This document shows, piece after piece, positions 1-64,000 of a DNA stretch of 64,000 nt. Position 1 is the stretch's first letter. Each line of letters starts with the position of its first letter. The position numbers and the translations under genes are program-made. The notes beneath the pieces were generated by a model. It had not been told where the DNA came from. It made no database searches and saw only the letters and a program-made list of their open reading frames with translations. The stretch lies in NCBI RefSeq assembly GCF_017114995.1, contig NZ_JABXKL010000019.1:186001-250000 (forward strand), written 5' to 3'. Source of the stretch: Nostoc sp. NMS9 (lineage in GTDB: Bacteria > Cyanobacteriota > Cyanobacteriia > Cyanobacteriales > Nostocaceae).

Positions 1-1
1 A

Positions 2-1006
2 AACAAGATTACTGCTGAATTTGAAGAAGGAATAAAACAATTAACGCAAAGCAAGTATAGTATAGCAACTTCAAACGGAACGACAGCTTTATACTGTGGA
101 CTAAAAGCATTAAATATTGGTTATGGTGATGAGGTAATTGTACCGAACTTAACATTTGCAGCCTCATCCAATGCAGTCATTATGGCAGGGGCTAAACCTG
201 TCTTTTGCGAAATAAAAGAAGAGACGCTGTGTATTGATGTTGAGGCAGCAGCAGCATTAGTTACTGAGCGCACAAAAGCCATAATGCCAGTTCATTTATA
301 TGGGCAAAGTGCTGATATGGTAGCTGTAGAAGAATTTGCTCATAAGTTCAACCTGAAAGTAATTGAAGACGCGGCCCAAGGAATTGGGGTAAAGTTTAAA
401 GGAGAACAGGTAGGATTAAGAGGCGATGTTAGTGCTATTTCATTTTCTGGTAACAAAACAATTACTTGTGGTGAAGGAGGAATAATACTGACCCAAAGCG
501 ACACAATCGCCCAAGCTTGTCGTCGGTTAAAAACACAGGGACGCGATCACAGAGGAACATTTGTACACGAACATATAGGATTTAACTTTTCTATTACTGA
601 ACTACAAGCAGCAATTGGTATTGCACAGCTCAAAAAACTGCCAGAAATTATTCGGCGTAAGCAGGAAATTTATGATACTTACAGCAAAGGGCTAAGAGAT
701 ATACCTCAATTACAACTGCTCCCAGTAGATGAACGCTGTGAACCTGTATATTGGTTTACCTCCTATTATGCAGAAAATCGAGATGAATTAGAAAACTACT
801 TGTTAAATAACGAAATTCAGACACGGGGCTTTTTCTATCCGCTTCATATGCAGCCTTGCTACAAAGATTTCGTTAAGCCAAATGTTGAATATCCTATAAG
901 TACCAAGGCATACGAGCAAGGGATTTCATTACCATCAGCTTATGGATTAAAGCCGGAACAGCAAGCATACGTCATTGAAAAAATCCGTCAGTTTTATTTA
1001 GGGTAA
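2..1006 (+). CDS. DegT/DnrJ/EryC1/StrS aminotransferase, 5' partial
   Basis: PLP-dependent sugar aminotransferase that would transfer an amino group to a nucleotide-linked keto-sugar for surface glycans. The track begins at an internal Met (182), but the frame stays open to the window edge and the upstream codons encode the family motif SNGTTAL, so the true start lies outside the window. In track numbering, the PLP ring-nitrogen Asp is in IEDAAQ (about D63) and the aldimine Lys is in SGNKTITCGEGG (about K92). The stop overlaps the next ATG (TAATG), which indicates translational coupling with the Nudix gene. The family is secure; the sugar substrate cannot be read from sequence. Confidence 0.9.
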   Translation, partial: NKITAEFEEGIKQLTQSKYSIATSNGTTALYCGLKALNIGYGDEVIVPNLTFAASSNAVIMAGAKPVFCEIKEETLCIDVEAAAALVTERTKAIMPVHLYGQSADMVAVEEFAHKFNLKVIEDAAQGIGVKFKGEQVGLRGDVSAISFSGNKTITCGEGGIILTQSDTIAQACRRLKTQGRDHRGTFVHEHIGFNFSITELQAAIGIAQLKKLPEIIRRKQEIYDTYSKGLRDIPQLQLLPVDERCEPVYWFTSYYAENRDELENYLLNNEIQTRGFFYPLHMQPCYKDFVKPNVEYPISTKAYEQGISLPSAYGLKPEQQAYVIEKIRQFYLG

Positions 1007-1956
1007 TGAGTACTTTTAAATTTCCTCAGTACCTAGAAAAACTTGTTTCTAAGCTTTCAGATTTGCCTGATGGCAAAATTTTAGCTGAAGCTTTGGCAAC
1101 AGGGAAAGATTTTATTACGCTACTTCAGCACCAGGAAGTTAAAGGCATTACAGATATTCGGACAATTGAAGGGCAAGCTCCTCAAAATATTATAGGAGAG
1201 CCTATTAATACTAACTTTTATGACTACATAGATAATATTATTCGGCCGCAAATTGCATCAGGAGAAATTTCTGATGGTAAACAAAGTAAATATGATGATA
1301 GAAAAGTCAGATGGTCTGGAGCAGGCGTAAAGGGAAACTGGTTCCGAAGAAATGAAGTTTTATACTTAGAAGTTGGGCCGACAACTTATCCAAGATATCG
1401 TCAAGACATTGAGAGAACTAAAGCAGAGTCTTTACAGTTGATGCTCAAAGGATTAGAAAAATATAACGAGCCCTTCGGATATTTTACACGGACAATCGGC
1501 GTCACTGTAATTCCTATATCTAAGCAGGGCAGCGTTTATATTGGAGAACGTTCGCCAAATGTTGATTGTCCGGGATTATTAAATTTTGTAGCTGGTCTTG
1601 CCACATTTAATGAAATACAAGCAAATATCAACTTCTATGCTGATGCTCAACGAGAGTTAGAAGAAGAACTCGGCATTTGTATGGAACTTAATAATTCTAA
1701 TACTCAATTTATTGGTATTGCTGGAAATCCTTTTACTAGCGAAAACGATCTAATTTTTATAGTTCAAACTTCTGTTTCTGAAGATCATTTTGAATCTCAA
1801 ATATTGACTGAACACTCGCGGCTTGTACGTTTAAAGAATAAGTCTGATGCTGAAAACCTGCTTGACCAAGGATTGTTACCTGGGGAAAATACAAAAAAAG
1901 CGATCGCCTACGCCTCTAGAATAGGACTAGAATATTTGGTTAAATATATTTTTTAA
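1006..1956 (+). CDS. Nudix hydrolase-domain protein
   Basis: 316 aa. A C-terminal Nudix domain is indicated by the Nudix-box core RELEEELGI at about residues 213-221, with a Gly-rich approach (FVAGLA) and flanking beta strands. The spacing between the leading Gly and the Arg is longer than in the textbook Nudix box, so the substrate pocket may be divergent. The first 130 residues match nothing I recognise. The gene shares one base with the upstream aminotransferase stop, so the two are almost certainly co-translated. A role in clearing or remodelling a nucleotide-sugar is inferred from this neighbour only. Confidence 0.7.
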   Translation: MSTFKFPQYLEKLVSKLSDLPDGKILAEALATGKDFITLLQHQEVKGITDIRTIEGQAPQNIIGEPINTNFYDYIDNIIRPQIASGEISDGKQSKYDDRKVRWSGAGVKGNWFRRNEVLYLEVGPTTYPRYRQDIERTKAESLQLMLKGLEKYNEPFGYFTRTIGVTVIPISKQGSVYIGERSPNVDCPGLLNFVAGLATFNEIQANINFYADAQRELEEELGICMELNNSNTQFIGIAGNPFTSENDLIFIVQTSVSEDHFESQILTEHSRLVRLKNKSDAENLLDQGLLPGENTKKAIAYASRIGLEYLVKYIF

Positions 1957-1994
1957 AAATTTATACTAAGTATCACAATTTTCTTTATATTAGG

Positions 1995-2099
1995 ACTCAC
2001 GTCAACCAAACTCTAGGTGTGCCGAAAAATCGCATTTACATAGAGTTTGCAGATGCTAAGGGTGCAATGTGGGGCTGGAACGGCACAACTTTTGGCTAA
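1995..2099 (+). pseudogene. MIF/phenylpyruvate-tautomerase-like C-terminal remnant
   Basis: This intergenic stretch reads in frame as THVNQTLGVPKNRIYIEF followed by ADAKGAMWGWNGTTFG and a stop. That is the characteristic C-terminus of macrophage-migration-inhibitory-factor/tautomerase-family proteins (about the last 30 of 115 residues). No N-terminal part or start is present upstream, because the Nudix gene ends only 38 bp before it. It is therefore a truncated remnant, not a gene. The left edge (TAGGACTCACG) resembles the ends of common Nostocales repeats, which may mark the breakpoint. Confidence 0.65.
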
Positions 2100-2178
2100 T
2101 TTCCCGTCTTCTTTAGTCAAGACTAACTCGATCTAGCAGGTGTAGGATAGAGATCCAACATCAACTCGTGATTTTTTT

Positions 2179-3270
2179 ATGTCTGCTACGCCTCTTGTAT
2201 CTCAGGTTGACTTCAACTCAGAAAAATCAGAATTAATCCCTCCCCTTCTAGGCGCTTCTCTGGCGGAGTTAAGCACTTGGGTGCAGCAACAAAGACAACC
2301 TGCTTACAGAGGAAAGCAACTGCATGAATGGATATACGACAAGGGGGTGCGATCGCTAGCTGATATTTCTGTCTTCTCCAAGCAATGGCGTACAGAACTA
2401 GCAGAAGTTCCGATTGGGCGCTCAATTTTACATTACCGCTCTGAGGCTCCCGATGGTACGGTCAAATATCTTTTACGATTAACAGACGGGCAAATTATAG
2501 AAACTGTAGGCATCCCTACCTTCGCAGAAAGGGGAGAAGGCCCAAAAGCCCGTCTGACAGTTTGTGTTTCTACTCAGGTGGGTTGCCCAATGGCGTGTGA
2601 TTTCTGCGCTACTGGTAAGGGAGGCTACAAGCGCAACTTAGCACGGCACGAAATTGTCGATCAGGTGTTGACTGTGCAAGAAGATTTTCAGCAACGGGTT
2701 AGCAATGTGGTGTTTATGGGACTGGGTGAACCGTTGTTGAATACTGAGAATGTCCTAGCAGCCCTAAAATCCCTGAATCAAGATGTCGGTATTGGGCAGC
2801 GATCGCTTACAGTTTCTACAGTGGGGATTCGCGATCGCATCCGTCAGTTCGCGCAAAACAATTTGCAAATCACTCTGGCTGTGAGTCTCCACGCCCCCAA
2901 CCAAGCACTACGAGAAAAACTCATCCCCAGCGCCCGCGCCTATCCTCTAGAAGATTTACTGGCTGAATGTCGGGAATATGTGGAAATCACTGGACGCCGC
3001 GTTACTTTTGAATATGTTCTTCTCGCTGGTATTAACGATTTACCAGAACACGCATTGGAACTCTCAAAATGCCTGCGAGGATTCCAAAGTCATGTGAATT
3101 TGATTCCTTACAATCCCATCCAAGAAGTAGACTATAAACGTCCCAACCGCGATCGCATTCAAGGTTTTGTGAACGTTCTCAAGCAGCAAAATACTGCTGT
3201 TAGTGTCCGTTATTCCCGTGGTTTAGAGGCTGATGCTGCTTGTGGACAACTCAGAGCAAGTAAAAACTAA
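2179..3270 (+). CDS. rlmN: 23S rRNA (adenine2503-C2)-methyltransferase RlmN
   Basis: Radical-SAM enzyme that methylates C2 of A2503 in 23S rRNA (and A37 of some tRNAs), using a Cys-bound methyl intermediate. The 363 aa match the family length. The 4Fe-4S/SAM motif CPMACDFC supplies C136, C140 and C143; the [11 protein letters not shown]-binding segment follows, and the catalytic C-terminal Cys is in DAACGQL (about C355). The ATG at 2179 keeps the expected N-terminal helical domain. It stands alone, 222 bp after the Nudix gene, so it probably has its own promoter. Confidence 0.96.
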
Positions 3271-3414
3271 AATTTTTACACAGAGTTTTTTGAGCAACAC
3301 GTAGCTACAAGTTTAGGTTAAAGGAATCGTACTATTATACTTATAGTGCTTCCAAGTACGTATTTATATTTCTGCTTTTTTGTTTCTTACTAAGAATTTA
3401 GGGCTGCTATACCA

Positions 3415-4080
3415 ATGAATGAATCTACACTTCTTTACGATGAGAATTTTTTTAATAGCAAATATTTTCAAACTGATTATAAAACTATAGCTACGACGAT
3501 TTTCAACTTGTATCAACCAAAAAAAGTTGCAGATTTTGGTTGTGGCCCTGGCCATTTAAGTAGAGAGTTAGCAAAATTAGGTGTTAAAGTAACTGCTATT
3601 GATGGTTTTTCTCAGCCGGATTTTTCTGATTTAAATGTTGAATTTCATCTTGTAAATTTGAACGACTCAATTGCCATAACTAATATATTCACTAACAGAA
3701 CATTTGATATGGCAATTTGTTTAGAAGTAGCGGAACATTTAAATCCGTCAGTCTCATCAGAGTTAGTTACTTGGTTGACAAAAGTAGCGCCAGTAGTAGT
3801 ATTTTCTGCCGCAGTTTTGGGACAGGGTGGAGTTGGACATATTAATCTACAACCCCGTGATTTTTGGCATGGTCAATTCACCCAACACAGTTTTTTATGT
3901 GCTGATAGAATACGAGAACAATTACGTTTAGTGCCTAGTATTGCTCCTTGGTATCTTTATAACATTTTGGATTATGTTCACACACACCATCCTTTAGTAC
4001 CGCAAGCAGAGGATGTAATTCAACGCTTAATTGCATCTGAATCGGCAGCAACTAGTGCCTATTTTGGTTTATGGCGTTGA
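3415..4080 (+). CDS. class I SAM-dependent methyltransferase
   Basis: 221 aa. A Rossmann-type SAM-binding domain is shown by motif I VADFGCGPGHLSRELAKLG at about residues 38-56, the acidic end of strand 2 in VTAIDG, and a motif-IV-like ICLEVAEHL at about 101-109. No membrane segments. It resembles small-molecule or glycan methyltransferases (Methyltransf_23/FkbM-like in style), but nothing identifies the acceptor. It is 144 bp from rlmN and probably separately transcribed. Confidence 0.8.
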   Translation: MNESTLLYDENFFNSKYFQTDYKTIATTIFNLYQPKKVADFGCGPGHLSRELAKLGVKVTAIDGFSQPDFSDLNVEFHLVNLNDSIAITNIFTNRTFDMAICLEVAEHLNPSVSSELVTWLTKVAPVVVFSAAVLGQGGVGHINLQPRDFWHGQFTQHSFLCADRIREQLRLVPSIAPWYLYNILDYVHTHHPLVPQAEDVIQRLIASESAATSAYFGLWR

Positions 4081-4368
4081 TGATTGCAGTATGAATGTAA
4101 CTAAACAAAGGAATAAAAAGGAGTCAGCCCCAACTCTTGGAGACGCTACGCGAACGGGGAAGTCAAAAGTCACGCATTCAAAAGTCAAAATTAATAATCC
4201 CCATAAATAAATTTCGGGGCAAGTAAACGGACGAGGAGTATCGTTATTCGCCCGCTATTTATCCCACGCTGCCCTATCGGGTCAGGGGTGGGACTTCTGT
4301 CGGTTCAAGCTAAAATAGATACTTCAGGATAAAGCGATCGCTCAACCCAACCAATCACAAATAACTAT
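4081..4368. other. intergenic with an interspersed-repeat fragment
   Basis: Contains a short fragment of the GAGACGCTACGCGAACG-type interspersed repeat near 4139-4160 and STRR-like AAAAGTCA copies. One HIP1 site lies just before the next gene (about 4334). No gene is apparent. Confidence 0.5.
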
Positions 4369-4830
4369 ATGTTGAATCGATCATTGACGCTTAAACTATG
4401 GCTACTAGCGATTGTTCTTGCAAAAGCTCTGCCCATGAATTCTCCTGCTTATGGACAAATAATTAAACCGATTCCTCAGCAACCTGAGTTCTTTCAAGAA
4501 AGAATGAGACAACAACAAGAGGAACGAACTCAGCAAACACAAGAGCAATTGAAGGAAACATGGCTACGCCAAAACCTTCAACAACCACGACAACAACAAC
4601 AACAACAGCAAGAATTTACACGACAACGGCAAGAACTAATACGCCAGCAACAATTTAGACTACAACAGCAAGAAACAAGACTACAACAGCAACAATTTAC
4701 ACGACAGCAACAATTGAGAATACAAGATCAACAACTCAGACAAGATCAACAAATTAGACAACAGCAACAATTTAGATTACAAGAACAGAGACGACAGCAA
4801 GAACTTAGACAACAGAAAGAAAACCTGTGA
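4369..4830 (+). CDS. Gln-rich exported protein
   Basis: 153 aa. A signal peptide is likely: basic start MLNRSLTLK, hydrophobic core LWLLAIVLAKAL and a cut after SPAYG. The mature part is almost entirely Gln/Arg/Glu, in patterns such as RQQQLRIQDQQL, and is predicted to form a long charged helix or coiled coil. No catalytic domain. The low-complexity DNA (CAA/CAG runs) is prone to slippage. The function is unknown; a periplasmic or envelope structural role is a guess from the composition. Confidence 0.55.
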   Translation: MLNRSLTLKLWLLAIVLAKALPMNSPAYGQIIKPIPQQPEFFQERMRQQQEERTQQTQEQLKETWLRQNLQQPRQQQQQQQEFTRQRQELIRQQQFRLQQQETRLQQQQFTRQQQLRIQDQQLRQDQQIRQQQQFRLQEQRRQQELRQQKENL

Positions 4831-5265
4831 AGTGTTCAAAATTTCTGTTGAAGAAGAATTCAGGATCCAGAATAAGAAAGTCGGGAATACCCTGCGGCAT
4901 CTTGCTACTGAGTCGCCACTAAGGTAAGTAAACGGCTAAATCTTCTTTTTCAGAGACGTGCAAAGGACGACTTAGCGTATTTATTAAACATATTTCTTCA
5001 GAAGCTCTCTATGAGACGCTGCACTATCCACTAGTACTTCGACCCTTCTCTACGTTCGCGCAGCGTGTCGCAGACAGACGCTGCGCGTAGCTTGCTTCCA
5101 CGTTCGTGTAAATGTCCCGTAGGGAAGTGGTACAACAAGCTCAGAGCATCGCAAGTTCAGTAACCTTCCGACTCCAATTCATACTGAATTCTGACTTCTG
5201 ACTCCTGAATTCTGTTTTGATAAATAACTTTTTTATTAAAAATTAGAGAAAATCTTCTCCAATTT
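4831..5265. other. gene-free stretch with palindromic repeat cluster
   Basis: Holds interspersed palindromic Nostoc repeats at about 5005-5125, including CGCAGCGTGTCGCAGACAGA and GCTGCGCGTAGCTTGCTTCC, followed by STRR-like TTCTGACTTCTGACTCCTGA (about 5180-5205). I see no gene in it. Confidence 0.5.
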
Positions 5266-5463
5266 TTAATTTTTTCTTATTAGCTCGCGGTGTGCATGAA
5301 TGCCAGGGGCATACGCTTCAATTACTTTGCCAGTGCGAGTGCAACTAATCATCAAATAGTCACAACTTGGGCATTGTGTCCGAGTTAATTGACTATCAGA
5401 AATATAATAACGCTCCGCATGACTACCACAATTCGGGCAGTAAATCTTTTGTACTGTCTGCAT
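5266..5463 (-). CDS. small zinc-ribbon protein
   Basis: 65 aa. Two CxxC knuckles, YCPNCGSH at about residues 8-15 and QCPSCDYL at about 31-38, make a compact zinc ribbon, with a further Cys (ISCTRTG) after the second knuckle. Proteins of this size and pattern are conserved in cyanobacteria and are sometimes mislabelled as PriA because of the ribbon. No helicase domain is present. The role is unknown; nucleic-acid or protein binding is plausible. It stands alone between long AT-rich spacers. Confidence 0.7.
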   Translation of the reverse strand: MQTVQKIYCPNCGSHAERYYISDSQLTRTQCPSCDYLMISCTRTGKVIEAYAPGIHAHRELIRKN

Positions 5464-6018
5464 TTTAAAACCCCTGGTTGTAATTATTTTTTATTTGGTA
5501 AAGCTACTAGTTAAACCAGGAAAAAATCTGGTTCGACCCAATTTAACAAACTGCTGTAATATTGGCTGATTATTTTAAACAAAACTTCAGGTTTGATAAC
5601 TTTCCCATATCTTTATCTATTATTCTAGAATTTCAGTGATTTTACCCTCCTACTTTAGATACATAAATTGTTTTTCAATTAAATGCTGCTTAGAGATTTA
5701 CTGATCCCTATGATTAATGCCTTGAGAGAGCTTTGTTTATAGTCATTTCAGACGAATACAAAAAAAGCCGTTCTTGTATTCAAAAATTAAACAACATAAA
5801 TTACTGTATATTTAGTCACAAAATCTCTATCTTAAGATTTAGTTAATATTTGCTGGCAATATTTGTGAGATTAAATTCTGGTGAGATAATTTAATCAAAA
5901 CTTCCAAACTTCAGAAGTAAGGAGCGGCTTCCTTTACTCAAAACTTCAGGAGCCGCTCAAAATTCTCTTCAAATTTTGTTTTCACCTCTTCTTCAAGGTG
6001 ACAATGGGAGTTGTCACT
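5464..6018. other. AT-rich spacer with two hairpins
   Basis: 555 bp without a gene. A hairpin at 5995-6019 (AAGGTGACAA / TTGTCACTT) overlaps the uvrC stop, and an imperfect inverted repeat lies at 5921-5958 (GAGCGGCTTCC / GGAGCCGCTC). Either could end uvrC transcription on the minus strand, but neither has a good T-run. Confidence 0.45.
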
Positions 6019-7896
6019 TCAAGCAGGATGAAAATAATCGTAAATTTCTTGAGCCAAACGCGGCCCAATTCCTGCTACTTCAGTGAGTTGCGTGGTTGTC
6101 GCTTGCCGAATATAGTCAACTGAGCGAAAATGCCCTAGTAGCTGTTTTTGTCGATGATGTCCTAAGCCAGGAATTTCATCTAAACGCGATCGCTTCAATT
6201 TATCACTGCGCTGCTGACGATGGAAACTCACTGCAAACCGATGCGCTTCATCCCGCAGCCGCCGCAACAACTGTACCCCAGGTTGTTCTGCATCAGTTGT
6301 TAAGGGTTTAGATTCTCCTGGTAAAAAAATCTCTTCTCGCTGCTTTGCTAAACTTACAACTCGCAAGTCTTCTAATAAATTCATCTCTTGCAAAACGGCG
6401 ACAACCGATGATAACTGACCTTTACCACCATCGATCATGATTAAATCAGGCCAGTCAGGATTACCCAAACGTGTTAATTGCTGATTTTCCCCATATTTAC
6501 GGAACCGCCGCTGGATGACTTCAGCAAGACTAGCAAAATCATCTGAGTGTCCTGCTGTCACCGTAGGATTTTTAATTTTGTAGTGGCGATAGTGCTGCTT
6601 TGCGGGTAATCCGTCGATAAAAACAACTTGCGAAGCTACTGCATTTGACCCTTGAATATGGGAAATGTCATAACCTTCAATGCGGTGAGGTACATCTGGT
6701 AAATCGAGAATGGCGGCTAAATCTTGCATTGCTTGGTGATTGCGATCGCCAAATTTCTGCATTCTTTGCAATTCATACTGAGCATTTCGCTCTACCATCT
6801 CAATTAATTCTGCTTTAGTTTGGCGTAAAGGAGTCAATATTGTGACTTTTTTGCCTTTACGTTGAGTTAAGACATCCGCCAATATCTCAGCATCTGGTAA
6901 ATCATGCTGTACCAAAATCTCTAAAGGTATTTCTACGGAATCAGCAGTTTGGTAATGTTCCTCTAAAGCTCGTTGTAAAATAGCTCCCGGTTCTGCGTGA
7001 GCATCCGCCACAAAGGCTAAACGTCCAACCAATTGCCCAGCGCGAATCTGGAATAGTTGAATGCAGGCGTGCTGTTCGTCGGCTGCCAGTGCGATCGCAT
7101 CCCGCGAAACTGTATCATCTGGTAAGGAAACTTTTTGGTCAGCTGTCAGCGACTTTAACCCAGAAATTTGATCGCGAATCCGCGCCGCTGACTCAAAATT
7201 CAAGTTCTCAGATGCTGCGTTCATCTGTTGGGTCAAAATATCAATCAGTTCCTGAGTTCGACCTTGAAAAACCATCGCTATTTTTTGGACAATTTTGCGA
7301 TATTCTTCTGGTGAAATCATCTGTTGACACACACCTGGACAACGCCCTAAATCAAAATTCAAGCAAGGACGGTCTTTAAAAAGTGGTTGAGGTCGTTGTC
7401 GCTGTGGAAAAATGCGCTTGCAGATACGGACGATTTCTCGCAATAAACCAGCATCAGTATAAGGCCCGTAAAATTTATCCTTTTCTTTACCGAATTGGCG
7501 TTTACGGGTAATAAAAATTCGCGGATAATCTTCTGACCAGGTAATGCAGAGATAGGGATATTTTTTATCATCTTTGAGCAGCACGTTAAAGTATGGTTGG
7601 TGCTGCTTGATCAAATTGGCTTCTAGCGCTAAAGCTTCGGCTTCTGTATCAGTGACGATGAATTCAATTTCTGTCACCAACTTGACCATTGTGGCGATAC
7701 GTTCACTCTTGTTGTAGCCATCCCGGAAATAGGAACGGACACGCGATCGCAACTTACGTGATTTACCTATATATATAATGCGATCGCTCGTGTCCCGCAT
7801 GAAATAAACCCCCGGTTCCGGTGGAATTTCGGCTAGACGGTTTTCTAGTCGTTCTAGCTCTTTAACCAGTGGTAATATTTGAGTAGATATTGTCAC
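6019..7896 (-). CDS. uvrC: excinuclease ABC subunit C (UvrC)
   Basis: Dual-incision endonuclease of UvrABC nucleotide excision repair. Order: GIY-YIG nuclease near the N-terminus ([24 protein letters not shown]), the Cys cluster [13 protein letters not shown], a UVR motif ([13 protein letters not shown]), an RNase H-like second nuclease ([22 protein letters not shown]), and C-terminal helix-hairpin-helix motifs ([32 protein letters not shown]). The track start at 7971 adds 25 residues that are not UvrC-like. I prefer the in-frame GTG at 7896 ([10 protein letters not shown]), which gives 625 aa, the usual cyanobacterial length. The start choice is inference. Confidence 0.93.
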
Positions 7897-8557
7897 AACC
7901 AAAATTAGGTAATCTTTCTCTATTCTAAGAAAAATTATTTTTTCGTGCCGATTTAACAAATTATTTATCAAGTAAATATAAAGTAGCAGCCATGAGTGGC
8001 ATATACCAGAACAGATGAAAGAGGGGCCGGGGACTGGGGGAGAATAATAACTCCTAACTCAGCACCGATCAAGCCCTAGCTATCCGCTAACAGCATCAAT
8101 CCAGGTAGGCTTTTAGTCCGCACAAAAGTCTGCTGTAGTCACTTATTCGGCTTCCAAGCTAGAGGCTCGCCAGAAAACTTACTGCAAGCATTAAAACTTT
8201 GGAGCCGACGAGAGTTTGTCTAGCTGCAACCTTAGTCATTGGCTGCTACTGTCAGAATAAAAACTTTGCTTTTTGAATTTATAATTAATATTTTTAAATT
8301 CATAATACATTATTATCTGAAACTTTATATTTTAGATTCGATGATAATATTTTTGTATTGACATATATTTTTTATTAATAAACAATAGGCTTGTATATTG
8401 CTTGTATAAATATCACATAAGATTTTTATTTATTGATACTATTTATGTTTATTTTTTGAATTTGTAATATTAAGCGAATTAACTGATTTAGTCAGTTAAA
8501 TTTACGATTATGATTGAGAATATATTTATTATGATGATTTCAGACGAGAGCTAAATT
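7897..8557. other. AT-rich intergenic region with a MITE-end fragment
   Basis: No gene over 60 codons. At 8057-8091 it carries a diverged copy of the terminal repeat seen at 16504-16733 (CCTAGCTATCCGCTAAC). The rest, especially 8270-8500, is strongly AT-rich and probably contains the promoters of the flanking genes. Confidence 0.45.
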
Positions 8558-8737
8558 ATGAATTTACAAGATTTTGAAATCCAGTATCGTGAGGCTATGG
8601 CTGAAACTCTCAATGAACTCCAAACAGCAGTTTTGTTATTAGCGCAAGTACAACAGAGAATTTCAACAATTGGCAGTTCTGTACAAACTCTTAGCGAGTG
8701 CGTTGAAGAGTTTATTGCTGACCAAAAAGCGGAATAA
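8558..8737 (+). CDS. small hypothetical protein, 59 aa (not in ORF track)
   Basis: An ATG at 8558 opens a 59-codon frame, MNLQDFEIQYREAMAETLNE and onwards, ending at TAA 8735-8737. It is just under the track threshold. The product is acidic, helical and amphipathic (LQTAVLLLAQVQQRISTIGS), ending SECVEEFIADQKAE, and looks like a short coiled-coil adaptor. A GAG-containing purine stretch (CGAGAG) sits upstream of the ATG. It converges on the response regulator, with 21 bp between the stops. I do not recognise the family. Confidence 0.5.
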   Translation: MNLQDFEIQYREAMAETLNELQTAVLLLAQVQQRISTIGSSVQTLSECVEEFIADQKAE

Positions 8738-8758
8738 ATACACGCCTAGCAAAAAAGC

Positions 8759-9181
8759 TTATCTGTGGCGATAAGTAAGCTGTTCTTCAATTGCAAGGAT
8801 GAGATCCTTGAGTTTTAAAGGTTTGACAAAATAGCTACATGCACCCAAACTCAGAGCTAGTTCTTGATCTGCTTTAAAAGCAAAGGCTGAAACCACAATG
8901 ATAGGTATTTTTGACAAATCAGGTTTTTGCTGGACTTGTTTTAAGAGTGAATAACCGTCAATATCTGGCAATTTCAAGTCTAATAACATTAAATCTGGCT
9001 CGAATTTCTCTATGGTTGAGAAAAAAGCAGAGCCTTCTGATAAACTTTCGACTTCATACCCACAGTAACTTAGATAGTCACTAAGTAACATCCGATTGAG
9101 GTAATGGTCTTCAACTAGTAAAATTCGTCTAACTTTGTGTGACTGCAATGGCTGATTTATATTGAGTAATTGTACTGTCAT
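8759..9181 (-). CDS. single-domain response regulator (CheY-like)
   Basis: 140 aa consisting of one REC domain. Acidic pocket LLVEDH (E24, D25), phosphoacceptor LLLDLKLPD (D68), switch residue in VVSAF (S98), and the conserved Lys in YFVKPL (K120). No output domain, so it should act by protein interaction in a phosphorelay, as many stand-alone cyanobacterial REC proteins do. No histidine kinase is nearby. The ATG at 9181 leaves a 17-residue leader before the domain. Confidence 0.9.
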   Translation of the reverse strand: MTVQLLNINQPLQSHKVRRILLVEDHYLNRMLLSDYLSYCGYEVESLSEGSAFFSTIEKFEPDLMLLDLKLPDIDGYSLLKQVQQKPDLSKIPIIVVSAFAFKADQELALSLGACSYFVKPLKLKDLILAIEEQLTYRHR

Positions 9182-9737
9182 TGCTACCTATTATCTGATT
9201 ATCTTAATTAAAAGCCAACAATTATTACCATAAACTAAAACAGTAGTGCATTTAAACAGTGAAACAAATAGAAATTATACTTAGTGTAATCTAATCAAAG
9301 ATATGAATAAATCAAATTTAGCTGCATTACAAAACTAAAACAATAGTATCATTAAATACAATTAAATCAAAAATTCAGCTTTTTTTTAGGAATTTTTTAT
9401 AATTTAGAGTATTCAGTTAACATCTGTTTTTACAAATTTAATTGCCTAAAATTTATAAGTAAAACTACTTAAGTAATACTGGAACTAATATTATAGTAAT
9501 TGCCCTTCCTAAGGATGTGAGGGTAAGTAATACCATTGTACGAAATCTATATTAAAAACAAATCAAGTTGGTAGAGGCATACTGATGTAAAATCTTGCAA
9601 TCGATTTATTTGTTGCAAGTATTTTTAGAAACAGTATAATCTAGAAGATTAAATTATCTTATAGCTGCAAGGAATTATTCATCAAAAAAGGGAGCTGTTA
9701 GCTCCCTTACTTATTTTTTGGAATGGAAACCAGAGTT
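9182..9737. other. AT-rich spacer
   Basis: 556 bp with no gene. It includes the terminator of the PEP-CTERM gene near its right end (separate entry) and upstream sequence of the response regulator at its left end. Confidence 0.5.
9684..9710 (-). terminator. intrinsic terminator of the PEP-CTERM gene
   Basis: Read on the minus strand, the stem GGGAGCTAACAGCTCCC is followed at once by TTTTTTG, about 30 bp after the stop at 9738. This is a textbook Rho-independent terminator. Confidence 0.85.
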
Positions 9738-11366
9738 TCAACCAGATACTTTTTTTAACTTGCGTTGTGTAACAAAGATACCAGCAACACCTAAAATACC
9801 AAATACTACTGAGGGTTCTGGTACTGAGTGAGGGACATACTTAGGTGTTCTCCAAGTATAAATTGCACTGTAAGATACACCATCATCAGAAGCAGTAATA
9901 CCGGATGCAGTGGGGTTAAAGCTATAGGCATAGTAAGTTTGACCACCAGTAACTACCTTAGCAATTTCACTAGCTGCGATTTCACCTTGATATACATTTA
10001 ACGCAGCTTGCAGCGTCAGTACATCTTTAAATGATGTGAGTTGAGAAATTTGACCCGGTAGTTGATTTTTGAGAGTATTCAGTTGAGAGATTTGACCTGG
10101 CAGTGTCACATTTTTGAAAGTATTCAAGTCAGTAATTTGACCCGTCAGTTGAGTTTTAGTGGTATTCAGTTGAGAGATTTGACTCGTCAGTTGAGTTTTG
10201 CTGGTATTTAGTTGAGTGATTTGACCCGTCAGTTGAGTTTTGCTGGTATTTAGTTGAGTGATTTGATTCGTCAGTTGAGTTTTGCTGGTATTTAGTGGAG
10301 TGATTTGATTCGTCAGTTGAGTTTTGCTGGTATTTAGTACAGTGATTTGACTCGTCAGTGTTTGCCTTTTTACTGCATTGGCTGGAGTGTTAGGAGTTGT
10401 ATCTAGTTGTTTTTGCAGTGATGCAATTTGTCCAACAGTTGTATCCAGTTGTGTTTGCAGTGGTGCAATTTGTCCAACAGTTGCGTTCAGTTGTGTTTGC
10501 AGTGGTGCAATTTGTCCGGGAATTGCGTCCAGTTGTGTTTGCAGTGGTGCAATTTGTCCGGGAATTGCGTTCAGTTGTGTTTGCAGTGTGGTAATCTGTC
10601 CGGGAATTTTGTCCAGTTGTGTTTGCAGTGGTGCAATTTGTCCGGGAATTTTGTCCAGTTGTGTTTGCAGTGGTGCAATTTGTCCGGGAATTGCATCAAG
10701 TTTTGTTTGTAGCTGTGGAATTAAACTTTCAACTTGTGAAAGGGTTGGTGAAGTTGTTTGTTGAGGAAACTGTGATTTAATTGCATTCCACTTTTCATCA
10801 ACCTTAGTAGAAATAGTTGTTGCAAGTTTAGTCTTTACATCCAAGTGACCAACCAACTTCAGTTCCACACCGCCATTCTGACCGAATTGGAAACCACCAA
10901 TGTTAGGATCTCCCATTCCCAAGGAAGGAAAATAACTAGTTACTAGTGATTTGCTCTCAGCTGAAAACCCGTTCCATACTGGTTGAAATGGTGTGTAGCT
11001 ACTCAATAAATCGCCTAGCCATTGCGAACCAAAATTATTCCAGTCATCAGCAGTGACACTGCTAACGGTGGCTTTGTAGGTTCCTTTTGTGGCGGTGAAG
11101 CCAACGTTAGAATCTGGGGTTTCGCTACTATACCAAAGCTCGACGTTAGAGCTGGGGTCGTTATCTGTCAAAGCTTTGATGGCAGCTTTAGTACCACCTT
11201 GTGCATTCCCGTTAATGAAGGTACCATTTGAGCCACCAGTGTAAGTGTTAATTTCTCCTGTATTATTGAAGTCAAAGGATGTAGCGTGTGCTGGGGCAGT
11301 GGCAAGAGCGCTCACACCAATGGCCATTGAGGCACCAATTACAAGTTTGTGAAAAGTCATTTTCAT
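9738..11366 (-). CDS. PEP-CTERM sorted exoprotein with heptad-type repeats
   Basis: Exported surface protein. The track start at 11456 is a TTG; I prefer ATG 11366 (MKMTFHKLVIGASMAIGVSA), which begins a classical signal peptide ending APAHA. Next comes an N-terminal beta-rich domain of about 190 residues (SFDFNNTGEI to GGVELKLVGHLD), then a long region of 14-residue repeats, QLDAIPGQIAPLQT type followed by QITQLNTSKTQLT type, predicted as coiled coil. A C-terminal globular stretch ends in VPEPS, a hydrophobic helix and a basic tail (QRKLKK), the PEP-CTERM signal handled by exosortase. It has its own terminator. Biofilm or sheath function is inferred. Confidence 0.88.
   Translation of the reverse strand: MKMTFHKLVIGASMAIGVSALATAPAHATSFDFNNTGEINTYTGGSNGTFINGNAQGGTKAAIKALTDNDPSSNVELWYSSETPDSNVGFTATKGTYKATVSSVTADDWNNFGSQWLGDLLSSYTPFQPVWNGFSAESKSLVTSYFPSLGMGDPNIGGFQFGQNGGVELKLVGHLDVKTKLATTISTKVDEKWNAIKSQFPQQTTSPTLSQVESLIPQLQTKLDAIPGQIAPLQTQLDKIPGQIAPLQTQLDKIPGQITTLQTQLNAIPGQIAPLQTQLDAIPGQIAPLQTQLNATVGQIAPLQTQLDTTVGQIASLQKQLDTTPNTPANAVKRQTLTSQITVLNTSKTQLTNQITPLNTSKTQLTNQITQLNTSKTQLTGQITQLNTSKTQLTSQISQLNTTKTQLTGQITDLNTFKNVTLPGQISQLNTLKNQLPGQISQLTSFKDVLTLQAALNVYQGEIAASEIAKVVTGGQTYYAYSFNPTASGITASDDGVSYSAIYTWRTPKYVPHSVPEPSVVFGILGVAGIFVTQRKLKKVSG
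10020..10730 (-). repeat. in-frame 42-bp-type coding repeats in the PEP-CTERM gene
   Basis: Two successive arrays of roughly 42-bp units encode QLDxIPGQIAPLQT (about 8 units, 10390-10700) and QITxLNTSKTQLT (about 8 units, 10040-10370). Unit length is always a multiple of three, so expansion and contraction keep the frame. The plus-strand ORFs reported here (10378, 10397, 10428) are repeat shadows. Confidence 0.85.
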
Positions 11367-11697
11367 TGTTTTCAAGTCTCTGTCAGTTTGGAAGTTAAGT
11401 TTTAAACTACTGTCGTTTTTAGGCTTGGGCTTTCTTGACCACAGGCTTTTTGGCAATACAGATGCTTACCTGCATTGTTAGCCGTCTTTGGTATCTGAGC
11501 GTACAAACCCAGTTTAAGAAACGAGGAGACCTGATTGGGTAAAGTTACCCCTGATTATCAATAAAAAGATGAAGAATGTTTTGATATTTTTATACGTTTA
11601 ATTACTTGTTTTAACTAAAACGTATAGTTACAAAAAATACAGTATTTACTTTTTAGTTCAGTACAATACGGTGATTAGTAGGGACGTACAAATGTCA
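11367..11697. other. upstream region of the PEP-CTERM gene
   Basis: AT-rich region with no ORF of note beyond the 30 codons open upstream to the TTG at 11456. It presumably holds the promoter; I could not fix its -10 or -35 elements. Confidence 0.4.
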
Positions 11698-11732
11698 TTG
11701 GTGTCAACTTAAGCTGAAACTCCTTTAAAACC

Positions 11733-12721
11733 CAATACGGTTTAGTTAAGGCTGAAAGACTGATTAGTGATATGAAATTTAAGAGCTTCAACTGGTTGTC
11801 CAGTACCTCTGTGTGTTGGCTTTTTAGAACGAAACTTTGATACAGGTTTTTTCACAACTCTGGGGTTATTACGTGAAACTCGTTCAGGTAATAAGGTATC
11901 TAAAATCTCTAGGGTTAGCCAATCGAAAAAAAAGGGAATTCTTCTGGTTGTAAGCGTTGAAACTTAGGAAGGGCACGACGGATGACTCGTAATGTTCCTG
12001 TAAAACCCAGACGTAATGGTGGAACCTCAGCACTGGTTGCAGCTTGAAACATTAATACCCTGACTGACCAATGCCCCAACAACCAGCCGTATACCTCTTG
12101 CACGACTTCCCGGCTTCTACTAATATGACTAATCTAACTTTGGGAAATGCTGCTTGTGTACCTGGACGACTACTGGGGCGACCAAAAACTCTTGCATTTT
12201 CATCGCTGTCTGGGACATCGAAAAAAGTACCATCAATGACTACAATTCTTAGCCCATTGAGAAACGCTCCTAATGTCTCCTGTGTCGCCATTGGTCGTAT
12301 TAACTGATGAAATAATTGGCTCATTACCCTTGCACCTAATCGCTGTCGGGCTTGTGTAATGGCTGACTTACAAGGTACTCGCCAATATTTACCAACCTTA
12401 ACCCATGATTCACTTAGTCCATCAATCAAGTTTTTCAGTACATCACGCATCGAGTCTTTAGACCAAAGACTCATTGCTATTACCAGACTAACCACTAATT
12501 GTGCTGGTAGCGATCGCCTGCGTTCCTCTTCGGTTTTGGTATTAGCGATCGCCTGTTCGATGGCAAAAGCTGGAATCGCTGTCTCGATTGCTTTCAGTAC
12601 GTCACTACTTTGTATATCTGGAGACACCAATAAGAAATCTTTGAGATGCACCACACGCTCATTTTCATTCTTGGGACAATGCTTAATTTACACGACTTTC
12701 AGCCTTAACTGAACCGTATTG
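11733..12721 (-). mobile_element. deleted IS4-family insertion sequence
   Basis: 26-bp terminal inverted repeats with one mismatch (CAATACGGTT, T or C, then AGTTAAGGC...) lie at 11733-11758 and 12696-12721. Both sides are flanked by the 10-bp direct repeat CTTTAAAACC (11723-11732 and 12722-12731), a target-site duplication of the size usual for IS4. The element is only 989 bp because the middle of the transposase gene is missing. Confidence 0.85.
11742..12654 (-). pseudogene. IS4-family transposase, internally deleted and frameshifted
   Basis: The N-terminal part (12052-12654) carries the IS4 N-terminal domain and the DDE strand VVIDGTFFDVPDSDE, then stops matching after KVRLVILVEAG. The sequence jumps to the C-terminal part in another frame (EVYGWLLGHWSVRVLMFQAA), so roughly 150 residues of the catalytic core are absent. 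A second frame change at an A8 run (about 11927) leads to a tail FDWLTLEILDTLLPERVS ending at 11742. Non-functional; any movement would need a transposase supplied elsewhere. Confidence 0.85.
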
Positions 12722-12971
12722 CTTTAAAACCTCGTTTCCAGTCTCTTGCTGGAAATGCTGCTCTTGGCGGCAGAGCCGCCAGCAAGGGAGGCGGAGCCTC
12801 AATGAGGGGCATTCCCAGTCGGAGACTGGGAACGAGAGAATATCTAAAAGCTTGTTTTAGGGCGGCTTTCACATTAAGTTGACACCAAATGCACAAATGT
12901 GAACCCCTACCGTGTGTTCCATTGGTAAACTTTGCCACCAAAAATCCTTGGCGTTCAGCTTGAGAAGAAAT

Positions 12972-14204
12972 TTAATGAAGAAACTCAGCGATTCTTTCTA
13001 CAGCAATTTCTAACAAAGGTGGCTCATGCACCAAGGCAAAACGGACATACCCTTCTCCAGATTTGCCAAAGCCAGCACCTGGAGAAACTGCTACACCAGT
13101 TTGTTTGACTAGCTGGGTACAAAATTCTACAGAGTTTTCACTCCAAGGTGAGGGCAATTCTGCCCAGATGTACATTGTGGCTTCGGGAGTGGGAACATTC
13201 CAGCCAATGCGGTGTAAAGCATTGATGAAAGCATCACGTCGCCCCTGGAAGGTAGCGACAGCAGATTTTACGCCAGATTGAGGGCCAGTTAGGGCAGCGA
13301 TCGCACCATTCAAAATTCCCCGATACTGATTAAAATCAACTGCGGCTTTGACCTGGCGTAAGGCGTTAATTAACTGGGCATTACCGATGGCATAACCAAT
13401 ACGGAAGCCGCCCATATTGTAGGACTTGGAAAGGGTGAAAAATTCAATCGAGACGCTTTTCTCTAGATCGGCTTGCAGAATTGAAGGGACTAAGGATTTT
13501 GGATTTTGGATTTTGGATTTTGAATTGGGAGAAGAATTTATCCACTCCCCAGTTTCTTTAAATACCAAATCTACGTAGGGGAAATCGTGAACCAGCACGA
13601 GATTGTGTTTTTGACAGAAGGCGACAGCTTCTTGGAAGAAAGATAAAGGTGCGATCGCAGCAGTAGGATTATGAGGATAACTTAAGACCATCATCCGCGA
13701 CTGGGCCAAGACTGGGGCGGGAATATCAGCAAACACTGGTAAAAAACCGTTTTCTGCCAGTAGTGGCATCGGGTAGATTTGACCACTGGCTAGGTAGACT
13801 CCCCCGGCATGGGAGGGATAGCCTGGATCGAGCAACAGGGCAAAATCTCCTGGATTGAGTATTGCTAGGGGTAAATGGGCAGTGCCTTCTTGAGAACCAA
13901 TTAGAGGTAGTACCTCTGTTTGAGGATCGACTTTGATGCCAAATTTTTGTTCGTACCAGTTGGCCGCGGCTTCGCGGAATCCGTGGGTACCGTTAAACAA
14001 CAGATAGCCGTGGGTACTGCGATCGCCAAGAGATTGGGCGATCGCCTCAATAACATGGGCCTCGGCTGGTAAATCAGAAGACCCCAACGACAAATCAATT
14101 ACCTCTCGTCCAGCGGCCAAAGCGACTGCCTTGGCTCTGTCCATATCAGCAAATACATTAGATTTTAGGGGTTGTAAACGTTTTGCAAACTGTATGTTAG
14201 TCAT
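12972..14204 (-). CDS. class I/II PLP aminotransferase (LL-DAP aminotransferase-like)
   Basis: 410 aa fold-type I aminotransferase. Features: DLSLGSSDLPAE N-terminal loop, FNGTHGFREAAANWY, PLP Asp/Tyr segment VLVHDFPYVDL, Schiff-base Lys in LSKSYNMGGFRIG, and the C-terminal Arg in GYVRFAL. Cyanobacterial relatives are annotated as LL-diaminopimelate or aspartate aminotransferases; the substrate is not decided here. Two oddities. A heptamer repeat is inserted in frame just before the Lys segment, encoding SPNSKSKIQNPKS. The ATG itself lies inside an (ATGACTA)n array. Confidence 0.85.
   Translation of the reverse strand: MTNIQFAKRLQPLKSNVFADMDRAKAVALAAGREVIDLSLGSSDLPAEAHVIEAIAQSLGDRSTHGYLLFNGTHGFREAAANWYEQKFGIKVDPQTEVLPLIGSQEGTAHLPLAILNPGDFALLLDPGYPSHAGGVYLASGQIYPMPLLAENGFLPVFADIPAPVLAQSRMMVLSYPHNPTAAIAPLSFFQEAVAFCQKHNLVLVHDFPYVDLVFKETGEWINSSPNSKSKIQNPKSLVPSILQADLEKSVSIEFFTLSKSYNMGGFRIGYAIGNAQLINALRQVKAAVDFNQYRGILNGAIAALTGPQSGVKSAVATFQGRRDAFINALHRIGWNVPTPEATMYIWAELPSPWSENSVEFCTQLVKQTGVAVSPGAGFGKSGEGYVRFALVHEPPLLEIAVERIAEFLH
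13493..13526. repeat. STRR (GGATTTT)n inside a coding region
   Basis: Heptanucleotide array, read on the plus strand as GGATTTTGGATTTTGGATTT, within the aminotransferase gene. About five units including a degenerate last one. It encodes Lys/Ile/Gln/Asn-rich residues on the minus strand. Confidence 0.85.
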
Positions 14205-14241
14205 TAGTCATTAGTCATTAGTCATTGGTCATTGGTCATTT
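14197..14241. repeat. STRR (TCATTAG/TCATTGG)n spanning a start codon
   Basis: About six heptamers (TCATTAG x4, TCATTGG x2). On the minus strand each unit contains ATG, and the ATG at 14202-14204 is used as the start of the aminotransferase gene. Confidence 0.85.
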
Positions 14242-14256
14242 GCTATGAACTATTGA

Positions 14257-14592
14257 CTAATTACTATTTAAGTGGGTATCTAGGAGAGCAAATAATTTCT
14301 CTTTGCCGATGACTCCCTCGGTGGATATCAAAACTTCCTGGCCTTGAAATAGTCTGAGGGCGGGTACACCTTCGACTTGGTACTGCTTAACAGTCAGTGG
14401 GTTGGGGTCAATTTCCATTTTAACGACTTTGAGGCGATCGCTATATTCGCTGGCAGCAGAGTTAATTGCGGGCGACATCAATTGACAAGGCCCACACCAG
14501 GAAGCCCAAAAATAAACTAATACAGGCTGCTCGGCTTTTAACACTTCGGTTTCAAACTCAGCATCGGTTATGGTGATTACAGCCTTACTCAT
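14257..14592 (-). CDS. thioredoxin
   Basis: Thiol-disulfide oxidoreductase of the thioredoxin fold with active site WCGPC (C33 and C36 from the start chosen here) and the cis-Pro loop in VEGVPALRLF. The track start at 14631 is a GTG; I prefer ATG 14592 (MSKAVITITDAEF), which is preceded by GGAG with a 6-base gap and gives the usual 111 aa. Soluble and cytoplasmic. It lies downstream of vipp1 on the same strand, separated by a terminator, so it is likely transcribed alone. Confidence 0.92.
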   Translation of the reverse strand: MSKAVITITDAEFETEVLKAEQPVLVYFWASWCGPCQLMSPAINSAASEYSDRLKVVKMEIDPNPLTVKQYQVEGVPALRLFQGQEVLISTEGVIGKEKLFALLDTHLNSN

Positions 14593-14719
14593 TGCAGTCT
14601 CCATCAGGTGGCGATCAAAGTTGGCACACACAATACTTTATCCCAAAGTCGTCAATAGTCCATAGTCAATAATTCATAGTTATTAGGACTGTTAACTGTT
14701 AATTATTGACTAATGACGT

Positions 14720-14750
14720 AAAATCCCACAGCCAACAGGCGTGGGACTGG
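14720..14750 (-). terminator. terminator of vipp1
   Basis: On the minus strand, TCCCACGCC tgtt GGC-t-GTGGGA is followed by TTTTACG, 24 bp after the vipp1 stop. A stable stem with a short T-run. Confidence 0.65.
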
Positions 14751-14773
14751 TTCAAATAAGTTTTATGCAAATT

Positions 14774-15550
14774 TTACAGCTGATCCAATTGCTTGCGTAA
14801 GGAATCCAACTCGGCATCAACCACCTCATTAGACTTAGCAGCAGTGGTTTCTTGTTGCGGTGGCAGTTGGGCTTGACTTTGTGGAGTTGCGGGTGGTAAT
14901 ATTTGCGCTTTCAAGGCTGCTAATTCATCATCAACATCGCTACTACCTTCCAATCGGGCAAATTGGCTTTCTAAATCTGCTCCTGCTAACTCTCCTTGTG
15001 CTTGGGCCCTGGCTTCTTGCATCAACACCTTTTCTTCCATCCGCTCGAAGGCAGACATTGCACTGCTGGTATTCATTCCACGCACCATACCTTGGAGTTG
15101 CTCTTGGGCTTTGGCAGTGGTGATTCTAGCTCTGAGCATTTCTTTCTTGGTTTTAGCCTCAGAAATTTTGCTTTCCAGCTGGATTAAGTTGCGCTTGAGG
15201 GTTTCAACTTGGGTACTTTGGGTATCTAAACTAGCTTTGAGGGCTGTGCTGGTGTCAGTATAGGTTTTTTTACGCTCTAGAGCTTGTCGTGCTAGGTTTT
15301 CATCACCTTTTTGCAGCGCTAGTTGGGCATTGCGTTGCCACTTATTGATTTCATTTTGGGCATCATTGTACTGTTTCTCACTGCGTTTTTGCGAGGCAAT
15401 CGTCTGGGCTACTCCCTGACGCAGCTGCACCAAGTCTTCCTGCATTTCCAGGATGGCTTGCTCTAGCATTTTTTCGGGGTCTTCGGCTTTGTTAACTAGG
15501 TCGTTGAGGTTAGAACTAACTACTCGCTTAATGCGATCGAATAATCCCAT
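14774..15550 (-). CDS. vipp1: Vipp1/IM30 thylakoid membrane protein (ESCRT-III/PspA family)
   Basis: 258 aa. Forms membrane-remodelling rings and rods needed for thylakoid biogenesis and membrane protection. N-terminal amphipathic helix MGLFDRIKRVVSSNLNDLV, a long coiled-coil hairpin (DPEKMLEQAILEMQEDLVQLR to FERMEEKVLMQEARAQ), then a linker rich in Pro/Gln and the extra C-terminal helix VVDAELDSLRKQLDQL. That extra helix separates Vipp1 from PspA and supports this call over the paralogue upstream. It ends at a terminator. Confidence 0.93.
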   Translation of the reverse strand: MGLFDRIKRVVSSNLNDLVNKAEDPEKMLEQAILEMQEDLVQLRQGVAQTIASQKRSEKQYNDAQNEINKWQRNAQLALQKGDENLARQALERKKTYTDTSTALKASLDTQSTQVETLKRNLIQLESKISEAKTKKEMLRARITTAKAQEQLQGMVRGMNTSSAMSAFERMEEKVLMQEARAQAQGELAGADLESQFARLEGSSDVDDELAALKAQILPPATPQSQAQLPPQQETTAAKSNEVVDAELDSLRKQLDQL

Positions 15551-15713
15551 AACTTTGTTTTTCCTTGTGTGATTTACGCTTTTTGTTGGACAGTTAGCTT
15601 TTTTACTTTTTTATAGCTACCTATTTCAATGTAATCTTTCCAGTTTGAATCAGTACCTTCTAACAACTCTTAATTGTTAAGATATCGCCAAACTGGGGTA
15701 ATTTAGTAGAACT

Positions 15714-16466
15714 TCAAGAATCCTGAGTTTTGGGTAACTGCTGTTGGGGAGGCTGCTCTGCCTTTTGGCTCTCCTCAGTTAGGAGACTTTTGATCTGTGT
15801 GTTTTCTGACTGCTTGAAAACCTGCACCTTCATCGCTGCCAATTCGGTATCTACATCATTAGATTCCAAAGAAGTAAATTGTGTTTCCAAGTCGTCGCTA
15901 CTAAGTTGAGCTATGGCTTCTGATTGAGCTTCTATCTGTGAAACTTTTTCTTCCATGCGCTCAAAGGCATTCAGACTGCTAGTGGCAGAAACTCCGCCGA
16001 GCATTTCTTGGAGGCGATAAGACGCTTCAGCAGAACGGGCGCGAGCAATATACATATCTTTTTTTGTTTTCGCCTCGGAAATTTTTAACTCTAGCGATCG
16101 CATATCCTTTTTTAGCCTAGCAACTATCTCGTTTTGCTGCTCTATTTGCGAAAAGAGGGCTGTAGTGGTTTCTTTATAGGCTTGGCGCTTAGTCAAAGCT
16201 TCACGTGCTAGAGGTTCATTGCCTTGTTGCAGCGCCAATTGGGCGCGGCGATACCATTCTTCCGTTTGCGACTGAGCGGCCGCTGCTTGTCGTTGGGTGC
16301 GTTTCTGGGTAGCGATCGCTTGTGCTACACCCTGCCGCAACTGCACCAGATTTTCCTGCATCTCCAGGACAGCTTGCTCCAAAATCTTTTCTGGATCTTC
16401 TGCACCACCGATCAAACTATTGAGATTAGCGCGAATCACCCGCAGGATACGCTTGATTAATTCCAT
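15714..16466 (-). CDS. PspA/IM30 paralogue
   Basis: 250 aa, same strand and 163 bp upstream of vipp1. N-terminal amphipathic helix MELIKRILRVIRANLNSLI and the PspA coiled-coil hairpin (DPEKILEQAVLEMQENLVQLR, FERMEEKVSQIEAQ). The C-terminus is a Gln/Pro/Ser tail (EQPPQQQLPKTQDS) without the Vipp1 helix 7. It therefore looks like the stress-type PspA that many cyanobacteria keep beside vipp1. Membrane-stress function is inferred from the family. Confidence 0.88.
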   Translation of the reverse strand: MELIKRILRVIRANLNSLIGGAEDPEKILEQAVLEMQENLVQLRQGVAQAIATQKRTQRQAAAAQSQTEEWYRRAQLALQQGNEPLAREALTKRQAYKETTTALFSQIEQQNEIVARLKKDMRSLELKISEAKTKKDMYIARARSAEASYRLQEMLGGVSATSSLNAFERMEEKVSQIEAQSEAIAQLSSDDLETQFTSLESNDVDTELAAMKVQVFKQSENTQIKSLLTEESQKAEQPPQQQLPKTQDS

Positions 16467-16503
16467 GTCGGCTCTCCATTCACGAAATCCAGTTCTGAGT
16501 GCT

Positions 16504-16733
16504 GTTAGCGGATAGCTAGGGTTTAGCCCGTGCTGAGTAATGAATTTAGTTATAGAGTGCTGAGTGCCTAGTTAAAGTCCTGAGTATAATAATATTTTTT
16601 GTCATAGAGCAGTTATGGAGTGCTGAGTGCCTAATTAAAGTTTTGAGTATAATATTTTTTGTTGTAGGGTCGTAAACAAACAATATTTTGTCTCTACCAC
16701 TCAGCACGGGCTAAACCCTAGCTATCCGCTAAC
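16504..16733. repeat. 230-bp MITE-like element with perfect 34-bp inverted ends
   Basis: Terminal segments 16504-16537 and 16700-16733 are exact reverse complements (outer bases GTTAGCGGATAGCTAGGG...). Inside are two tandem copies of an approximately 60-bp unit (GAGTGCTGAGTGCCTAgTTA...). No coding capacity. A diverged end copy lies at 8057-8091. It occupies most of the gap between pspA and the SPOR-like gene. Confidence 0.75.
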
Positions 16734-16805
16734 ACAACTCAGCACTTAGCACTTATTGACTCAGGACTGTTATCTCATAGTATCGTAGATTTTTGCAATT
16801 CATGG

Positions 16806-18161
16806 CTACTGAACTCGTGCCTTGATTCCCTTCGCTTCTAACAGTTTCATCTGTTGTTTTACTTGCTCTTTAGTTTTAAAAGCACCCAGATAAATCAATT
16901 CTTTGTTGGGCGATAAATAAGCATCAGGAATTACTTGCCGTGCTGAGGCAAAAGCTGCGCCTTTATTATCTATCACGACATGATAAAACCCATCTGTTCC
17001 TGGTTTGATTTCTGCATTTGGCTGTGGTGAGGTTGTGATTGGCTTAGGTGAGGTTTTTGTCGGTGAAGTGGGAGGTAAATTTAGGGGAGGCAAGGATTGT
17101 AGTGTCGGTACTGGTGCTAAGGCGATCGGGTTGGTCGGTTTTAGGGGTGTATTGGGGTCAGACAATGGCGCTTGAGGATTTGCGGGGTTTTGGGGAACAA
17201 CTGGATTAGGCACTACTGCGGGGGTTGGTTGGACTTTAGGTTTTAAGCCAACTACATCATTGGGATCTCTTACTTCAGGAAACTCTTCAGTAGCTAGATT
17301 GGGATATTTGGGCATAGATGTGCTTGGTGGCTGGATTTGAGGTTGGACATTACTCCCAACTTCCTCAGTATTTTCTGGTGTGGGAGAGGAGTTGCCGTTA
17401 AATAAATTGCCTAAATTCCATTGTGGCAAGCTTTTAGGATTGAAGACTACATAACCCAAGGTAAGACTTGCCACTAATAGCAGCAACATGGAGCCAATAC
17501 CCAAAGGTGATAACAGACTGTCGCTAGAATTGCTTGGTTTTTTGGTTTCTGGTTGTTCTTCTGTCAGACTTCGCAGCAGTGCTTCACTAGATTCTAAATA
17601 GTCATCTGGGTGCTTGGGGCTATCATCTGGCTGCAACTGATTTTCGCTTTTAGTATTTTTAACGATTGCTGGCACGATGCTGCTACTAAAGTTGGGTGGG
17701 GGTGGTGGAAGTTGAGTTTGTGTTTTAGCTGCATTGGAGGTGGAGGACACATTAAGATTATTCAATTCCTCAATTTTTGCCGTAGCTGGTGCTGGGTTCA
17801 TCTCAGGATTCACAACAGATGCGGGTGGTACATCAATTTTTGCTGTAGCTGGCGCTGAGTTCATCTCAAGATTCACGGGTACAGATGCAGGCGGTACGTT
17901 AGTTTTAATTTCCGTTGCTGATGACTGAGTTGCGCCCAATATTGTCGGAATAGCAGTTAACGGTTGGGGTTGTCCGCTCATGTAACTTGCAACACGCGAT
18001 TGGTTCGATGACACCAAACCAGTTCGCGTGCGTCGGTATCGAGCTAATTCTTGATCTAGCGGCACCTCTAAACTTGCTAGTGCTGCTGCTAGTAATGGTT
18101 TCAACCCAGGCGTTTTAGACGATTGATGAGTACCGGAGTCGTTCAGGGGGTTTTGAGTCAT
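16806..18161 (-). CDS. membrane-anchored SPOR-like protein
   Basis: 451 aa. The first 220 residues are cytoplasmic in style, with Ala/Pro-rich repeats (two PPASV-PxNxEMNxAPATAKI units). A single transmembrane helix, IGSMLLLLVASLTLGYVVF, lies at about 222-240. Next is a long Pro/Asn/Thr linker, then a C-terminal SPOR-like fold (GFYHVVIDNKGAAFASARQV and ELIYLGAFKTKEQVKQQMKL to the end). SPOR domains bind denuded peptidoglycan, so a cell-wall or septum role is inferred. The SPOR match is moderate. Confidence 0.65.
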   Translation of the reverse strand: MTQNPLNDSGTHQSSKTPGLKPLLAAALASLEVPLDQELARYRRTRTGLVSSNQSRVASYMSGQPQPLTAIPTILGATQSSATEIKTNVPPASVPVNLEMNSAPATAKIDVPPASVVNPEMNPAPATAKIEELNNLNVSSTSNAAKTQTQLPPPPPNFSSSIVPAIVKNTKSENQLQPDDSPKHPDDYLESSEALLRSLTEEQPETKKPSNSSDSLLSPLGIGSMLLLLVASLTLGYVVFNPKSLPQWNLGNLFNGNSSPTPENTEEVGSNVQPQIQPPSTSMPKYPNLATEEFPEVRDPNDVVGLKPKVQPTPAVVPNPVVPQNPANPQAPLSDPNTPLKPTNPIALAPVPTLQSLPPLNLPPTSPTKTSPKPITTSPQPNAEIKPGTDGFYHVVIDNKGAAFASARQVIPDAYLSPNKELIYLGAFKTKEQVKQQMKLLEAKGIKARVQ

Positions 18162-18251
18162 TGCTTTTCTGCCTCAAACGTAGATTACTGGAATCAACTT
18201 TTAGATATATTTTGTGACAATAGTAGCGGAAATTATTTAAATAGATAGAGT

Positions 18252-18400
18252 GGGCATTGGGCATGGGGCATGGGGCATTGGGCACAAGAGGCAGAGGTGC
18301 GGAGGAGCAGAAGGGCAGAGGGGAAAGACTTACTGCTACTTCTCCTCTGCTCCCCTTCTCCCCTGCTCCCTTGCTCCCTTGCTCCCCTGCTTTCCACTCT
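18252..18400. repeat. STRR (GGGCATG/GGGCATT) and G/C-rich heptamer-like tract
   Basis: GGGCATTGGGCATGGGGCAT units at 18252-18285, followed by a purine-rich tract (GAGGAGCAGAAGGGCAGAGG) and a matching pyrimidine tract of TGCTCCC heptamers that could fold into a hairpin. It fills the intergenic space before the DciA-like gene. The small ORFs drawn across it on both strands are artefacts. Confidence 0.75.
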
Positions 18401-18419
18401 TCACTCCCCACTTTGAATA

Positions 18420-18974
18420 ATGTCGTTGAAATCAATTAATGATGTTTTAAGGATTCTAGAAAAGCAGGCTAAATGGCAGGAGCAACCATTTCAACGCCTG
18501 CTCAAGTGTTGGGCAGAAGTTGTTGGCCCAGTGGTTGCCGCAAATACTCGACCATTGTCGATTCAGCGCGATGTTTTGTCGGTAGCAACTTCTAGTGCTG
18601 CTTGGGCGCAAAACCTGACTTTTGGTCGCACATCTCTACTTTTAAAGTTGAATAAAAAGCTGCCAACGCCTTTGGTTGATATTCGCTTCTCTACAGCTGG
18701 CTGGCAGAATCCGTCGGTGGAGAGAAAACAGCAACAATCGGTTTCGCCCTATGAACATCCCAGTTACCTTGGTGATGAGGTTAACCGCCCTGATGCTACA
18801 CCCACCAAGGATGTAAATGCGGCTTTTGGACATTGGACAAAGATTGTGCGATCGCGATCGCATGGCTTACCCCTTTGTCCCCAGTGTCAATCTCCCACGC
18901 CACCTGGTGAACTCCAGCGCTGGGAAGTCTGTTCTGTCTGTGCTGCTAAACAGTTTTCAAAGCAAAATAGTTGA
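18420..18974 (+). CDS. DUF721 (DciA-like) protein with C-terminal zinc finger
   Basis: 184 aa. The N-terminal 100 residues have the DUF721/DciA pattern (LRILEKQAKWQEQPFQRLLK, CWAEVVGPVVAANTRPLSI, VLSVATSSAAWAQNLTF). DciA-type proteins assist loading of the replicative helicase in bacteria that lack DnaC. A C-terminal extension carries LCPQCQSPTPPGELQRWEVC and a following CAAK, a CxxC...CxxC zinc finger typical of cyanobacterial members. The ATG follows directly on a repeat tract. The helicase-loader role is family knowledge, not shown here. Confidence 0.78.
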   Translation: MSLKSINDVLRILEKQAKWQEQPFQRLLKCWAEVVGPVVAANTRPLSIQRDVLSVATSSAAWAQNLTFGRTSLLLKLNKKLPTPLVDIRFSTAGWQNPSVERKQQQSVSPYEHPSYLGDEVNRPDATPTKDVNAAFGHWTKIVRSRSHGLPLCPQCQSPTPPGELQRWEVCSVCAAKQFSKQNS

Positions 18975-19402
18975 ACTATTATCCGTTGAGCAGAATTTAT
19001 CCTGAAGTAACTTGCTGCCATTACATCAAATAGTTCTGAATCTTGAGAAAAGATATTATTTTACTGATAAAATCTGCCGAATGTGGTAAGCAAAGCAGAC
19101 TATTTATCTAAAATTCTATGCCTTAAGGATGGCTTAAGGAGGAAATTAAAAGGCTAGATAAATCAAAAGCTTTAGTTTTAGTCTTGATCCCTAATAAGTT
19201 TTAGACAATATCTGTATGTAACCGCTTTAACGATTATTTAAATATATAACAAGATTATAAAAATATCCTGAAGTTTATTTTTTCCTTGGGATCGCTGAAA
19301 CCTATAGAAAATAATGACTTTTTGGCTTTTCTCCGTCTTTATATATAGAAGCAGAATATAAAGATGAAATTCAGCCAGAAACGACACTAAAGATGAATCC
19401 GA
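18975..19402. other. intergenic region
   Basis: 428 bp, AT-rich. Contains GCCTTAAGGATGGCTTAAGG (about 19120) and no ORF of note. It probably holds the promoter of the small Cys protein. Confidence 0.4.
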
Positions 19403-19717
19403 ATGAAACCCATTAAAGTTTTAGCATCTGCCTGTAGATATTGTCGTCATTACCAGCCAGAAGGTCGCCGTGGTGGAACGTGCCAGCAATTGGGCGCACC
19501 AGTTCAAGCGACTTGGAAAGCTTGCTCTTTGGCACTTCCACCTTTTGCACCTTCTTGGGAAACCTTGGAAGATGCTTGGGGTTTACCAGATGCAGCTCCA
19601 GTTTTAACATCTTGTCAATCTTTAGCCTCAGATTTAGACAATGCTGCTCTTGCCCCTATAGAAGAAATAACGGCCTCTATATCTGAACAGGTAAAAACTA
19701 AAGCAGTGGTCATTTAG
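19403..19717 (+). CDS. small conserved Cys-containing protein
   Basis: 104 aa. The N-terminal half has a CRYCRHYQPEGRRGGTCQQLG motif followed by a fourth Cys (WKACSLALP) and a later one (LTSCQSL), suggesting a metal or Fe-S site. The C-terminal half is acidic and flexible. No membrane segment. This looks like a conserved cyanobacterial hypothetical; I do not recognise a named family. It converges on menB with a shared terminator between them. Confidence 0.6.
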   Translation: MKPIKVLASACRYCRHYQPEGRRGGTCQQLGAPVQATWKACSLALPPFAPSWETLEDAWGLPDAAPVLTSCQSLASDLDNAALAPIEEITASISEQVKTKAVVI

Positions 19718-19805
19718 TCATCCATTATTACTGGACTGAGTTTGTAGTCTGCTTAAAATAAGATTTGTTTTTAAGATTTTTAGTGCTGTAAAAGTTGATA
19801 TCTAC

Positions 19806-19839
19806 AAAAATCGCCCCCCTTAAATGAGGTGCGATTTTT
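19806..19839. terminator. bidirectional terminator between convergent genes
   Basis: AAAAATCGC ... GCGATTTTT inverted repeat with a 16-base loop, located between the small Cys gene and menB. The A-run and T-run at the two ends let it work on either strand. Confidence 0.7.
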
Positions 19840-19845
19840 GCAATT

Positions 19846-20679
19846 CTAAGGTAGCCAAGGAAAAGAGCGAAAATCTGGTGGACGCTTTTCAAGAAAGGCT
19901 TGTTTGCCCTCAGATCCTTCTTCTGTCATGTAATAAAGTAGGGTGGCATTGCCAGCGAGTTCTTGTAAACCAGCTTGTCCATCACAATCAGCGTTAAAGG
20001 CGGCTTTAAGACATCGAATTGCGATCGGACTTTTTTCTAAAATCTCTTGCGCCCATTGAATCCCTTCAGTTTCTAGTTCTTCGACTGGGACGACGCAATT
20101 AATTAAACCCATTTCTAGCGCTTGTTGTGCATCATATTGGCGGCATAAAAACCAAATTTCTCTAGCTTTTTTTTGTCCCACGATGCGGGCGAGATAGCTG
20201 GCTCCAAAACCACCGTCAAAACTGCCGACTTTCGGGCCAGTCTGTCCGAAAATGGCATTATCGGCAGCGATGGTAAGGTCGCAAATTAAGTGTAAAACGT
20301 GTCCACCACCGATCGCATATCCAGCTACTAGAGCAATCACCACTTTCGGCATGGAACGAATCAAACGCTGTAAGTCCAGCACATTCAAGCGAGGGATGCC
20401 AGTATCATCCACATAACCTGCATGTCCGCGCACACTTTGATCGCCACCAGAACAGAAGGCATATTTGCCATCAGTGTGTGGGCCATAACCAGTAAATAGG
20501 ACAACACCAATAGTAGTATCTTCACGAGCATTACAGAAAGCATCGTACAGTTCAAAGACGGTTTCAGGACGGAAAGCATTGCGTTTATGGGGACGGTTGA
20601 TGGTGATTTTCGCAATGCCATCAGTTTTTTGATACAGAATATCTTCGTAGGTTTTGGCAGTTTGCCAGTTAATTTGCAT
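19846..20679 (-). CDS. menB: 1,4-dihydroxy-2-naphthoyl-CoA synthase (MenB)
   Basis: Crotonase-family enzyme that cyclises o-succinylbenzoyl-CoA to DHNA-CoA in phylloquinone (vitamin K1) synthesis for photosystem I. The 277 aa match the family. Oxyanion-hole and active-site segments: [35 protein letters not shown], and [21 protein letters not shown] with the catalytic Asp. C-terminal [11 protein letters not shown] is typical. menD lies 3.5 kb upstream on the same strand, separated by accessory genes. Confidence 0.95.
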
Positions 20680-20820
20680 TGGTATGGAGTGCGCTGTTGT
20701 GCTTGAGAATTTTATCGCGGACGTAGGGACATGCGATACCTGCGGTGGGCTACGCCTACGCTAAAATTGGTATCTCAAGCCTTTACGATCTGGTAATTGT
20801 CTGGGTGTTGAGGAATAAAA

Positions 20821-21693
20821 ATGCGACGTGACACCATCTTCTACAAATTATTTAAGCAATTTCCCGGTTTGCTGTTTGAATTAGTAGATGAACCACCTCC
20901 AGAAGCGGAAAACTACCAGTTTGAATCGGTTGAAGTGAAAGAAACCGCGTTTCGGATTGATGGAGTGTTTTTACCTCCCGCTAATGCAGTTTCCAAAACC
21001 GTCTTTTTTGCAGAAGTGCAGTTTCAGAAGGACGAAGACTTATATCACCGGTTCTTTAGTGAGTTGTTTTTGTTTCTCTACCGCCACTCTATCCGTTACG
21101 ATGACTGGTTTGGAGTCATAATTTTTGGTTCTCGCAGCCTGGAACCTTCTAACTCAAGGATTCACCGCGCTTTGTTGGAAAGCAGTCAAATCAGGCGGGT
21201 TTATCTGGATGAGTTGGGGGATTTGCGAGAACAACCTTTAGGATTAGGTTTGATGTTGCTGACAAATGTTACTTCTGAAACTGAAGCAGTGGAAGGGGCG
21301 CGGTTTTTACTGGAGCAAGCACGGCAACAATCGGAGCAAGCGATAATTGATTTAGTGACGACGATTATCGTCTACAAGTTTTCTAACCTTAGTCGAGAGG
21401 AGATTGCAGCGATGTTGGGACTGAATTTGGAAGAACCACGGGCGATTCTGGAAGCAAAGGAGGAAGGAAAGGTTGAAGGACGAGAGGAAGGAAAAGTCGA
21501 AGGAAAGGTTGAAGGAGAAAGAACGATCATTTTACGACTATTAAATCGGCGTGTGGGTAATATTCCTGATACGCTTCTGTCTCAGATTCAACAGTTATCG
21601 GTGGAACAGTTGGAAGCTTTGGGTGATGCTTTGTTGGATTTCTCTACTCTTGCTGATTTGGAAGGGTGCTTACAAGGTGAAATAAGCGGGTAA
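20821..21693 (+). CDS. DUF2887 (Rpn/PD-(D/E)XK-type) protein
   Basis: 290 aa. N-terminal PD-(D/E)XK nuclease-like domain: RIDGVFLP (Asp) and FFAEVQFQ (E..Q), as in Rpn-type transposase-associated nucleases. A middle helical segment ends IVYKFSNLSREEIAAMLGL; then a charged KVEGREEGKVEGKVEGE repeat and a C-terminal helical DUF4351-like domain (LRLLNRRVGNIPDTLLSQI, LSVEQLEALGDALLDF). Such genes are multi-copy in Nostoc genomes; nuclease or recombination activity is plausible but unproven. Decayed partial copies follow immediately. Confidence 0.82.
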   Translation: MRRDTIFYKLFKQFPGLLFELVDEPPPEAENYQFESVEVKETAFRIDGVFLPPANAVSKTVFFAEVQFQKDEDLYHRFFSELFLFLYRHSIRYDDWFGVIIFGSRSLEPSNSRIHRALLESSQIRRVYLDELGDLREQPLGLGLMLLTNVTSETEAVEGARFLLEQARQQSEQAIIDLVTTIIVYKFSNLSREEIAAMLGLNLEEPRAILEAKEEGKVEGREEGKVEGKVEGERTIILRLLNRRVGNIPDTLLSQIQQLSVEQLEALGDALLDFSTLADLEGCLQGEISG

Positions 21694-21734
21694 GTTTCAC
21701 CCAGAGAGGCAGAGAAGAAGAGCGATCCCTAAAA

Positions 21735-22046
21735 TTGGTATCTCAAATTGATTTAGTGACGACGATTATTGTCTACAAGTTTTCTAACCTTAGTCGAGAG
21801 GAGATTCAAGCTATGTTGGGACTGAATTTGGAAGAACCACGGGCTATTCGAGAAGCGAAGGAAGAAGGAGAAAGAAAGGTCGTTTTACGACAGTTAAACC
21901 GACTTGTGGGTGCAATTCCTGATGCGCTTCTGTCTCAGATTCAAGGCTTATCGGTGGAACAGTTAGAAGCTTTAGGTGATGCTTTGTTGGATTTCTCTAC
22001 TCTTGCTGATTTGGAAGGGTGGTTACAAGGTCAACTAAGCGGGTAA
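21735..22046 (+). pseudogene. truncated duplicate of the DUF2887 gene (C-terminal part)
   Basis: 103 codons nearly identical to the last 115 of the preceding gene (VTTIIVYKFSNLSREEIQAM to LADLEGWLQGQLSG). It has a TTG start and lacks the nuclease domain. The short sequence just before it, AAAATTGGTATCTCAA, is also found upstream of the full gene (about 20762), so this is a tandem duplicate with most of its body deleted. Confidence 0.75.
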
Positions 22047-22163
22047 GTTTTACCCAGATACGTAGAGGAAGAGGTTGATCGCACTCCGTAAAATAATTAT
22101 GGCTACAAATAAAGTTTCCCGAACTGAAGAAGCATTTGTAGACACGCGGGTATATCAGAAGTG

Positions 22164-22294
22164 GTGAAAGAAAAAGTGCGATCGCTCGTCCTCCGACTGT
22201 TAAAACGACTATTTGGTGAAATTGCTGAGGAACGTTGGAAGCGTTAGCTTTGGCGTTGTTGGAATTGAGATTGCGATCGCTTTTAACCTTCTAA
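22164..22294 (+). pseudogene. third, decayed DUF4351-like fragment
   Basis: Reads VRSLVLRLLKRLFGEIAEE, then a stop, and after a one-base shift LEALALALLELRLRSLLTF. This aligns with the C-terminal LRLLNRRVG...LEALGDALLDF part of the two copies upstream. A degraded remnant. Confidence 0.55.
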
Positions 22295-22334
22295 TTGATC
22301 TTGTAAGTTTAATAACCGAACTTTGAACCTAATT

Positions 22335-23468
22335 CTAAAACAGATTTAACTGCTGGATAGACATATCTAGCTCTAGCTGTTGAATTGCAGTTTCTTCTAA
22401 TAACTTTCCTTTCTGCTTCCCTTCATTTGCCTTTATTGGTATTGTGACTGTCTCTTTATTGTTTTTTTCTAGTATCCCCGTAAATAATAACCACCCTAGC
22501 ATTCTGCTGACATAATCTCCAGCTGACTTCGTAGCAATTGAATCAGGATATATATCAAATAGTAGTGGTAAATAATTTTTAAACCGCTTACTTTTATATT
22601 TATCTTCAGGATATACTTCCTTTATTAAAGTCTTTAGATATTCTCTACTAAAAGCCTCATTTGGTTTAAATTTTTTATAAAGTTTTTGTACTACAATGTG
22701 TTGATTGAGAAATTTAGCCAAATAATTAGCTATAATCATGTTTTCTGAATTTGCTAAATTTTGTAGTATGCTAACTTTTCCATCTTTAACTGTCACCATT
22801 TTAAAAAATTGCAAATCTGACAGTATATTAATAATTTTGCTTTCAGAATATTTATATTTTTTTTCAAACTTTCTGTAAATTATATCTTGGCAACCTTCTT
22901 TTTTTAAAAGTTCAAAAAACTCAATAACTACAGTAATTGAGTTTCTAATTCTATATTCCATAATACCTACAATCTCCAAAGGATGGAACGAAGGTGTATC
23001 TAAATTCGATAAATATTGACTTTCTAAATAATTAACTCTTAATGGAAAATGTAGACATTTATCCAACTGTAAGCGTGTTGGTAAATTCTCTAATAACCAG
23101 ATAGGAAAGTCTATACCATGAAAATTTTGGTGGTTGCGTGTGAGGACTGCACTACACCTCATAGATGTTGCACAGGCAATCTCTAACGCAGATTCAAAGT
23201 CTATCAAATTGAATGAGTTTGCCTGCTCACTTAATTCATAGTTTATAGCGCAGACTGTGATTTTTTTATATATGGCAGATATCAATTTTTTAGCTATCTC
23301 TGGGGAATATATATTCTCTGCTAAGGAAATAATTTTATCAAGCCCAGATTGTGTGATAAAAAATTGACATTGTTGATTTTCGATAATATTTCCTAACTCT
23401 TCTACTTCTTCTCGTTGTAGTAGTAAATAATCTATTACCAAGTCAGCATCAAGTATCACCTTCATCAT
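22335..23468 (-). CDS. PIN-like domain protein with helical C-terminal half
   Basis: 377 aa. Residues 1-135 have a PIN nuclease pattern: first acidic strand KVILDADLVIDYLLLQ, a middle acidic helix IDFESALEIACA, and the closing AVLTRNHQNFHG strand. Residues 170-360 form an AT-rich-encoded, Lys-rich helical region (YRKFEKKYKYSESKIINILS, then LFDIYPDSIATKSAGDYVSR) that looks winged-helix-like; I do not recognise its family. The start shares a base with the XRE gene stop (TAATG), so the pair is translationally coupled like a toxin-antitoxin operon. RNase toxin activity is inferred. Confidence 0.68.
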   Translation of the reverse strand: MMKVILDADLVIDYLLLQREEVEELGNIIENQQCQFFITQSGLDKIISLAENIYSPEIAKKLISAIYKKITVCAINYELSEQANSFNLIDFESALEIACATSMRCSAVLTRNHQNFHGIDFPIWLLENLPTRLQLDKCLHFPLRVNYLESQYLSNLDTPSFHPLEIVGIMEYRIRNSITVVIEFFELLKKEGCQDIIYRKFEKKYKYSESKIINILSDLQFFKMVTVKDGKVSILQNLANSENMIIANYLAKFLNQHIVVQKLYKKFKPNEAFSREYLKTLIKEVYPEDKYKSKRFKNYLPLLFDIYPDSIATKSAGDYVSRMLGWLLFTGILEKNNKETVTIPIKANEGKQKGKLLEETAIQQLELDMSIQQLNLF

Positions 23469-23797
23469 TAGTGCGCCCTCGACTCCAAAGATTGGTCACG
23501 ATTTTGTTGGTTTACTGAGACTGATTTAGGAGGATTTAAGCGGGCACGTATTTCTGCCAAAGAATCTGTTTTTACTGGTTTGGTATCTGCAACATACTCA
23601 ATAAGCTCCTCTGGTGTACAAGCAAAAATTTTGCACAGTTTGACTACTCTATCAATCCATTCCACGCTACTCCTGCCTGTTTCCCAATTGGCGACCGTAT
23701 TCTCAGTAATCTCTAAAAGGTCAGCTAGTTGGCGCTGGGTTAAGTTTTCTTTCTCACGAAGTATAGCTAGTCGTGAGACTGCTTTCATGTGTTCCAT
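23468..23797 (-). CDS. XRE-family HTH regulator, partner of the PIN protein
   Basis: 109 aa. Classical Cro/CI helix-turn-helix at residues 10-65 (LAILREKENLTQRQLADLLE, ITENTVANWETGRSS). The C-terminal 40 residues are a polar tail. First gene of a two-gene operon, overlapping the PIN-protein start by one base. Several CCTAAAAA/TTTTAGGC motifs lie just upstream and are likely its operators. It probably represses the operon and may neutralise the downstream protein. Confidence 0.85.
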   Translation of the reverse strand: MEHMKAVSRLAILREKENLTQRQLADLLEITENTVANWETGRSSVEWIDRVVKLCKIFACTPEELIEYVADTKPVKTDSLAEIRARLNPPKSVSVNQQNRDQSLESRAH

Positions 23798-23840
23798 ACA
23801 CTTACTTATTGTGCTTACAACTCTTATTTTAGCACTTTTC

Positions 23841-23930
23841 CCTAAAAAAGCTTAGGCAATACTTGTTAACCTGTCCGTTTTAGGCTAAATTATATTCATG
23901 CCTAAAAAAATAAGCCTAAAAAGCTTTAGG
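23841..23930. promoter_or_regulatory. candidate XRE operator cluster
   Basis: The spacer between the divergent XRE and two-TM genes holds repeated CCTAAA / TTTAGG half-sites: CCTAAAAAAGCTTAGGC (23841), TTTTAGGC (23878) and GCCTAAAAAAATAAG followed by CCTAAAAAGCTTTAGG (23900-23930). The 16-mers are near-palindromes around AAGCTT. Placement at both promoters suggests one protein controls both directions. Confidence 0.5.
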
Positions 23931-23968
23931 TTATTTTAACTAAGTATTAGCAAAATTAGGAGTAAACT

Positions 23969-24244
23969 ATGTCTAGCTATGACAAGATGCAATGGTCAAC
24001 CTATCAAGAACATCACTATCAAGCTCGATTGAGCTACGTTTTATCTTGTGTAGCGATTGCTGCTTCCATTAGCATGAGTTTATTAGCTGGTTTTCTCATG
24101 CTGTCAGGCAACGCTACTCAAGCTAATGTTACAGCAGTAACTGGACTTTTCTCTACTGGACTATATATTCCTCTATCAAGGGATGCAAATAGAAAGATCG
24201 AACGGTTGACAAAACTTACGAAGGATTACAGGTCACTTCGCTAA
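23969..24244 (+). CDS. two-TM protein, cyanobacterial TRADD-N-associated TM domain type
   Basis: 91 aa. Two adjacent hydrophobic helices, LSYVLSCVAIAASISMSLLA and the TAVTGLFSTGLYIPLS region, flanked by charged helices (YQEHHYQARL, SRDANRKIERLTKL). The pattern matches the cyanobacterial TRADD-N-associated two-TM domain, which is usually fused to or encoded beside conflict-system proteins. Here it stands alone, divergent from XRE-PIN across a shared operator region. Its 3' end overlaps the 3' end of menD by 29 bp. A membrane effector or sensor role is inferred from known contexts. Confidence 0.65.
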   Translation: MSSYDKMQWSTYQEHHYQARLSYVLSCVAIAASISMSLLAGFLMLSGNATQANVTAVTGLFSTGLYIPLSRDANRKIERLTKLTKDYRSLR

Positions 24245-25976
24245 ATTTACGCAAATTATCCTGTCGCCACTTGGCATCTTTTTTGCGATTTGTCTGCAAT
24301 TCCAAAACCCGAATTCCTGTATTTGGTAATGGGTTTAATCTTTGCTGCAATTGCTGCCAAGAAGTGATTAATTCATGCTGCACATTATAAGTAGCGCACA
24401 ACTGTGCAAAATTAATATCCTGGGGAGTGCCAAAAAACTCTTCAAATGGTGGGTCAAATTTGGCAATGGGTAACATTTCAAAAATACCACCGCCATTGTT
24501 GTTGATTAACAAAATTGTGAGATGTCCGACAAACTTATTGCGGATTAAAAAACCATTGGTGTCATGCAACAGAGCTAAATCTCCCGTTAACATCACACTA
24601 CTTTGCTGGCGATGGGCAATTCCTAAAGCTGTGGACAATGTGCCATCAATACCATTTGCACCCCGGTTAAAATACGATCGCACTTCTAAATTATTCGGTT
24701 TCCAGAAATATTCCACATCCCGCACAGGCATACTATTGGCAATAAACAGAGGCGTTCCAGCTGGTAAAATCTGAGAAATTAACCAAGCTGCTTTACTCTC
24801 AATGACTTCATCTATTTTCCCCATCGTCTGGTCAACAACTAACCTGACTTTAGCTTCCGCATCACACCATTGCTGCAAATAGTCTGAGGAGAAAGATAAA
24901 TTTATCTCCTCTGCTTTTATATCTTCTACAGATATCCGTAAATGCGTTGTCCTCCCGTGCAAAGGGTCGAGGTTTTGATCGCTCTTGTCGATTACCCAGC
25001 GTCGCGGTTGGGTTGCATTTATCCAGGTACGCAGTTCTTTACTCGTAGGCATTTCTCCCACCTGAATCACCATTTCGGGCGCTAGCTGCTTTGCTAGTTG
25101 CTGATTTCGCAAAATCAGGTCATAAGTGGAAATCAAATAAGGGTTGAGTTCGGCATAATTTCTCACTGGGGAAAGTCCCTCAGCTAGCACAGGCCATTTG
25201 AGAGTTTGGGAAAGTTGCGCGATCGCTCTACAATACTCTTCTGGTTGCGATGGTTGGGCAACACCTGCAATAATGATGCCGCGATCGCATTCTTTCCATT
25301 CTTTGGGCATGGGGCATGGGGCATGGGGCATGGGGCATGAGTTTGTTATTGCTGCGAAAAAGTCTTCTGGGTGAAACTGTGATTGCAAATAGCTCAAATC
25401 AGTTCCATCAGGCAGAGGCGCTAAGGGATCGCGAAAGGGAATATTCAAATGTACTGGCCCCTTTGTAGGAGTTTGCGCCCTTTCCCAGCTATGAATTACC
25501 GTTTGTCGCAGATAAGCTAGCATTCCCAGATCGGCGGAGGGTAAGGCTAACTCTGTTTGCCAATTTGGGTAGTTTCCATATAATCTCAATTGATCTACAG
25601 TTTGCCCAGAGTGACAATCTCGCAATTCTGGAGGTCTATCGGTGGTTAATATCAACAGTGGTACGCGACTATATGAGGCTTCAATGACTGCTGAATAAAA
25701 ATTTGCCCCTGCTGTACCAGAAGTACAAACTAGTACCACCGGGCGTCTGGTTGCTTTAGCTTGTCCCAAGGCAAAAAAGGCGGCGGAACGTTCATCGAGA
25801 ATGGAAATCGCTTCAATCTCAGGTGCTTGTTGAGCAAAAGCGATCGCTAGGGGTGTAGAGCGCGATCCAGGACAAATGATGGCACAAGTCAATCCCAACC
25901 GCTTTAGCGTCTCTGTTAAAATGTAAGCCCAAAGTTGATTAACATTCCTATAAGCGATCGGCATTAAATCAAACAT
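24216..25976 (-). CDS. menD: SEPHCHC synthase MenD
   Basis: Thiamine-diphosphate enzyme joining 2-oxoglutarate to isochorismate in phylloquinone synthesis. 586 aa: PYR domain (ICPGSRSTPLAIAFAQQ, DERSAAFFALGQAKATRRP), TPP-binding C-terminal domain with GDLALLHDTNGF and NNGGGIFEMLP. Oddity: an STRR (GGGCATG)n at 25305-25339 is inserted in frame and encodes CPMPHAPCPMPKEW between the PYR and central domains, where a surface loop is expected. Same strand as menB. The 3' end overlaps an opposing small gene. Confidence 0.94.
   Translation of the reverse strand: MFDLMPIAYRNVNQLWAYILTETLKRLGLTCAIICPGSRSTPLAIAFAQQAPEIEAISILDERSAAFFALGQAKATRRPVVLVCTSGTAGANFYSAVIEASYSRVPLLILTTDRPPELRDCHSGQTVDQLRLYGNYPNWQTELALPSADLGMLAYLRQTVIHSWERAQTPTKGPVHLNIPFRDPLAPLPDGTDLSYLQSQFHPEDFFAAITNSCPMPHAPCPMPKEWKECDRGIIIAGVAQPSQPEEYCRAIAQLSQTLKWPVLAEGLSPVRNYAELNPYLISTYDLILRNQQLAKQLAPEMVIQVGEMPTSKELRTWINATQPRRWVIDKSDQNLDPLHGRTTHLRISVEDIKAEEINLSFSSDYLQQWCDAEAKVRLVVDQTMGKIDEVIESKAAWLISQILPAGTPLFIANSMPVRDVEYFWKPNNLEVRSYFNRGANGIDGTLSTALGIAHRQQSSVMLTGDLALLHDTNGFLIRNKFVGHLTILLINNNGGGIFEMLPIAKFDPPFEEFFGTPQDINFAQLCATYNVQHELITSWQQLQQRLNPLPNTGIRVLELQTNRKKDAKWRQDNLRKFSEVTCNPS
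25305..25339. repeat. STRR (GGGCATG)n inside menD
   Basis: Five GGGCATG heptamers in the coding region of menD. 35 bp is not a multiple of three on its own, so the neighbouring sequence must compensate to hold the frame, and the frame is indeed open throughout. Confidence 0.85.
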
Positions 25977-26143
25977 AGCTATAAAACAATCTTAAATTTT
26001 AGATTTTGTCTAGGGAAATTCAATTTAAAATCCATCAATACGGTGATGGAATCCAACACCGCCACGCGAGTTTCTAGGAAAGAAAATCTCCAAGCAAACT
26101 TGCTTCACTTTCTACAAAATGCACAATTTGCTCTCAAATTTTT

Positions 26144-26512
26144 ATGGACTGCATTCATTTAACGGGAATTCGCGGCTATGGCTACACTGGGTATCTACCA
26201 GAAGAACAGGTGCTAGGGCAATGGTTTGAGGTGGATGTGAGGTTATGGTTGGATATCTCCACAGCGGCCAAGACTGACGCGATCGAAGACACTTTAGATT
26301 ATCGCAGCGTCATTAGCTTGATACAACATCTGATCAAAACGTCTAAATTTGCTTTGGTGGAGAAATTGGTAGCAACGATCGCAGATTCTCTCCTCCAAGA
26401 GTGCGATCGTGTAACAAAAGTCCAAGTCACTCTCAGCAAACCTGCTGCACCTATTCCAGACTTTGGTGGCAAAATTAGCATTGAACTGACTAAAATCAAG
26501 TCCAATATTTAA
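26144..26512 (+). CDS. folB: dihydroneopterin aldolase (FolB)
   Basis: Converts 7,8-dihydroneopterin to 6-hydroxymethyl-dihydropterin in folate synthesis. 122 aa, the normal size. Substrate-binding segments GIRGYGYTGYLPEEQVLGQ at the N-terminus, DTLDYRSVISLIQ, the catalytic-Lys region LVEKLVATIADSLL, and VTLSKPAAPIPDFGG near the end. Divergent from menD, with 167 bp between the starts that must contain both promoters. Confidence 0.93.
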   Translation: MDCIHLTGIRGYGYTGYLPEEQVLGQWFEVDVRLWLDISTAAKTDAIEDTLDYRSVISLIQHLIKTSKFALVEKLVATIADSLLQECDRVTKVQVTLSKPAAPIPDFGGKISIELTKIKSNI

Positions 26513-27481
26513 TTCACAAAATGTGTTTTTTTTCAATATCTATCAGCTAGCAAAGAACAGGGGGTTTACGTGGAGCTTGGAAGTGTCTCACAATGAGAAT
26601 CTTTCCTGCCATTGTCCTTAGCACCTGCTAACTATCAAAAAGCTAAAAAATAGTGCGATCTGCTGATGAGCATTTAACTTGCATATTTTCAGAGGACAGG
26701 AATTGTGATTAAGTATTAACCAGAAGCTATAGGGCTAGTATTTGATTTGTAAAATATGCGTAGTGGCATGGCAAGGTTAAAATAGTGCATTAAAAATGTA
26801 TCAATTATTGAGATTTGAGAAACATAACTAGTTTTTCTATTGCACACATTTAGGCTTGCCAGGCTATTACAAGACTACTGATATTTTAAAAAAAACACTT
26901 TACGATTTTTATCTGAATATTTCTAAGTAATACGAGTTCACTCATCATTCAAGATTTCAGACATTTTTAGACCGGAATCTAGACCTAATCTGATATAAAA
27001 ACTATTTGTAGGTAAAGCAGCATTAAACTCTTTAATTACAGGTAAAAATTAATTATTAATAATAATTTAGTGAGTGTAGATTATTGTATTACATACAACA
27101 CACTCTAGATTTTTTAACTTATATTAAAGTAATATACTGGAATTTTATAAAATTTTCTTCTTGATTAATTTGTATATAGATATTATACTTAGTGTTTATA
27201 CTTTGCCAATACAAAATTATTGTATACATTTTAAAATCAGTTTTTGAGTGCTTGATAATTACATTCTAATTTGAATTTGATGTTAGTAGCATCATATTAG
27301 CTACATAAATTAATCAAAATTAGCTTTGACAAGCATAGAAATTGTCGTTACTCATTAGTCAGTATTAATATCAAGCAAGAATACAGGGTAGTTAGAAATT
27401 GTTTATGATAAGATAAGCACTTTTAACTTGAGTTGACACTGACAACAAGAATCTGAACCTTAGCAAACAGGTTATCGTAAC
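26513..27481. other. 969-bp AT-rich gene-free region
   Basis: No ORF over 60 codons, no tRNA-like cloverleaf and no clear terminator noticed. A TTGACA box occurs at about 27432, but no well-placed -10 is evident. The region could hold the regulator promoter or an unrecognised small RNA. Confidence 0.4.
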
Positions 27482-28765
27482 ATGTTCGCCCGCAAAATCC
27501 TAGTTGTTGAGGATGAAAAAAATATAGCCTCAAATATTAGAAAAAGTTTACAAAAATTAGGTTATTTAGTATCAGAAATAACTGAATCTGGTGAGGAGGC
27601 AATAAAAAAGGTAGCAGAAACTCATCCACATTTAGTATTAATTGATATCTGTCTAGCTGGAGAAATAGACGGTTTCCACGTAGCGGATATTATTCAGAAT
27701 CACTTCCATGTGCCTGTAGTATATCTAACGGAGTGTTCGGAATATAAAGCATTACATAAAAATCAGCTAAGTGAGCCTTTTAGTTACGTAGTCAAACCGT
27801 TTATTGAAAGTGATTTACATTTTATGATTGAAATGACCCTGTACAAACATCAGAGCAAAAAAATATTATACGAAGAAAAACAGAGGTTGATGGCAATTAT
27901 TAATAGTATGGGTTGTGCAGTAATTGTGACGTATGCAAATGGTTGTATTGAAATGATGAATCCCATAGCAGAACTAATCACTGGTTGGAAGCAAAGTGAA
28001 GCGTTCGGGAAAGATTTAATAGAAGTCGTTAACTTAGTCAATAAAGATGTAGGAGAAAAAATTGAAAATTTGGCCACTTATGTAATCGAAACAGGTGAAG
28101 TTTTCAATTTACCAGAAAACTGTACATTGATTACCAAAGATGGCAAAGAAATAGCGATTGGGGATAATGTTGCACCTATTTGCGATCGAGATGGGAATAT
28201 TACTGGCGCAGTTTTAGTTTTTCAAGACATCACCAAACGTAAGCAGACAGAGGTGCAACTGATCCGCAATGCATTTTATGATGGGCTAACAGAATTACCG
28301 AATCGTATTTTATTTTTAGATCGGCTCAGACAAACCATTGAACGTAGCAAACGCAGAAGCGATTATTATTTTGCAGTTTTATTTTTGGATTTAGATGGCT
28401 TCAAAGAGATTAACGATCGCTTTGGGCATGGAATAGGGGATGATTTTTTAGTAGCGATCGCTAGACGTTTAGAGTCATGCTTACGTAGTGGCGATACTGT
28501 AGCACGATTTGGTGGTGATGAGTTTACTGTTCTTTTGGAGGATATTAAAGACATTACCGACGCTACCAACGTTGCCAAACGTATTCAAGATTCCTTAAGA
28601 TTGCCAGTTAACCTGAATGGATATCAATTATCTACTACAGCTAGCATTGGTATTACTTGGAATTTTAGTAATTATGAGGAGCCTGCAAGTTTGCTGCGGG
28701 ATGCTGATATTGCGATGTATCGAGCTAAACGGCAGGGAAAAGCTACTTATGCCATATTTAGTTAA
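27482..28765 (+). CDS. REC-PAS-GGDEF response regulator (diguanylate cyclase)
   Basis: 427 aa. REC domain 1-125 with VVEDEKN acidic pair, phosphoacceptor LVLIDICLAG and Lys in YVVKPF. PAS domain about 135-255 (INSMGCAVIVTYANGCIEMM, ending VFQDITKRKQ). GGDEF domain 265-427 with an intact active site RFGGDEF and an RSGD inhibitory (I-) site five residues before it. It should make cyclic-di-GMP under phosphorelay and PAS control. The ATG follows a long AT-rich leader. No kinase is adjacent. Confidence 0.93.
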   Translation: MFARKILVVEDEKNIASNIRKSLQKLGYLVSEITESGEEAIKKVAETHPHLVLIDICLAGEIDGFHVADIIQNHFHVPVVYLTECSEYKALHKNQLSEPFSYVVKPFIESDLHFMIEMTLYKHQSKKILYEEKQRLMAIINSMGCAVIVTYANGCIEMMNPIAELITGWKQSEAFGKDLIEVVNLVNKDVGEKIENLATYVIETGEVFNLPENCTLITKDGKEIAIGDNVAPICDRDGNITGAVLVFQDITKRKQTEVQLIRNAFYDGLTELPNRILFLDRLRQTIERSKRRSDYYFAVLFLDLDGFKEINDRFGHGIGDDFLVAIARRLESCLRSGDTVARFGGDEFTVLLEDIKDITDATNVAKRIQDSLRLPVNLNGYQLSTTASIGITWNFSNYEEPASLLRDADIAMYRAKRQGKATYAIFS

Positions 28766-29195
28766 TTAGTAATTTCTGCTGCCACTTCAACCTGATTTCG
28801 ACGTAAGAAAAAGTCTGAAAACTAGATAGAGTAACCTTTGTAGTAATACAGTCCTGTGTGTCTGTATGTCAATAAACTTTGATAAATGAGAATAAGTCTG
28901 GATTTAGGCACAGTTCGTACTTCAAGGAGTATGATGAATTTGTGATAAATTCATTAGTGATGAGTTGGTTGATTTTTAAGGAGATTAATATGACTCAAAT
29001 TATCTTGAAAAGGCTCAATCCCATCATTATAGAAAAATAGCAATCCTATTTGACTTGCTCTCTACCAAGAGGCTCAGATCCCCGACTTCTTCAATAACTC
29101 GGGGATCTTTTTGTTGTTTTGATATGCATGAAATATGCTACTCTAGCCGCTACTAAGATATATCATGCACAACCAAGAAGCCCGATAATTCTGTC
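28766..29195. other. intergenic region with a very short ORF and a terminator
   Basis: A 16-codon frame (28990-29040, MTQIILKRLNPIIIEK) has a strong AAGGAG six bases upstream, and the terminator at 29076 follows within 40 bp. Otherwise empty. Whether the peptide is made is unknown. Confidence 0.35.
29076..29115 (+). terminator. intrinsic terminator
   Basis: AGATCCCCGA ... TCGGGGATCT stem followed by TTTTTGTTGTTTTG. Strong on the plus strand. It could end the upstream regulator transcript or a short transcript carrying the 16-codon ORF. Confidence 0.75.
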
Positions 29196-29756
29196 ATGGA
29201 AAAAACCGAAAAACAGAAAATGCTCGCAGGCGAATTATATTTGGCCGAAGATCCAGAATTGGCTGCCGAAAATAAGCTAGACAATCGTCTGTTGCGAAAG
29301 TACAATTCTACAACCGAAGAACAGCAAGAGCAACGGCAGCAAATTTTACAAGAATTATTTGGAAAAATCGGTCAAAAAGTAGCAATTGTGCCACCCTTTC
29401 ACTGTGACTATGGCAGTAATATTTTTGCTGGCGACAAATTGTATATGAACTATGGCTGTGTAATTTTAGACTGTAATACAGTTCACATTGGTGAAAATGT
29501 TTTGTGCGCTCCTTATGTGCAAATTTATACTGCTTATCATCCAACAGAGCCAGAAATTCGTCTTTCTGGTAGAGAATTAGCTGCCCCAGTTAACATTGGT
29601 AATAATGTCTGGATTGGTGGCAATACAATTATTTGTCCAGGTGTAACTATTGGTGATAACACAACCATTGGTGCTGGTAGTGTAGTTGTCAAAGATATAC
29701 CTGAGAATGTTGTCGCTGTTGGTAATCCCTGTCGCGTCATTCGGTACTTATCCTAG
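29196..29756 (+). CDS. maltose/galactoside O-acetyltransferase family (LbetaH)
   Basis: 186 aa. N-terminal Mac domain ([20 protein letters not shown]) and C-terminal left-handed beta-helix built of hexapeptides ([40 protein letters not shown]). Catalytic His region [10 protein letters not shown]. Uses acetyl-CoA to acetylate a sugar hydroxyl (Maa/LacA/NodL type). It has its own ATG, just after a terminator. The substrate is not known; 3 bp separate its stop from the convergent CcbP-like gene. Confidence 0.9.
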
Positions 29757-29759
29757 AGT

Positions 29760-30140
29760 TTAAAATTTATAACCTCTAGCAATCCAATAGAGCCAGTCTG
29801 CGATCGCTTCTTGAGTTTCACTATCAGCATCAATGACTGCTATTTCAGATAATTTGGCAGAATATACATCATCATCCTTACCATTAATATAAGCTACTTC
29901 GACAAACATATCTTTTAAGCACTCATCGTCTGGGGCCATTCCCAATACTTCGACTTGTTTCTCCTCGACAGTACCTGATTTGCGTCCCTTCTTAGTCCAT
30001 CTAGCCAAAAAGGGAAAATTTAGAGTCTCTTCGAGGTAGTAGTACCAACCCATAGCCCGGTCTTCTTTATCTTCAGCATCTACAATAATCTCTGTTTTTA
30101 TGCGATGCTCTCGATTTTCGTCGGCTTCAATACTAGGCAT
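29760..30140 (-). CDS. ccbP: CcbP-type calcium-binding protein
   Basis: 126 aa acidic protein. The segment AMGWYYYLEETLNFPFLARW and the following VEVLGMAPDDECLKDMFVEV, then SETQEAIADWLYWIARGYKF, match the cyanobacterial CcbP calcium-binding family. In Anabaena the CcbP protein buffers Ca2+ and its removal accompanies heterocyst differentiation. Many surface Asp/Glu residues (DADSETQE, NGKDDDVY) fit metal binding. The family call is from recall of motifs; paralogues exist, so it may not be the developmental orthologue. Confidence 0.72.
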   Translation of the reverse strand: MPSIEADENREHRIKTEIIVDAEDKEDRAMGWYYYLEETLNFPFLARWTKKGRKSGTVEEKQVEVLGMAPDDECLKDMFVEVAYINGKDDDVYSAKLSEIAVIDADSETQEAIADWLYWIARGYKF

Positions 30141-30592
30141 AAGATAACACTTTGCGTATAATTCATTTTGATAATACTATCAAAATGTTTCTAAAATCAT
30201 AGTTAAATATATCTATTATGTCCGCATAATTACTTATTCACCTCCCAGAACCCCACACGCCAGATGCTCCACTTGGGGAGACCCCAGACGCTCTCTACGA
30301 GACGCTAAAAGCGAACGCGGACTCGCTAATGCTGCGCTATCGCCCTTGGCGTCTCCCCTTCTCCCAAAGGGAGAGGCTAACGCCAAGGGAGAAGACCGCA
30401 CTGGCTCCCCTTAATCCCCTCTTTGCAAACTCTTAGGGCAAGGTGGGGTGCAATGACTGTGGGAATAATAACTAATTATCTGGAAATGATATAAATTCTA
30501 CAAAAAACCGCTTGTCAATGACAAGCGGTTTTTTAGTTATTGTTCTTAAGGGGAACTTATTCGTTGCACTAAGATGCAATATTCTTCAGAGA
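30141..30592. other. repeat-bearing spacer
   Basis: Contains an interspersed repeat cluster at about 30265-30420 (CTCTACGAGACGCTAAAAGC, GGCGTCTCCCTTCTCCCAAA with matching arms) and the terminator at 30502. No gene. Confidence 0.5.
30502..30534. terminator. bidirectional intrinsic terminator
   Basis: AAAAAACCGCTTGTC aat GACAAGCGGTTTTTT, a perfect 15-bp stem with A/T tails. It lies 58 bp beyond the stop of the DUF1517 gene. Confidence 0.9.
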
Positions 30593-31576
30593 TTAAACAA
30601 GTCTCAAATCAGGATAATTTGCTAACACATCATCAGATGTCAGAGTATCATTTTCAGCTTGTGGAGTCCAAAGAACTTCAATTGCTAGAAGCTTGTCGCT
30701 AGGGATACTACCAATTTGCCGCAAAGCTTGACGTAAATCATCAGCACTATTAATCGCTGTGGGGATATCAAACTTACCTAGTGTCGCCGCCAGCAAGGTG
30801 ACGATAATGTATTCACCAGCGCCTTCGGTAAATAGGCGGGTGGGGTTGTCGAGTTCACCAGCCGGAGGTAAAGCATCTTTGGCAAGGGCTGCTCTTAGCT
30901 GATTGTTGACGTTAGAAAGAGTTTCTTCGCTAAACTTGCTGCGTTCTGCCAATGACAGCCGATTAAACTGACCCTCAGCTGAATTTAAACTGGCTTGTTG
31001 AGTGCCACCACCTGCATATACAAAGTATTCGGGATGGCGGAGTAAAGCGAGACTGGCTTCTTGGAGAATTTCTGTTCTGCCTTCTGGGGTGTTAGTATCA
31101 GCAGTTTCAGCAATGTGGTTGAGTTCATTTTGCAATTCACGAGCTTGAGCTAACAAACCTACTTGCAAACGAGTTACAGAAACAGGAGAGTTACTGCTGT
31201 AATCTGCTTCTCCAGTTTCACCGCTAGAGACGCGGCGGAAAGTTTGCAATAAGAAATTAGCGATCGCCAAGAAAATTAAGATGGTAAATATACCACCAAA
31301 TCCTCCTCCAATACCCCAGAAGGGAAGTAGGAAGGGAAAGCCAAAGCCACCACCAAAACCACCACCAGGATAGTATCCGCCCCCGCCAGGAGGTGCATAA
31401 GTGCGCGGTGTATAGGTGCGGCTAGAAGGCGCTCTAAAGGAGCCACCACCGATGCGACCCCCACTGCGGGCTGCTAATGCGCCGTCAGCATGACCAAGAG
31501 CCAAAGCTAACACCAAGCTTAGGGCTAAGAAGGTTTTTAACAGCGGTTTGATGGTTTGTTGTAGTTTTTTACGCAT
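30593..31576 (-). CDS. DUF1517 family membrane protein
   Basis: 327 aa. Signal/TM segment at 12-35 (LLKTFLALSLVLALALGHAD, ending ALA). A Gly/Arg/Ser-rich stretch follows (RSGGRIGGGSFRAPSSRTYT, then GGGFGGGFGFP), then a second TM IFTILIFLAIANFLLQTF and a soluble DUF1517 domain of about 210 residues (SVTRLQVGLLAQARELQNEL to NYPDLRLV). Found across cyanobacteria and plastids, where members are thylakoid-linked, but the biochemical role is unknown. It ends at a strong terminator. Confidence 0.88.
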   Translation of the reverse strand: MRKKLQQTIKPLLKTFLALSLVLALALGHADGALAARSGGRIGGGSFRAPSSRTYTPRTYAPPGGGGYYPGGGFGGGFGFPFLLPFWGIGGGFGGIFTILIFLAIANFLLQTFRRVSSGETGEADYSSNSPVSVTRLQVGLLAQARELQNELNHIAETADTNTPEGRTEILQEASLALLRHPEYFVYAGGGTQQASLNSAEGQFNRLSLAERSKFSEETLSNVNNQLRAALAKDALPPAGELDNPTRLFTEGAGEYIIVTLLAATLGKFDIPTAINSADDLRQALRQIGSIPSDKLLAIEVLWTPQAENDTLTSDDVLANYPDLRLV

Positions 31577-32686
31577 AAGATTATCGCTTGAAAAACGGAA
31601 TTATTATTTATGATTTTTCCCCATGTTGGAACCAGTGTTGCAGGATGTCACTAACACTAGCCCGTAACAAGCAAGTTTGTAGCATTCACGTAGCATACCC
31701 TTTTAGAGGCTACATATTTAATTTACCGCGTCTTATCTTCGGTAAGTAGCGATCGCAGGGGGGATTTCTCGACTGGGGAACCGTACCTGAAGACATGTTT
31801 ATCCTTAGAGAAATTTGCGATGTCTACGATGGGCTACGCCTACGGGCAATTGTTTGCTATGCCTTGGACTAGGAGTCTCACACTACAGTTTTGAATTATA
31901 CAGATGATTTTAATTTTTAGTGATTATTTTGACTAATTTTTTTAATTATTCACTGGAACAGTGTTGAGTAAAAATAGGACTTACGTAAACATCCGAGTAG
32001 CGAGTGAATCTGACTTTTCACGGAATTTGGAAAATCTCTCTTTTTCATATCTCTCCCTTCTAGCAGAGAGACTTTAAATTTTCTCTCTTCCCGACACAGC
32101 AAGGAGGTTAGGTTTTTTCTGGGCTTTTCCACATCACGTCAAAAGTCAGGAATATTTATTATAAGTACTCCTTTTTAACTGATTACTCATGATTTAGCAC
32201 TGGCTCAACGACCTGCCCCCATTAATAGCATTATTTAGTACATTCGTAAGCTTTAAATGTACGCGTACGTATAATAATAAGTGCCTGTGATGCTTGTAAT
32301 TCATCCCAGACAGACACTACCTTGCTGCTAAAAAGTTATAAAAATTTTTATCATTTTGGCACAATAGTTCAGGTATTTAGGATATTCTATTGAACGTAGC
32401 TAAATTTAGGAATTTTCGCAACAGTTGTTCACTGAGCAATTTCGCTACAAGTGCTAGCTTTTATTTATTGTTCATCATGCACATAAATTATCAAGTAATG
32501 AGAAATTTGCAACAAAAATAAAATCAACACAATTAAAAAACAATTTTCCCGGCTAATCTTCTAAAATAGGCTTCAAATTTGTCTACCAAATTCGTTTTAA
32601 AAGAAATAAAATAATAATGATGGCTTTGAAAGTAATCCTAATTGTAAATATTAAAAACTATTTGAAATATAGTCATCAACTTTATT
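31577..32686. other. 1.1-kb gene-free region with dispersed repeats
   Basis: Includes a GGGCTACGCCTACGGGC repeat fragment (about 31830), a HIP1 site (about 31749) and, near 31975-32160, an ATAGGACTTACGTAAAC-type repeat common at ends of Nostocales mobile fragments. The 60-codon minus ORF at 31950 lies in that repeat and is not credible. No gene seen. Confidence 0.45.
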
Positions 32687-33904
32687 ATGGAACATATTTC
32701 TCAACTAACAGCCGAAATCAGAGACAAAGCTGCATACCCAGATATCCTAGTCATATCCCGGATCTTTCTGCCGAAAGAAGCTGTAATTGGGGAATATATC
32801 TACAATCGCTGTCTCCAAGATCCAGAACGAATAATTGTGCTGGCAGCTAGTTGCTCAGGAGATCAAGTATTTGATAAGAGTCAACAGTTTCCTGTGTATC
32901 GCTGGTATTATCCTAAATATTGGCGTAGTGGCTATGTAGGAAATATCCTGAAGCCTTTGCTCAATATCGTCTGCTCATTTGTCCTAGCAATTAAACTCTA
33001 TTTTCGCTATCACTATCGTTACATAGAGTGGGCCCACGGCTATGATTTTCCTTCACTGTTGCTATTGAGCTATTTGTTACCTATTCGCTTTTTTATCTAT
33101 CTGCACGGCAACGATCTTCTTTCTACTTTACACAATCCCGTGCTGCGATCGCTATTTAAATTAACACTCAAACGCGCCGAAGGTATTGTTTGTAACAGTT
33201 ATTATACAAGAGACTACCTTAGAACTGCTTTCCGATTAAATACTCCTACCCACGTCATTAACCCAGTAATCAGACCAGAAAAATTTGGTAATAATGTAGT
33301 CAGTCCCAGTAGCCTTGATGATTTACGGGTTCGCGTGCGTCAGACGTACAACATTCCCGACACAGCAATAGTTATTCTCTCCATCGGCAGGGTAGTAAAA
33401 CATAAAGCTTTCGACCGAGTAATTGATAATATCCCAATACTGCTAACTTTTGGGGTTGATGTCCACTATATACTCTGCGGTCAAGGGCCAAGTGAGTCGG
33501 AACTGAAATCTCTGGCGCATCGTTTGCGAGTAAATAAGCGCGTCCACTTTGCTGGATATGTGCCAGAGCGAGAATTAGCAAGTTATTATGCAGCTTGCGA
33601 CATATTTGCCATGCTGACTTTATCGGATACTAAACCTAATAATATGGAAGGTTTTGGTATGGCTTATTTAGAAGCAAGTTACTTCGGTAAGCCTGTAATT
33701 GCCCCTCGTTTAGGCGGTGTTCTAGATACAGTTCAGCATGAAGAAAATGGCATACTGGTCAATCCTAATTCTGGTTATGAAGTGTTTCAAGCTTTCAATC
33801 GGTTGTGCCAAGACCAGCAACTACGCGAGCAACTTGGTCGCAAAGGTAAAGAATTAGCCAAGCGTAGAACCCTTCATCGATCGCTTTACAAGTCTGATTT
33901 GTAA
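32687..33904 (+). CDS. family 4 glycosyltransferase
   Basis: 405 aa GT-B enzyme. N-terminal acceptor domain (VISRIFLPKEAVIGEYIYNR), with a hydrophobic patch LLLLSYLLPIRFFIYLHGND that may rest on the membrane. The C-terminal donor domain begins VILSIGRVVKHKAFDRVID and carries the GT4 E-x7-E motif in NMEGFGMAYLEAS, followed by GKPVIAPRLGGVLDTV. It should add a sugar from a nucleotide donor to a lipid or glycan. It stands alone between a long spacer and the convergent STAND gene. Confidence 0.9.
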   Translation: MEHISQLTAEIRDKAAYPDILVISRIFLPKEAVIGEYIYNRCLQDPERIIVLAASCSGDQVFDKSQQFPVYRWYYPKYWRSGYVGNILKPLLNIVCSFVLAIKLYFRYHYRYIEWAHGYDFPSLLLLSYLLPIRFFIYLHGNDLLSTLHNPVLRSLFKLTLKRAEGIVCNSYYTRDYLRTAFRLNTPTHVINPVIRPEKFGNNVVSPSSLDDLRVRVRQTYNIPDTAIVILSIGRVVKHKAFDRVIDNIPILLTFGVDVHYILCGQGPSESELKSLAHRLRVNKRVHFAGYVPERELASYYAACDIFAMLTLSDTKPNNMEGFGMAYLEASYFGKPVIAPRLGGVLDTVQHEENGILVNPNSGYEVFQAFNRLCQDQQLREQLGRKGKELAKRRTLHRSLYKSDL

Positions 33905-33917
33905 GACTTTATTACAT

Positions 33918-36900
33918 TCAAGGGCATACACTCAGTTTTTTCTTTTCATCAGGGTTAGTTACAAGGTAATCTTTAAGGCGATCGCACCCTTCATCCAGCA
34001 GTTCATTTAGTCCCCGGATACGCCACACAATTACCGTCTTGTCTTCACTGGCTGTAGCCAGCAGTTTACCATGCGGGCTAAAATCTGAACTATTAATATT
34101 GCCTTGATGATCTGTAAATTCTGCTACCTGTTGTCCTGATGATAAATTCCACAGCCGAATTTTGTTAGTAGCAGAAGCTGTCGCTAGGATTTTACCGTCC
34201 CATGTGAAACGTAATTGTGTAACCCTGCCTTGATAAGTCTTAAATTGTTTTAACTTATTTCCGAAATAATCCCATAAGATAACCGTCCCATCGTCTCCAG
34301 CTGTAGCCAGTTTATTTTCTTTGAGACTAAAATTGACTGTGTTAACATTGCCATTATGACCGATCAATTTTATAGACAACTTCTTGCTCTTGCTACTAAT
34401 ATCCCATAGAAATGCCTTCGTATTTTCTCCAACTATAGCTATAAGCTTGTCATCTGGACTAAATGTAACGCCGTTAACTTTGCCTTCGTGCGGAACTTCT
34501 TGCAACTTGTTTCCGTTGAGATCCCACCGTATCGGTTTGCCATCATCTCCAGCACTAACAAGCTCATTTCCTGCGGTATTAAAATTGATACTCCATATTG
34601 CTTGAGAATGCCCCTCAAAAGGTTTCCGACTATTTAACCAATCCCCAGTGCGCGTCCAGAGCTTTATTGTGCCATCTTTTCCACCTGTAACAATTAAGTT
34701 TTTTGCTTTGTCTGGGCTAAAACGTACAGTATTGACACCACTTTGACCGGCTTTGAATTTTTTTACCAGCTTCTCTTCGAGGTTCCAAATCCTAATATAG
34801 TCATCATCTGAAGCTGTAACCAGTAAGTTGCCTTCTGGGTTAAAACGAACACTACCAACAGCTTTTTCATGCCCCTCTAGTTTGATTAAGGGATTTTTGG
34901 GTTTGATTAATGATTTTCCTGGAACTGCCCAAAATTTCACCGTACCATCATCTTTTCCAGCAGTAGCAAGAGTATCGCCCTTCGTATTAAAGCGAATGCT
35001 GACAACACTGCCCTGATGACCCTTAAATTCTGCTTCCAGTGTTCTATTGAAATTTTTCCACAGTCGGACTTTGCCATCGCTACCTGATGTAGCAATCAGT
35101 TCATCATTGCTAATACGAACTGTCTCCACACCTTCAGGGTGAGCCTCAAATTTTTTTTCTGCCAGTTCTTTTCCTGAAAAATCCCACAGCCTGACGGTAC
35201 CATCATCTCCAGCTGTCGCAAGTTGTTTTTCTTTGGGGTGAAACCAGACGCTGTTAACACTACATTTTTTAGTGTCTTTGACATTGCATTGATGACCTTT
35301 AAATATTGCTATCGATTCTGTCTGATTGATATCCCAAAGCTTTGCCAGTCCATCCTCTCCAGCTGTGGCAAATTGCTGGTTATTATAAGGGTTGGGATTA
35401 AGGCTTTTGATACTACTGCTGTGAGCAGGTATTGTTTTAAAAAGTTGTCCTTGGAGAGTCCATAGTCTGACGTAGCCATCATCTCCAGTTGTTGCCAACA
35501 GGTTTATCTTGGGAAGAAAACGAACATTGTTAACACTACATTTATCACCCTCTTTTGCTAAGTCGTATTCTTTTATTTCACATTGATGATGTATAGATGT
35601 TATGGAAGGTGGAGACCAATTTTGATCTGCTGATAAAAAATTCCACATCTGTGAGACATCCCACAGTTTTACCCAACCATTACTTGTAGCTGTCGCCAAT
35701 ATTGTTTGATCTTCGTTAAAATCGATACTCTTGATACTGTTGTTGTGCAGTTTAGAATTTTTCAATGTTCTCAATGGCTTTCCCAGGAAATCCCGCCATG
35801 TGACTGTGCCATCTTCTCCACCGACAACAATTAATTCCTGTTGGTTATCCTTTTGAATAAAACGGATACTATTTACACCTCTTTGGTAAGTATTGATTTG
35901 ATTTGTTTGATGAATATTATCCAGAATCTTTTGCAAAGCTAGCAGAGGACTTGTAGCTGGACAGTCTTGCAAACATTGACTGTTCCAAAAAGCCATCTTT
36001 TTAACTTCTTGTCCGGCTTCCATTGCTGACATTAAAGCCTCCATTTCTCCAGCGCCAGACTCAAAATTTCTTAAAGCGGTGACTCCAGAGGCTTCAACTT
36101 CGGCTGTCCATCGCAGCCAAAATGCAACCATAGCTAAGATTGAGACTACTACTAAACCACCTGTCAGCCCAAATAGAGTCAGCTTGCGGCGGCGTTCTTT
36201 TTGCTGACGATCGCGATCGCGCAGTGCCGAACTCTGCTGGATGAAACCTTGCTCTGCTTGGCTCAACTCATCTCGGCGCTGCTTGAGCCAATTTTCTGCC
36301 TCCGCTAGGGGGACACCTCGCAGCAATGGCCCCTCATCTTGTCCGGCATTTTCCCACTGACGTATTCTTGTTCGCAATAATTCTTGCCAAGTGCGGAAAG
36401 AGCGATCGCTCTCCATCCAAACGTGCAGTCGTCCCCATTCCCGAATCAAGGTTTCATGGACAATCTCTACTGTTTCTTTACCAGCAGTTTCATCACGTCC
36501 AGTTACTACTAGCCGCGCATCAGCCAAACGCCTCACCAAATCCCAATTATTGTCTCCCACCTCATTTTTGGTAGCTAGTCTGCGGGTGTCTTCTGTGCCT
36601 TCCCCAGGCCGCACCAGTTGAACAAATATTTGCTGTGCTTGTTGTTGCTCCTCTGGATTGAGCCTAGTAAACTCAGCTTCTGCATGGTTCGCCAACGACT
36701 TTTCTACACCGCCGATCACTTCGTAAGCAGCATGAGTCATTTGGCGATTTTGCTGTTTTGCCCACAGTTGCGTCAAAGTAAATTCCAGTAATGGCAAATT
36801 GCCTGGTGAATCCGCCACTGCTCTGAGAATCCGCTCTGCAAGACCCTCTTCTAACCTTACTCCTTGCTTGTTTGCAGGTCGAGCGATCGCCTGCTGCAAT

Positions 36901-38153
36901 TCTTCTCGGTTCATCGGAGCAAGTTTTAAATCAGCATTCTGCAAAGCATCGGCGAAACGACGATCAGAAAGTGCATATCCCAGAAAGTCAGCCCGCAAGG
37001 TCAGCAAAAGGGTAAAATTCTGTACCAGTTTAGCCGCTTCTAGTAATTGATTTAAAAATAGCTGGCGCTCTTTAACATCTGAGCAAGAAGTATAAAGTTC
37101 CTCCAATTGATCGACCACCAGTAACAGGCGGTTATCCTCATTCTCCGACAAAACCTGCGATAAAAAAGTATGTCCTAGTTCTCCCTCTCGCAACGCACCA
37201 GCTAATTTTCTGGCATCAATATCTTGTTGTATCTTCGTTTCCTTTGGTTCACGCAGGCGCACAATTACTGCTGTTAATTCATCTACAGGATGAGTTTTTG
37301 GGCGAAAAGATTCGATCAGCCAATTACCTTGCTGGCGTAGATGCGGAATTAAACCCGCAAACACTACGCTAGATTTACCACTACCAGACGATCCAATTAC
37401 CGCTACCAATGATTGTTTTTGGACTGTATCTACTAGTTTTTGGGTGAAAATATCCCGTCCAAAGAAAAACCGTGTATCTGCTTCCCGGAAAGGAAATAAA
37501 CCGCGATAGGGACAAGAGGCAATAGCTTGGTCACGCAACACAGACCATGCACTCACCAACACTTGTGTGGGAATCATAAACCCAACTTTAGCTTCTGGTC
37601 GGTTGATGTCTACTGCTACTGCTATACCTGCTATACCCTGAAGCTCACCATCCCATATAGGCGCACCACTGAAACCAGGCTCTAGTCTATAACCTGGTTG
37701 TTTCACATCCTCTAGCTGCACCCAACTTTTAGCTGTGCGTCCACGTAAAACGCCAGTAGCCCAAACACCATCTGGTTGTCCTGCTGGAAAACCTAATACT
37801 CTCAAAGGATGTCCCGCCCAATCATCAGATGTAATTAATGGTGCGAGTAGAGCTTTATCTGGAGGAGAATGTTTTAATTCCAATCCAGCAATATCTTCTA
37901 GTGCCATACCAGGATTTACAGGTAGCCAGAAAACAACCTTAGCTTGGAGGAGTTGTTTAGCTGCCACTAGGGGAAAATCCAAGGTGATTTCTGCATCTGG
38001 CATTTGGACAGTATTCCTTGGAAGTCCCAAGGCATCAGCTACTACATGGGCGCAGGTGAGGATGTACTTTTGGGAAACTAAGAAACCAGCACCAATTACT
38101 TTGCCACCATTGGAGTAAATCCTGACAATAGATAACTCAAGGGGTGCTGCCAT
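33918..38153 (-). CDS. trypsin-like protease / STAND NTPase / WD40 giant protein
   Basis: 1411 aa. Residues 1-205: trypsin-fold domain with a plausible triad H36 (ILTCAHVV), D87 (ALEDIAGL), S162 (PGFSGAPIW). Residues about 215-600: STAND NTPase starting CPYRGLFPFREADTRFFFGR, Walker A GSSGSGKSS (254-262) and Walker B LLLVVDQLEELYT. A single TM (LFGLTGGLVVVSILAMVAFW) lies at about 656-680. Residues about 760-1390: 14 WD40 repeats, enough for two propellers. The start overlaps the preceding small gene by 17 bp. This is a signal-activated protease typical of multicellular-bacterial conflict systems: WD40 senses, STAND oligomerises, trypsin cuts. The target is unknown. Confidence 0.9.
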   Translation of the reverse strand: MAAPLELSIVRIYSNGGKVIGAGFLVSQKYILTCAHVVADALGLPRNTVQMPDAEITLDFPLVAAKQLLQAKVVFWLPVNPGMALEDIAGLELKHSPPDKALLAPLITSDDWAGHPLRVLGFPAGQPDGVWATGVLRGRTAKSWVQLEDVKQPGYRLEPGFSGAPIWDGELQGIAGIAVAVDINRPEAKVGFMIPTQVLVSAWSVLRDQAIASCPYRGLFPFREADTRFFFGRDIFTQKLVDTVQKQSLVAVIGSSGSGKSSVVFAGLIPHLRQQGNWLIESFRPKTHPVDELTAVIVRLREPKETKIQQDIDARKLAGALREGELGHTFLSQVLSENEDNRLLLVVDQLEELYTSCSDVKERQLFLNQLLEAAKLVQNFTLLLTLRADFLGYALSDRRFADALQNADLKLAPMNREELQQAIARPANKQGVRLEEGLAERILRAVADSPGNLPLLEFTLTQLWAKQQNRQMTHAAYEVIGGVEKSLANHAEAEFTRLNPEEQQQAQQIFVQLVRPGEGTEDTRRLATKNEVGDNNWDLVRRLADARLVVTGRDETAGKETVEIVHETLIREWGRLHVWMESDRSFRTWQELLRTRIRQWENAGQDEGPLLRGVPLAEAENWLKQRRDELSQAEQGFIQQSSALRDRDRQQKERRRKLTLFGLTGGLVVVSILAMVAFWLRWTAEVEASGVTALRNFESGAGEMEALMSAMEAGQEVKKMAFWNSQCLQDCPATSPLLALQKILDNIHQTNQINTYQRGVNSIRFIQKDNQQELIVVGGEDGTVTWRDFLGKPLRTLKNSKLHNNSIKSIDFNEDQTILATATSNGWVKLWDVSQMWNFLSADQNWSPPSITSIHHQCEIKEYDLAKEGDKCSVNNVRFLPKINLLATTGDDGYVRLWTLQGQLFKTIPAHSSSIKSLNPNPYNNQQFATAGEDGLAKLWDINQTESIAIFKGHQCNVKDTKKCSVNSVWFHPKEKQLATAGDDGTVRLWDFSGKELAEKKFEAHPEGVETVRISNDELIATSGSDGKVRLWKNFNRTLEAEFKGHQGSVVSIRFNTKGDTLATAGKDDGTVKFWAVPGKSLIKPKNPLIKLEGHEKAVGSVRFNPEGNLLVTASDDDYIRIWNLEEKLVKKFKAGQSGVNTVRFSPDKAKNLIVTGGKDGTIKLWTRTGDWLNSRKPFEGHSQAIWSINFNTAGNELVSAGDDGKPIRWDLNGNKLQEVPHEGKVNGVTFSPDDKLIAIVGENTKAFLWDISSKSKKLSIKLIGHNGNVNTVNFSLKENKLATAGDDGTVILWDYFGNKLKQFKTYQGRVTQLRFTWDGKILATASATNKIRLWNLSSGQQVAEFTDHQGNINSSDFSPHGKLLATASEDKTVIVWRIRGLNELLDEGCDRLKDYLVTNPDEKKKLSVCP

Positions 38154-38475
38154 TTTGTGAATCTCTTTTCCACTTCAGGGTGATTTCATAGTTGACTTCA
38201 CTATTACCAGAAGCTACAACTGCTCCAAGTTGAGCGCTAATCTTGATGCCAAACTTGACTTCCACTTCATCTGCCGGTTGTTTGATGCTGCCTATTTTGG
38301 TAATAATTGCATTAGTGATCGGCTTGACGGTTTCTAGGGCTGACTCGAAAGTTTGTGTAGCTTTATCAACCACTTGGTCTCGCAAACCGATGCGATCGTC
38401 GATTTGTGCTGCTTCGTCTACTTCAACAAGAATGGATTCGCCACTTTCAAGAGGAAATTCTACTATGCGTTTCAC
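38137..38475 (-). CDS. trypsin-co-occurring domain protein (Trypco1/CU044_2847 type)
   Basis: 112 aa, no signal peptide. Beta-rich start VEFPLESGESILVEVDEA, central helix SALETVKPITNAIITKIGSI, then KFGIKISAQLGAVVASGNSE and a basic end. This is the pattern of the small domain repeatedly found beside or fused to trypsin-STAND proteins. It overlaps the giant gene start by 17 bp, so the two are co-translated. A role as adaptor or substrate of the protease is inferred from co-occurrence. Confidence 0.78.
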   Translation of the reverse strand: MKRIVEFPLESGESILVEVDEAAQIDDRIGLRDQVVDKATQTFESALETVKPITNAIITKIGSIKQPADEVEVKFGIKISAQLGAVVASGNSEVNYEITLKWKRDSQNGSTP

Positions 38476-38668
38476 AACAAACTTATAAAATTGGGTATAA
38501 ATACGTAAAAATCAATTTACATTGATTGTAGAAGGTTTTTTATTACTTGAGGTTTCCAGATAATGGGACTTTTAGAATCTAACGACAATTTTGCAACCCC
38601 AAATAGGTTGATCAGAAATATGCCGAAAACCCTGGAGGTTGAAACAGATTAAAACTGGCTCAAATTAA

Positions 38669-38881
38669 CTAACCACCACCAACGATAGTTACCACTTCTA
38701 AGCGATCGCCTGGTTGCACTTTTGTTTCCGGCCAAAATTGGCGGTGTAAAATTTCGCCGTTATACTCCACAGCTAACAAGCGGGGGTTAAAACCCAACTG
38801 TTGGAGTAAGTCGGGTAAAGAAGTTTGAAACGAACAGCTATGGGTTTCCCCATTTACCTGAATCGTAATCTCGTTAGACAT
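38669..38881 (-). CDS. thiS: sulfur carrier protein ThiS
   Basis: 70 aa ubiquitin-like protein ending in the essential GG tail (VVTIVGGG). It is thiocarboxylated and hands sulfur to thiazole synthase (ThiG). Beta-grasp pattern ITIQVNGETHSCSF, LPDLLQQLGFNPRLLAVEYN. The extra terminal Gly after GG is common. Downstream of thiE on the same strand with a 98-bp gap containing an STRR. Confidence 0.92.
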   Translation of the reverse strand: MSNEITIQVNGETHSCSFQTSLPDLLQQLGFNPRLLAVEYNGEILHRQFWPETKVQPGDRLEVVTIVGGG

Positions 38882-38938
38882 AAATGTGGGGAATTGGGAC
38901 TAGGGAATGGAGTATTAGGTATTGGTTACTTACTTTGG

Positions 38939-38976
38939 ACAAATGACAAATGACGAATGACAAATGACAAATGACT
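38939..38976. repeat. STRR (AAATGAC)n between thiE and thiS
   Basis: Five ACAAATG-type heptamers, one with a variant (GACGAATG). They lie between the stop of thiE and the start of thiS. Confidence 0.85.
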
Positions 38977-38979
38977 CTT

Positions 38980-40095
38980 TTAGAGTTCTGGTTTAATGCG
39001 ATTGAGTTGCGAGAGCAAATATTGTGTCACGAGGGTAGGCTGTTCGGCTTGCATGAGCGATCGCACCACCGCTACACGTTCGGCTCCGGCATCGATCACA
39101 TCATTGATATTATTGGCATCTATTCCCCCAATTGCAAACCAGGGAATTGAGCAATTTTTGGCTGCATAGCTGACATATTCTAGCCCTGTTGCTGCTTTAC
39201 CTACTTTGGTGGGAGTTTCATAAACTGGCCCCACGCCAATATAATCTACACCTTCAGCAATTGCTGCTTGCATTTCTTCTTTATTTGTGGTAGAAAGCCC
39301 TATCAGACGCTGCGAACCCAGTAATTGTCGAGCAACAGCAATAGGCATATCTTGTTGTCCCAAATGCACCCCATCGGCATCGACAGCTAAAGCTACATCC
39401 ACGCGATCGTTAACAATAAACAAAGCACCATAGATGTGGCATAACTGCCGTAATTTTCTCGCTTGTTCCAGACGCAAAGAATCATCGGCGGTTTTGTCGC
39501 GGTATTGTAAAAGCGTTAATCCCCCTTTGAGTGCAGCCTCGACATTGTTCAACAAATTTTCACTAGGGGAAGTCACAAGATACAAATGCGATCGCCACAA
39601 CAATTGATGGCGCTGATGACCCATTAAATTACTTTCTAGGGTATAAACCTGATAGCGCATCTGCTTACAAGCTTTAGCCATATTTGGCAGGGTTAGCTTG
39701 CTGTATTCTTCCAACACCCGTAATGCTTCTTCTATTCGGCAAAAGTTAGCTTGCAATACCGATTTTATACTAGCTCGTTGTTCTTCTTGAGGATGGGTTA
39801 ACTCAGTCCCCGGATCGCCTGGTGTATCTCGCGCCGCCCGTAATTCTGGGGTATGCCACTTGGCTACCTCTTGTCGCAGCCGCTTGCATTCAAGAGCCAA
39901 CTGGGCATTATTCAACCCAAACCGACACCATTCCTCAATAATTCGCAAGCCCTCACGAGCGCGGTCTAAATTGGCATCTAAAATGCGGTAAACAACTTGC
40001 TGTATTTGCTCTTTTTGGCTGTATGGCTCGACCATTACAACAACCCCATTAGTGCTTTCATCGAAGTGTGAATTATCATAAGTCCTAGTAACCAT
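38980..40095 (-). CDS. thiE: thiamine-phosphate synthase ThiE, long cyanobacterial form
   Basis: Couples HMP-PP with the thiazole phosphate to form thiamine phosphate. 371 aa. The C-terminal TIM barrel (about 165-365) has GLTLLQYRDKTADD, FIVNDRVDVALAVDADGVHL, YIGVGPVYETPTKVGK and FAIGGIDANNI. The N-terminal 150 residues (VVYRILDANLDRAREGLRII and VLEEYSKLT) are the extra helical domain usual in cyanobacteria. Met 21 (about 40035, MVEPYSQKEQ) is an alternative start. Same strand as thiS, likely one operon. Confidence 0.93.
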   Translation of the reverse strand: MVTRTYDNSHFDESTNGVVVMVEPYSQKEQIQQVVYRILDANLDRAREGLRIIEEWCRFGLNNAQLALECKRLRQEVAKWHTPELRAARDTPGDPGTELTHPQEEQRASIKSVLQANFCRIEEALRVLEEYSKLTLPNMAKACKQMRYQVYTLESNLMGHQRHQLLWRSHLYLVTSPSENLLNNVEAALKGGLTLLQYRDKTADDSLRLEQARKLRQLCHIYGALFIVNDRVDVALAVDADGVHLGQQDMPIAVARQLLGSQRLIGLSTTNKEEMQAAIAEGVDYIGVGPVYETPTKVGKAATGLEYVSYAAKNCSIPWFAIGGIDANNINDVIDAGAERVAVVRSLMQAEQPTLVTQYLLSQLNRIKPEL

Positions 40096-40620
40096 AAGTT
40101 AATTAATTTGCTTTTTTTTACTAATTTTTGCGGAATCTACGCAAAAAAACGCAGTAGTGAGGGTTACGGTAAATTATCCCATGTTCCTATAAACAGTGAT
40201 AAGGGTAGTTTGAGGCTACAGTTTCGCACTGAGCTTAGTCAAGTATTTTACGGTAAACAACAAGCTTGCAAAGGACTGCCAAAAGGTAATACACCAGAAA
40301 ATCCACAATAGATATATATATTAGTGAAAATCATGTAAAGACTAGCAGTGTTACCTCTCTACAAGGGTTTTGGATAACGCATATTTAATTTAACTCTTAT
40401 ATCTATTTAGATATGGGAGTTAAATTGACGTAGGCAAAATTCATGAATTGTGCGTACAAATGATTTTGGGCAACGCACAATTAATTTCTGGAGATGTTTA
40501 ATATCATTTATTACTATGTATTAAATATCGCCAATCGGTCAATATATGAGTAATATTATCGACATAATACCTCTAGAGAGTATAAGAATTTATGATTACT
40601 TATAAGGAGTCGTGTTAAAT
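40096..40620. other. intergenic region with a long hairpin flanked by direct repeats
   Basis: A 38-base hairpin at 40388-40425 (ATTTAACTC...GAGTTAAAT with ATATC/GATAT inside) lies between two near-copies of TTTTGGATAACGCA (about 40368 and 40463). The 67-codon plus ORF at 40108 has no recognisable features and I do not call it. Confidence 0.45.
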
Positions 40621-42597
40621 ATGATTCTCCCTCGTGTGTTTCCTGGGTACCGTAGAGTAGATGTTCTGTTTGCAAAGCTGAAGTTTCTGAAATCAGCAAG
40701 GCTTTTATTTTTTAATTTTTCAGTATTATCTTTTACTGTAAGTATGGGGGCGGCAAGTATAGCATTCCTGGGTATAAGCCTCGATAGTGCGTTAGCAAAG
40801 CTCGCCGTTGGCGTACCCTTACAGGGAAGCAAGCTACGCGTTAGCGTCTCTGAAAGAGAAGCCTCTCGTAGAGAAGGCATCGCTCAAATTCCATCAACAC
40901 CAGATTCAGCGCCTCTGAATCAGAAAACACCTTCTCAGGCTAATATACTATTTGTCAATCCTGGTGTTGGAGATGACAAGGCAGGCAATGGCAGCGAATC
41001 CGCTCCTGTAAAGACGATTACCCAAGCGTTGCGATTAGCTAACGCCAATACTGTAATTATGCTTTCCACCGGCACTTATAGCGCCGAGACAGGGGAGGAA
41101 TTTCCCTTAATACTGAAACCGGGTATTTCAATTCAAGGCAATCCCAGCAATCAAGGTAAAGACATTATCATTCAAGGAGGCGGTGATTACCTAAGTCGGA
41201 GCTTTGCTGGTCAAAACGTCACAATTGTAGGGGCCAATCAAGTCTTGCTGACTGGGGTAACGGTGACGAACTCTAATCGCCGTGGTTACGGTTTATGGAT
41301 TGAATCTAGCAATCCGGTAGTCGCGGAAAATACATTTACTGGCAGTACTCAAGATGGGATTTCTGTCTGTGGTAATGCTGCACCCACCATTAGCAAAAAT
41401 TACTTTGATCGCAATGGAGCCAATGGCATCACAATTGCTGGTAACTCTAATCCCCAAGTGAAGGAAAATGTCTTTCACCAAACAGGTTTTGGCATTAATA
41501 TTGCCCAAAACGCCGCTCCTATAGTCATAAGTAATCAAATTCAGAACAATAGATCGGGAATTGTCGTGCAAGCAAATGCCCGCCCGATTTTGCGGAATAA
41601 TATTATTCAAGATAATAAAGAAGATGGTTTAGTTGCGATCGCTCAAGCAATGCCAGATTTGGGTAGTGCATCGGAACCTGGGGGTAATACATTTCAAAAT
41701 AATGCCCGCTACGACATTAACGCCAGTGCTGCTAAACAGGTGATTCCTGCTGCTGGTAACAACCTTGTGAGCGATCGCATCACTGGCAAGGTAGATATTA
41801 ATGGTACAACAGCACTAGCAACCCAAAATTCCCAACCCGCTCCCAACAACGTATTACGAGAAATACCACCAACCGGGGAAATCACCTTCTCATCTCCTGA
41901 AATTTCTGAAACTGCTAATAGGCAAACCAGCAACAGCATTGCAGCAAATAATCCTGTTTCTACACAATTAAACAGTCAACTGCTGCCATTAATCCCAGCC
42001 AATAATGTACCGCTTTCCCTGCCTATATCCAAACAATCACCCACTTCTAGAGTTGCCGGATTTCCTACTCCTAGCAGCTTGTCAGGTAGACAAATACCAA
42101 CTAACACTCAAATTGCAACTTCCAGTCCAGCACAGCCACCTGATACACCACAGTTAAATTATGTGCGGATCGATCCTAATACCATTGAGTTTACTGCCCC
42201 TGAGTCCCCATCCAATTCAGTTGGACAGAGGGATCAAACACAAAGGCCATTACCAATATTAGAAACTGCTGCTCCAGGTGCTTCAGAACTTTTACCACTT
42301 CCCGATCGCAATATCCCCATTGTTAATACTCGCAATCTGCAAACAAGTTCTGCAAGTATTCCCTATAGTGGTAAATCTGCAACACAATCTGGTGTGCGTT
42401 ATCGCGTAGTAGTGCCACTTGCAACCGATAAAGATCGAGATTTAGTACGATTCCTTGCTCCTGGCGCGTTTCCCACAGTTTGGCAAGGTCAAAGAGTTAT
42501 GCAAGCAGGAGTATTTAATAGTGAATATAACGCTAAAGAAATGCTCAAAACACTCTCTAATAATGGTTTAAGAGTCATTATGGAGCCGTTGAATTAA
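40621..42597 (+). CDS. DUF1565/right-handed beta-helix exported protein with SPOR-like end
   Basis: 658 aa from ATG 40621. The track GTG at 40612 lies only 2 bases after AAGGAG, so the ATG is better spaced. A long hydrophobic N-terminal segment (FFNFSVLSFTVSMGAASIAF) is a signal anchor. About residues 115-360 are DUF1565/PbH1 parallel beta-helix: FVNPGVGDDKAGNG, TITQALRLANA, then repeated NPVVAENTFTG, NPQVKENVFHQ, RPILRNNIIQDN. Next is a disordered Pro/Thr/Asn linker and a C-terminal SPOR-like domain (VRYRVVVPLATDKDRDLVRF to VIMEPLN). An interspersed repeat is inserted in frame after the signal segment (40790-40885). Confidence 0.82.
   Translation: MILPRVFPGYRRVDVLFAKLKFLKSARLLFFNFSVLSFTVSMGAASIAFLGISLDSALAKLAVGVPLQGSKLRVSVSEREASRREGIAQIPSTPDSAPLNQKTPSQANILFVNPGVGDDKAGNGSESAPVKTITQALRLANANTVIMLSTGTYSAETGEEFPLILKPGISIQGNPSNQGKDIIIQGGGDYLSRSFAGQNVTIVGANQVLLTGVTVTNSNRRGYGLWIESSNPVVAENTFTGSTQDGISVCGNAAPTISKNYFDRNGANGITIAGNSNPQVKENVFHQTGFGINIAQNAAPIVISNQIQNNRSGIVVQANARPILRNNIIQDNKEDGLVAIAQAMPDLGSASEPGGNTFQNNARYDINASAAKQVIPAAGNNLVSDRITGKVDINGTTALATQNSQPAPNNVLREIPPTGEITFSSPEISETANRQTSNSIAANNPVSTQLNSQLLPLIPANNVPLSLPISKQSPTSRVAGFPTPSSLSGRQIPTNTQIATSSPAQPPDTPQLNYVRIDPNTIEFTAPESPSNSVGQRDQTQRPLPILETAAPGASELLPLPDRNIPIVNTRNLQTSSASIPYSGKSATQSGVRYRVVVPLATDKDRDLVRFLAPGAFPTVWQGQRVMQAGVFNSEYNAKEMLKTLSNNGLRVIMEPLN
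40790..40885 (+). repeat. interspersed palindromic repeat translated in frame
   Basis: Nostoc-type repeat (GTACCCTTACAGGGAAGCAA, GCTACGCGTTAGCGTCTCTG) within the beta-helix gene. It encodes LAVGVPLQGSKLRVSVSE plus following Arg/Glu residues. The same family occurs outside genes at about 5040-5110 and 58613-58680. Confidence 0.75.
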
Positions 42598-42849
42598 TTG
42601 GGCATTGGACATAGGGCAAAAGGGGTGGAGGGGAAAGACTTACATACCCTCCAGTCTTTTTCCTCAATTTTGAATTTTGATGTCAGGGCGATCGCGGGTC
42701 AAAATGATATCAATCGACTTGAGAGAGCGATCGCTTTCCTACTGTGGGAAGGCATCGCTCTTTTAGTCAAGGGGGTGAGATCGCGATTAGGCATAAGTTG
42801 AATTAGCGATCGCGTTCTTGTTTTAGAGAGCGATCGGGGAAAGCATCCT
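42598..42849. other. HIP1-dense spacer
   Basis: 252 bp holding a GGGCATTGG STRR piece and several GCGATCGC or GCGATCG sites (about 42687, 42727, 42805, 42830). The 67-codon ORF across it is not credible. Confidence 0.5.
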
Positions 42850-43288
42850 TTATCCATCACCTTCATCTAGATATTTCAGGAAAGAATGAACACCCAGTAA
42901 CTGAATGCTATAGCTTGCCATTACTGCTCTTAAATCATCATCAGCCCGCAAGTCATCATCTCCAGATACGATAATCCCCGCTTTGCCATCAATCGCTGTA
43001 GCCAACACAGGTAAATCTTTAGAATCTCGACAATTAGGCGGAACAGTTTTCAACTCAACCCATAAGGTGCGGTACTGCAATTGTTGTTCTAGGCGAATCG
43101 CCTGACTAGAATCAATCCGCTCTCTTAAACGGGGGCGATTCCAAACAAGATGGAGTTCTTCCATAAGGGGTTGACTCATATACCAACTGGAATTTATCCT
43201 CATTAAATGCTGCCAAAATCGGCAATGTAACTCGCCCTTTCAGCAAAATGCGAATCCAAATGTTGGTGTCGATGACCACTCGCAACAT
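42850..43288 (-). pseudogene. PIN-domain toxin gene with a frameshift
   Basis: The true start is ATG 43288, overlapping the antitoxin stop (TAATG), and reads MLRVVIDTNIWIRILLKGRV, with PIN Asp in VIDTN. At about 43160-43170 (CAACCCCTTATGG) the frame changes. The track ORF at 42850-43203 carries the rest: MEELHLVWNRPRLRERI, then DSKDLPVLATAIDGKAGIIV with the remaining acidic residues. Total length 439 nt (146 codons plus one base) means a single-base insertion. Toxin activity is probably lost unless this is a sequence error. Confidence 0.8.
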
Positions 43289-43527
43289 TAGACCTGCTGG
43301 GATTGCTGACGCACAGCTTTAATTTCAGCCCTGATTTTATCGTCTGTAATCTCATTCACGGGGGGTTCGGCATAAAGTTCTTGAATTAAAGCCGTCAAAT
43401 CTGAACGTAAATCTATTTGAATCAAGGCTCTAGCGACTTTTGCTCGTTCGTCTGGCTGCAACTGTTGTACCGCCGTAATGAGTTGTTCCAAAGTAATTGG
43501 GATCGATACCATGTCAGTACCCATCAT
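43288..43527 (-). CDS. antitoxin of a PIN-type toxin-antitoxin pair
   Basis: 79 aa. The N-terminus (MMGTDMVSIPITLEQLITAV) and helix LQPDERAKVARALIQ are of the type seen in small cyanobacterial antitoxins placed just before PIN toxins. The C-terminus is a flexible acidic tail ending KAVRQQSQQV, usual for toxin binding. One-base overlap with the toxin start supports the pairing. No known DNA-binding motif stands out. Confidence 0.7.
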   Translation of the reverse strand: MMGTDMVSIPITLEQLITAVQQLQPDERAKVARALIQIDLRSDLTALIQELYAEPPVNEITDDKIRAEIKAVRQQSQQV

Positions 43528-43648
43528 GATAGTTTCTTAAATTTTAGTGCGTTTGTGCGATCACTATCAGTCTTTTCAGCGGAATTTATAATTGACAAAA
43601 GCAATGTTATCCTAACTTGTCACGAATGAACCGATTTAATTTTATTCA

Positions 43649-43837
43649 ATGGTAAAAGGTATGGAACCGACCATCGAACAACTTAAAGCATTCTTTGACT
43701 TTTGTGTTCGGGCTAGTAATTTGTTTAGAGATATAGCATTGGTTAGATTTGATGAGAGGACAAGCCGAATCGTGATTTTGATAGGCGAAACCATCCAAGT
43801 AGAAATTCTTATTAATGCGGAGAACATTATCCGATGA
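43649..43837 (+). CDS. small protein, DUF6888-like
   Basis: 62 aa. Pattern LKAFFDFCVRASNLFRDIAL, then VRFDERTSRIVILIGETIQV, resembles the short cyanobacterial DUF6888 proteins that occur directly before a DUF6887 gene. Met 5 (43661) is an alternative start. Its stop overlaps the ATG of the next gene (ATGA), so the two are coupled. A toxin-antitoxin-like role is a guess from the pairing. Confidence 0.6.
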   Translation: MVKGMEPTIEQLKAFFDFCVRASNLFRDIALVRFDERTSRIVILIGETIQVEILINAENIIR

Positions 43838-44013
43838 CAGACTATTTAACTCTTAATGAGCAAGAATTAAGACAATATGTGATATCAAACCCCCAGGATG
43901 AGGAGGCATTTCAGCATTACCTCAGCATCATGAGAGCGAAACCGGGGGTAGTGGTCAGCACTCCAGAACAATTAGAGGCTGAGTTAAAACGGCGTATTAA
44001 TCAAGCTAGTTAA
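43834..44013 (+). CDS. small protein, DUF6887-like (59 aa, not in ORF track)
   Basis: ATG 43834, four-base ATGA overlap with the upstream gene, TAA 44011-44013. Reads MTDYLTLNEQELRQYVISNP then QDEEAFQHYLSIMRAKPGVV. The ELRQYV...DEEAFQ core is the DUF6887-type pattern. It is missed by the track because it has 59 codons. An intrinsic terminator follows at once, closing a two-gene operon. Confidence 0.7.
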   Translation: MTDYLTLNEQELRQYVISNPQDEEAFQHYLSIMRAKPGVVVSTPEQLEAELKRRINQAS

Positions 44014-44019
44014 CATAGA

Positions 44020-44054
44020 ACCCGTTACTGACATTCCAGTAACGGGGTTTTTTC
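44020..44054 (+). terminator. intrinsic terminator of the DUF6888/DUF6887-like pair
   Basis: CCCGTTACTG acatt CCAGTAACGGG stem with GTTTTTTC tail, 7 bp after the stop. Confidence 0.88.
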
Positions 44055-44171
44055 AATTTAGCAGCTTGACTCAATGTGAATTTTGGGACTTGCCTTTATT
44101 CAGCAACGCCGATATTCCCGCGATCGCACACCCTTATATCTGCGCTGATTTGGCGACTTGCGTCTGGATAT

Positions 44172-47100
44172 TTAAGATTTTCGTTCATCTGTAATTCCCC
44201 AGATTAGTTGCTTCATGGGATCGGGTTCTGACTGGCGGAAATCAACCCACATCATGCCTTCTAGAAAAATTGGTAATTTTGGAGTTTGAACACAATCTGG
44301 AAGTAGTACAGGAATAACGGGACATCGTCGTCTAACAAATTCCCGCAAAAAAGCATCTAATTCTGCGTCTTGCCAGGGGCCAGTATTATTCTTTCCAATA
44401 AAGACAGCCGCAGCTTTTATATTCCTGATCTGTTCTTCCAATGCTCGTTGCCAGGGTAAACCGGGTCGGAGTTCCCATTCATCTAGCCAAGGCAAAATCC
44501 TAAATTCTTTAAGCTCTTGGCCAATGAGCTTGACATTTGGCTTATCATCGCTATTGTGGCAGAGAAATACGTCGAAGTCTTTTGTTGCAATTTTCCCTTG
44601 AACTGAAGAAGTCGCAGTTTCACGATTGCGTTGCAAGTTGGCAGTTTTATCCATTTCTGCAAGAGTGGATGCCTGTGTTTCTGTTATTTGCTCTGCCTGT
44701 TCTTGATCTATCAAAAAAATAGGAGTTTCACCACAAACGCTACAACCAATCCAGTCAAAACCACGTTCACGCCGCATCTGGATATGCTGTTCAGGAATTG
44801 TTGCACCACAATTATGGCAAGCAAGAGTGCGCCGCTGTTTGATACTTTCTGCTAACGCCCGTCGCTTCAAATGAATCAGGATGTAATCTTCAAATTGAGA
44901 GCGAGTTTGTTCATTTGCCGCTCTGTCAAAAAAGAGTGTTAATTCTCCCTTACCCTCTTGAACTTCCCGTAAGAACATACCGCATAATCCACCCACTTTT
45001 GCTTTGTAAGTTGCGGCATTTTTCCATAAGTCTTGTTTGATAAAAAATCCACTTCTTGTGAGCCTCACGGCTAAAGTTGCATAAATATTGAGAACTGCAC
45101 CTTCAAATTCAAAAATTACTGTTTGACCTTCTGGATTAGGTGCATCGGGCCATTCACGGGTAAATTGTGATGGAAATACCAAATACGCGACATCGTCCGC
45201 CGATTGGCGTAACACTAACTCGTGGTATAGTAACTCTTCAACCGTTGCAATTAGCAGTAGTTCTTCGAGCGCTTTATCCTTAATTCGCTCATCTTCTGAC
45301 ATCCGAAAACGCCCGTGTCGTGCATCTTCTTCAGCGATACTGCCTAAACCATCAGGTTCATCCTTAGCAGCATTAATTAGGGCAGAAGCGTAAGCATCTA
45401 GCAATTCGGGTTGCAGTAAAACATAATTTCCAAAAGAAATTCGTCGGATTAAGTCCCTCGACTCGACTCGTCCAATACAGATATCAAATTGGGAACGCAA
45501 CTTTTCTGTCTCGGTAGGAGCGTTTTCAGACTTTAGGAATGCACGATATAAGTCATCTACTGTAGATAACAATCGCTCGGCTTTTTTTTCTGCAATTAAG
45601 AAATCTTTGATTTGCTGGAAGAGTTTTGTTGAGCTGACGCTTGGCAAAGCTTTCCAATTAATAGCGTTGCGAATTGCATCGATTAGTTCTGGAATTTTCC
45701 ACCCCTCTCTGGCGCTAGTTTCAAAGTATCCATCAAAGCCTAATTCTTTTACCCATGTATCGATACGCTTTTGACTAACGCCGATACCACCGCGATCTGC
45801 ACGAGCAGCAACCAGAAATTTCTTTAATGAAGAAGTACTAGAAGACTGAAGCCGTTGTGCTTGAGTGAGCGCCCGATCCCAGTGACGCACTCCAGCGAAG
45901 GGATCAGTTTCACTACGAGTATCGAAGATAATGAGAGCAACAGCTACTTCGTTTAGGTGCAATTGATGAATCAAACGATAGCCTGGTTGCCCTGCCAGAT
46001 CCCATAGCATAGTTTCACGAGTCTTTGCTTGAGAACTTTCTACAATGCCTTGTTTATCGAACGTCCAAACTCGCCGTCCGTGAGTTGATTCCGTTGGCTG
46101 GAAGTGTTCGCCACTTAGCACTAAACCAAGTCCAGATTTTCCTACTCCGCTATCTCCTACTAAAACAACTTTGGCATTAGCATAATGAACCGAAGATGAA
46201 ACCGAAGGAACAGTCAATAAGGTAGGAAAGTCTAACTCCCAAATATGGATGATCGTGTCCTTTTCTCCAAGTGTGGCAAGAATAGGCAGCTTTGGATTGA
46301 AGGCAACGCTGGAGAGCCATTTAGCCGAAGTGGATTCATGGATAACTGCTATAGTTTCCCAAGTTTTGCAATTCCAGAGTCGAACAGAGTTATCCAGAGA
46401 TTTAGATACAAGAAATTTACCGTCGAAGGAAAAAGAAACATCAGTCACTGCATCTGCATGTCCTTCAAGAACCCTAGTTAGCGATCCAGTGGCAGTATCC
46501 CAGAGCATGATCGTACCATCAAGAATTGCTGATGCCAACACTTGACTATCCGGCGACCAGGCTATAGCAAGAAATTTGCTATTTTTTAAATTTATGGACT
46601 TGGAGGATGTTTGAGTTATGTAAGAAGCTACTAGCTGTAATTCATTTGTTTCGGCTAACTCGGCGTGCAACTCCCTTAACTCTGTCATTTGAACTTCTAT
46701 ACTTTCCTTGTTTTCAATCTCTTCGAGATTACTCAATATCTCGTTCCATTCTCGTTCTAATTGTTGCAGCTTTTCTAGCTGTTCTAGGTGCTTTTGGTGA
46801 GCAGCATGAATCTTGTAAAGACTAATGCTAGTTAGATTTTGATCTAATAAGGCTAGCATTTGCCCGCTTGAATCCCAAACAAGATTACCTAATCTTTTGT
46901 TTTCTAGTAATTCATCTAATAGCTCATCAAAAGATTGACGTTTATAATAATATGTTTTTGGAAATTTATTATTAATAATATTAATATCATTTCTAGAAAA
47001 AAACTGTAAGCTCTCATTACTATCAGAGTATATAACAAATGTTTCTTTATCAGGTCTATTGACCTTGTTGTCGCTAAAGAGATTCGCTATCTTTTTAGAA

Positions 47101-47735
47101 GTAAATTCTATTTTTCTAGAAAAACTTTTAAGTTTTTCCTCTATATCCTCTATTTTTTTTTCTGTTTGTGCATCCCAAAAATTAATTTTTGTAGGAAAAA
47201 TATTTTTTTTATTTATATATTTTTCTGTTTGTGCATCCAGCCACTCAAATTTTGCAGAAATTGTTTTAAGTTCTTTCTCCATTATTGTTTGTATTTGTGT
47301 ACCCCCCAAAACCTTAATTTCTTTATTATTATAGTAATCGCTATTTCTTGATGCAAACATTTTTCCAGATGGACACCATGCGATCGCATTACTGTTCTCA
47401 TTTTCAATTGCAGATCGTAGATCGCCTGTGTTGGTATTCCAAATCTTTATTGTGTCATCGCCAGAGACTGATGCTAAAACTTCTCCATCTGGCGACCATG
47501 CTATTCCAAATATAGTGTCTGTATGTCCTTCAAGTACGGACATAAGCTCTCCAGTTTCTGTATTCCAAAGCTGGATTGTATGGTCTTTGGAGGCTGAAGC
47601 AAGCTTTTTCCCATCTGCTGACCATGCAATTTGAGTGATGATGTCACTGTGTCCTTCCAGGGTATAGCGCAGCTTGAAACCTGAAGGTGGCGAGAGAACC
47701 GAATTTTCCTGCTCTGAACTTGCTACTTCAGACAT
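44172..47735 (-). CDS. WD40 / Ras-like GTPase / zinc ribbon / TIR protein
   Basis: 1187 aa. WD40 repeats at 20-110 (LEGHSDIITQIAWSADGKKL), interrupted by a Lys/Asn-rich insert and coiled coil (HLEQLEKLQQLEREWNEI, about 310-360), resuming at 385-500. Ras/Roc-like GTPase about 520-690: P-loop GDSGVGKSG, G3 WDLAGQPGY, G4-like AARADRG, G5 TSAREG. Then a helical/wHTH-like region. Zinc ribbon about 970-1000 (CHNCG...GCSVCGE). C-terminal TIR about 1050-1187 (DFDVFLCHNSDDKP, LDEWELRPGLPW). TIR domains of this type are often NADases. A GTPase-gated immune or cell-death effector is inferred. Confidence 0.9.
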   Translation of the reverse strand: MSEVASSEQENSVLSPPSGFKLRYTLEGHSDIITQIAWSADGKKLASASKDHTIQLWNTETGELMSVLEGHTDTIFGIAWSPDGEVLASVSGDDTIKIWNTNTGDLRSAIENENSNAIAWCPSGKMFASRNSDYYNNKEIKVLGGTQIQTIMEKELKTISAKFEWLDAQTEKYINKKNIFPTKINFWDAQTEKKIEDIEEKLKSFSRKIEFTSKKIANLFSDNKVNRPDKETFVIYSDSNESLQFFSRNDINIINNKFPKTYYYKRQSFDELLDELLENKRLGNLVWDSSGQMLALLDQNLTSISLYKIHAAHQKHLEQLEKLQQLEREWNEILSNLEEIENKESIEVQMTELRELHAELAETNELQLVASYITQTSSKSINLKNSKFLAIAWSPDSQVLASAILDGTIMLWDTATGSLTRVLEGHADAVTDVSFSFDGKFLVSKSLDNSVRLWNCKTWETIAVIHESTSAKWLSSVAFNPKLPILATLGEKDTIIHIWELDFPTLLTVPSVSSSVHYANAKVVLVGDSGVGKSGLGLVLSGEHFQPTESTHGRRVWTFDKQGIVESSQAKTRETMLWDLAGQPGYRLIHQLHLNEVAVALIIFDTRSETDPFAGVRHWDRALTQAQRLQSSSTSSLKKFLVAARADRGGIGVSQKRIDTWVKELGFDGYFETSAREGWKIPELIDAIRNAINWKALPSVSSTKLFQQIKDFLIAEKKAERLLSTVDDLYRAFLKSENAPTETEKLRSQFDICIGRVESRDLIRRISFGNYVLLQPELLDAYASALINAAKDEPDGLGSIAEEDARHGRFRMSEDERIKDKALEELLLIATVEELLYHELVLRQSADDVAYLVFPSQFTREWPDAPNPEGQTVIFEFEGAVLNIYATLAVRLTRSGFFIKQDLWKNAATYKAKVGGLCGMFLREVQEGKGELTLFFDRAANEQTRSQFEDYILIHLKRRALAESIKQRRTLACHNCGATIPEQHIQMRRERGFDWIGCSVCGETPIFLIDQEQAEQITETQASTLAEMDKTANLQRNRETATSSVQGKIATKDFDVFLCHNSDDKPNVKLIGQELKEFRILPWLDEWELRPGLPWQRALEEQIRNIKAAAVFIGKNNTGPWQDAELDAFLREFVRRRCPVIPVLLPDCVQTPKLPIFLEGMMWVDFRQSEPDPMKQLIWGITDERKS

Positions 47736-47882
47736 ACTGTTACTCCGTTCGGCACTAACTAAAGGATTCTAGAAGATTAAGGTCTACTGAGTTTTTTTCA
47801 CGCAATCAAATAGGACTCCTATAGTTGAATTATATTTATAATACTTTTGAGCGCGATCGCCTTTGCCGTAAGTTGGGTTGAG

Positions 47883-48176
47883 CTAAGGAAACCCATCATC
47901 TAATACTCCAACACGATGTTGAAGTACCTCAACACGACTTTGGAGTACCTCGACACGATGTTGAAGTACCTCAACACGACTTTGAAGTACCTCGACACGA
48001 TGTTGAAGTACCTCGACACGATGTTGAAGTACCTCAACACGATGTTGAAGTACCTCAACACGACTTTGAAGTACCTCAACACGATGTTGAAGTACCTCAA
48101 CACGACTTTGAAGTATATGTCGCTTATTTAAAGTAATTTTTTTGACAACCTGAATAAAAACTTCAGTACAATCCAC
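47883..48176 (-). CDS. doubtful ORF encoding heptad repeats VEVLQHR/VEVLQSR
   Basis: 97 codons. A non-repetitive start, MDCTEVFIQVVKKITLNKRH, then ten 7-residue units with V and L at coiled-coil a/d-type positions and an H/S alternation, then GVLDDGFP. The 21-bp unit keeps three frames open on both strands, so openness alone is no proof. The coiled-coil reading and the unique N-terminus make it possible but unproven. Confidence 0.3.
   Translation of the reverse strand: MDCTEVFIQVVKKITLNKRHILQSRVEVLQHRVEVLQSRVEVLQHRVEVLQHRVEVLQHRVEVLQSRVEVLQHRVEVLQSRVEVLQHRVGVLDDGFP
47904..48113. repeat. 21-bp tandem repeat, ten units
   Basis: Ten consecutive copies of TACCTCaACACGAtgTTGAAG. Two variants (GATGTTG = H, GACTTTG = S) follow the order H S H S H H H S H S. 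The unit length is three heptamers and seven codons. Confidence 0.92.
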
Positions 48177-48299
48177 TAAAAATAATTAGGTCGATCTTAA
48201 TTTGCTTTAATTTTTCCGAATTATCTCTCAGAGAAGTTTATTGTTGCATTGGTTAGAGTACATGCAGTAATCCTATAACTTCCTTCAGGAGCGCATTTT

Positions 48300-48671
48300 A
48301 TGGCACGACTAAAACGCAGTTCACCGACTCTCGAAAAGGCTCTCCGTCGAATTGCAGGAATGCGATCAATTAGCCCGACGCTAGAATTTGGCAACGGATT
48401 AAATTTGACAGACTACGACAGCCGCATCCAAACCTTGCAAACCCAGCTATCTACCTACAACACTTTACTCTCTAGCATAGATGAAATGGCAGGTCGCCTC
48501 TCTCTAATTGAAGAAGAATTGGGCGGCTATTCTGAAAAGATGTTAATGAGTGTGGCAACGCATTATGGCAAAGACAGTTTGCAATATGTCCAGGCGGGAG
48601 GCAAGTCACGCAAGAAATTATCACGCCGTTCGAGCAACACCCAATCCCCATCTGATACCGTTTCACTTTAA
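48300..48671 (+). CDS. hypothetical helical protein
   Basis: 123 aa. Basic start MARLKRSSPTLEKALRRIAG, then a central coiled-coil segment YDSRIQTLQTQLSTYNTLLS, IEEELGGYSEKML, and a basic Ser-rich tail (KSRKKLSRRSSNTQSPS). Similar small proteins occur in Nostoc but I know no function. The start is preceded by AGGAGCG at a reasonable distance. It may be DNA- or protein-binding; that is only from charge. Confidence 0.6.
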   Translation: MARLKRSSPTLEKALRRIAGMRSISPTLEFGNGLNLTDYDSRIQTLQTQLSTYNTLLSSIDEMAGRLSLIEEELGGYSEKMLMSVATHYGKDSLQYVQAGGKSRKKLSRRSSNTQSPSDTVSL

Positions 48672-48766
48672 GACTGATACAGATGGCAGGCAGGGGAGGC
48701 AGGGGAAGTAATTTGTATCAATAATTTAGTGAAATGGTATGAGAGTACAGCTAATCTCTCCACTCC

Positions 48767-49996
48767 CTATCCTGGCTTATGATCCAAACGAGTCGCTTGC
48801 TCTAGGGCGGCTTTTTCTTTGGCTCGGCGGACATAGGGTTGTAACTGAGTGCGATCGCAAGCTGTAAAAATACTCAGGTTTTCCAAGGTAATCCCCCGCA
48901 TTAACATTTCTACGCGCCAGGTTTGTTGTGCTTGGGCGATCGCTGGCGTTTGTCCTTGGGGAGTTAACAATCTCTCGCTCCATACTTGCCAACGTGTCTC
49001 AAGTTCTGATTCTGAAATAGGTGTGCCTGTATCATTTAGAAACATGGCTGTTTGAGCATCTTTACGACTTTTCAACCATTTGATTAAGGGATTATTAGTA
49101 AAGGAACCGTAGCGTTTGCCCAAAATCCATTGATTCAAAGGCACTTGACGGACAAATCCGGGAATTGTGATTTGCAGGAAGTGCCCTTGAGTATCGTAGA
49201 TTTGGTGCGATCGCTCCAAGCTAATTATTTCTGTGGCGGATAACCCAGACCCAAATAATACGTAAGCTAAGGCATAATCTCGTACTCCGAATTTCCTGGC
49301 TTGTTGCAGAATTTCGTGAACTAAAGTAGCTGGTAAATCAGCTATTTCTGTGGTGGTGAACCCTCCTTGTAAGGAGTTTATTGCTGATTCTGTTGAAGAT
49401 GACATGGCTCCATGTAAAAACAACTCCACCAAATTTTCCAGAAAATCATCCCGATCTTCCCAAAGTTCGTGAAATTCGCTGGTGAACTCAATTACTGCAT
49501 ATCCCAAAATCATCCCATTCAGCAAACTGGCTAATTTTTCTGCGGGTAAATAGGTATTTAGGTGTCCTTGCTGGATTACAGTAGCTAAATACTGAGCTAC
49601 ATAACGGTTTGCCTCTGTTACTCCCCTGCCTAGTGCGCGGCGATTTTCTGCCGGGAATTGGTCGGCTTCACCTACCACAGATCGGACGAACTCTGGTACT
49701 CGTTCTAATGCATGTAAGCTATCACTTGCATAATCTTTAAGAGCTTGGTAAACATTGCCGGGAGGTGTTGCCCGCCGTACCAGCGATTCACCTAAATCCT
49801 TGAAGGCTGCGGACTCTTCCAGCACAGCCAAAAGCAGTCCATGTTTATTGCCAAAATTCCGAAATAGAGTCACTTCGTTGACTTCGGCTTTTTCAGCAAT
49901 TTGGCGGGTTGTGGTAGCGCTAACACCCTGAGCAGAAAACAACTCAAGTGCAGCTTGAATCAGGCGTTGACGAGTGGAAATGAGTTGAGATGACAT
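48767..49996 (-). CDS. TetR regulator fused to a degenerate tyrosine-recombinase-like domain
   Basis: 409 aa from ATG 49996 (the track start at 50008 is TTG). Residues 5-60 are a TetR helix-turn-helix (TRQRLIQAALELFSAQGVSA, TTRQIAEKAEVNEVTLFRNF), followed by a ligand-type helical domain to about 200. From about 230 to 400 the sequence follows the XerC/D catalytic fold: RDYALAYVLFGSGLSATEII aligns with RDxAxxxxLxxTGLRxSEL, then VRQVPLN, and a C-terminal helix series. The catalytic Arg, His-x-x-Arg and Tyr are missing, so it should be inactive. Divergent from a desaturase gene, with palindromes at its own promoter. Confidence 0.8.
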   Translation of the reverse strand: MSSQLISTRQRLIQAALELFSAQGVSATTTRQIAEKAEVNEVTLFRNFGNKHGLLLAVLEESAAFKDLGESLVRRATPPGNVYQALKDYASDSLHALERVPEFVRSVVGEADQFPAENRRALGRGVTEANRYVAQYLATVIQQGHLNTYLPAEKLASLLNGMILGYAVIEFTSEFHELWEDRDDFLENLVELFLHGAMSSSTESAINSLQGGFTTTEIADLPATLVHEILQQARKFGVRDYALAYVLFGSGLSATEIISLERSHQIYDTQGHFLQITIPGFVRQVPLNQWILGKRYGSFTNNPLIKWLKSRKDAQTAMFLNDTGTPISESELETRWQVWSERLLTPQGQTPAIAQAQQTWRVEMLMRGITLENLSIFTACDRTQLQPYVRRAKEKAALEQATRLDHKPG

Positions 49997-50004
49997 AGAA
50001 AAAT

Positions 50005-50067
50005 GCAAGTGGCACTTGCAGGAAGTATCAGAGTTCTGCTAGCATAACAAATGTAAGTGATACTTGC
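50005..50067. promoter_or_regulatory. paired palindromes, candidate TetR operators
   Basis: GCAAGTGGCACTTGC (50005-50019) is a perfect 15-bp palindrome 9 bp from the TetR start. GTAAGTGATACTTGC (50053-50067) is a close second copy 33 bp further on, toward the desaturase gene. Consensus GYAAGTGnnACTTGC. Position between divergent genes suits autoregulation and control of the desaturase. Confidence 0.65.
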
Positions 50068-50169
50068 TTTACTCTACTGTAACGAACTAGTATACAGGGC
50101 GGGTAAATCTCTGTGGGATTATGCCCAAGAAAAAGCAAATCGCTTTCTCATCCATCAACAGGAATTTTT

Positions 50170-51051
50170 ATGACCGCAAATTTTGGGGCGTTCGCTAAAA
50201 GCGTTGGCGAAGCCATCGCCCCTGAGAGAGGCAACTCACCTCGACTCAGTTGGACAAATGTAGTATTTTTTACTACATTTCATGCTTTAGCACTTCTGGC
50301 TCCTTGGTTTTTCTCCTGGCCAGCATTAGGTTTGCTAGTGTTTCTCCACTGGTTATTCGGGAGCATTGGTATTTGCCTGGGATATCACCGACTACTAAGC
50401 CATAAAAGTTTCCAGGTTCCTAAGTGGTTAGAGTATGCGATCGCCCTGATCGGAGCGCTGGCTTTGCAAGGAGGGCCAATTTTTTGGGTAGGTGGACACC
50501 GCCAACATCACGCCCACACAGAAGATATCAATTTAGACCCCTATTCTGCTCAAAGAGGATTTTGGTGGAGCCATATATTGTGGATTTTCTACCCACGTCC
50601 AGAATTTTTTGACTATGACACCTATAAAAAATATGCTCCTGACTTAGCCAGACAACCCTTTTATTGTTGGCTAGATCGCTACTTCTTGCTATTGCAAATA
50701 CCCTTCGGGCTGCTGCTTTATGCTCTAGGAGGATGGTCTTTTGTATTCTACGGAGTGTTTCTCAGATGTGTCTTGCTTTGGCATTCAACCTGGTTTGTGA
50801 ACTCAGCATCACACCTATGGGGTTATCGCACCTTTGATGCTAATGATGGCGCTCGTAATCTTTGGTGGGTATCCCTCGTCACTTATGGAGAAGGATGGCA
50901 CAACAACCATCATACTTATCCCCACATGGCGAAATCTGGGTTGTCTTGGTGGGAAATTGATGTTACTTGGTGGAGCATCTTAGTGTTGCAGACTTTGGGT
51001 TTAGCTAAAAAGGTTGTCTCGCGTCCTCCTCAAGGTGCAACTCACGGCTAA
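50170..51051 (+). CDS. acyl-lipid fatty-acid desaturase (delta-9, DesC-like)
   Basis: 293 aa from ATG 50170, which has AGGA seven bases upstream; the track GTG at 50113 adds 19 unlikely residues. Membrane di-iron desaturase with three His boxes: HRLLSH (H73-H78), HRQHH and HNNHH. Hydrophobic spans VVFFTTFHALALLAPWFFSW and LGLLVFLHWLFGSIGICLGY, and a later pair. Inserts a double bond in membrane lipid acyl chains using ferredoxin electrons. Near the N-terminus, FAKSVGEAIAPERGN is encoded by an interspersed-repeat-like sequence. Confidence 0.92.
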   Translation: MTANFGAFAKSVGEAIAPERGNSPRLSWTNVVFFTTFHALALLAPWFFSWPALGLLVFLHWLFGSIGICLGYHRLLSHKSFQVPKWLEYAIALIGALALQGGPIFWVGGHRQHHAHTEDINLDPYSAQRGFWWSHILWIFYPRPEFFDYDTYKKYAPDLARQPFYCWLDRYFLLLQIPFGLLLYALGGWSFVFYGVFLRCVLLWHSTWFVNSASHLWGYRTFDANDGARNLWWVSLVTYGEGWHNNHHTYPHMAKSGLSWWEIDVTWWSILVLQTLGLAKKVVSRPPQGATHG

Positions 51052-51081
51052 ATTGCAACCAAATTATCATAAATTTGTTAT

Positions 51082-51104
51082 GCCGATTGCTTCTTGCAGT
51101 CGGC
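51082..51104 (+). terminator. probable terminator of the desaturase gene
   Basis: GCCGATTGC ttctt GCAGTCGGC stem 30 bp after the stop, followed by TTACTAATTTTTA. The stem has one bulge; the T-run is imperfect. Confidence 0.55.
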
Positions 51105-51172
51105 TTACTAATTTTTATCAGTAGTATTTCACGGTAAAATCTAACGGATTCAATCACCGTAGTGCATCAAGT

Positions 51173-52006
51173 GTGAAAACTGACAGCATTTTTTATCGCC
51201 TTTTTCAAGAATTTCCTGGGATCTTTTTTGAATTAATTGGCAATCCACCCCAAACGGCAGAGACTTATAAATTCTCCTCAATTGAAATCAAGCAAACTGC
51301 ATTCCGTATAGATGGTGTTTTTATCCCAACACAAGGAGAAGAAAATCCGATTTACTTTGTTGAAGTCCAGTTTCAAACTGACACAGAAATTTATTCACGC
51401 TTATTTTCAGAAATTTTTTTATACTTACGCCAAAATAAACCTCAAAATTCTTGGCGAGGAGTAGTTATCTATCCCAATCGCAGTTTAGATACAGCAGATA
51501 TCAAGAATTACAGTGAATTTTTCACTAGCCAGCGCATCAGTCGCATCTACCTTAATGAATTAGGTGAAACTGCATCATTGCCAGTTGGAATTGCTACGAT
51601 GAAATTAGTCGTCGATGAAGAGGAGACAGCAATTATAGCTGCTAGACAGTTAATAGACAGAACCCAGCAAGAAATCAACATCGAACCACAACGGCGGCAG
51701 TTACTAGAATTGATAGAGACAATATTAGTTTACAAGTTTCCGACGATGAGTCGAGAGGAGATTGAAGGTATGTTTGGGTTAAGTGATTTGAAACAAACAC
51801 GAGTTTATCAAGAAGGTAAACAAGAAGGCAAACAAGAAGGCAAGCAAGAAGGCAAGCAAGAAGGAGCGCGTGAACAAAAGTTTAGAATGATACCTTTGTT
51901 GTTGAGATTGGGATTGAGTTTTGAAGAAACTGCGAAAGAGTTAGGTTTGAGTCTAGAAGAGATTCAGCAAGAAATACAAAAACAGCCTCCAAGTCAGGAT
52001 ACGTAA
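51173..52006 (+). CDS. DUF2887 (Rpn/PD-(D/E)XK-type) protein, second locus
   Basis: 277 aa, GTG start. Homologous along its N-terminal 200 residues to the 20821 gene: FYRLFQEFPGIFFELIGNPP, RIDGVFIP (Asp), YFVEVQFQ (E..Q), RISRIYLNELG. Then a 12-bp DNA repeat encodes (GKQE)4, and a different C-terminal helix pair replaces DUF4351 (LRLGLSFEETAKELGLSLEE), resembling the DUF2887/Rpn tail that follows such linkers. Intact, single copy here. Possibly nuclease-like; role unknown. Confidence 0.82.
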   Translation: MKTDSIFYRLFQEFPGIFFELIGNPPQTAETYKFSSIEIKQTAFRIDGVFIPTQGEENPIYFVEVQFQTDTEIYSRLFSEIFLYLRQNKPQNSWRGVVIYPNRSLDTADIKNYSEFFTSQRISRIYLNELGETASLPVGIATMKLVVDEEETAIIAARQLIDRTQQEINIEPQRRQLLELIETILVYKFPTMSREEIEGMFGLSDLKQTRVYQEGKQEGKQEGKQEGKQEGAREQKFRMIPLLLRLGLSFEETAKELGLSLEEIQQEIQKQPPSQDT

Positions 52007-52211
52007 CCTACAATTACAGCAGAATCCAGAATTCAGGAGCGGAGCCGGAGACGCTCCGCCCCGCTGCGCTAACAGAAGTAAAACAGGCTTTATACTTGGC
52101 TTTGAGACTTAGCTTGTGTACCTCACTAACTTGAAATTCGCTGCATCCTTTATCAAAGATTTACCTACATATTCTTGCTATTTTCCATTCCCATAATTTT
52201 TAATTTTTTCT

Positions 52212-53267
52212 ATGATTTCGCTCTCTCCTATTCTTCAAGCTAGACTCTCCCAACCCTTAAAGATTGGCTCTTTCGAGGTAAAAAGTCGGGTTCTCCAGTC
52301 GCCTCTATCCGGAGTGACAGATATGGTGTTTCGCCGTCTTGTGCGTCGCTATGCACCAGATTCAATGATGTATACCGAAATGGTGAATGCTACAGGGTTG
52401 CATTATGTCAAGCAGTTACCCAAAATCATGGAGGTAGATCCAAATGAACGCCCAATTAGCGTTCAACTATTTGATTGTCGTCCAGATTTCCTGGCAGAAG
52501 CAGCAATAAAAGCAGTTGCCGAGGGTGCTGATACTGTTGATATTAATATGGGTTGTCCGGTTAATAAAATCACTAAAAATGGTGGTGGTTCTTCATTGTT
52601 GCGGCAACCAGAAGTAGCAGAAGCAATTGTGCAGGAAGTGGTAAAAGCTGTTGATGTACCTGTGACAGTAAAAACCCGTATTGGCTGGAATGATAACGAA
52701 ATTACTATTCTCGACTTTGCCAAGCGAATGGAAGATGCCGGGGCGAAAATGATTACGGTACATGGACGCACCCGTGCCCAAGGGTACAATGGTAATGCCC
52801 GTTGGGAATGGATTACCCGTGTAAAAGAAGTGCTTTCTATCCCAGTGATTGGGAATGGAGATATTTTTTCCGTTGAAGCGGCAGTGAAATGTTTAGAACA
52901 AACTGGCGCTGATGGCGTCATGTGTTCCCGTGGGACTTTGGGTTATCCGTTTTTGGTGGGAGAAATTGATCGCTTCCTAAAAACAGGGGAGATATTACCG
53001 ACACCTACACCGATTGAGCGTTTGGAATGTGCAAGAGATCATTTACAAGCCTTGTGGGAATATAAAGGCGATCGCGGTGTACGTCAAGCCCGTAAGCACA
53101 TGACTTGGTATGCTAAGGGTTTCGTTGGTGCTGCCGAACTCCGAGGACAGCTAAGTTTAGTTGAAAAGGTAGATCAGGGTTTGGCAATGATTGATCAAGC
53201 AATTGAAAAATTGGCTAATGGTTATGAACTAGAGGAAGAAGCAGAAGGTAGTTTGGTAATGCTTTAA
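52212..53267 (+). CDS. tRNA-dihydrouridine synthase (Dus)
   Basis: Flavin enzyme that reduces uridines in tRNA loops to dihydrouridine. 351 aa TIM barrel with FMN-binding PLSGVTDMVFRRLVRRY, the catalytic Cys in INMGCPVNKI (C115), VKTRIGW, ITVHGRTRAQGYNG and VIGNGDIF, then the C-terminal helical tRNA-binding domain. The DusB-type signature is the closest. The ATG is in a clear context after a 205-bp spacer. Standalone housekeeping gene. Confidence 0.93.
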   Translation: MISLSPILQARLSQPLKIGSFEVKSRVLQSPLSGVTDMVFRRLVRRYAPDSMMYTEMVNATGLHYVKQLPKIMEVDPNERPISVQLFDCRPDFLAEAAIKAVAEGADTVDINMGCPVNKITKNGGGSSLLRQPEVAEAIVQEVVKAVDVPVTVKTRIGWNDNEITILDFAKRMEDAGAKMITVHGRTRAQGYNGNARWEWITRVKEVLSIPVIGNGDIFSVEAAVKCLEQTGADGVMCSRGTLGYPFLVGEIDRFLKTGEILPTPTPIERLECARDHLQALWEYKGDRGVRQARKHMTWYAKGFVGAAELRGQLSLVEKVDQGLAMIDQAIEKLANGYELEEEAEGSLVML

Positions 53268-53375
53268 AAAGTTGATTTTATCACTAGCTTGGGGTGATAT
53301 TGCTGCTTCCTAAAAGTTACGCGATCGCTTGGATACTACTATTTCAGTTAGGGTTTAAATCTTCTTATGTAACTC

Positions 53376-53398
53376 TTTTGAATTTTGAATTTTGAATG
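53376..53398. repeat. STRR (TTTTGAA)n
   Basis: Three TTTTGAA heptamers in the spacer before the Uma2 gene. Confidence 0.7.
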
Positions 53399-53425
53399 TT
53401 TAACTAGCCAAAATGGAGGCTCACA

Positions 53426-53980
53426 ATGTTAGTTTCCAAACACAATGATGTTGTAATCATCCCCGAAATTCTCTCATTAGAAGACTTCATGGCAAATCCT
53501 CCAGAGGGGATGGAGTGGGTAGACGAGCAACTAGTAGAAAAAACAGGGATGACATTAAAACATAGTGAAATTCAAGGCAACATCTACTTTTACTGGAGAA
53601 GTTACATCAATTCCAATCAACAAGGCGGGAAAGTTTACACTGAAGTACCTTGTCGTACATATAAACAGGGTCGTCGTCCTGATGTAGCTTATCTAACGCC
53701 TGAGTTGGTAACTGAGTTTGGCGATGTTCCCACTTTGCCACAGAGTTTCCCGTTGATTGCTGAGATAATTTCACCCACCGATTTAGCTGAAGAATTATTT
53801 CTCAAAGCGCAGGAGTATTTACAGTCCGGTTGTGAGGAAGTTTGGCTGGTATTTCCTGAAAGTCGGTTAGTTTTTGTCATTACTGATAATCAGGTTTGCG
53901 GGTTTAAAGCTGGTGATGTGGTTAGCACTCAAAAAGTACTACTGGGTTTTAGTGTAGCTGTAGACGAATTGTTGGGTTGA
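53426..53980 (+). CDS. Uma2 family (DUF820) restriction-endonuclease-like protein
   Basis: 184 aa. Typical Uma2 order: N-terminal FMANPPEGMEWVDEQLVEKT (the ME/LV.G... motif), HSEIQGNIYF, RRPDVAYL with the nuclease Asp, FPLIAEIISPTD with the E, and YLQSGCEEVWLVFPESRLVF. PD-(D/E)XK-like fold; these genes are hugely expanded in cyanobacteria and their activity is unproven. Good ATG with GGAGG about 9 bases upstream. Confidence 0.9.
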   Translation: MLVSKHNDVVIIPEILSLEDFMANPPEGMEWVDEQLVEKTGMTLKHSEIQGNIYFYWRSYINSNQQGGKVYTEVPCRTYKQGRRPDVAYLTPELVTEFGDVPTLPQSFPLIAEIISPTDLAEELFLKAQEYLQSGCEEVWLVFPESRLVFVITDNQVCGFKAGDVVSTQKVLLGFSVAVDELLG

Positions 53981-54034
53981 AAAGGCGATCTATCTAATAA
54001 GGATATGAATATTGTTACAATAATGTACAGATAA

Positions 54035-54511
54035 TCACTTATACATATTTGCGACAGACTGCATCGCCTTAGTAATTGCTTCCGCGTTTGTTTGCGCCCT
54101 TCTTGTTAATGCTGCTAACTGCGGGTCTGTAGAAAAACCAGTGCAAACAGCATTTACTAACTGACTGTTTACTGTCCCCGACTGAGCTTGTATTGCTGGC
54201 ATATTCAATCGCTCATTTTTTGTTACCTGCCCGCTTTGATTGGCTTCGATTATCCAAGCGTACTGAATTGCATCAGTACCACAATCAGCCGCCATATATA
54301 TCCGAGTCGCAGATATGTTTCCTTGAGTGTGATCTATATGCACCCAAAAGCCATAAGCGGAACCACTCGACTGAATATCATTTTTATCAATGGAAAAAAT
54401 CTCACCTTGCGCTCCTTTGGCTACAGGTATCCATTGACTAGCGATCTGGGCATTAACGGGAAGGCAAACAGCAGAAGGCAAAAGACACAAAGCAATCAAT
54501 TTCTTAATCAC
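54035..54511 (-). CDS. exported protein, surface-adhesin E-like
   Basis: 158 aa. Signal peptide MIKKLIALCLLPSAVCLPVNA. The mature part is a beta-rich domain (WIPVAKGAQGEIFSIDKNDI, YGFWVHIDHTQ, RIYMAADCGTDAIQYAWI) resembling small surface-adhesin-E-like periplasmic proteins, with two Cys (AADCGT, NAVCTG) that could pair. The C-terminus is an Ala-rich helix. Function unknown. It is convergent with the Uma2 gene. Confidence 0.65.
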   Translation of the reverse strand: MIKKLIALCLLPSAVCLPVNAQIASQWIPVAKGAQGEIFSIDKNDIQSSGSAYGFWVHIDHTQGNISATRIYMAADCGTDAIQYAWIIEANQSGQVTKNERLNMPAIQAQSGTVNSQLVNAVCTGFSTDPQLAALTRRAQTNAEAITKAMQSVANMYK

Positions 54512-54913
54512 TGCTCTAAGTTAAATTTGATACCTCCATTATCAAAGGCAATCGCGCTCTGAAGCATCGGTAACTTTAGCAATTGATTGTAAAGACTTGA
54601 AAAACTCGTTTCAATCCCTAATAGGGATTTTATTGAATTGCAATTTCAAGGTTTAGTTGTGCGAATGAACGAATTCAAAACAAACAGAATAGTCATATCA
54701 CAAGATGCAAATCGCTGAAAACCACTCCCCATAAGGTGCGCGGATGGTTTGAAAGTACCATTGCCCTCAAAGTCTTGTATAGATGGAGCCTACAGCCTTT
54801 TTTGCCCCTTCTCATTTTGTACATCTACCCAGCCGCGCATTTGGTAAGAAAATTAGTCTGATTGGCGATCGCTACCACCATTAAAATAAGCGATCGCCTA
54901 ATCCTTGCACACC
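54512..54913. other. intergenic region with a solitary CRISPR-like repeat
   Basis: Besides the repeat-like unit at 54608, it contains two HIP1-type sites near 54868 and 54892. A stretch at 54720-54840 may be a decayed gene fragment but I could not identify it. Confidence 0.45.
54608..54644. repeat. solitary 37-bp CRISPR-repeat-like unit
   Basis: Begins GTTTCAATCCCTAATAGGGA and ends GAATTGCAAT, the form and length of common cyanobacterial CRISPR repeats with an internal ATCCCTAATAGGGAT palindrome. Only one copy is present and there are no spacers or cas genes nearby, so it is not an array. Confidence 0.55.
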
Positions 54914-56005
54914 TTAATTTACCAAATCGGGGAACACCTCTTGCACAGCAGGATGCACTAAGCGATGGTTCTGCACGTTTACACCCTTAGCTAATGCTGG
55001 ATTAACCTCCAGTGCCATAATTCCAAAATTCGCCAACTGGACAACATAAGGTAATGTACTATTATTAAGTGCCTGAGTTGCTGTCCAAGGTACTGCTCCT
55101 GGCATATTGGGAACGCCATAATGCACCACACCCTCTTCAATGTATACCGGATTTGTGTGAGATGTCGGGTGTAAGGTTTCTATACAACCGCCTTGGTCAA
55201 CGGCTACATCAACTATTACTGAACCAGGACGCATTTGTTTGACCAATTCGCGGGATACTAGTATTGGCGCTCTACGTCCTAACACTAAAACTGCACCGAT
55301 GAGCAAATCGGCTTCTTTAACGGCGGCTTCAATATGAGCAGAGTTGCTGTAAAGCAATTCGACTCTAGAGCCAAAGAGTGTTTCTAAGTAAGATAAGCGC
55401 TCGACACTCACATCTAAAATCTGGACACTAGCACCCATGCCTACGGCAATTTTAGCTGCTTCTGTGCCGACAACGCCGCCACCTAAAATTACTACTTTAC
55501 CTGGTTGAACTCCAGGGACACCGCCCAAAAGCACACCTCTACCACCTTGTTGACGTTCTAAGAATCTCGCCCCAAATTGTACTGCTAGCCGACCAGCAAT
55601 TACACTCATGGGGGTGAGCAAGGGTAGTCTGTTTGCCCCAGGTTGTTCTACAGTTTCGTAAGCGATCGCAGTTGTGCCACAATCAATTAAATGCTCTGTC
55701 AACTTGCGATCAGCTGCTAAATGTAAATAAGTAAATAATATCTGCCCTTTTTGCAAAAATTTATACTCAGATGTTAGAGGTTCTTTGACTTTAACAACCA
55801 ATTCCCGATTCCAAGCCGTTTCTGATGTGGGAACAATTTCGGCTCCAGCACTTCTGTAGTCATCATCGGAGAATCCAGCACCATTACCTGCTTGTGTCTC
55901 GACGAAGATACTATGACCATTTTCTCGCAGTACCCGCACGCTAGAAGGACTTAACCCTACCCGAAACTCTTGATCCTTATTTTCCTTGGGAACGCCGATT
56001 TCCAT
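54914..56005 (-). CDS. ald: alanine dehydrogenase
   Basis: NAD-dependent oxidative deamination of L-alanine to pyruvate and ammonium, or the reverse. 363 aa, family length. Substrate site: MEIGVPKENKDQEFRVGLSP, LFTYLHLAADRKLTEHLI, with the family's catalytic Lys/His. The NAD Rossmann motif is GKVVILGGGVVGTEAAKIAV, and the C-terminal closing segment is HYGVPNMPGAVPWTATQALN. Single gene. In filamentous cyanobacteria this enzyme contributes to nitrogen metabolism in heterocysts. Confidence 0.95.
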   Translation of the reverse strand: MEIGVPKENKDQEFRVGLSPSSVRVLRENGHSIFVETQAGNGAGFSDDDYRSAGAEIVPTSETAWNRELVVKVKEPLTSEYKFLQKGQILFTYLHLAADRKLTEHLIDCGTTAIAYETVEQPGANRLPLLTPMSVIAGRLAVQFGARFLERQQGGRGVLLGGVPGVQPGKVVILGGGVVGTEAAKIAVGMGASVQILDVSVERLSYLETLFGSRVELLYSNSAHIEAAVKEADLLIGAVLVLGRRAPILVSRELVKQMRPGSVIVDVAVDQGGCIETLHPTSHTNPVYIEEGVVHYGVPNMPGAVPWTATQALNNSTLPYVVQLANFGIMALEVNPALAKGVNVQNHRLVHPAVQEVFPDLVN

Positions 56006-56486
56006 ATATCGCCTCTGATAATTTTTTTGTTTAACTGTAGCCTGGCAATCTCAAGCTTGCTACTTCTATCTTTCTAGTTCCGTATTAGAGATAGCTGGAT
56101 TAGAGATACCTAATTTCTGTTCTAACTTTCTTAATTCAATCTGAGTAGCCCAAACTCTTACCCTTGACTATTGCCCCAGTATTTATACAATATATAAAGA
56201 ATAGTAACAATTTATTAAAAGAGTGATTGTATAGCTCCCTACTAAGAAGCTATTGCAGAATTTCTCAAGTCATCTTGGCATTCCAGCATTGCAATCAGCT
56301 TTTAAGTTAACTTGACTTTTCAACGTCATCTGAAAAATTCAAAGTCTTTTTCCTTCTAAGAGAGAGATTTAGAGAAAGGTTTTCCAGATACCAGGAAAAG
56401 CAAGTAGCGATTATACCCACTTTCTGCGACTTCTACCAGAAGTCTGATATCAAGTCCCATCTGCCAAAAATAAGGTTTCTTAAAAG
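56006..56486. other. spacer upstream of ald and the HLIP gene
   Basis: 481 bp of divergent promoter region for ald (minus) and the HLIP gene (plus). A small inverted repeat at about 56085-56112 (TAGAGATAGCTGGATTAGAGA) is a tandem duplication rather than a hairpin. No gene. Confidence 0.4.
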
Positions 56487-56658
56487 ATGACACAAACACA
56501 ACCAACAATTACACCTAAACTAGCAGAGCCGAAATTTGGCTTTAACGAATACGCCGAACGCTTGAATGGTCGAGCTGCAATGATTGGCTTTGGTTTACTG
56601 CTGGTGATTGAATATGTCACCAATCAAGGGGTGCTATCATGGCTGGGTCTGAAGTAGT
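56487..56658 (+). CDS. high-light-inducible protein (HLIP/CAB-type, one TM)
   Basis: Small chlorophyll-binding stress protein, missing from the track. ATG 56487 reads MTQTQPTITPKLAEPKFGFN, with the CAB motif ERLNGRAAMIGF followed by the TM stretch GLLLVIEYVTNQGVLS. The normal family ending SWLGLK plus stop is present (to 56658), but by my base count it is one base out of frame after TCA (TCATTGGCTG). Read straight on, the frame would end at 56690. Check this. Family identity is secure; the end is not. Terminator-like stem at 56711. Confidence 0.8.
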
Positions 56659-56690
56659 GCCATCAACAAGCACAATCTTGAAGTTGTAAG

Positions 56691-57018
56691 CTAGTAATTA
56701 AAAGAGTTTCAACCAGCTGGAACAACCAGTTGGTTTTGACTTCAATAATTGATAGCGGAGTAGTTTGCCCTACATAGATTAATTATACTTATTCATAAAT
56801 AACTGCCCTAGAATGTAAGCAAGAGAGGAATCGAAATACCTATTAGTGATTGAAATATCATAGACTTGCAACTAGTATATGCAAGGCGATTGATGAGTAA
56901 ATTTCCTCCCCTACTAAAAAAATCATAAATTAGTGTCTGCCTTGAATGAGAAAGGCAAATTATGGGTGAGGTATTCTTGGTAAATATACACAAAAGGTGA
57001 ACTGGAACCAACCAAGCT
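56691..57018. other. intergenic region with the HLIP terminator
   Basis: 328 bp. The stem at 56711-56737 is described separately. The 67-codon minus ORF at 56808 lies here without any recognisable motif. Otherwise empty. Confidence 0.45.
56711..56737 (+). terminator. terminator after the HLIP gene
   Basis: AACCAGCTGG aacaa CCAGTTGGTT followed by TTGAC. A 10-bp stem with one G-T pair. Confidence 0.65.
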
Positions 57019-57315
57019 GTGATGAATGCTGTATTACCTCGTTTTTTGAAGTCAACCTACCGAAAAGAGCCACTAATCAGTGTATTGATGACAATGGGTG
57101 TTATGGATGCCCTGATTGGCGGATTGAATGATAGCTGGTCGTTGTTTGCTTTTGGTTTGGGAACGGCAGGGATAGCGCTAGGCTTTAAGTTGTGGCGTCT
57201 CCAGCAGCGTCGTTCTTTACCAGAGGAGCCTGTAGTGCAACATTATTTGCCCTCTCGTTCTTCTAGTGCGCCTTTACCAATGTTAAGCGTTTCTAAGAAA
57301 AAACCACCTCTTTAA
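57019..57315 (+). CDS. small membrane protein, conserved in Nostocales
   Basis: 98 aa. Two short hydrophobic segments, LISVLMTMGVMDALIGGLND and LFAFGLGTAGIALGFKLWRL, then a basic, Ser/Pro-rich tail (SRSSSAPLPMLSVSKKKPPL). Predicted to be anchored in a membrane with a cytoplasmic tail. No family name recognised. It precedes a WD40 protein gene by 78 bp with a hairpin between them. Confidence 0.6.
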   Translation: MMNAVLPRFLKSTYRKEPLISVLMTMGVMDALIGGLNDSWSLFAFGLGTAGIALGFKLWRLQQRRSLPEEPVVQHYLPSRSSSAPLPMLSVSKKKPPL

Positions 57316-57320
57316 AATGT

Positions 57321-57347
57321 GCAGAGTTATTTCAGTAATAACTCTGC
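57321..57347 (+). terminator. hairpin between the small membrane gene and the WD40 gene
   Basis: GCAGAGTTATT tcagt AATAACTCTGC, a perfect 11-bp stem followed by AAAATTTATT. It could terminate or attenuate read-through. Confidence 0.6.
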
Positions 57348-57392
57348 AAAATTTATTGGGTTTAATTGTATCTATAAAAGTGAGGAAAAAGA

Positions 57393-58460
57393 GTGAGTAG
57401 TGAGGGAAGAGGTGGCGGTAATTTTCTGCGGCCGTATATTATCCTGGCATTTATGGCAGCTGTTGCCCTTCCAGTGATTACCAGGGAAGGGTTTTATATT
57501 CATCAAGCTCATGCTGCCATTGAAGTAACACCAAACTCCCCAGGTAACACTAACTTTGCTAATGCTCAACTACTTTACACACTCATCGGACATAACGGAA
57601 CCATTAAATCCCTCGCTTTCACTCCAGATAGCAGAATTCTTGTGAGTGGAGGTGCAGAAAACGAGGGTGTAATTCGCCTGTGGAATTTAGCAAAAGCCAA
57701 AAAGTTGGCGACTATTAACAAAGCGCACAAAGCAGCCGTAGAATCTTTAGTGATTTCGCCAGATGGACAAACCCTCGCTAGCTGTAGTGATGACAATACG
57801 ATTAACCTCTGGAGCCTGAAAAATTTAAAATTTAGCCGCTCTTTTGTCGGACATACCAGTAACGTATTATCTTTAGCTGTGTCTCCTGATAGTAAAGTTC
57901 TCGTCAGTGGAGCTTTAGATGGGATTCGTCTCTGGGATTTGCTACAGCAGCGGCCTCTAGGGACTATAGTACGCTTTGATAATTTGATTTATACTCTCGC
58001 TATTAGTCCTGATGGACAGACCTTGGCTAGTGGTGATAATAAGGGTGTAATCAAGCTGTGGAATTTGAGTACTGGTAAATTAATCAGTGAATTGGCAGCT
58101 CATTCTAGTGCTGTTAGCGCTGTGATCTTTACACCAGATGGACAAACATTAGTCAGTGCTAGCCACGATCGCACCATAAAACTGTGGAATATTAATACTG
58201 GAGAATTAGTCCGCACCCTTGCAGGACATAATAACTGGGTAAATGCGATCGCTCTTAATCCTGATGGACAAACTCTTGCTAGTGCTGGTAGAGATGGAAT
58301 TAAATTGTGGGATTTAACTACAGGCGAGTTAATAAATACACTGAGTGGACATACAGACTGGGTAAGTGCGATCGCTTTTAGTCCAAATGGTAAAATTCTT
58401 GCCAGTGGTGGATTCGATCGACAAATTAAGATTTGGGGGATTCCAACAAAACGTAATTAA
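57393..58460 (+). CDS. exported/anchored seven-bladed WD40 protein
   Basis: 355 aa, GTG start with GAGG upstream. N-terminal signal or anchor (RPYIILAFMAAVALPVITRE), then exactly seven WD40 repeats (e.g. HNGTIKSLAFTPDSRILVSG, HKAAVESLVISPDGQTLASC, HTDWVSAIAFSPNGKILASG), enough to close one beta-propeller. No catalytic domain, so it should be a periplasmic or thylakoid-lumen scaffold. The nearby small membrane protein may be a partner; that is inference. Confidence 0.88.
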   Translation: MSSEGRGGGNFLRPYIILAFMAAVALPVITREGFYIHQAHAAIEVTPNSPGNTNFANAQLLYTLIGHNGTIKSLAFTPDSRILVSGGAENEGVIRLWNLAKAKKLATINKAHKAAVESLVISPDGQTLASCSDDNTINLWSLKNLKFSRSFVGHTSNVLSLAVSPDSKVLVSGALDGIRLWDLLQQRPLGTIVRFDNLIYTLAISPDGQTLASGDNKGVIKLWNLSTGKLISELAAHSSAVSAVIFTPDGQTLVSASHDRTIKLWNINTGELVRTLAGHNNWVNAIALNPDGQTLASAGRDGIKLWDLTTGELINTLSGHTDWVSAIAFSPNGKILASGGFDRQIKIWGIPTKRN

Positions 58461-59256
58461 CAGCGATCTCACAAAATAATCGTCAAAGAGTAGACTATAT
58501 CCCCGACTTCTGAAAAGAAATTGGGGATATCATGTTGACCGAAAACGAAAAGGATACAAGCCCCTAAATTTATTTATGGGTGTCTTTAATTTTGAATTTT
58601 GAATTTTGAATTCGGAGCGTACCCCTTTGGGGAAGCAAGCTACGCGCAGCGTCTCGTAGAGAAGCGACGTGACGCTCCTTTCAAGGCTTTGTGAATCGCC
58701 ATAGCTCAAATTCTCACGTCATGTAGAAAGTCACGCTATCACTAACGCCGAAAAATTCCCCCAATCATTTCCCGTATCTGCTAAACTTTGGTCTTGCCTT
58801 TTTAGAGTTTTTGTAGTAAAAAATCAACCAAAGCTCAGATCAAATTTTGCTATAACTAGTCAAAATCAATGATGGTAGCAACCAATAACGATCCTAAATC
58901 TTGAAGAACTGTGAATACTTGATGAAAATACAGCCGAACTAATATCTTATCCAGCAAATTACTGTAAGTATAAACATAGGTAATTTAAAATCATCTGTGC
59001 AGTTACTTGCCCTCTAGATCGGAACAATTTCTGAACTTAGACAATCTTAGAAATGGTCATCGTCAGTAAATGCACTCAGTTAAAAGTCACGAACTCGTTT
59101 GAAGTCAAGGTTTGTAGCGCTTAACCGCTATTTTAAAGGTAGGATAACTTGCTACTTAAATGATGTTTAATTTTCCCGAACTGCTTTTGATCCCCATTTC
59201 GATAGAATGACTAGGCAGAACCCTAAAACTAAAAACCGCTTTTGACTGCGACGCTC
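58461..59256. other. 796-bp spacer with repeats
   Basis: An ATATCCCCGA.../TTGGGGATAT inverted repeat lies at 58497-58530, a (TTTTGAA) STRR at 58588-58613, and an interspersed repeat at 58613-58680 (CGTACCCCTTTGGGGAAGCA). No gene. The remainder is unassigned. Confidence 0.5.
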
Positions 59257-60309
59257 ATGAATCAACTGAACAATGGTTTTACGCTATTTTTAAGTCTGCT
59301 AGTCGAGGCGATGCCTTTTTTGCTTCTTGGGGTTTTATTCTCCAGTTTGCTGCTGTTTTTTGTTGATGAGCGCAAACTAGTAGAAAAAATGCCCAAAAAT
59401 CCGCTGTTGGGTGCTTTAGTTGGCAGCATGATCGGCTTTTTGTTTCCGGTGTGTGAGTGCGGGAATGTACCGGTAGCGCGGCGATTCCTGATTCAAGGAG
59501 TACCCACACCAGTGGCAATTGGTTTTTTGCTAGCAGCACCAACAATTAACCCAGTTGTAATTTGGGCCACTTGGACAGCATTTCGAGATCAGCCAGAAAT
59601 AGTAGTCTTACGAGTCGTATTTTCCCTAACAATTGCCACAATTATCGGGTTTGTTTTCAGTTTTCAAAAGGACTTAAATCCCATAGTCCAACCTGCGATC
59701 GCTCGTTATATGAAGTTTAATCCACCCGCACAGCCTGAAACCAAACGCCGTGGTAAGCGTTACCAAGGACAACAGGAAGAAACAGTACCAAATCTGTTGC
59801 AATCGGGGACTTATATCTTAGGAGGAAAAGCAGGTATACCTCTACGGATAGATCCTAATTTAGTACTGCCTACCTCAGTCTCTACTGCTGATAAACCGCT
59901 GGCAGCTAAACTGCGCCTAGTTGTGGATAATAGCATTCAAGAATTGCGGGAATTGGGCGGAGTAATGGTTTTAGGAAGTGCGATCGCTGCTGCTATTCAA
60001 GTCCTAGCTCCCCGTGAATTAATTCTCAGTTTGGGTGCTGGGCCCATTACCTCAATTGTGGTCATGCTGATATTAGCAGTAATAGTATCAATTTGTTCTA
60101 CAGTCGATTCTTTCTTCGCCCTATCTTTTGCCTCGACCTTTAGCAGCGGTTCATTGTTGGCATTTCTGGTGTTTGGGCCAATGATTGACATCAAAAGTGT
60201 TGGTTTGATGTTATCGATTTTTAAACCCAAGACCATCTTTTACTTATTTGCTTTAGCAGCACAATTGACATTTGTCTTCACTCTTTTCCTGAACTTGCAC
60301 GTCTTTTAA
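59257..60309 (+). CDS. permease (DUF318/YraQ/ArsP-like)
   Basis: 350 aa from ATG 59257 (the track TTG is at 59242). Eight or so TM helices, e.g. LFLSLLVEAMPFLLLGVLFS and ALVGSMIGFLFPVCECGNVP. The signature PVCECGNVPVARR and the repeated inner half (AAPTINPVVIWATW, CSTVDSFFALSFA) identify the two-repeat permease superfamily that exports metalloids or related compounds. A hydrophilic central loop carries about 60 residues. Followed by a TIGR03943-like gene, a common pair. Substrate not known. Confidence 0.87.
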   Translation: MNQLNNGFTLFLSLLVEAMPFLLLGVLFSSLLLFFVDERKLVEKMPKNPLLGALVGSMIGFLFPVCECGNVPVARRFLIQGVPTPVAIGFLLAAPTINPVVIWATWTAFRDQPEIVVLRVVFSLTIATIIGFVFSFQKDLNPIVQPAIARYMKFNPPAQPETKRRGKRYQGQQEETVPNLLQSGTYILGGKAGIPLRIDPNLVLPTSVSTADKPLAAKLRLVVDNSIQELRELGGVMVLGSAIAAAIQVLAPRELILSLGAGPITSIVVMLILAVIVSICSTVDSFFALSFASTFSSGSLLAFLVFGPMIDIKSVGLMLSIFKPKTIFYLFALAAQLTFVFTLFLNLHVF

Positions 60310-60376
60310 GAAAATATTTGTCATTAGTCATCTGTCCTACCCTGCGGGAAGCCGCTGGCGCGTCTATGTCCTTTGT

Positions 60377-60436
60377 TTAATGACCAATGACCAATGACCA
60401 ATGACCAATGACCAATGACCAATGACTAATGACTAA
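60377..60436. repeat. STRR (AATGACC/AATGACT)n spanning the start codon of the next gene
   Basis: Seven or more AATGACC/AATGACT heptamers. The ATG at 60429 is contained in the last units (AATGACTAATGACTAAC). Confidence 0.88.
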
Positions 60437-61202
60437 CAAAAATCCCAAATCTAAAATCCCAAATCTGTTACTCCCTTGGCTGGATGCTCTAGCAATTACT
60501 GCTTGGGGCATTTTGATGTTGAAATATTGGCTAACTAATAAGTTGAATCTGTTGATTCACCCAAATTACTTTTGGTTAGTGATTGTGACTGGTATCAGCT
60601 TCATCATTATTGGTTTGTTCAAGATGCAGGAACTTTGGCAACGGCGTCGCCGTGATGTGACGCCAAACACCCAGCATATTAGTTTATTTCCCCCCGGTTG
60701 GGGCAGTGCTTTATTGTTGACTACAGCGATTCTAGGTTTTATGATTACACCGCAAGTTTTTGCTAGTGACAAAGCACTCCAAAGGGGGGTGACGACTGAT
60801 CTATTGGGAAGCACACGTGTCAAACCCCAAGCCTTTCGAGCTACTGTTCGTCCAGAGGAGCGATCGCTTGTAGACTGGGTACGCACCGTCAATGTCTATC
60901 CTGAACCAGATACATATACAGGACAAAAAGTCAAGGTGCAGGGATTTGTGATTCACCCGCCCGATATAGGAAAAGAATATTTGTTTTTAGCACGATTTGT
61001 CTTAAGTTGCTGTGCAGCAGATGCTTACCCTGTGGGATTGCCCGTCAAACTACAAAATAATCAAGAGCTTTACTCTGCTGATACATGGCTAGAAGTAGAA
61101 GGACAAATGGTGACAGAAAATTTGGCAGGTAAACGCCAACTTACCATTGCCGCTACCTCTCTCAAAAAGATTCCTCAACCCCAGAATCCTTATAGTTATT
61201 AG
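60429..61202 (+). CDS. TIGR03943-like putative permease subunit
   Basis: 257 aa. Three hydrophobic segments at the N-terminus (LLPWLDALAITAWGILMLKY, WLVIVTGISFIIIGLFKMQE, SALLLTTAILGFMITPQVFA), then a soluble domain with an OB-like tail (VKVQGFVIHPPDIGKEYLFL, RFVLSCCAADAYPVGLPVKL, WLEVEGQM). The paired Cys in LSCCAADA are conserved in this family. It follows the permease by 119 bp on the same strand. The start lies inside an STRR, and residues 2-9 (TNKNPKSK) also derive from repeat sequence. Confidence 0.82.
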   Translation: MTNKNPKSKIPNLLLPWLDALAITAWGILMLKYWLTNKLNLLIHPNYFWLVIVTGISFIIIGLFKMQELWQRRRRDVTPNTQHISLFPPGWGSALLLTTAILGFMITPQVFASDKALQRGVTTDLLGSTRVKPQAFRATVRPEERSLVDWVRTVNVYPEPDTYTGQKVKVQGFVIHPPDIGKEYLFLARFVLSCCAADAYPVGLPVKLQNNQELYSADTWLEVEGQMVTENLAGKRQLTIAATSLKKIPQPQNPYSY

Positions 61203-61267
61203 TCATTTGTCATTTGTAGATGCCCCATGCCCCATGCCCAATGCCCAATGCCCCATAACCAATGACT
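61200..61267. repeat. mixed STRR (CATGCCC, CAATGCC, TCATTTG)n spanning a start codon
   Basis: GTCATTTGTCATTTG, then CATGCCCCATGCCC and CCAATGCCC units; the ATG at 61262 (CCAATGACTAAATC) is at the end of the tract. Confidence 0.8.
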
Positions 61268-62761
61268 AAATCTAAAGCATTTATCCAACCACTGGATCGT
61301 ATAGCGATCGCACTAATGCTACTGCTGAGTGTGCTGATTGGGTTAATCATCTTGCAAGGTGATGTGGTAACTGCTCGTGTCCGGGAATTTACTTGGCAAA
61401 ATCAACAAATTGGGGCAGAAGATAATTCCTTCACCCTCACCTTCAGCCGCCCAATGGAAGTAAAAAGCGTCGAGGATAACTTGAAAATCGAGCCACCCCT
61501 AGCAGGTAAATTCAGTTGGGCAGGGCGGCGGATGGTTTATACACTGGTGACACCAGCACCTTATGGCACAAATTATAAAGTGCAGTTACAAGGAGCTAAA
61601 GATAAATTTGCGGAGCAAGAGGGCAAAAATCGGCTGATACAGCCCTTTACAGGTAGCTTCCGTACACGCGATCGGGTCATCCTTTATATCGGAACCGATC
61701 GAGAAGAACAGGGACGGCTAGTTCTTTACAACTTAACCCAAGAGCAAAAAAGGGTACTTACCCCCAAAGACCTAATAGTAATTGACTTTGAGTCATTTCC
61801 TAATGGAGAGAAAATTTTATTTTCTGCTCGCGCTGCAAACAATCAAGACTTACTTTCAGCCCAACTGTATACAGTGACAACAGGCGTTTCTGCTAAATCT
61901 GGACAGAAAGCAGAACCAGAAGGCAAAGTTGACCTGACTTTAGATAGTAAAGATTATCAAAACCTGAAATTTGACTTATCACCTGATGGGCAAACTATTG
62001 TCATCCAGCGGGGAAATAAAACTAATCCTGGTGACTTTGGACTATGGTTTATGCCAGCAACCAGTGATGCTTCAGCAGAAAAACCCACCCCCAAACGTCT
62101 AAAAAGCCAGCCGGGAGGAGACTTTATGGTGACACCAGATAGTAAAGCCGTAGCAGTTGCTCAAGGACAGGGAGCAGCGATTTTACCACTGCAAGGTGAT
62201 GCCAGTAAACCTTTGGATTTTCTACCGCAGTTTGGTTTGGTACAAGCTTTCTCCAAAGATGGCTCTCAAGCAGCGATGGTAAAGTTTAATACAGATTACA
62301 CGCGGGATTTATTTTTGGTGACAAACCAAGGTGTGCAGAAACAACTATTAAAAACAACAGGTTCAATTCTCAGTTGCCAATTTGACATCGCCTCACCCAC
62401 GCTCTACTGCTTGCTAACACAGCTAGTATCCAAAGAACAATACATAGAACAGCCATATGTGGTGGCAATTGATCTGAAAACTGGGCAACAGAAACCACTG
62501 TTAGTGTTGCCTCCCGCTCAACGGAATGTGCAAATGAGTTTATCTGCCGACGGTTTGGGCTTGTTATTTGACCAAGTAGTACCGCAGACAAACACGACAG
62601 CATCATTACCCACAAACACTTTGAAAACTGATGATGGAGATGTTATTGCTACCAGTAGCCTGTGGTTAATGCCTCTGTTGCCCATCGCTGATGCTGCGAC
62701 TGTTGAAATTAGACCAGAACAACTCCCCTTAGCCGGATTTCATCCCCGATGGCTACCTTGA
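61262..62761 (+). CDS. membrane-anchored Ig-like/beta-propeller protein
   Basis: 499 aa. One N-terminal TM anchor (RIAIALMLLLSVLIGLIILQ), then an Ig-like domain similar to bacterial SbsA_Ig (FTLTFSRPMEVKSVEDNLKI, GKFSWAGRRMVYTLVTPAPY), and a long beta-rich region with TolB/propeller-like strands (LVLYNLTQEQKRVLTPKDLI, YQNLKFDLSPDGQTIVIQRG, AFSKDGSQAAMVKF). Exported side is probably periplasmic. It is a third gene after the permease pair, 59 bp downstream; function unknown. Confidence 0.7.
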   Translation: MTKSKAFIQPLDRIAIALMLLLSVLIGLIILQGDVVTARVREFTWQNQQIGAEDNSFTLTFSRPMEVKSVEDNLKIEPPLAGKFSWAGRRMVYTLVTPAPYGTNYKVQLQGAKDKFAEQEGKNRLIQPFTGSFRTRDRVILYIGTDREEQGRLVLYNLTQEQKRVLTPKDLIVIDFESFPNGEKILFSARAANNQDLLSAQLYTVTTGVSAKSGQKAEPEGKVDLTLDSKDYQNLKFDLSPDGQTIVIQRGNKTNPGDFGLWFMPATSDASAEKPTPKRLKSQPGGDFMVTPDSKAVAVAQGQGAAILPLQGDASKPLDFLPQFGLVQAFSKDGSQAAMVKFNTDYTRDLFLVTNQGVQKQLLKTTGSILSCQFDIASPTLYCLLTQLVSKEQYIEQPYVVAIDLKTGQQKPLLVLPPAQRNVQMSLSADGLGLLFDQVVPQTNTTASLPTNTLKTDDGDVIATSSLWLMPLLPIADAATVEIRPEQLPLAGFHPRWLP

Positions 62762-62861
62762 GCGAATAATTCGTAAGTCGTAATGACGCTCGTGACGCTC
62801 GATGACTCGCTAACGTAATTCGTAATTCTGAGTAGCGATTGCCTGAACGGGAGTATAACCT

Positions 62862-63045
62862 AGTGTGACTTGAAAGCCAGCCTATAACAAGCTTTTAGAT
62901 ATTGTCTCGTTCCCAGTCGGAGACTGGGAATGCCGTCCTATAGGCCTCCGCCTCCCTTGCTGGCGGCTCTGCCGCCAGGAGCAGCATTTCCAGCAAGAGG
63001 CTGGAAACGAGGTTTTAAAAGAGTTTCAGCTTAAGTTGACACCAA
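62862..63045. mobile_element. MITE-like palindromic element, second copy
   Basis: Reverse complement of the element at 11698-12888 without the IS. It shares TTGGTGTCAACTTAAGCTGA at one end (63045 going left), the TTTAAAACC join, and the palindromic block (GTTTCCAGCC...GCTGGAAATG, CTGGCGGCTCTGCCGCCAG). The far end is degenerate (GTGTGACTTGAAAG). It contains the intact form of the site (TTTTAAAACC) into which the IS4 element went in the other copy. Confidence 0.75.
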
Positions 63046-63101
63046 TGGGCATTGCCGTGCCCCTACTGCCATATATTTTTTGGCGAGAAAAAGAGGCGAG
63101 A

Positions 63102-63620
63102 CTAGCTGTTTATCGCTGTCCAAACACCGGTTATCTGATCTTGTGTGTAGTTGGGCAAATAGTGAGACAATCCGTTTTTAGCTATTTGAGCGATCGCATT
63201 TATAAAGCGATCGCAATCTTCTAATGTATTATATACAGCAAGGCTGGCTCGGATAATACTAGGAATGTTACGTCTAATTCCTCTATCTACTTCCTGAGCA
63301 ATCTCACAGTCTTGCTCGTCTAAAACATTCTTGAGTTTGCGAATGTATTCATAAGTGCAGAAAGCCCCAGCCCGAACGCCAATGCCGTATTCTTATGCCA
63401 AAATTTCTGCTACTAAGCATCCGTCAAATCCATCAATATCAAAGGGAATAACATGGGCTAAATTATCTCCGGGAATATGTATTTTGACACCAGGAATCAG
63501 CCCAAGCCGTGTATATGTAAATTCAACTAGAGAGTGTTCATACTGAGCAATGCGATCGCTTAGGATTAGAGAATTATCATTGAAGAGTAAATATTTGTAC
63601 GGATGTCTATATTTAAGTAC
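63102..63620 (-). pseudogene. class V aminotransferase C-terminal remnant
   Basis: Reads SLILSDRIAQYEHSLVEFTY, RLGLIPGVKIHIPGDNLAHV, GCLVAEILA, an in-frame TAA (63393-63395), then EYGIGVRAGAFCTYEYIRKL and IRASLAVYNTLEDCDRFINA. The GVRAG-FC and xRASLxxYNTxEDxDR motifs are those of class V (cysteine-desulfurase-like) enzymes. There is no N-terminal half or PLP-Lys segment, so it is a pseudogene. HIP1 sites occur within it. Confidence 0.7.
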
Positions 63621-63707
63621 TCAATAAGGCATTACAAAATGTATTTCAGGAGACAATCATAATTTATCTCTTAAGACAGATGCGATTATAAAAAATAAAG
63701 TATAAGG

Positions 63708-63900
63708 TTAGGCAGTTTTTTCATCTAAAAAAACTTCATCAGCCAGCCAATACAGTTTAATTTTTAACGTATCGGGTTTCTCCTCTCTCTCGCCTATCCT
63801 CAAAGGCGGCCAGAGTTCCCCTTCTACCTCTTCTTGACGGGGCAGAGCATCATAGTGTTATAACGGCATCAGTCTAGATACAAAATGGGGAACATCAATT
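63708..63900 (-). pseudogene. unidentified coding remnant
   Basis: A frame on the minus strand reads DVPHFVSRLMPL, TAA, HYDALPRQEEVEGELWPPLR, IGEREEKPDTLKIKLYWLAD, then a stop at 63708. The non-random composition suggests a decayed gene entering from beyond the window. I do not recognise it. Confidence 0.35.
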
Positions 63901-64000
63901 GATGATTAATTGCTGGTGCTTGGAGAGAGTTAAACTTAGCTTCTAGAGCAAACCCTGATTAGACACAGTTTATAAGCAATGCTAATGCCAGCACTGCTGA

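Follow-up and report, generated by a model that had tools for sequence, protein, structure and literature searches.

A TetR-family regulator fused to a tyrosine-recombinase-like domain with a dismantled active site, paired with a fatty-acid desaturase gene in cyanobacteria

Introduction

What is a tyrosine-recombinase-like domain doing at the end of a TetR-family transcription regulator, and does that regulator need it? The question is raised by a gene of Nostoc sp. NMS9 lying next to a fatty-acid desaturase gene in the window examined here, a 64,000-nucleotide stretch of an 8.09-Mb genome. Cyanobacteria adjust their membranes to cold and light, and control of desaturase genes has a central part in this. 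A preliminary description, made from the sequence of the window, had read the gene as a TetR repressor joined to a dead recombinase core, and proposed that a co-opted fold of this kind would be unusual in a TetR protein, whether it served in DNA binding or in sensing.

Domain architecture of the fusion

The regulator is encoded on the reverse strand (Table 1), stop codons being present throughout the forward strand of the same interval. Two features of TetR membership were detected, namely an HTH matching TetR_N (PF00440) at residues 12–58 (E 1.4e-14, above the Pfam cut-off) and a C-terminal helical ligand/dimer domain matching TetR_C_7 (PF14246) at residues 100–194 (24.6 bits against a cut-off of 22). 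The full-length AlphaFold2 model had a pLDDT of 73.7, with mostly 73–94 in the C-terminal domain and modest values of about 53–80 in the ligand half. Foldseek comparison placed the TetR half nearest to the PDB folds of Thermus and Bacillus FadR with acyl-CoA, the best match with the full-length model being Thermus FadR with lauroyl-CoA (3anp, E 6e-6); EthR was also matched.

Taken singly, the protein matched Phage_integrase over residues 226–342 below the Pfam cut-off (E 8e-4) and an XerC model at E 1e-4. Inclusion of homologues took the recombinase match beyond chance, PF00589 (Phage_integrase) being found in 38 of 43 homologous C-terminal domains with a best E of 1.8e-9, and a profile of the domain matched the archaeal Xer structure 4a8e (E 9e-5). 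When the domain was modelled alone (pLDDT 83.8, pTM 0.80), its best PDB match in Foldseek was XerA (5hxy, E 8.6e-7, TM 0.67–0.71) and all of the 50 matches listed were tyrosine recombinases, while the corresponding part of the full-length model retrieved XerA and the Tn1549 integrase. By computation, therefore, the C-terminal half is predicted to have the tyrosine-recombinase catalytic-domain fold. The N-terminal core-binding (clamp) domain of these enzymes is absent, and the linker and TetR half occupy its place. The fusion first read by eye was thus recovered in both halves by Pfam and Foldseek, and the structure prediction of the C-terminal domain, with XerA as best match, upheld its recombinase fold.

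Table 1 Coordinates of the regulator, the desaturase gene and the predicted elements between them
Feature	Position in window	Strand	Remarks
TetR/recombinase-like fusion regulator	48767..49996	-	409 aa; ATG at 49996, stop 48767-48769; coding 48770-49996
Tyrosine-recombinase-like catalytic-fold domain	48770..49342	-	residues 219-409 (C-terminal ~190)
Variable linker	49343..49405	-	residues 198-218; dN/dS 0.67; pLDDT about 30-55
TetR part	49406..49996	-	HTH, residues 1-60; ligand-type helical domain, 61-197
Predicted operator O1	50004..50020		TGCAAGTGGCACTTGCA; in 5' leader of regulator gene
Possible -10 of regulator gene	50041..50046	-	TATGCT; within TAACA/TAGCA element; putative promoter role, from sequence
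Predicted operator O2	50052..50068		TGTAAGTGATACTTGCT; 48 bp from O1; overlaps presumed promoters of both genes
Possible -10 of desaturase gene	50075..50080	+	TACTGT; putative promoter role, from sequence
Fatty-acid desaturase	50170..51051	+	delta-9, DesC1/DesC2-type His boxes; PF00487 E 1.7e-19; presumed target

Distribution and selection

Close homologues were found to keep the fusion. Of 386 cyanobacterial genomes drawn from across the phylum, 41 had it, each in a single copy. Relatives within Nostoc generally carry it, and about a hundred intact orthologues were recovered in many families. The dN/dS ratio was 0.06 in the HTH, 0.03 in the ligand part and 0.14 in the recombinase-like part, with the linker at 0.67. 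The recombinase-like domain is maintained by purifying selection and its conservation exceeds what a purely ornamental part would show, yet one lineage has dropped it and kept everything else intact; conservation and selection together support the reading of the fold as co-opted.

No homologue was found in which the two parts are separate and unrelated: TetR-only homologues share the gene context of the fusion (see below), and a free-standing C-terminal domain was not found in the 386 cyanobacterial genomes. Four weak matches to the domain in these genomes, within frames of 291–300 aa, were set aside as probably ordinary Xer recombinases. A search of plasmids returned only the fusion of Gloeothece citriformis and none free-standing. 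In a peptide-pattern scan beyond cyanobacteria, which reaches close relatives only, every locus kept was cyanobacterial. We found no description of the fusion, of the gene pair or of the Anabaena 7120 locus in the open-access literature, and the Gloeothece plasmid relative is annotated merely as TetR/AcrR, so that the recombinase-like domain seems to have gone unremarked. With the two halves kept together in many cyanobacteria, the TetR-recombinase fusion is a real protein, apparently undescribed, and its unusual character among TetR proteins was correctly anticipated.

Residues of the former active site

Alignment to the reference 4a8e placed S253 at the Arg-I position, A354 at His-II, Q357 at Arg-II, C380 at H/W-III and Y388 at the catalytic Tyr. 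Among 78 relatives, all sharing less than 95% identity, Arg-I was kept in one, His-II in none and Arg-II in eight, with Gln at the Arg-II position in most; the H/W position was Trp in 16. At the position equivalent to the nucleophile the residue was readable in 77 relatives and was Tyr (Tyr388 here) in 75, with one H and one F as the exceptions. The preliminary description had listed Arg, the HxxR motif and Tyr as lacking, and was right about the first two, which are gone (S253, A354, Q357), and mistaken about the Tyr, which is present. Because Arg-I, His-II and usually Arg-II have been lost, recombination is not expected, and judged from these residues it is very unlikely that the fusion protein carries it out; the loss of catalysis suspected earlier accordingly holds. 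Tyr388 probably has a structural role. Also conserved around the old active site are Q355, T359, W360 and R391, and a family-specific motif, RQVPxNQWIxGxRYGSYxxNPLxxWLxxRKD, is highly conserved. One relative (G048, L112:6286-7533, reverse strand) reads ATGLRPQEV and may retain Arg-I, apparently the sole case among the 78.

The desaturase partner and predicted operators

The same desaturase gene is adjacent and divergent to the regulator in all 103 loci, linkage to a fatty-acid desaturase or lipid gene being a trait of DesT/FadR-like acyl-responsive regulators. Its His boxes, read from the sequence as HRLLSHKSF, GHRQHH, HSTWFVNSASH and GEGWHNNHH, fit the DesC1/DesC2 type (PMC4390868). The pair, together with both of the palindromes described below, is also present on plasmid pP742403 of Gloeothece citriformis. 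That plasmid is mobilizable, and the pair (L194, 2395-6573) stands there beside a gene for an orange-carotenoid-protein N-domain and a light-harvesting-like gene of the ssl1498 family.

A pattern search located two 17-bp palindromes, TGCAAGTNNNACTTGCA, between regulator and desaturase in 97 of 103 loci, at a spacing of 46–48 bp in 91 of the 103. The TAACA/TAGCA element between O2 and O1 was conserved in 34 of 37 dereplicated loci, and ACAGT, the opposite strand of the possible desaturase -10, occurred in 19 of the 37 versus about one in shuffles. Beyond these promoter-like elements the flanks of O1 and O2 held no further broadly conserved block. Desaturase copies without a TetR neighbour had no intergenic palindromes in the 18 inspected, and one weak match lay inside a gene. 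Pattern searches across ten genomes showed the perfect palindrome to be restricted to the regulator-desaturase locus in nine, the tenth having a one-mismatch site there. No regulon beyond the locus was found in the ten genomes, single-mismatch sites elsewhere being few and without a consistent second target across genera. A one-mismatch palindrome, TGCTAGTTCTACTTGCA, recurs at a different locus in three Nostoc genomes (G007, G000 and G118).

Relatives lacking the recombinase-like domain

TetR-only relatives were sought among relatives of the desaturase without a neighbouring fusion. Two of these (G066 and G224) had a divergent TetR gene lacking the recombinase-like domain, with the palindrome kept. 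G066 encodes, on a single contig, a 236-aa TetR-only protein of 62% identity. Both palindromes are present there at a distance of 47 bp, and downstream of the gene nothing was left of the C-terminal domain. The tree nests G066 among the fusions, which indicates domain loss. G224 belongs to a family, f38, that sits on a long branch of the tree and has the TetR-only gene beside the desaturase in seven genomes (G224 and six others), an eighth being broken at that point. Members of f38 mostly have one good palindrome, and G431 has two, 49 bp apart. Four other candidates (G466, G453, G454 and G441) were rejected as contig-end cuts or as having the C-terminal domain in a broken frame.

The TetR-only relatives keep the same palindromes, the spacing (47–49 bp in G066 and G431) and the TAACA/TAGCA element, so no feature of the operator goes with the recombinase-like domain. 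Since they also keep the desaturase, recognition of the operator should need no more than the TetR part; on this comparison of sequences the TetR half should specify the operator and the recombinase-like domain should be accessory. The same evidence does not support an additional sequence-specific DNA-binding domain as the likelier role; extra DNA binding was one of the two roles named in the preliminary description. G066 is a natural deletion variant, which reveals what the extra domain is not required for.

Proposed regulation and comparison with known systems

We consider it likely that the protein is a one-component, autoregulated, acyl-responsive local regulator of a membrane-lipid delta-9 desaturase, equipped with a domesticated recombinase as accessory domain. 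Its TetR half would bind as a dimer to the predicted operators O1 and O2, which lie in the intergenic region that the regulator gene shares with the desaturase gene. As O2 overlaps both presumed promoters, repression of both genes by the bound regulator would be the simplest outcome; it is probably a repressor, with activation as the alternative. By analogy with FadR, DesT and MadR, the helical pocket may be occupied by a fatty-acyl ligand, either acyl-CoA or acyl-ACP, which would tune DNA binding to how saturated the lipid pool is. We infer acyl sensing by the TetR half from the fold similarity of its model and from the desaturase as its neighbour; ligand pockets in the TetR family, however, change quickly in evolution. 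The recombinase-like domain would most likely tune the TetR half through protein-protein contacts, from dimer to dimer or with a different factor, or through DNA contacts that lack sequence specificity, while being dispensable for specifying the operator.

DesT of Pseudomonas aeruginosa and MadR of mycobacteria are TetR-family desaturase regulators that respond to acyl-CoA (PMC8872791), and by analogy the predicted use of the fusion would be the same, desaturase control with an acyl response. The FadR proteins of Thermus thermophilus and Bacillus subtilis, also of the TetR family, are the PDB structures closest in fold to the TetR half and were solved with acyl-CoA, but these fatty-acid regulators are about 200 aa long, have nothing fused to the C terminus and share only about 20% identity. 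We know of no recombinase-like domain described for DesT or MadR. With XerA, XerC and XerD (PF00589) the fusion shares the predicted catalytic-domain fold and the position of the Tyr; it differs in the loss of Arg-I, His-II and usually Arg-II, in lacking the N-terminal clamp domain and in being joined to TetR. The nearest conceptual precedent is that of the DUF3504 proteins (KCTD1, ZMYM2-4, QRICH1, WOC), domesticated Crypton recombinases of animals, many of which are transcription regulators containing a dead tyrosine-recombinase domain (PMC3212892). Those proteins are eukaryotic, derived from transposons and have lost the Tyr, whereas the fusion is bacterial, keeps it and has a one-component TetR regulator as partner. 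The fusion offers a parallel in bacteria to those animal transcription factors that incorporate dead recombinases, and points to a conserved local desaturase regulator with predicted operators that can be tested. We are evenly divided on a further proposal, that this is a bacterial case of recombinase domestication: cyanobacteria would long ago have taken up a catalysis-stripped tyrosine-recombinase domain as a working second part of a transcription factor responsive to lipids, in which it bridges DNA-bound dimers or provides a second input.

Alternative roles of the extra domain

Two accounts of the fusion can be set aside. If the fusion were an artefact of assembly or annotation, or a chance read-through in decay, the sub-threshold Phage_integrase match of the single protein would be understandable, but this account is refuted by the intact orthologues, the low dN/dS of the domain and the annotated plasmid copy, and we give it virtually no weight. 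Hardly more credible is a recombinase still active, or under regulation, for which the palindromes would be sites of DNA inversion or cleavage; the retention of Tyr388 speaks for it, against which stand the tallies of Arg-I, His-II and Arg-II, the absent clamp domain and an intergenic arrangement that does not vary between loci and shows no trace of inversion.

The remaining readings concern what a presumably inactive domain might contribute. Our tentative preference is for a second input: the domain would sense or bind a further ligand or protein, with acyl carrier protein, enzymes of lipid metabolism and stress-related partners as examples. The conserved family motif and the residues kept around the old active site are consistent with this, as are the dead Crypton domains of animal transcription regulators, for which protein contact is one proposed role (PMC3212892). 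A role as second DNA-binding unit, clamping the palindrome flanks or bridging the dimers on O1 and O2 through the old DNA-binding face and subunit contacts, ranks next and seems rather unlikely. In its favour, the catalytic domains of recombinases contact DNA and assemble into cyclic complexes, the two palindromes are held at a near-constant distance, and the domain is slightly basic (22 K+R versus 19 D+E). However, its net charge is nearly neutral, the operator flanks offer no additional broadly conserved block, and 47 bp corresponds to about 4.5 turns, which would put the sites on opposite faces of the helix. Moreover, G066 and G431 keep two palindromes and the intervening element in the absence of the domain, so neither spacing nor element depends on it. 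A second-input or protein-contact role is hence favoured over DNA clamping or bridging, and what probability remains is undecided or belongs to minor readings.

Other features of the window

Adjoining the desaturase gene is a gene for a DUF2887 protein (51173-52006, forward strand; E 4e-87), found in this position in many Nostoc and absent or displaced in others. On the other side of the regulator, a 1187-aa protein encoded at 44172-47735 (reverse strand) combines Pfam WD40, Roc GTPase (residues 522–626) and TIR_2 (1056–1178) domains with weak PADLOC matches, and may have a signalling or defence role. Between this gene and the regulator, a 21-bp unit is repeated in tandem in 9.9 copies (47909-48115), encoding a coiled-coil-like VEVLQ(S/H)R repeat within an ORF at 47883-48176 (reverse strand).
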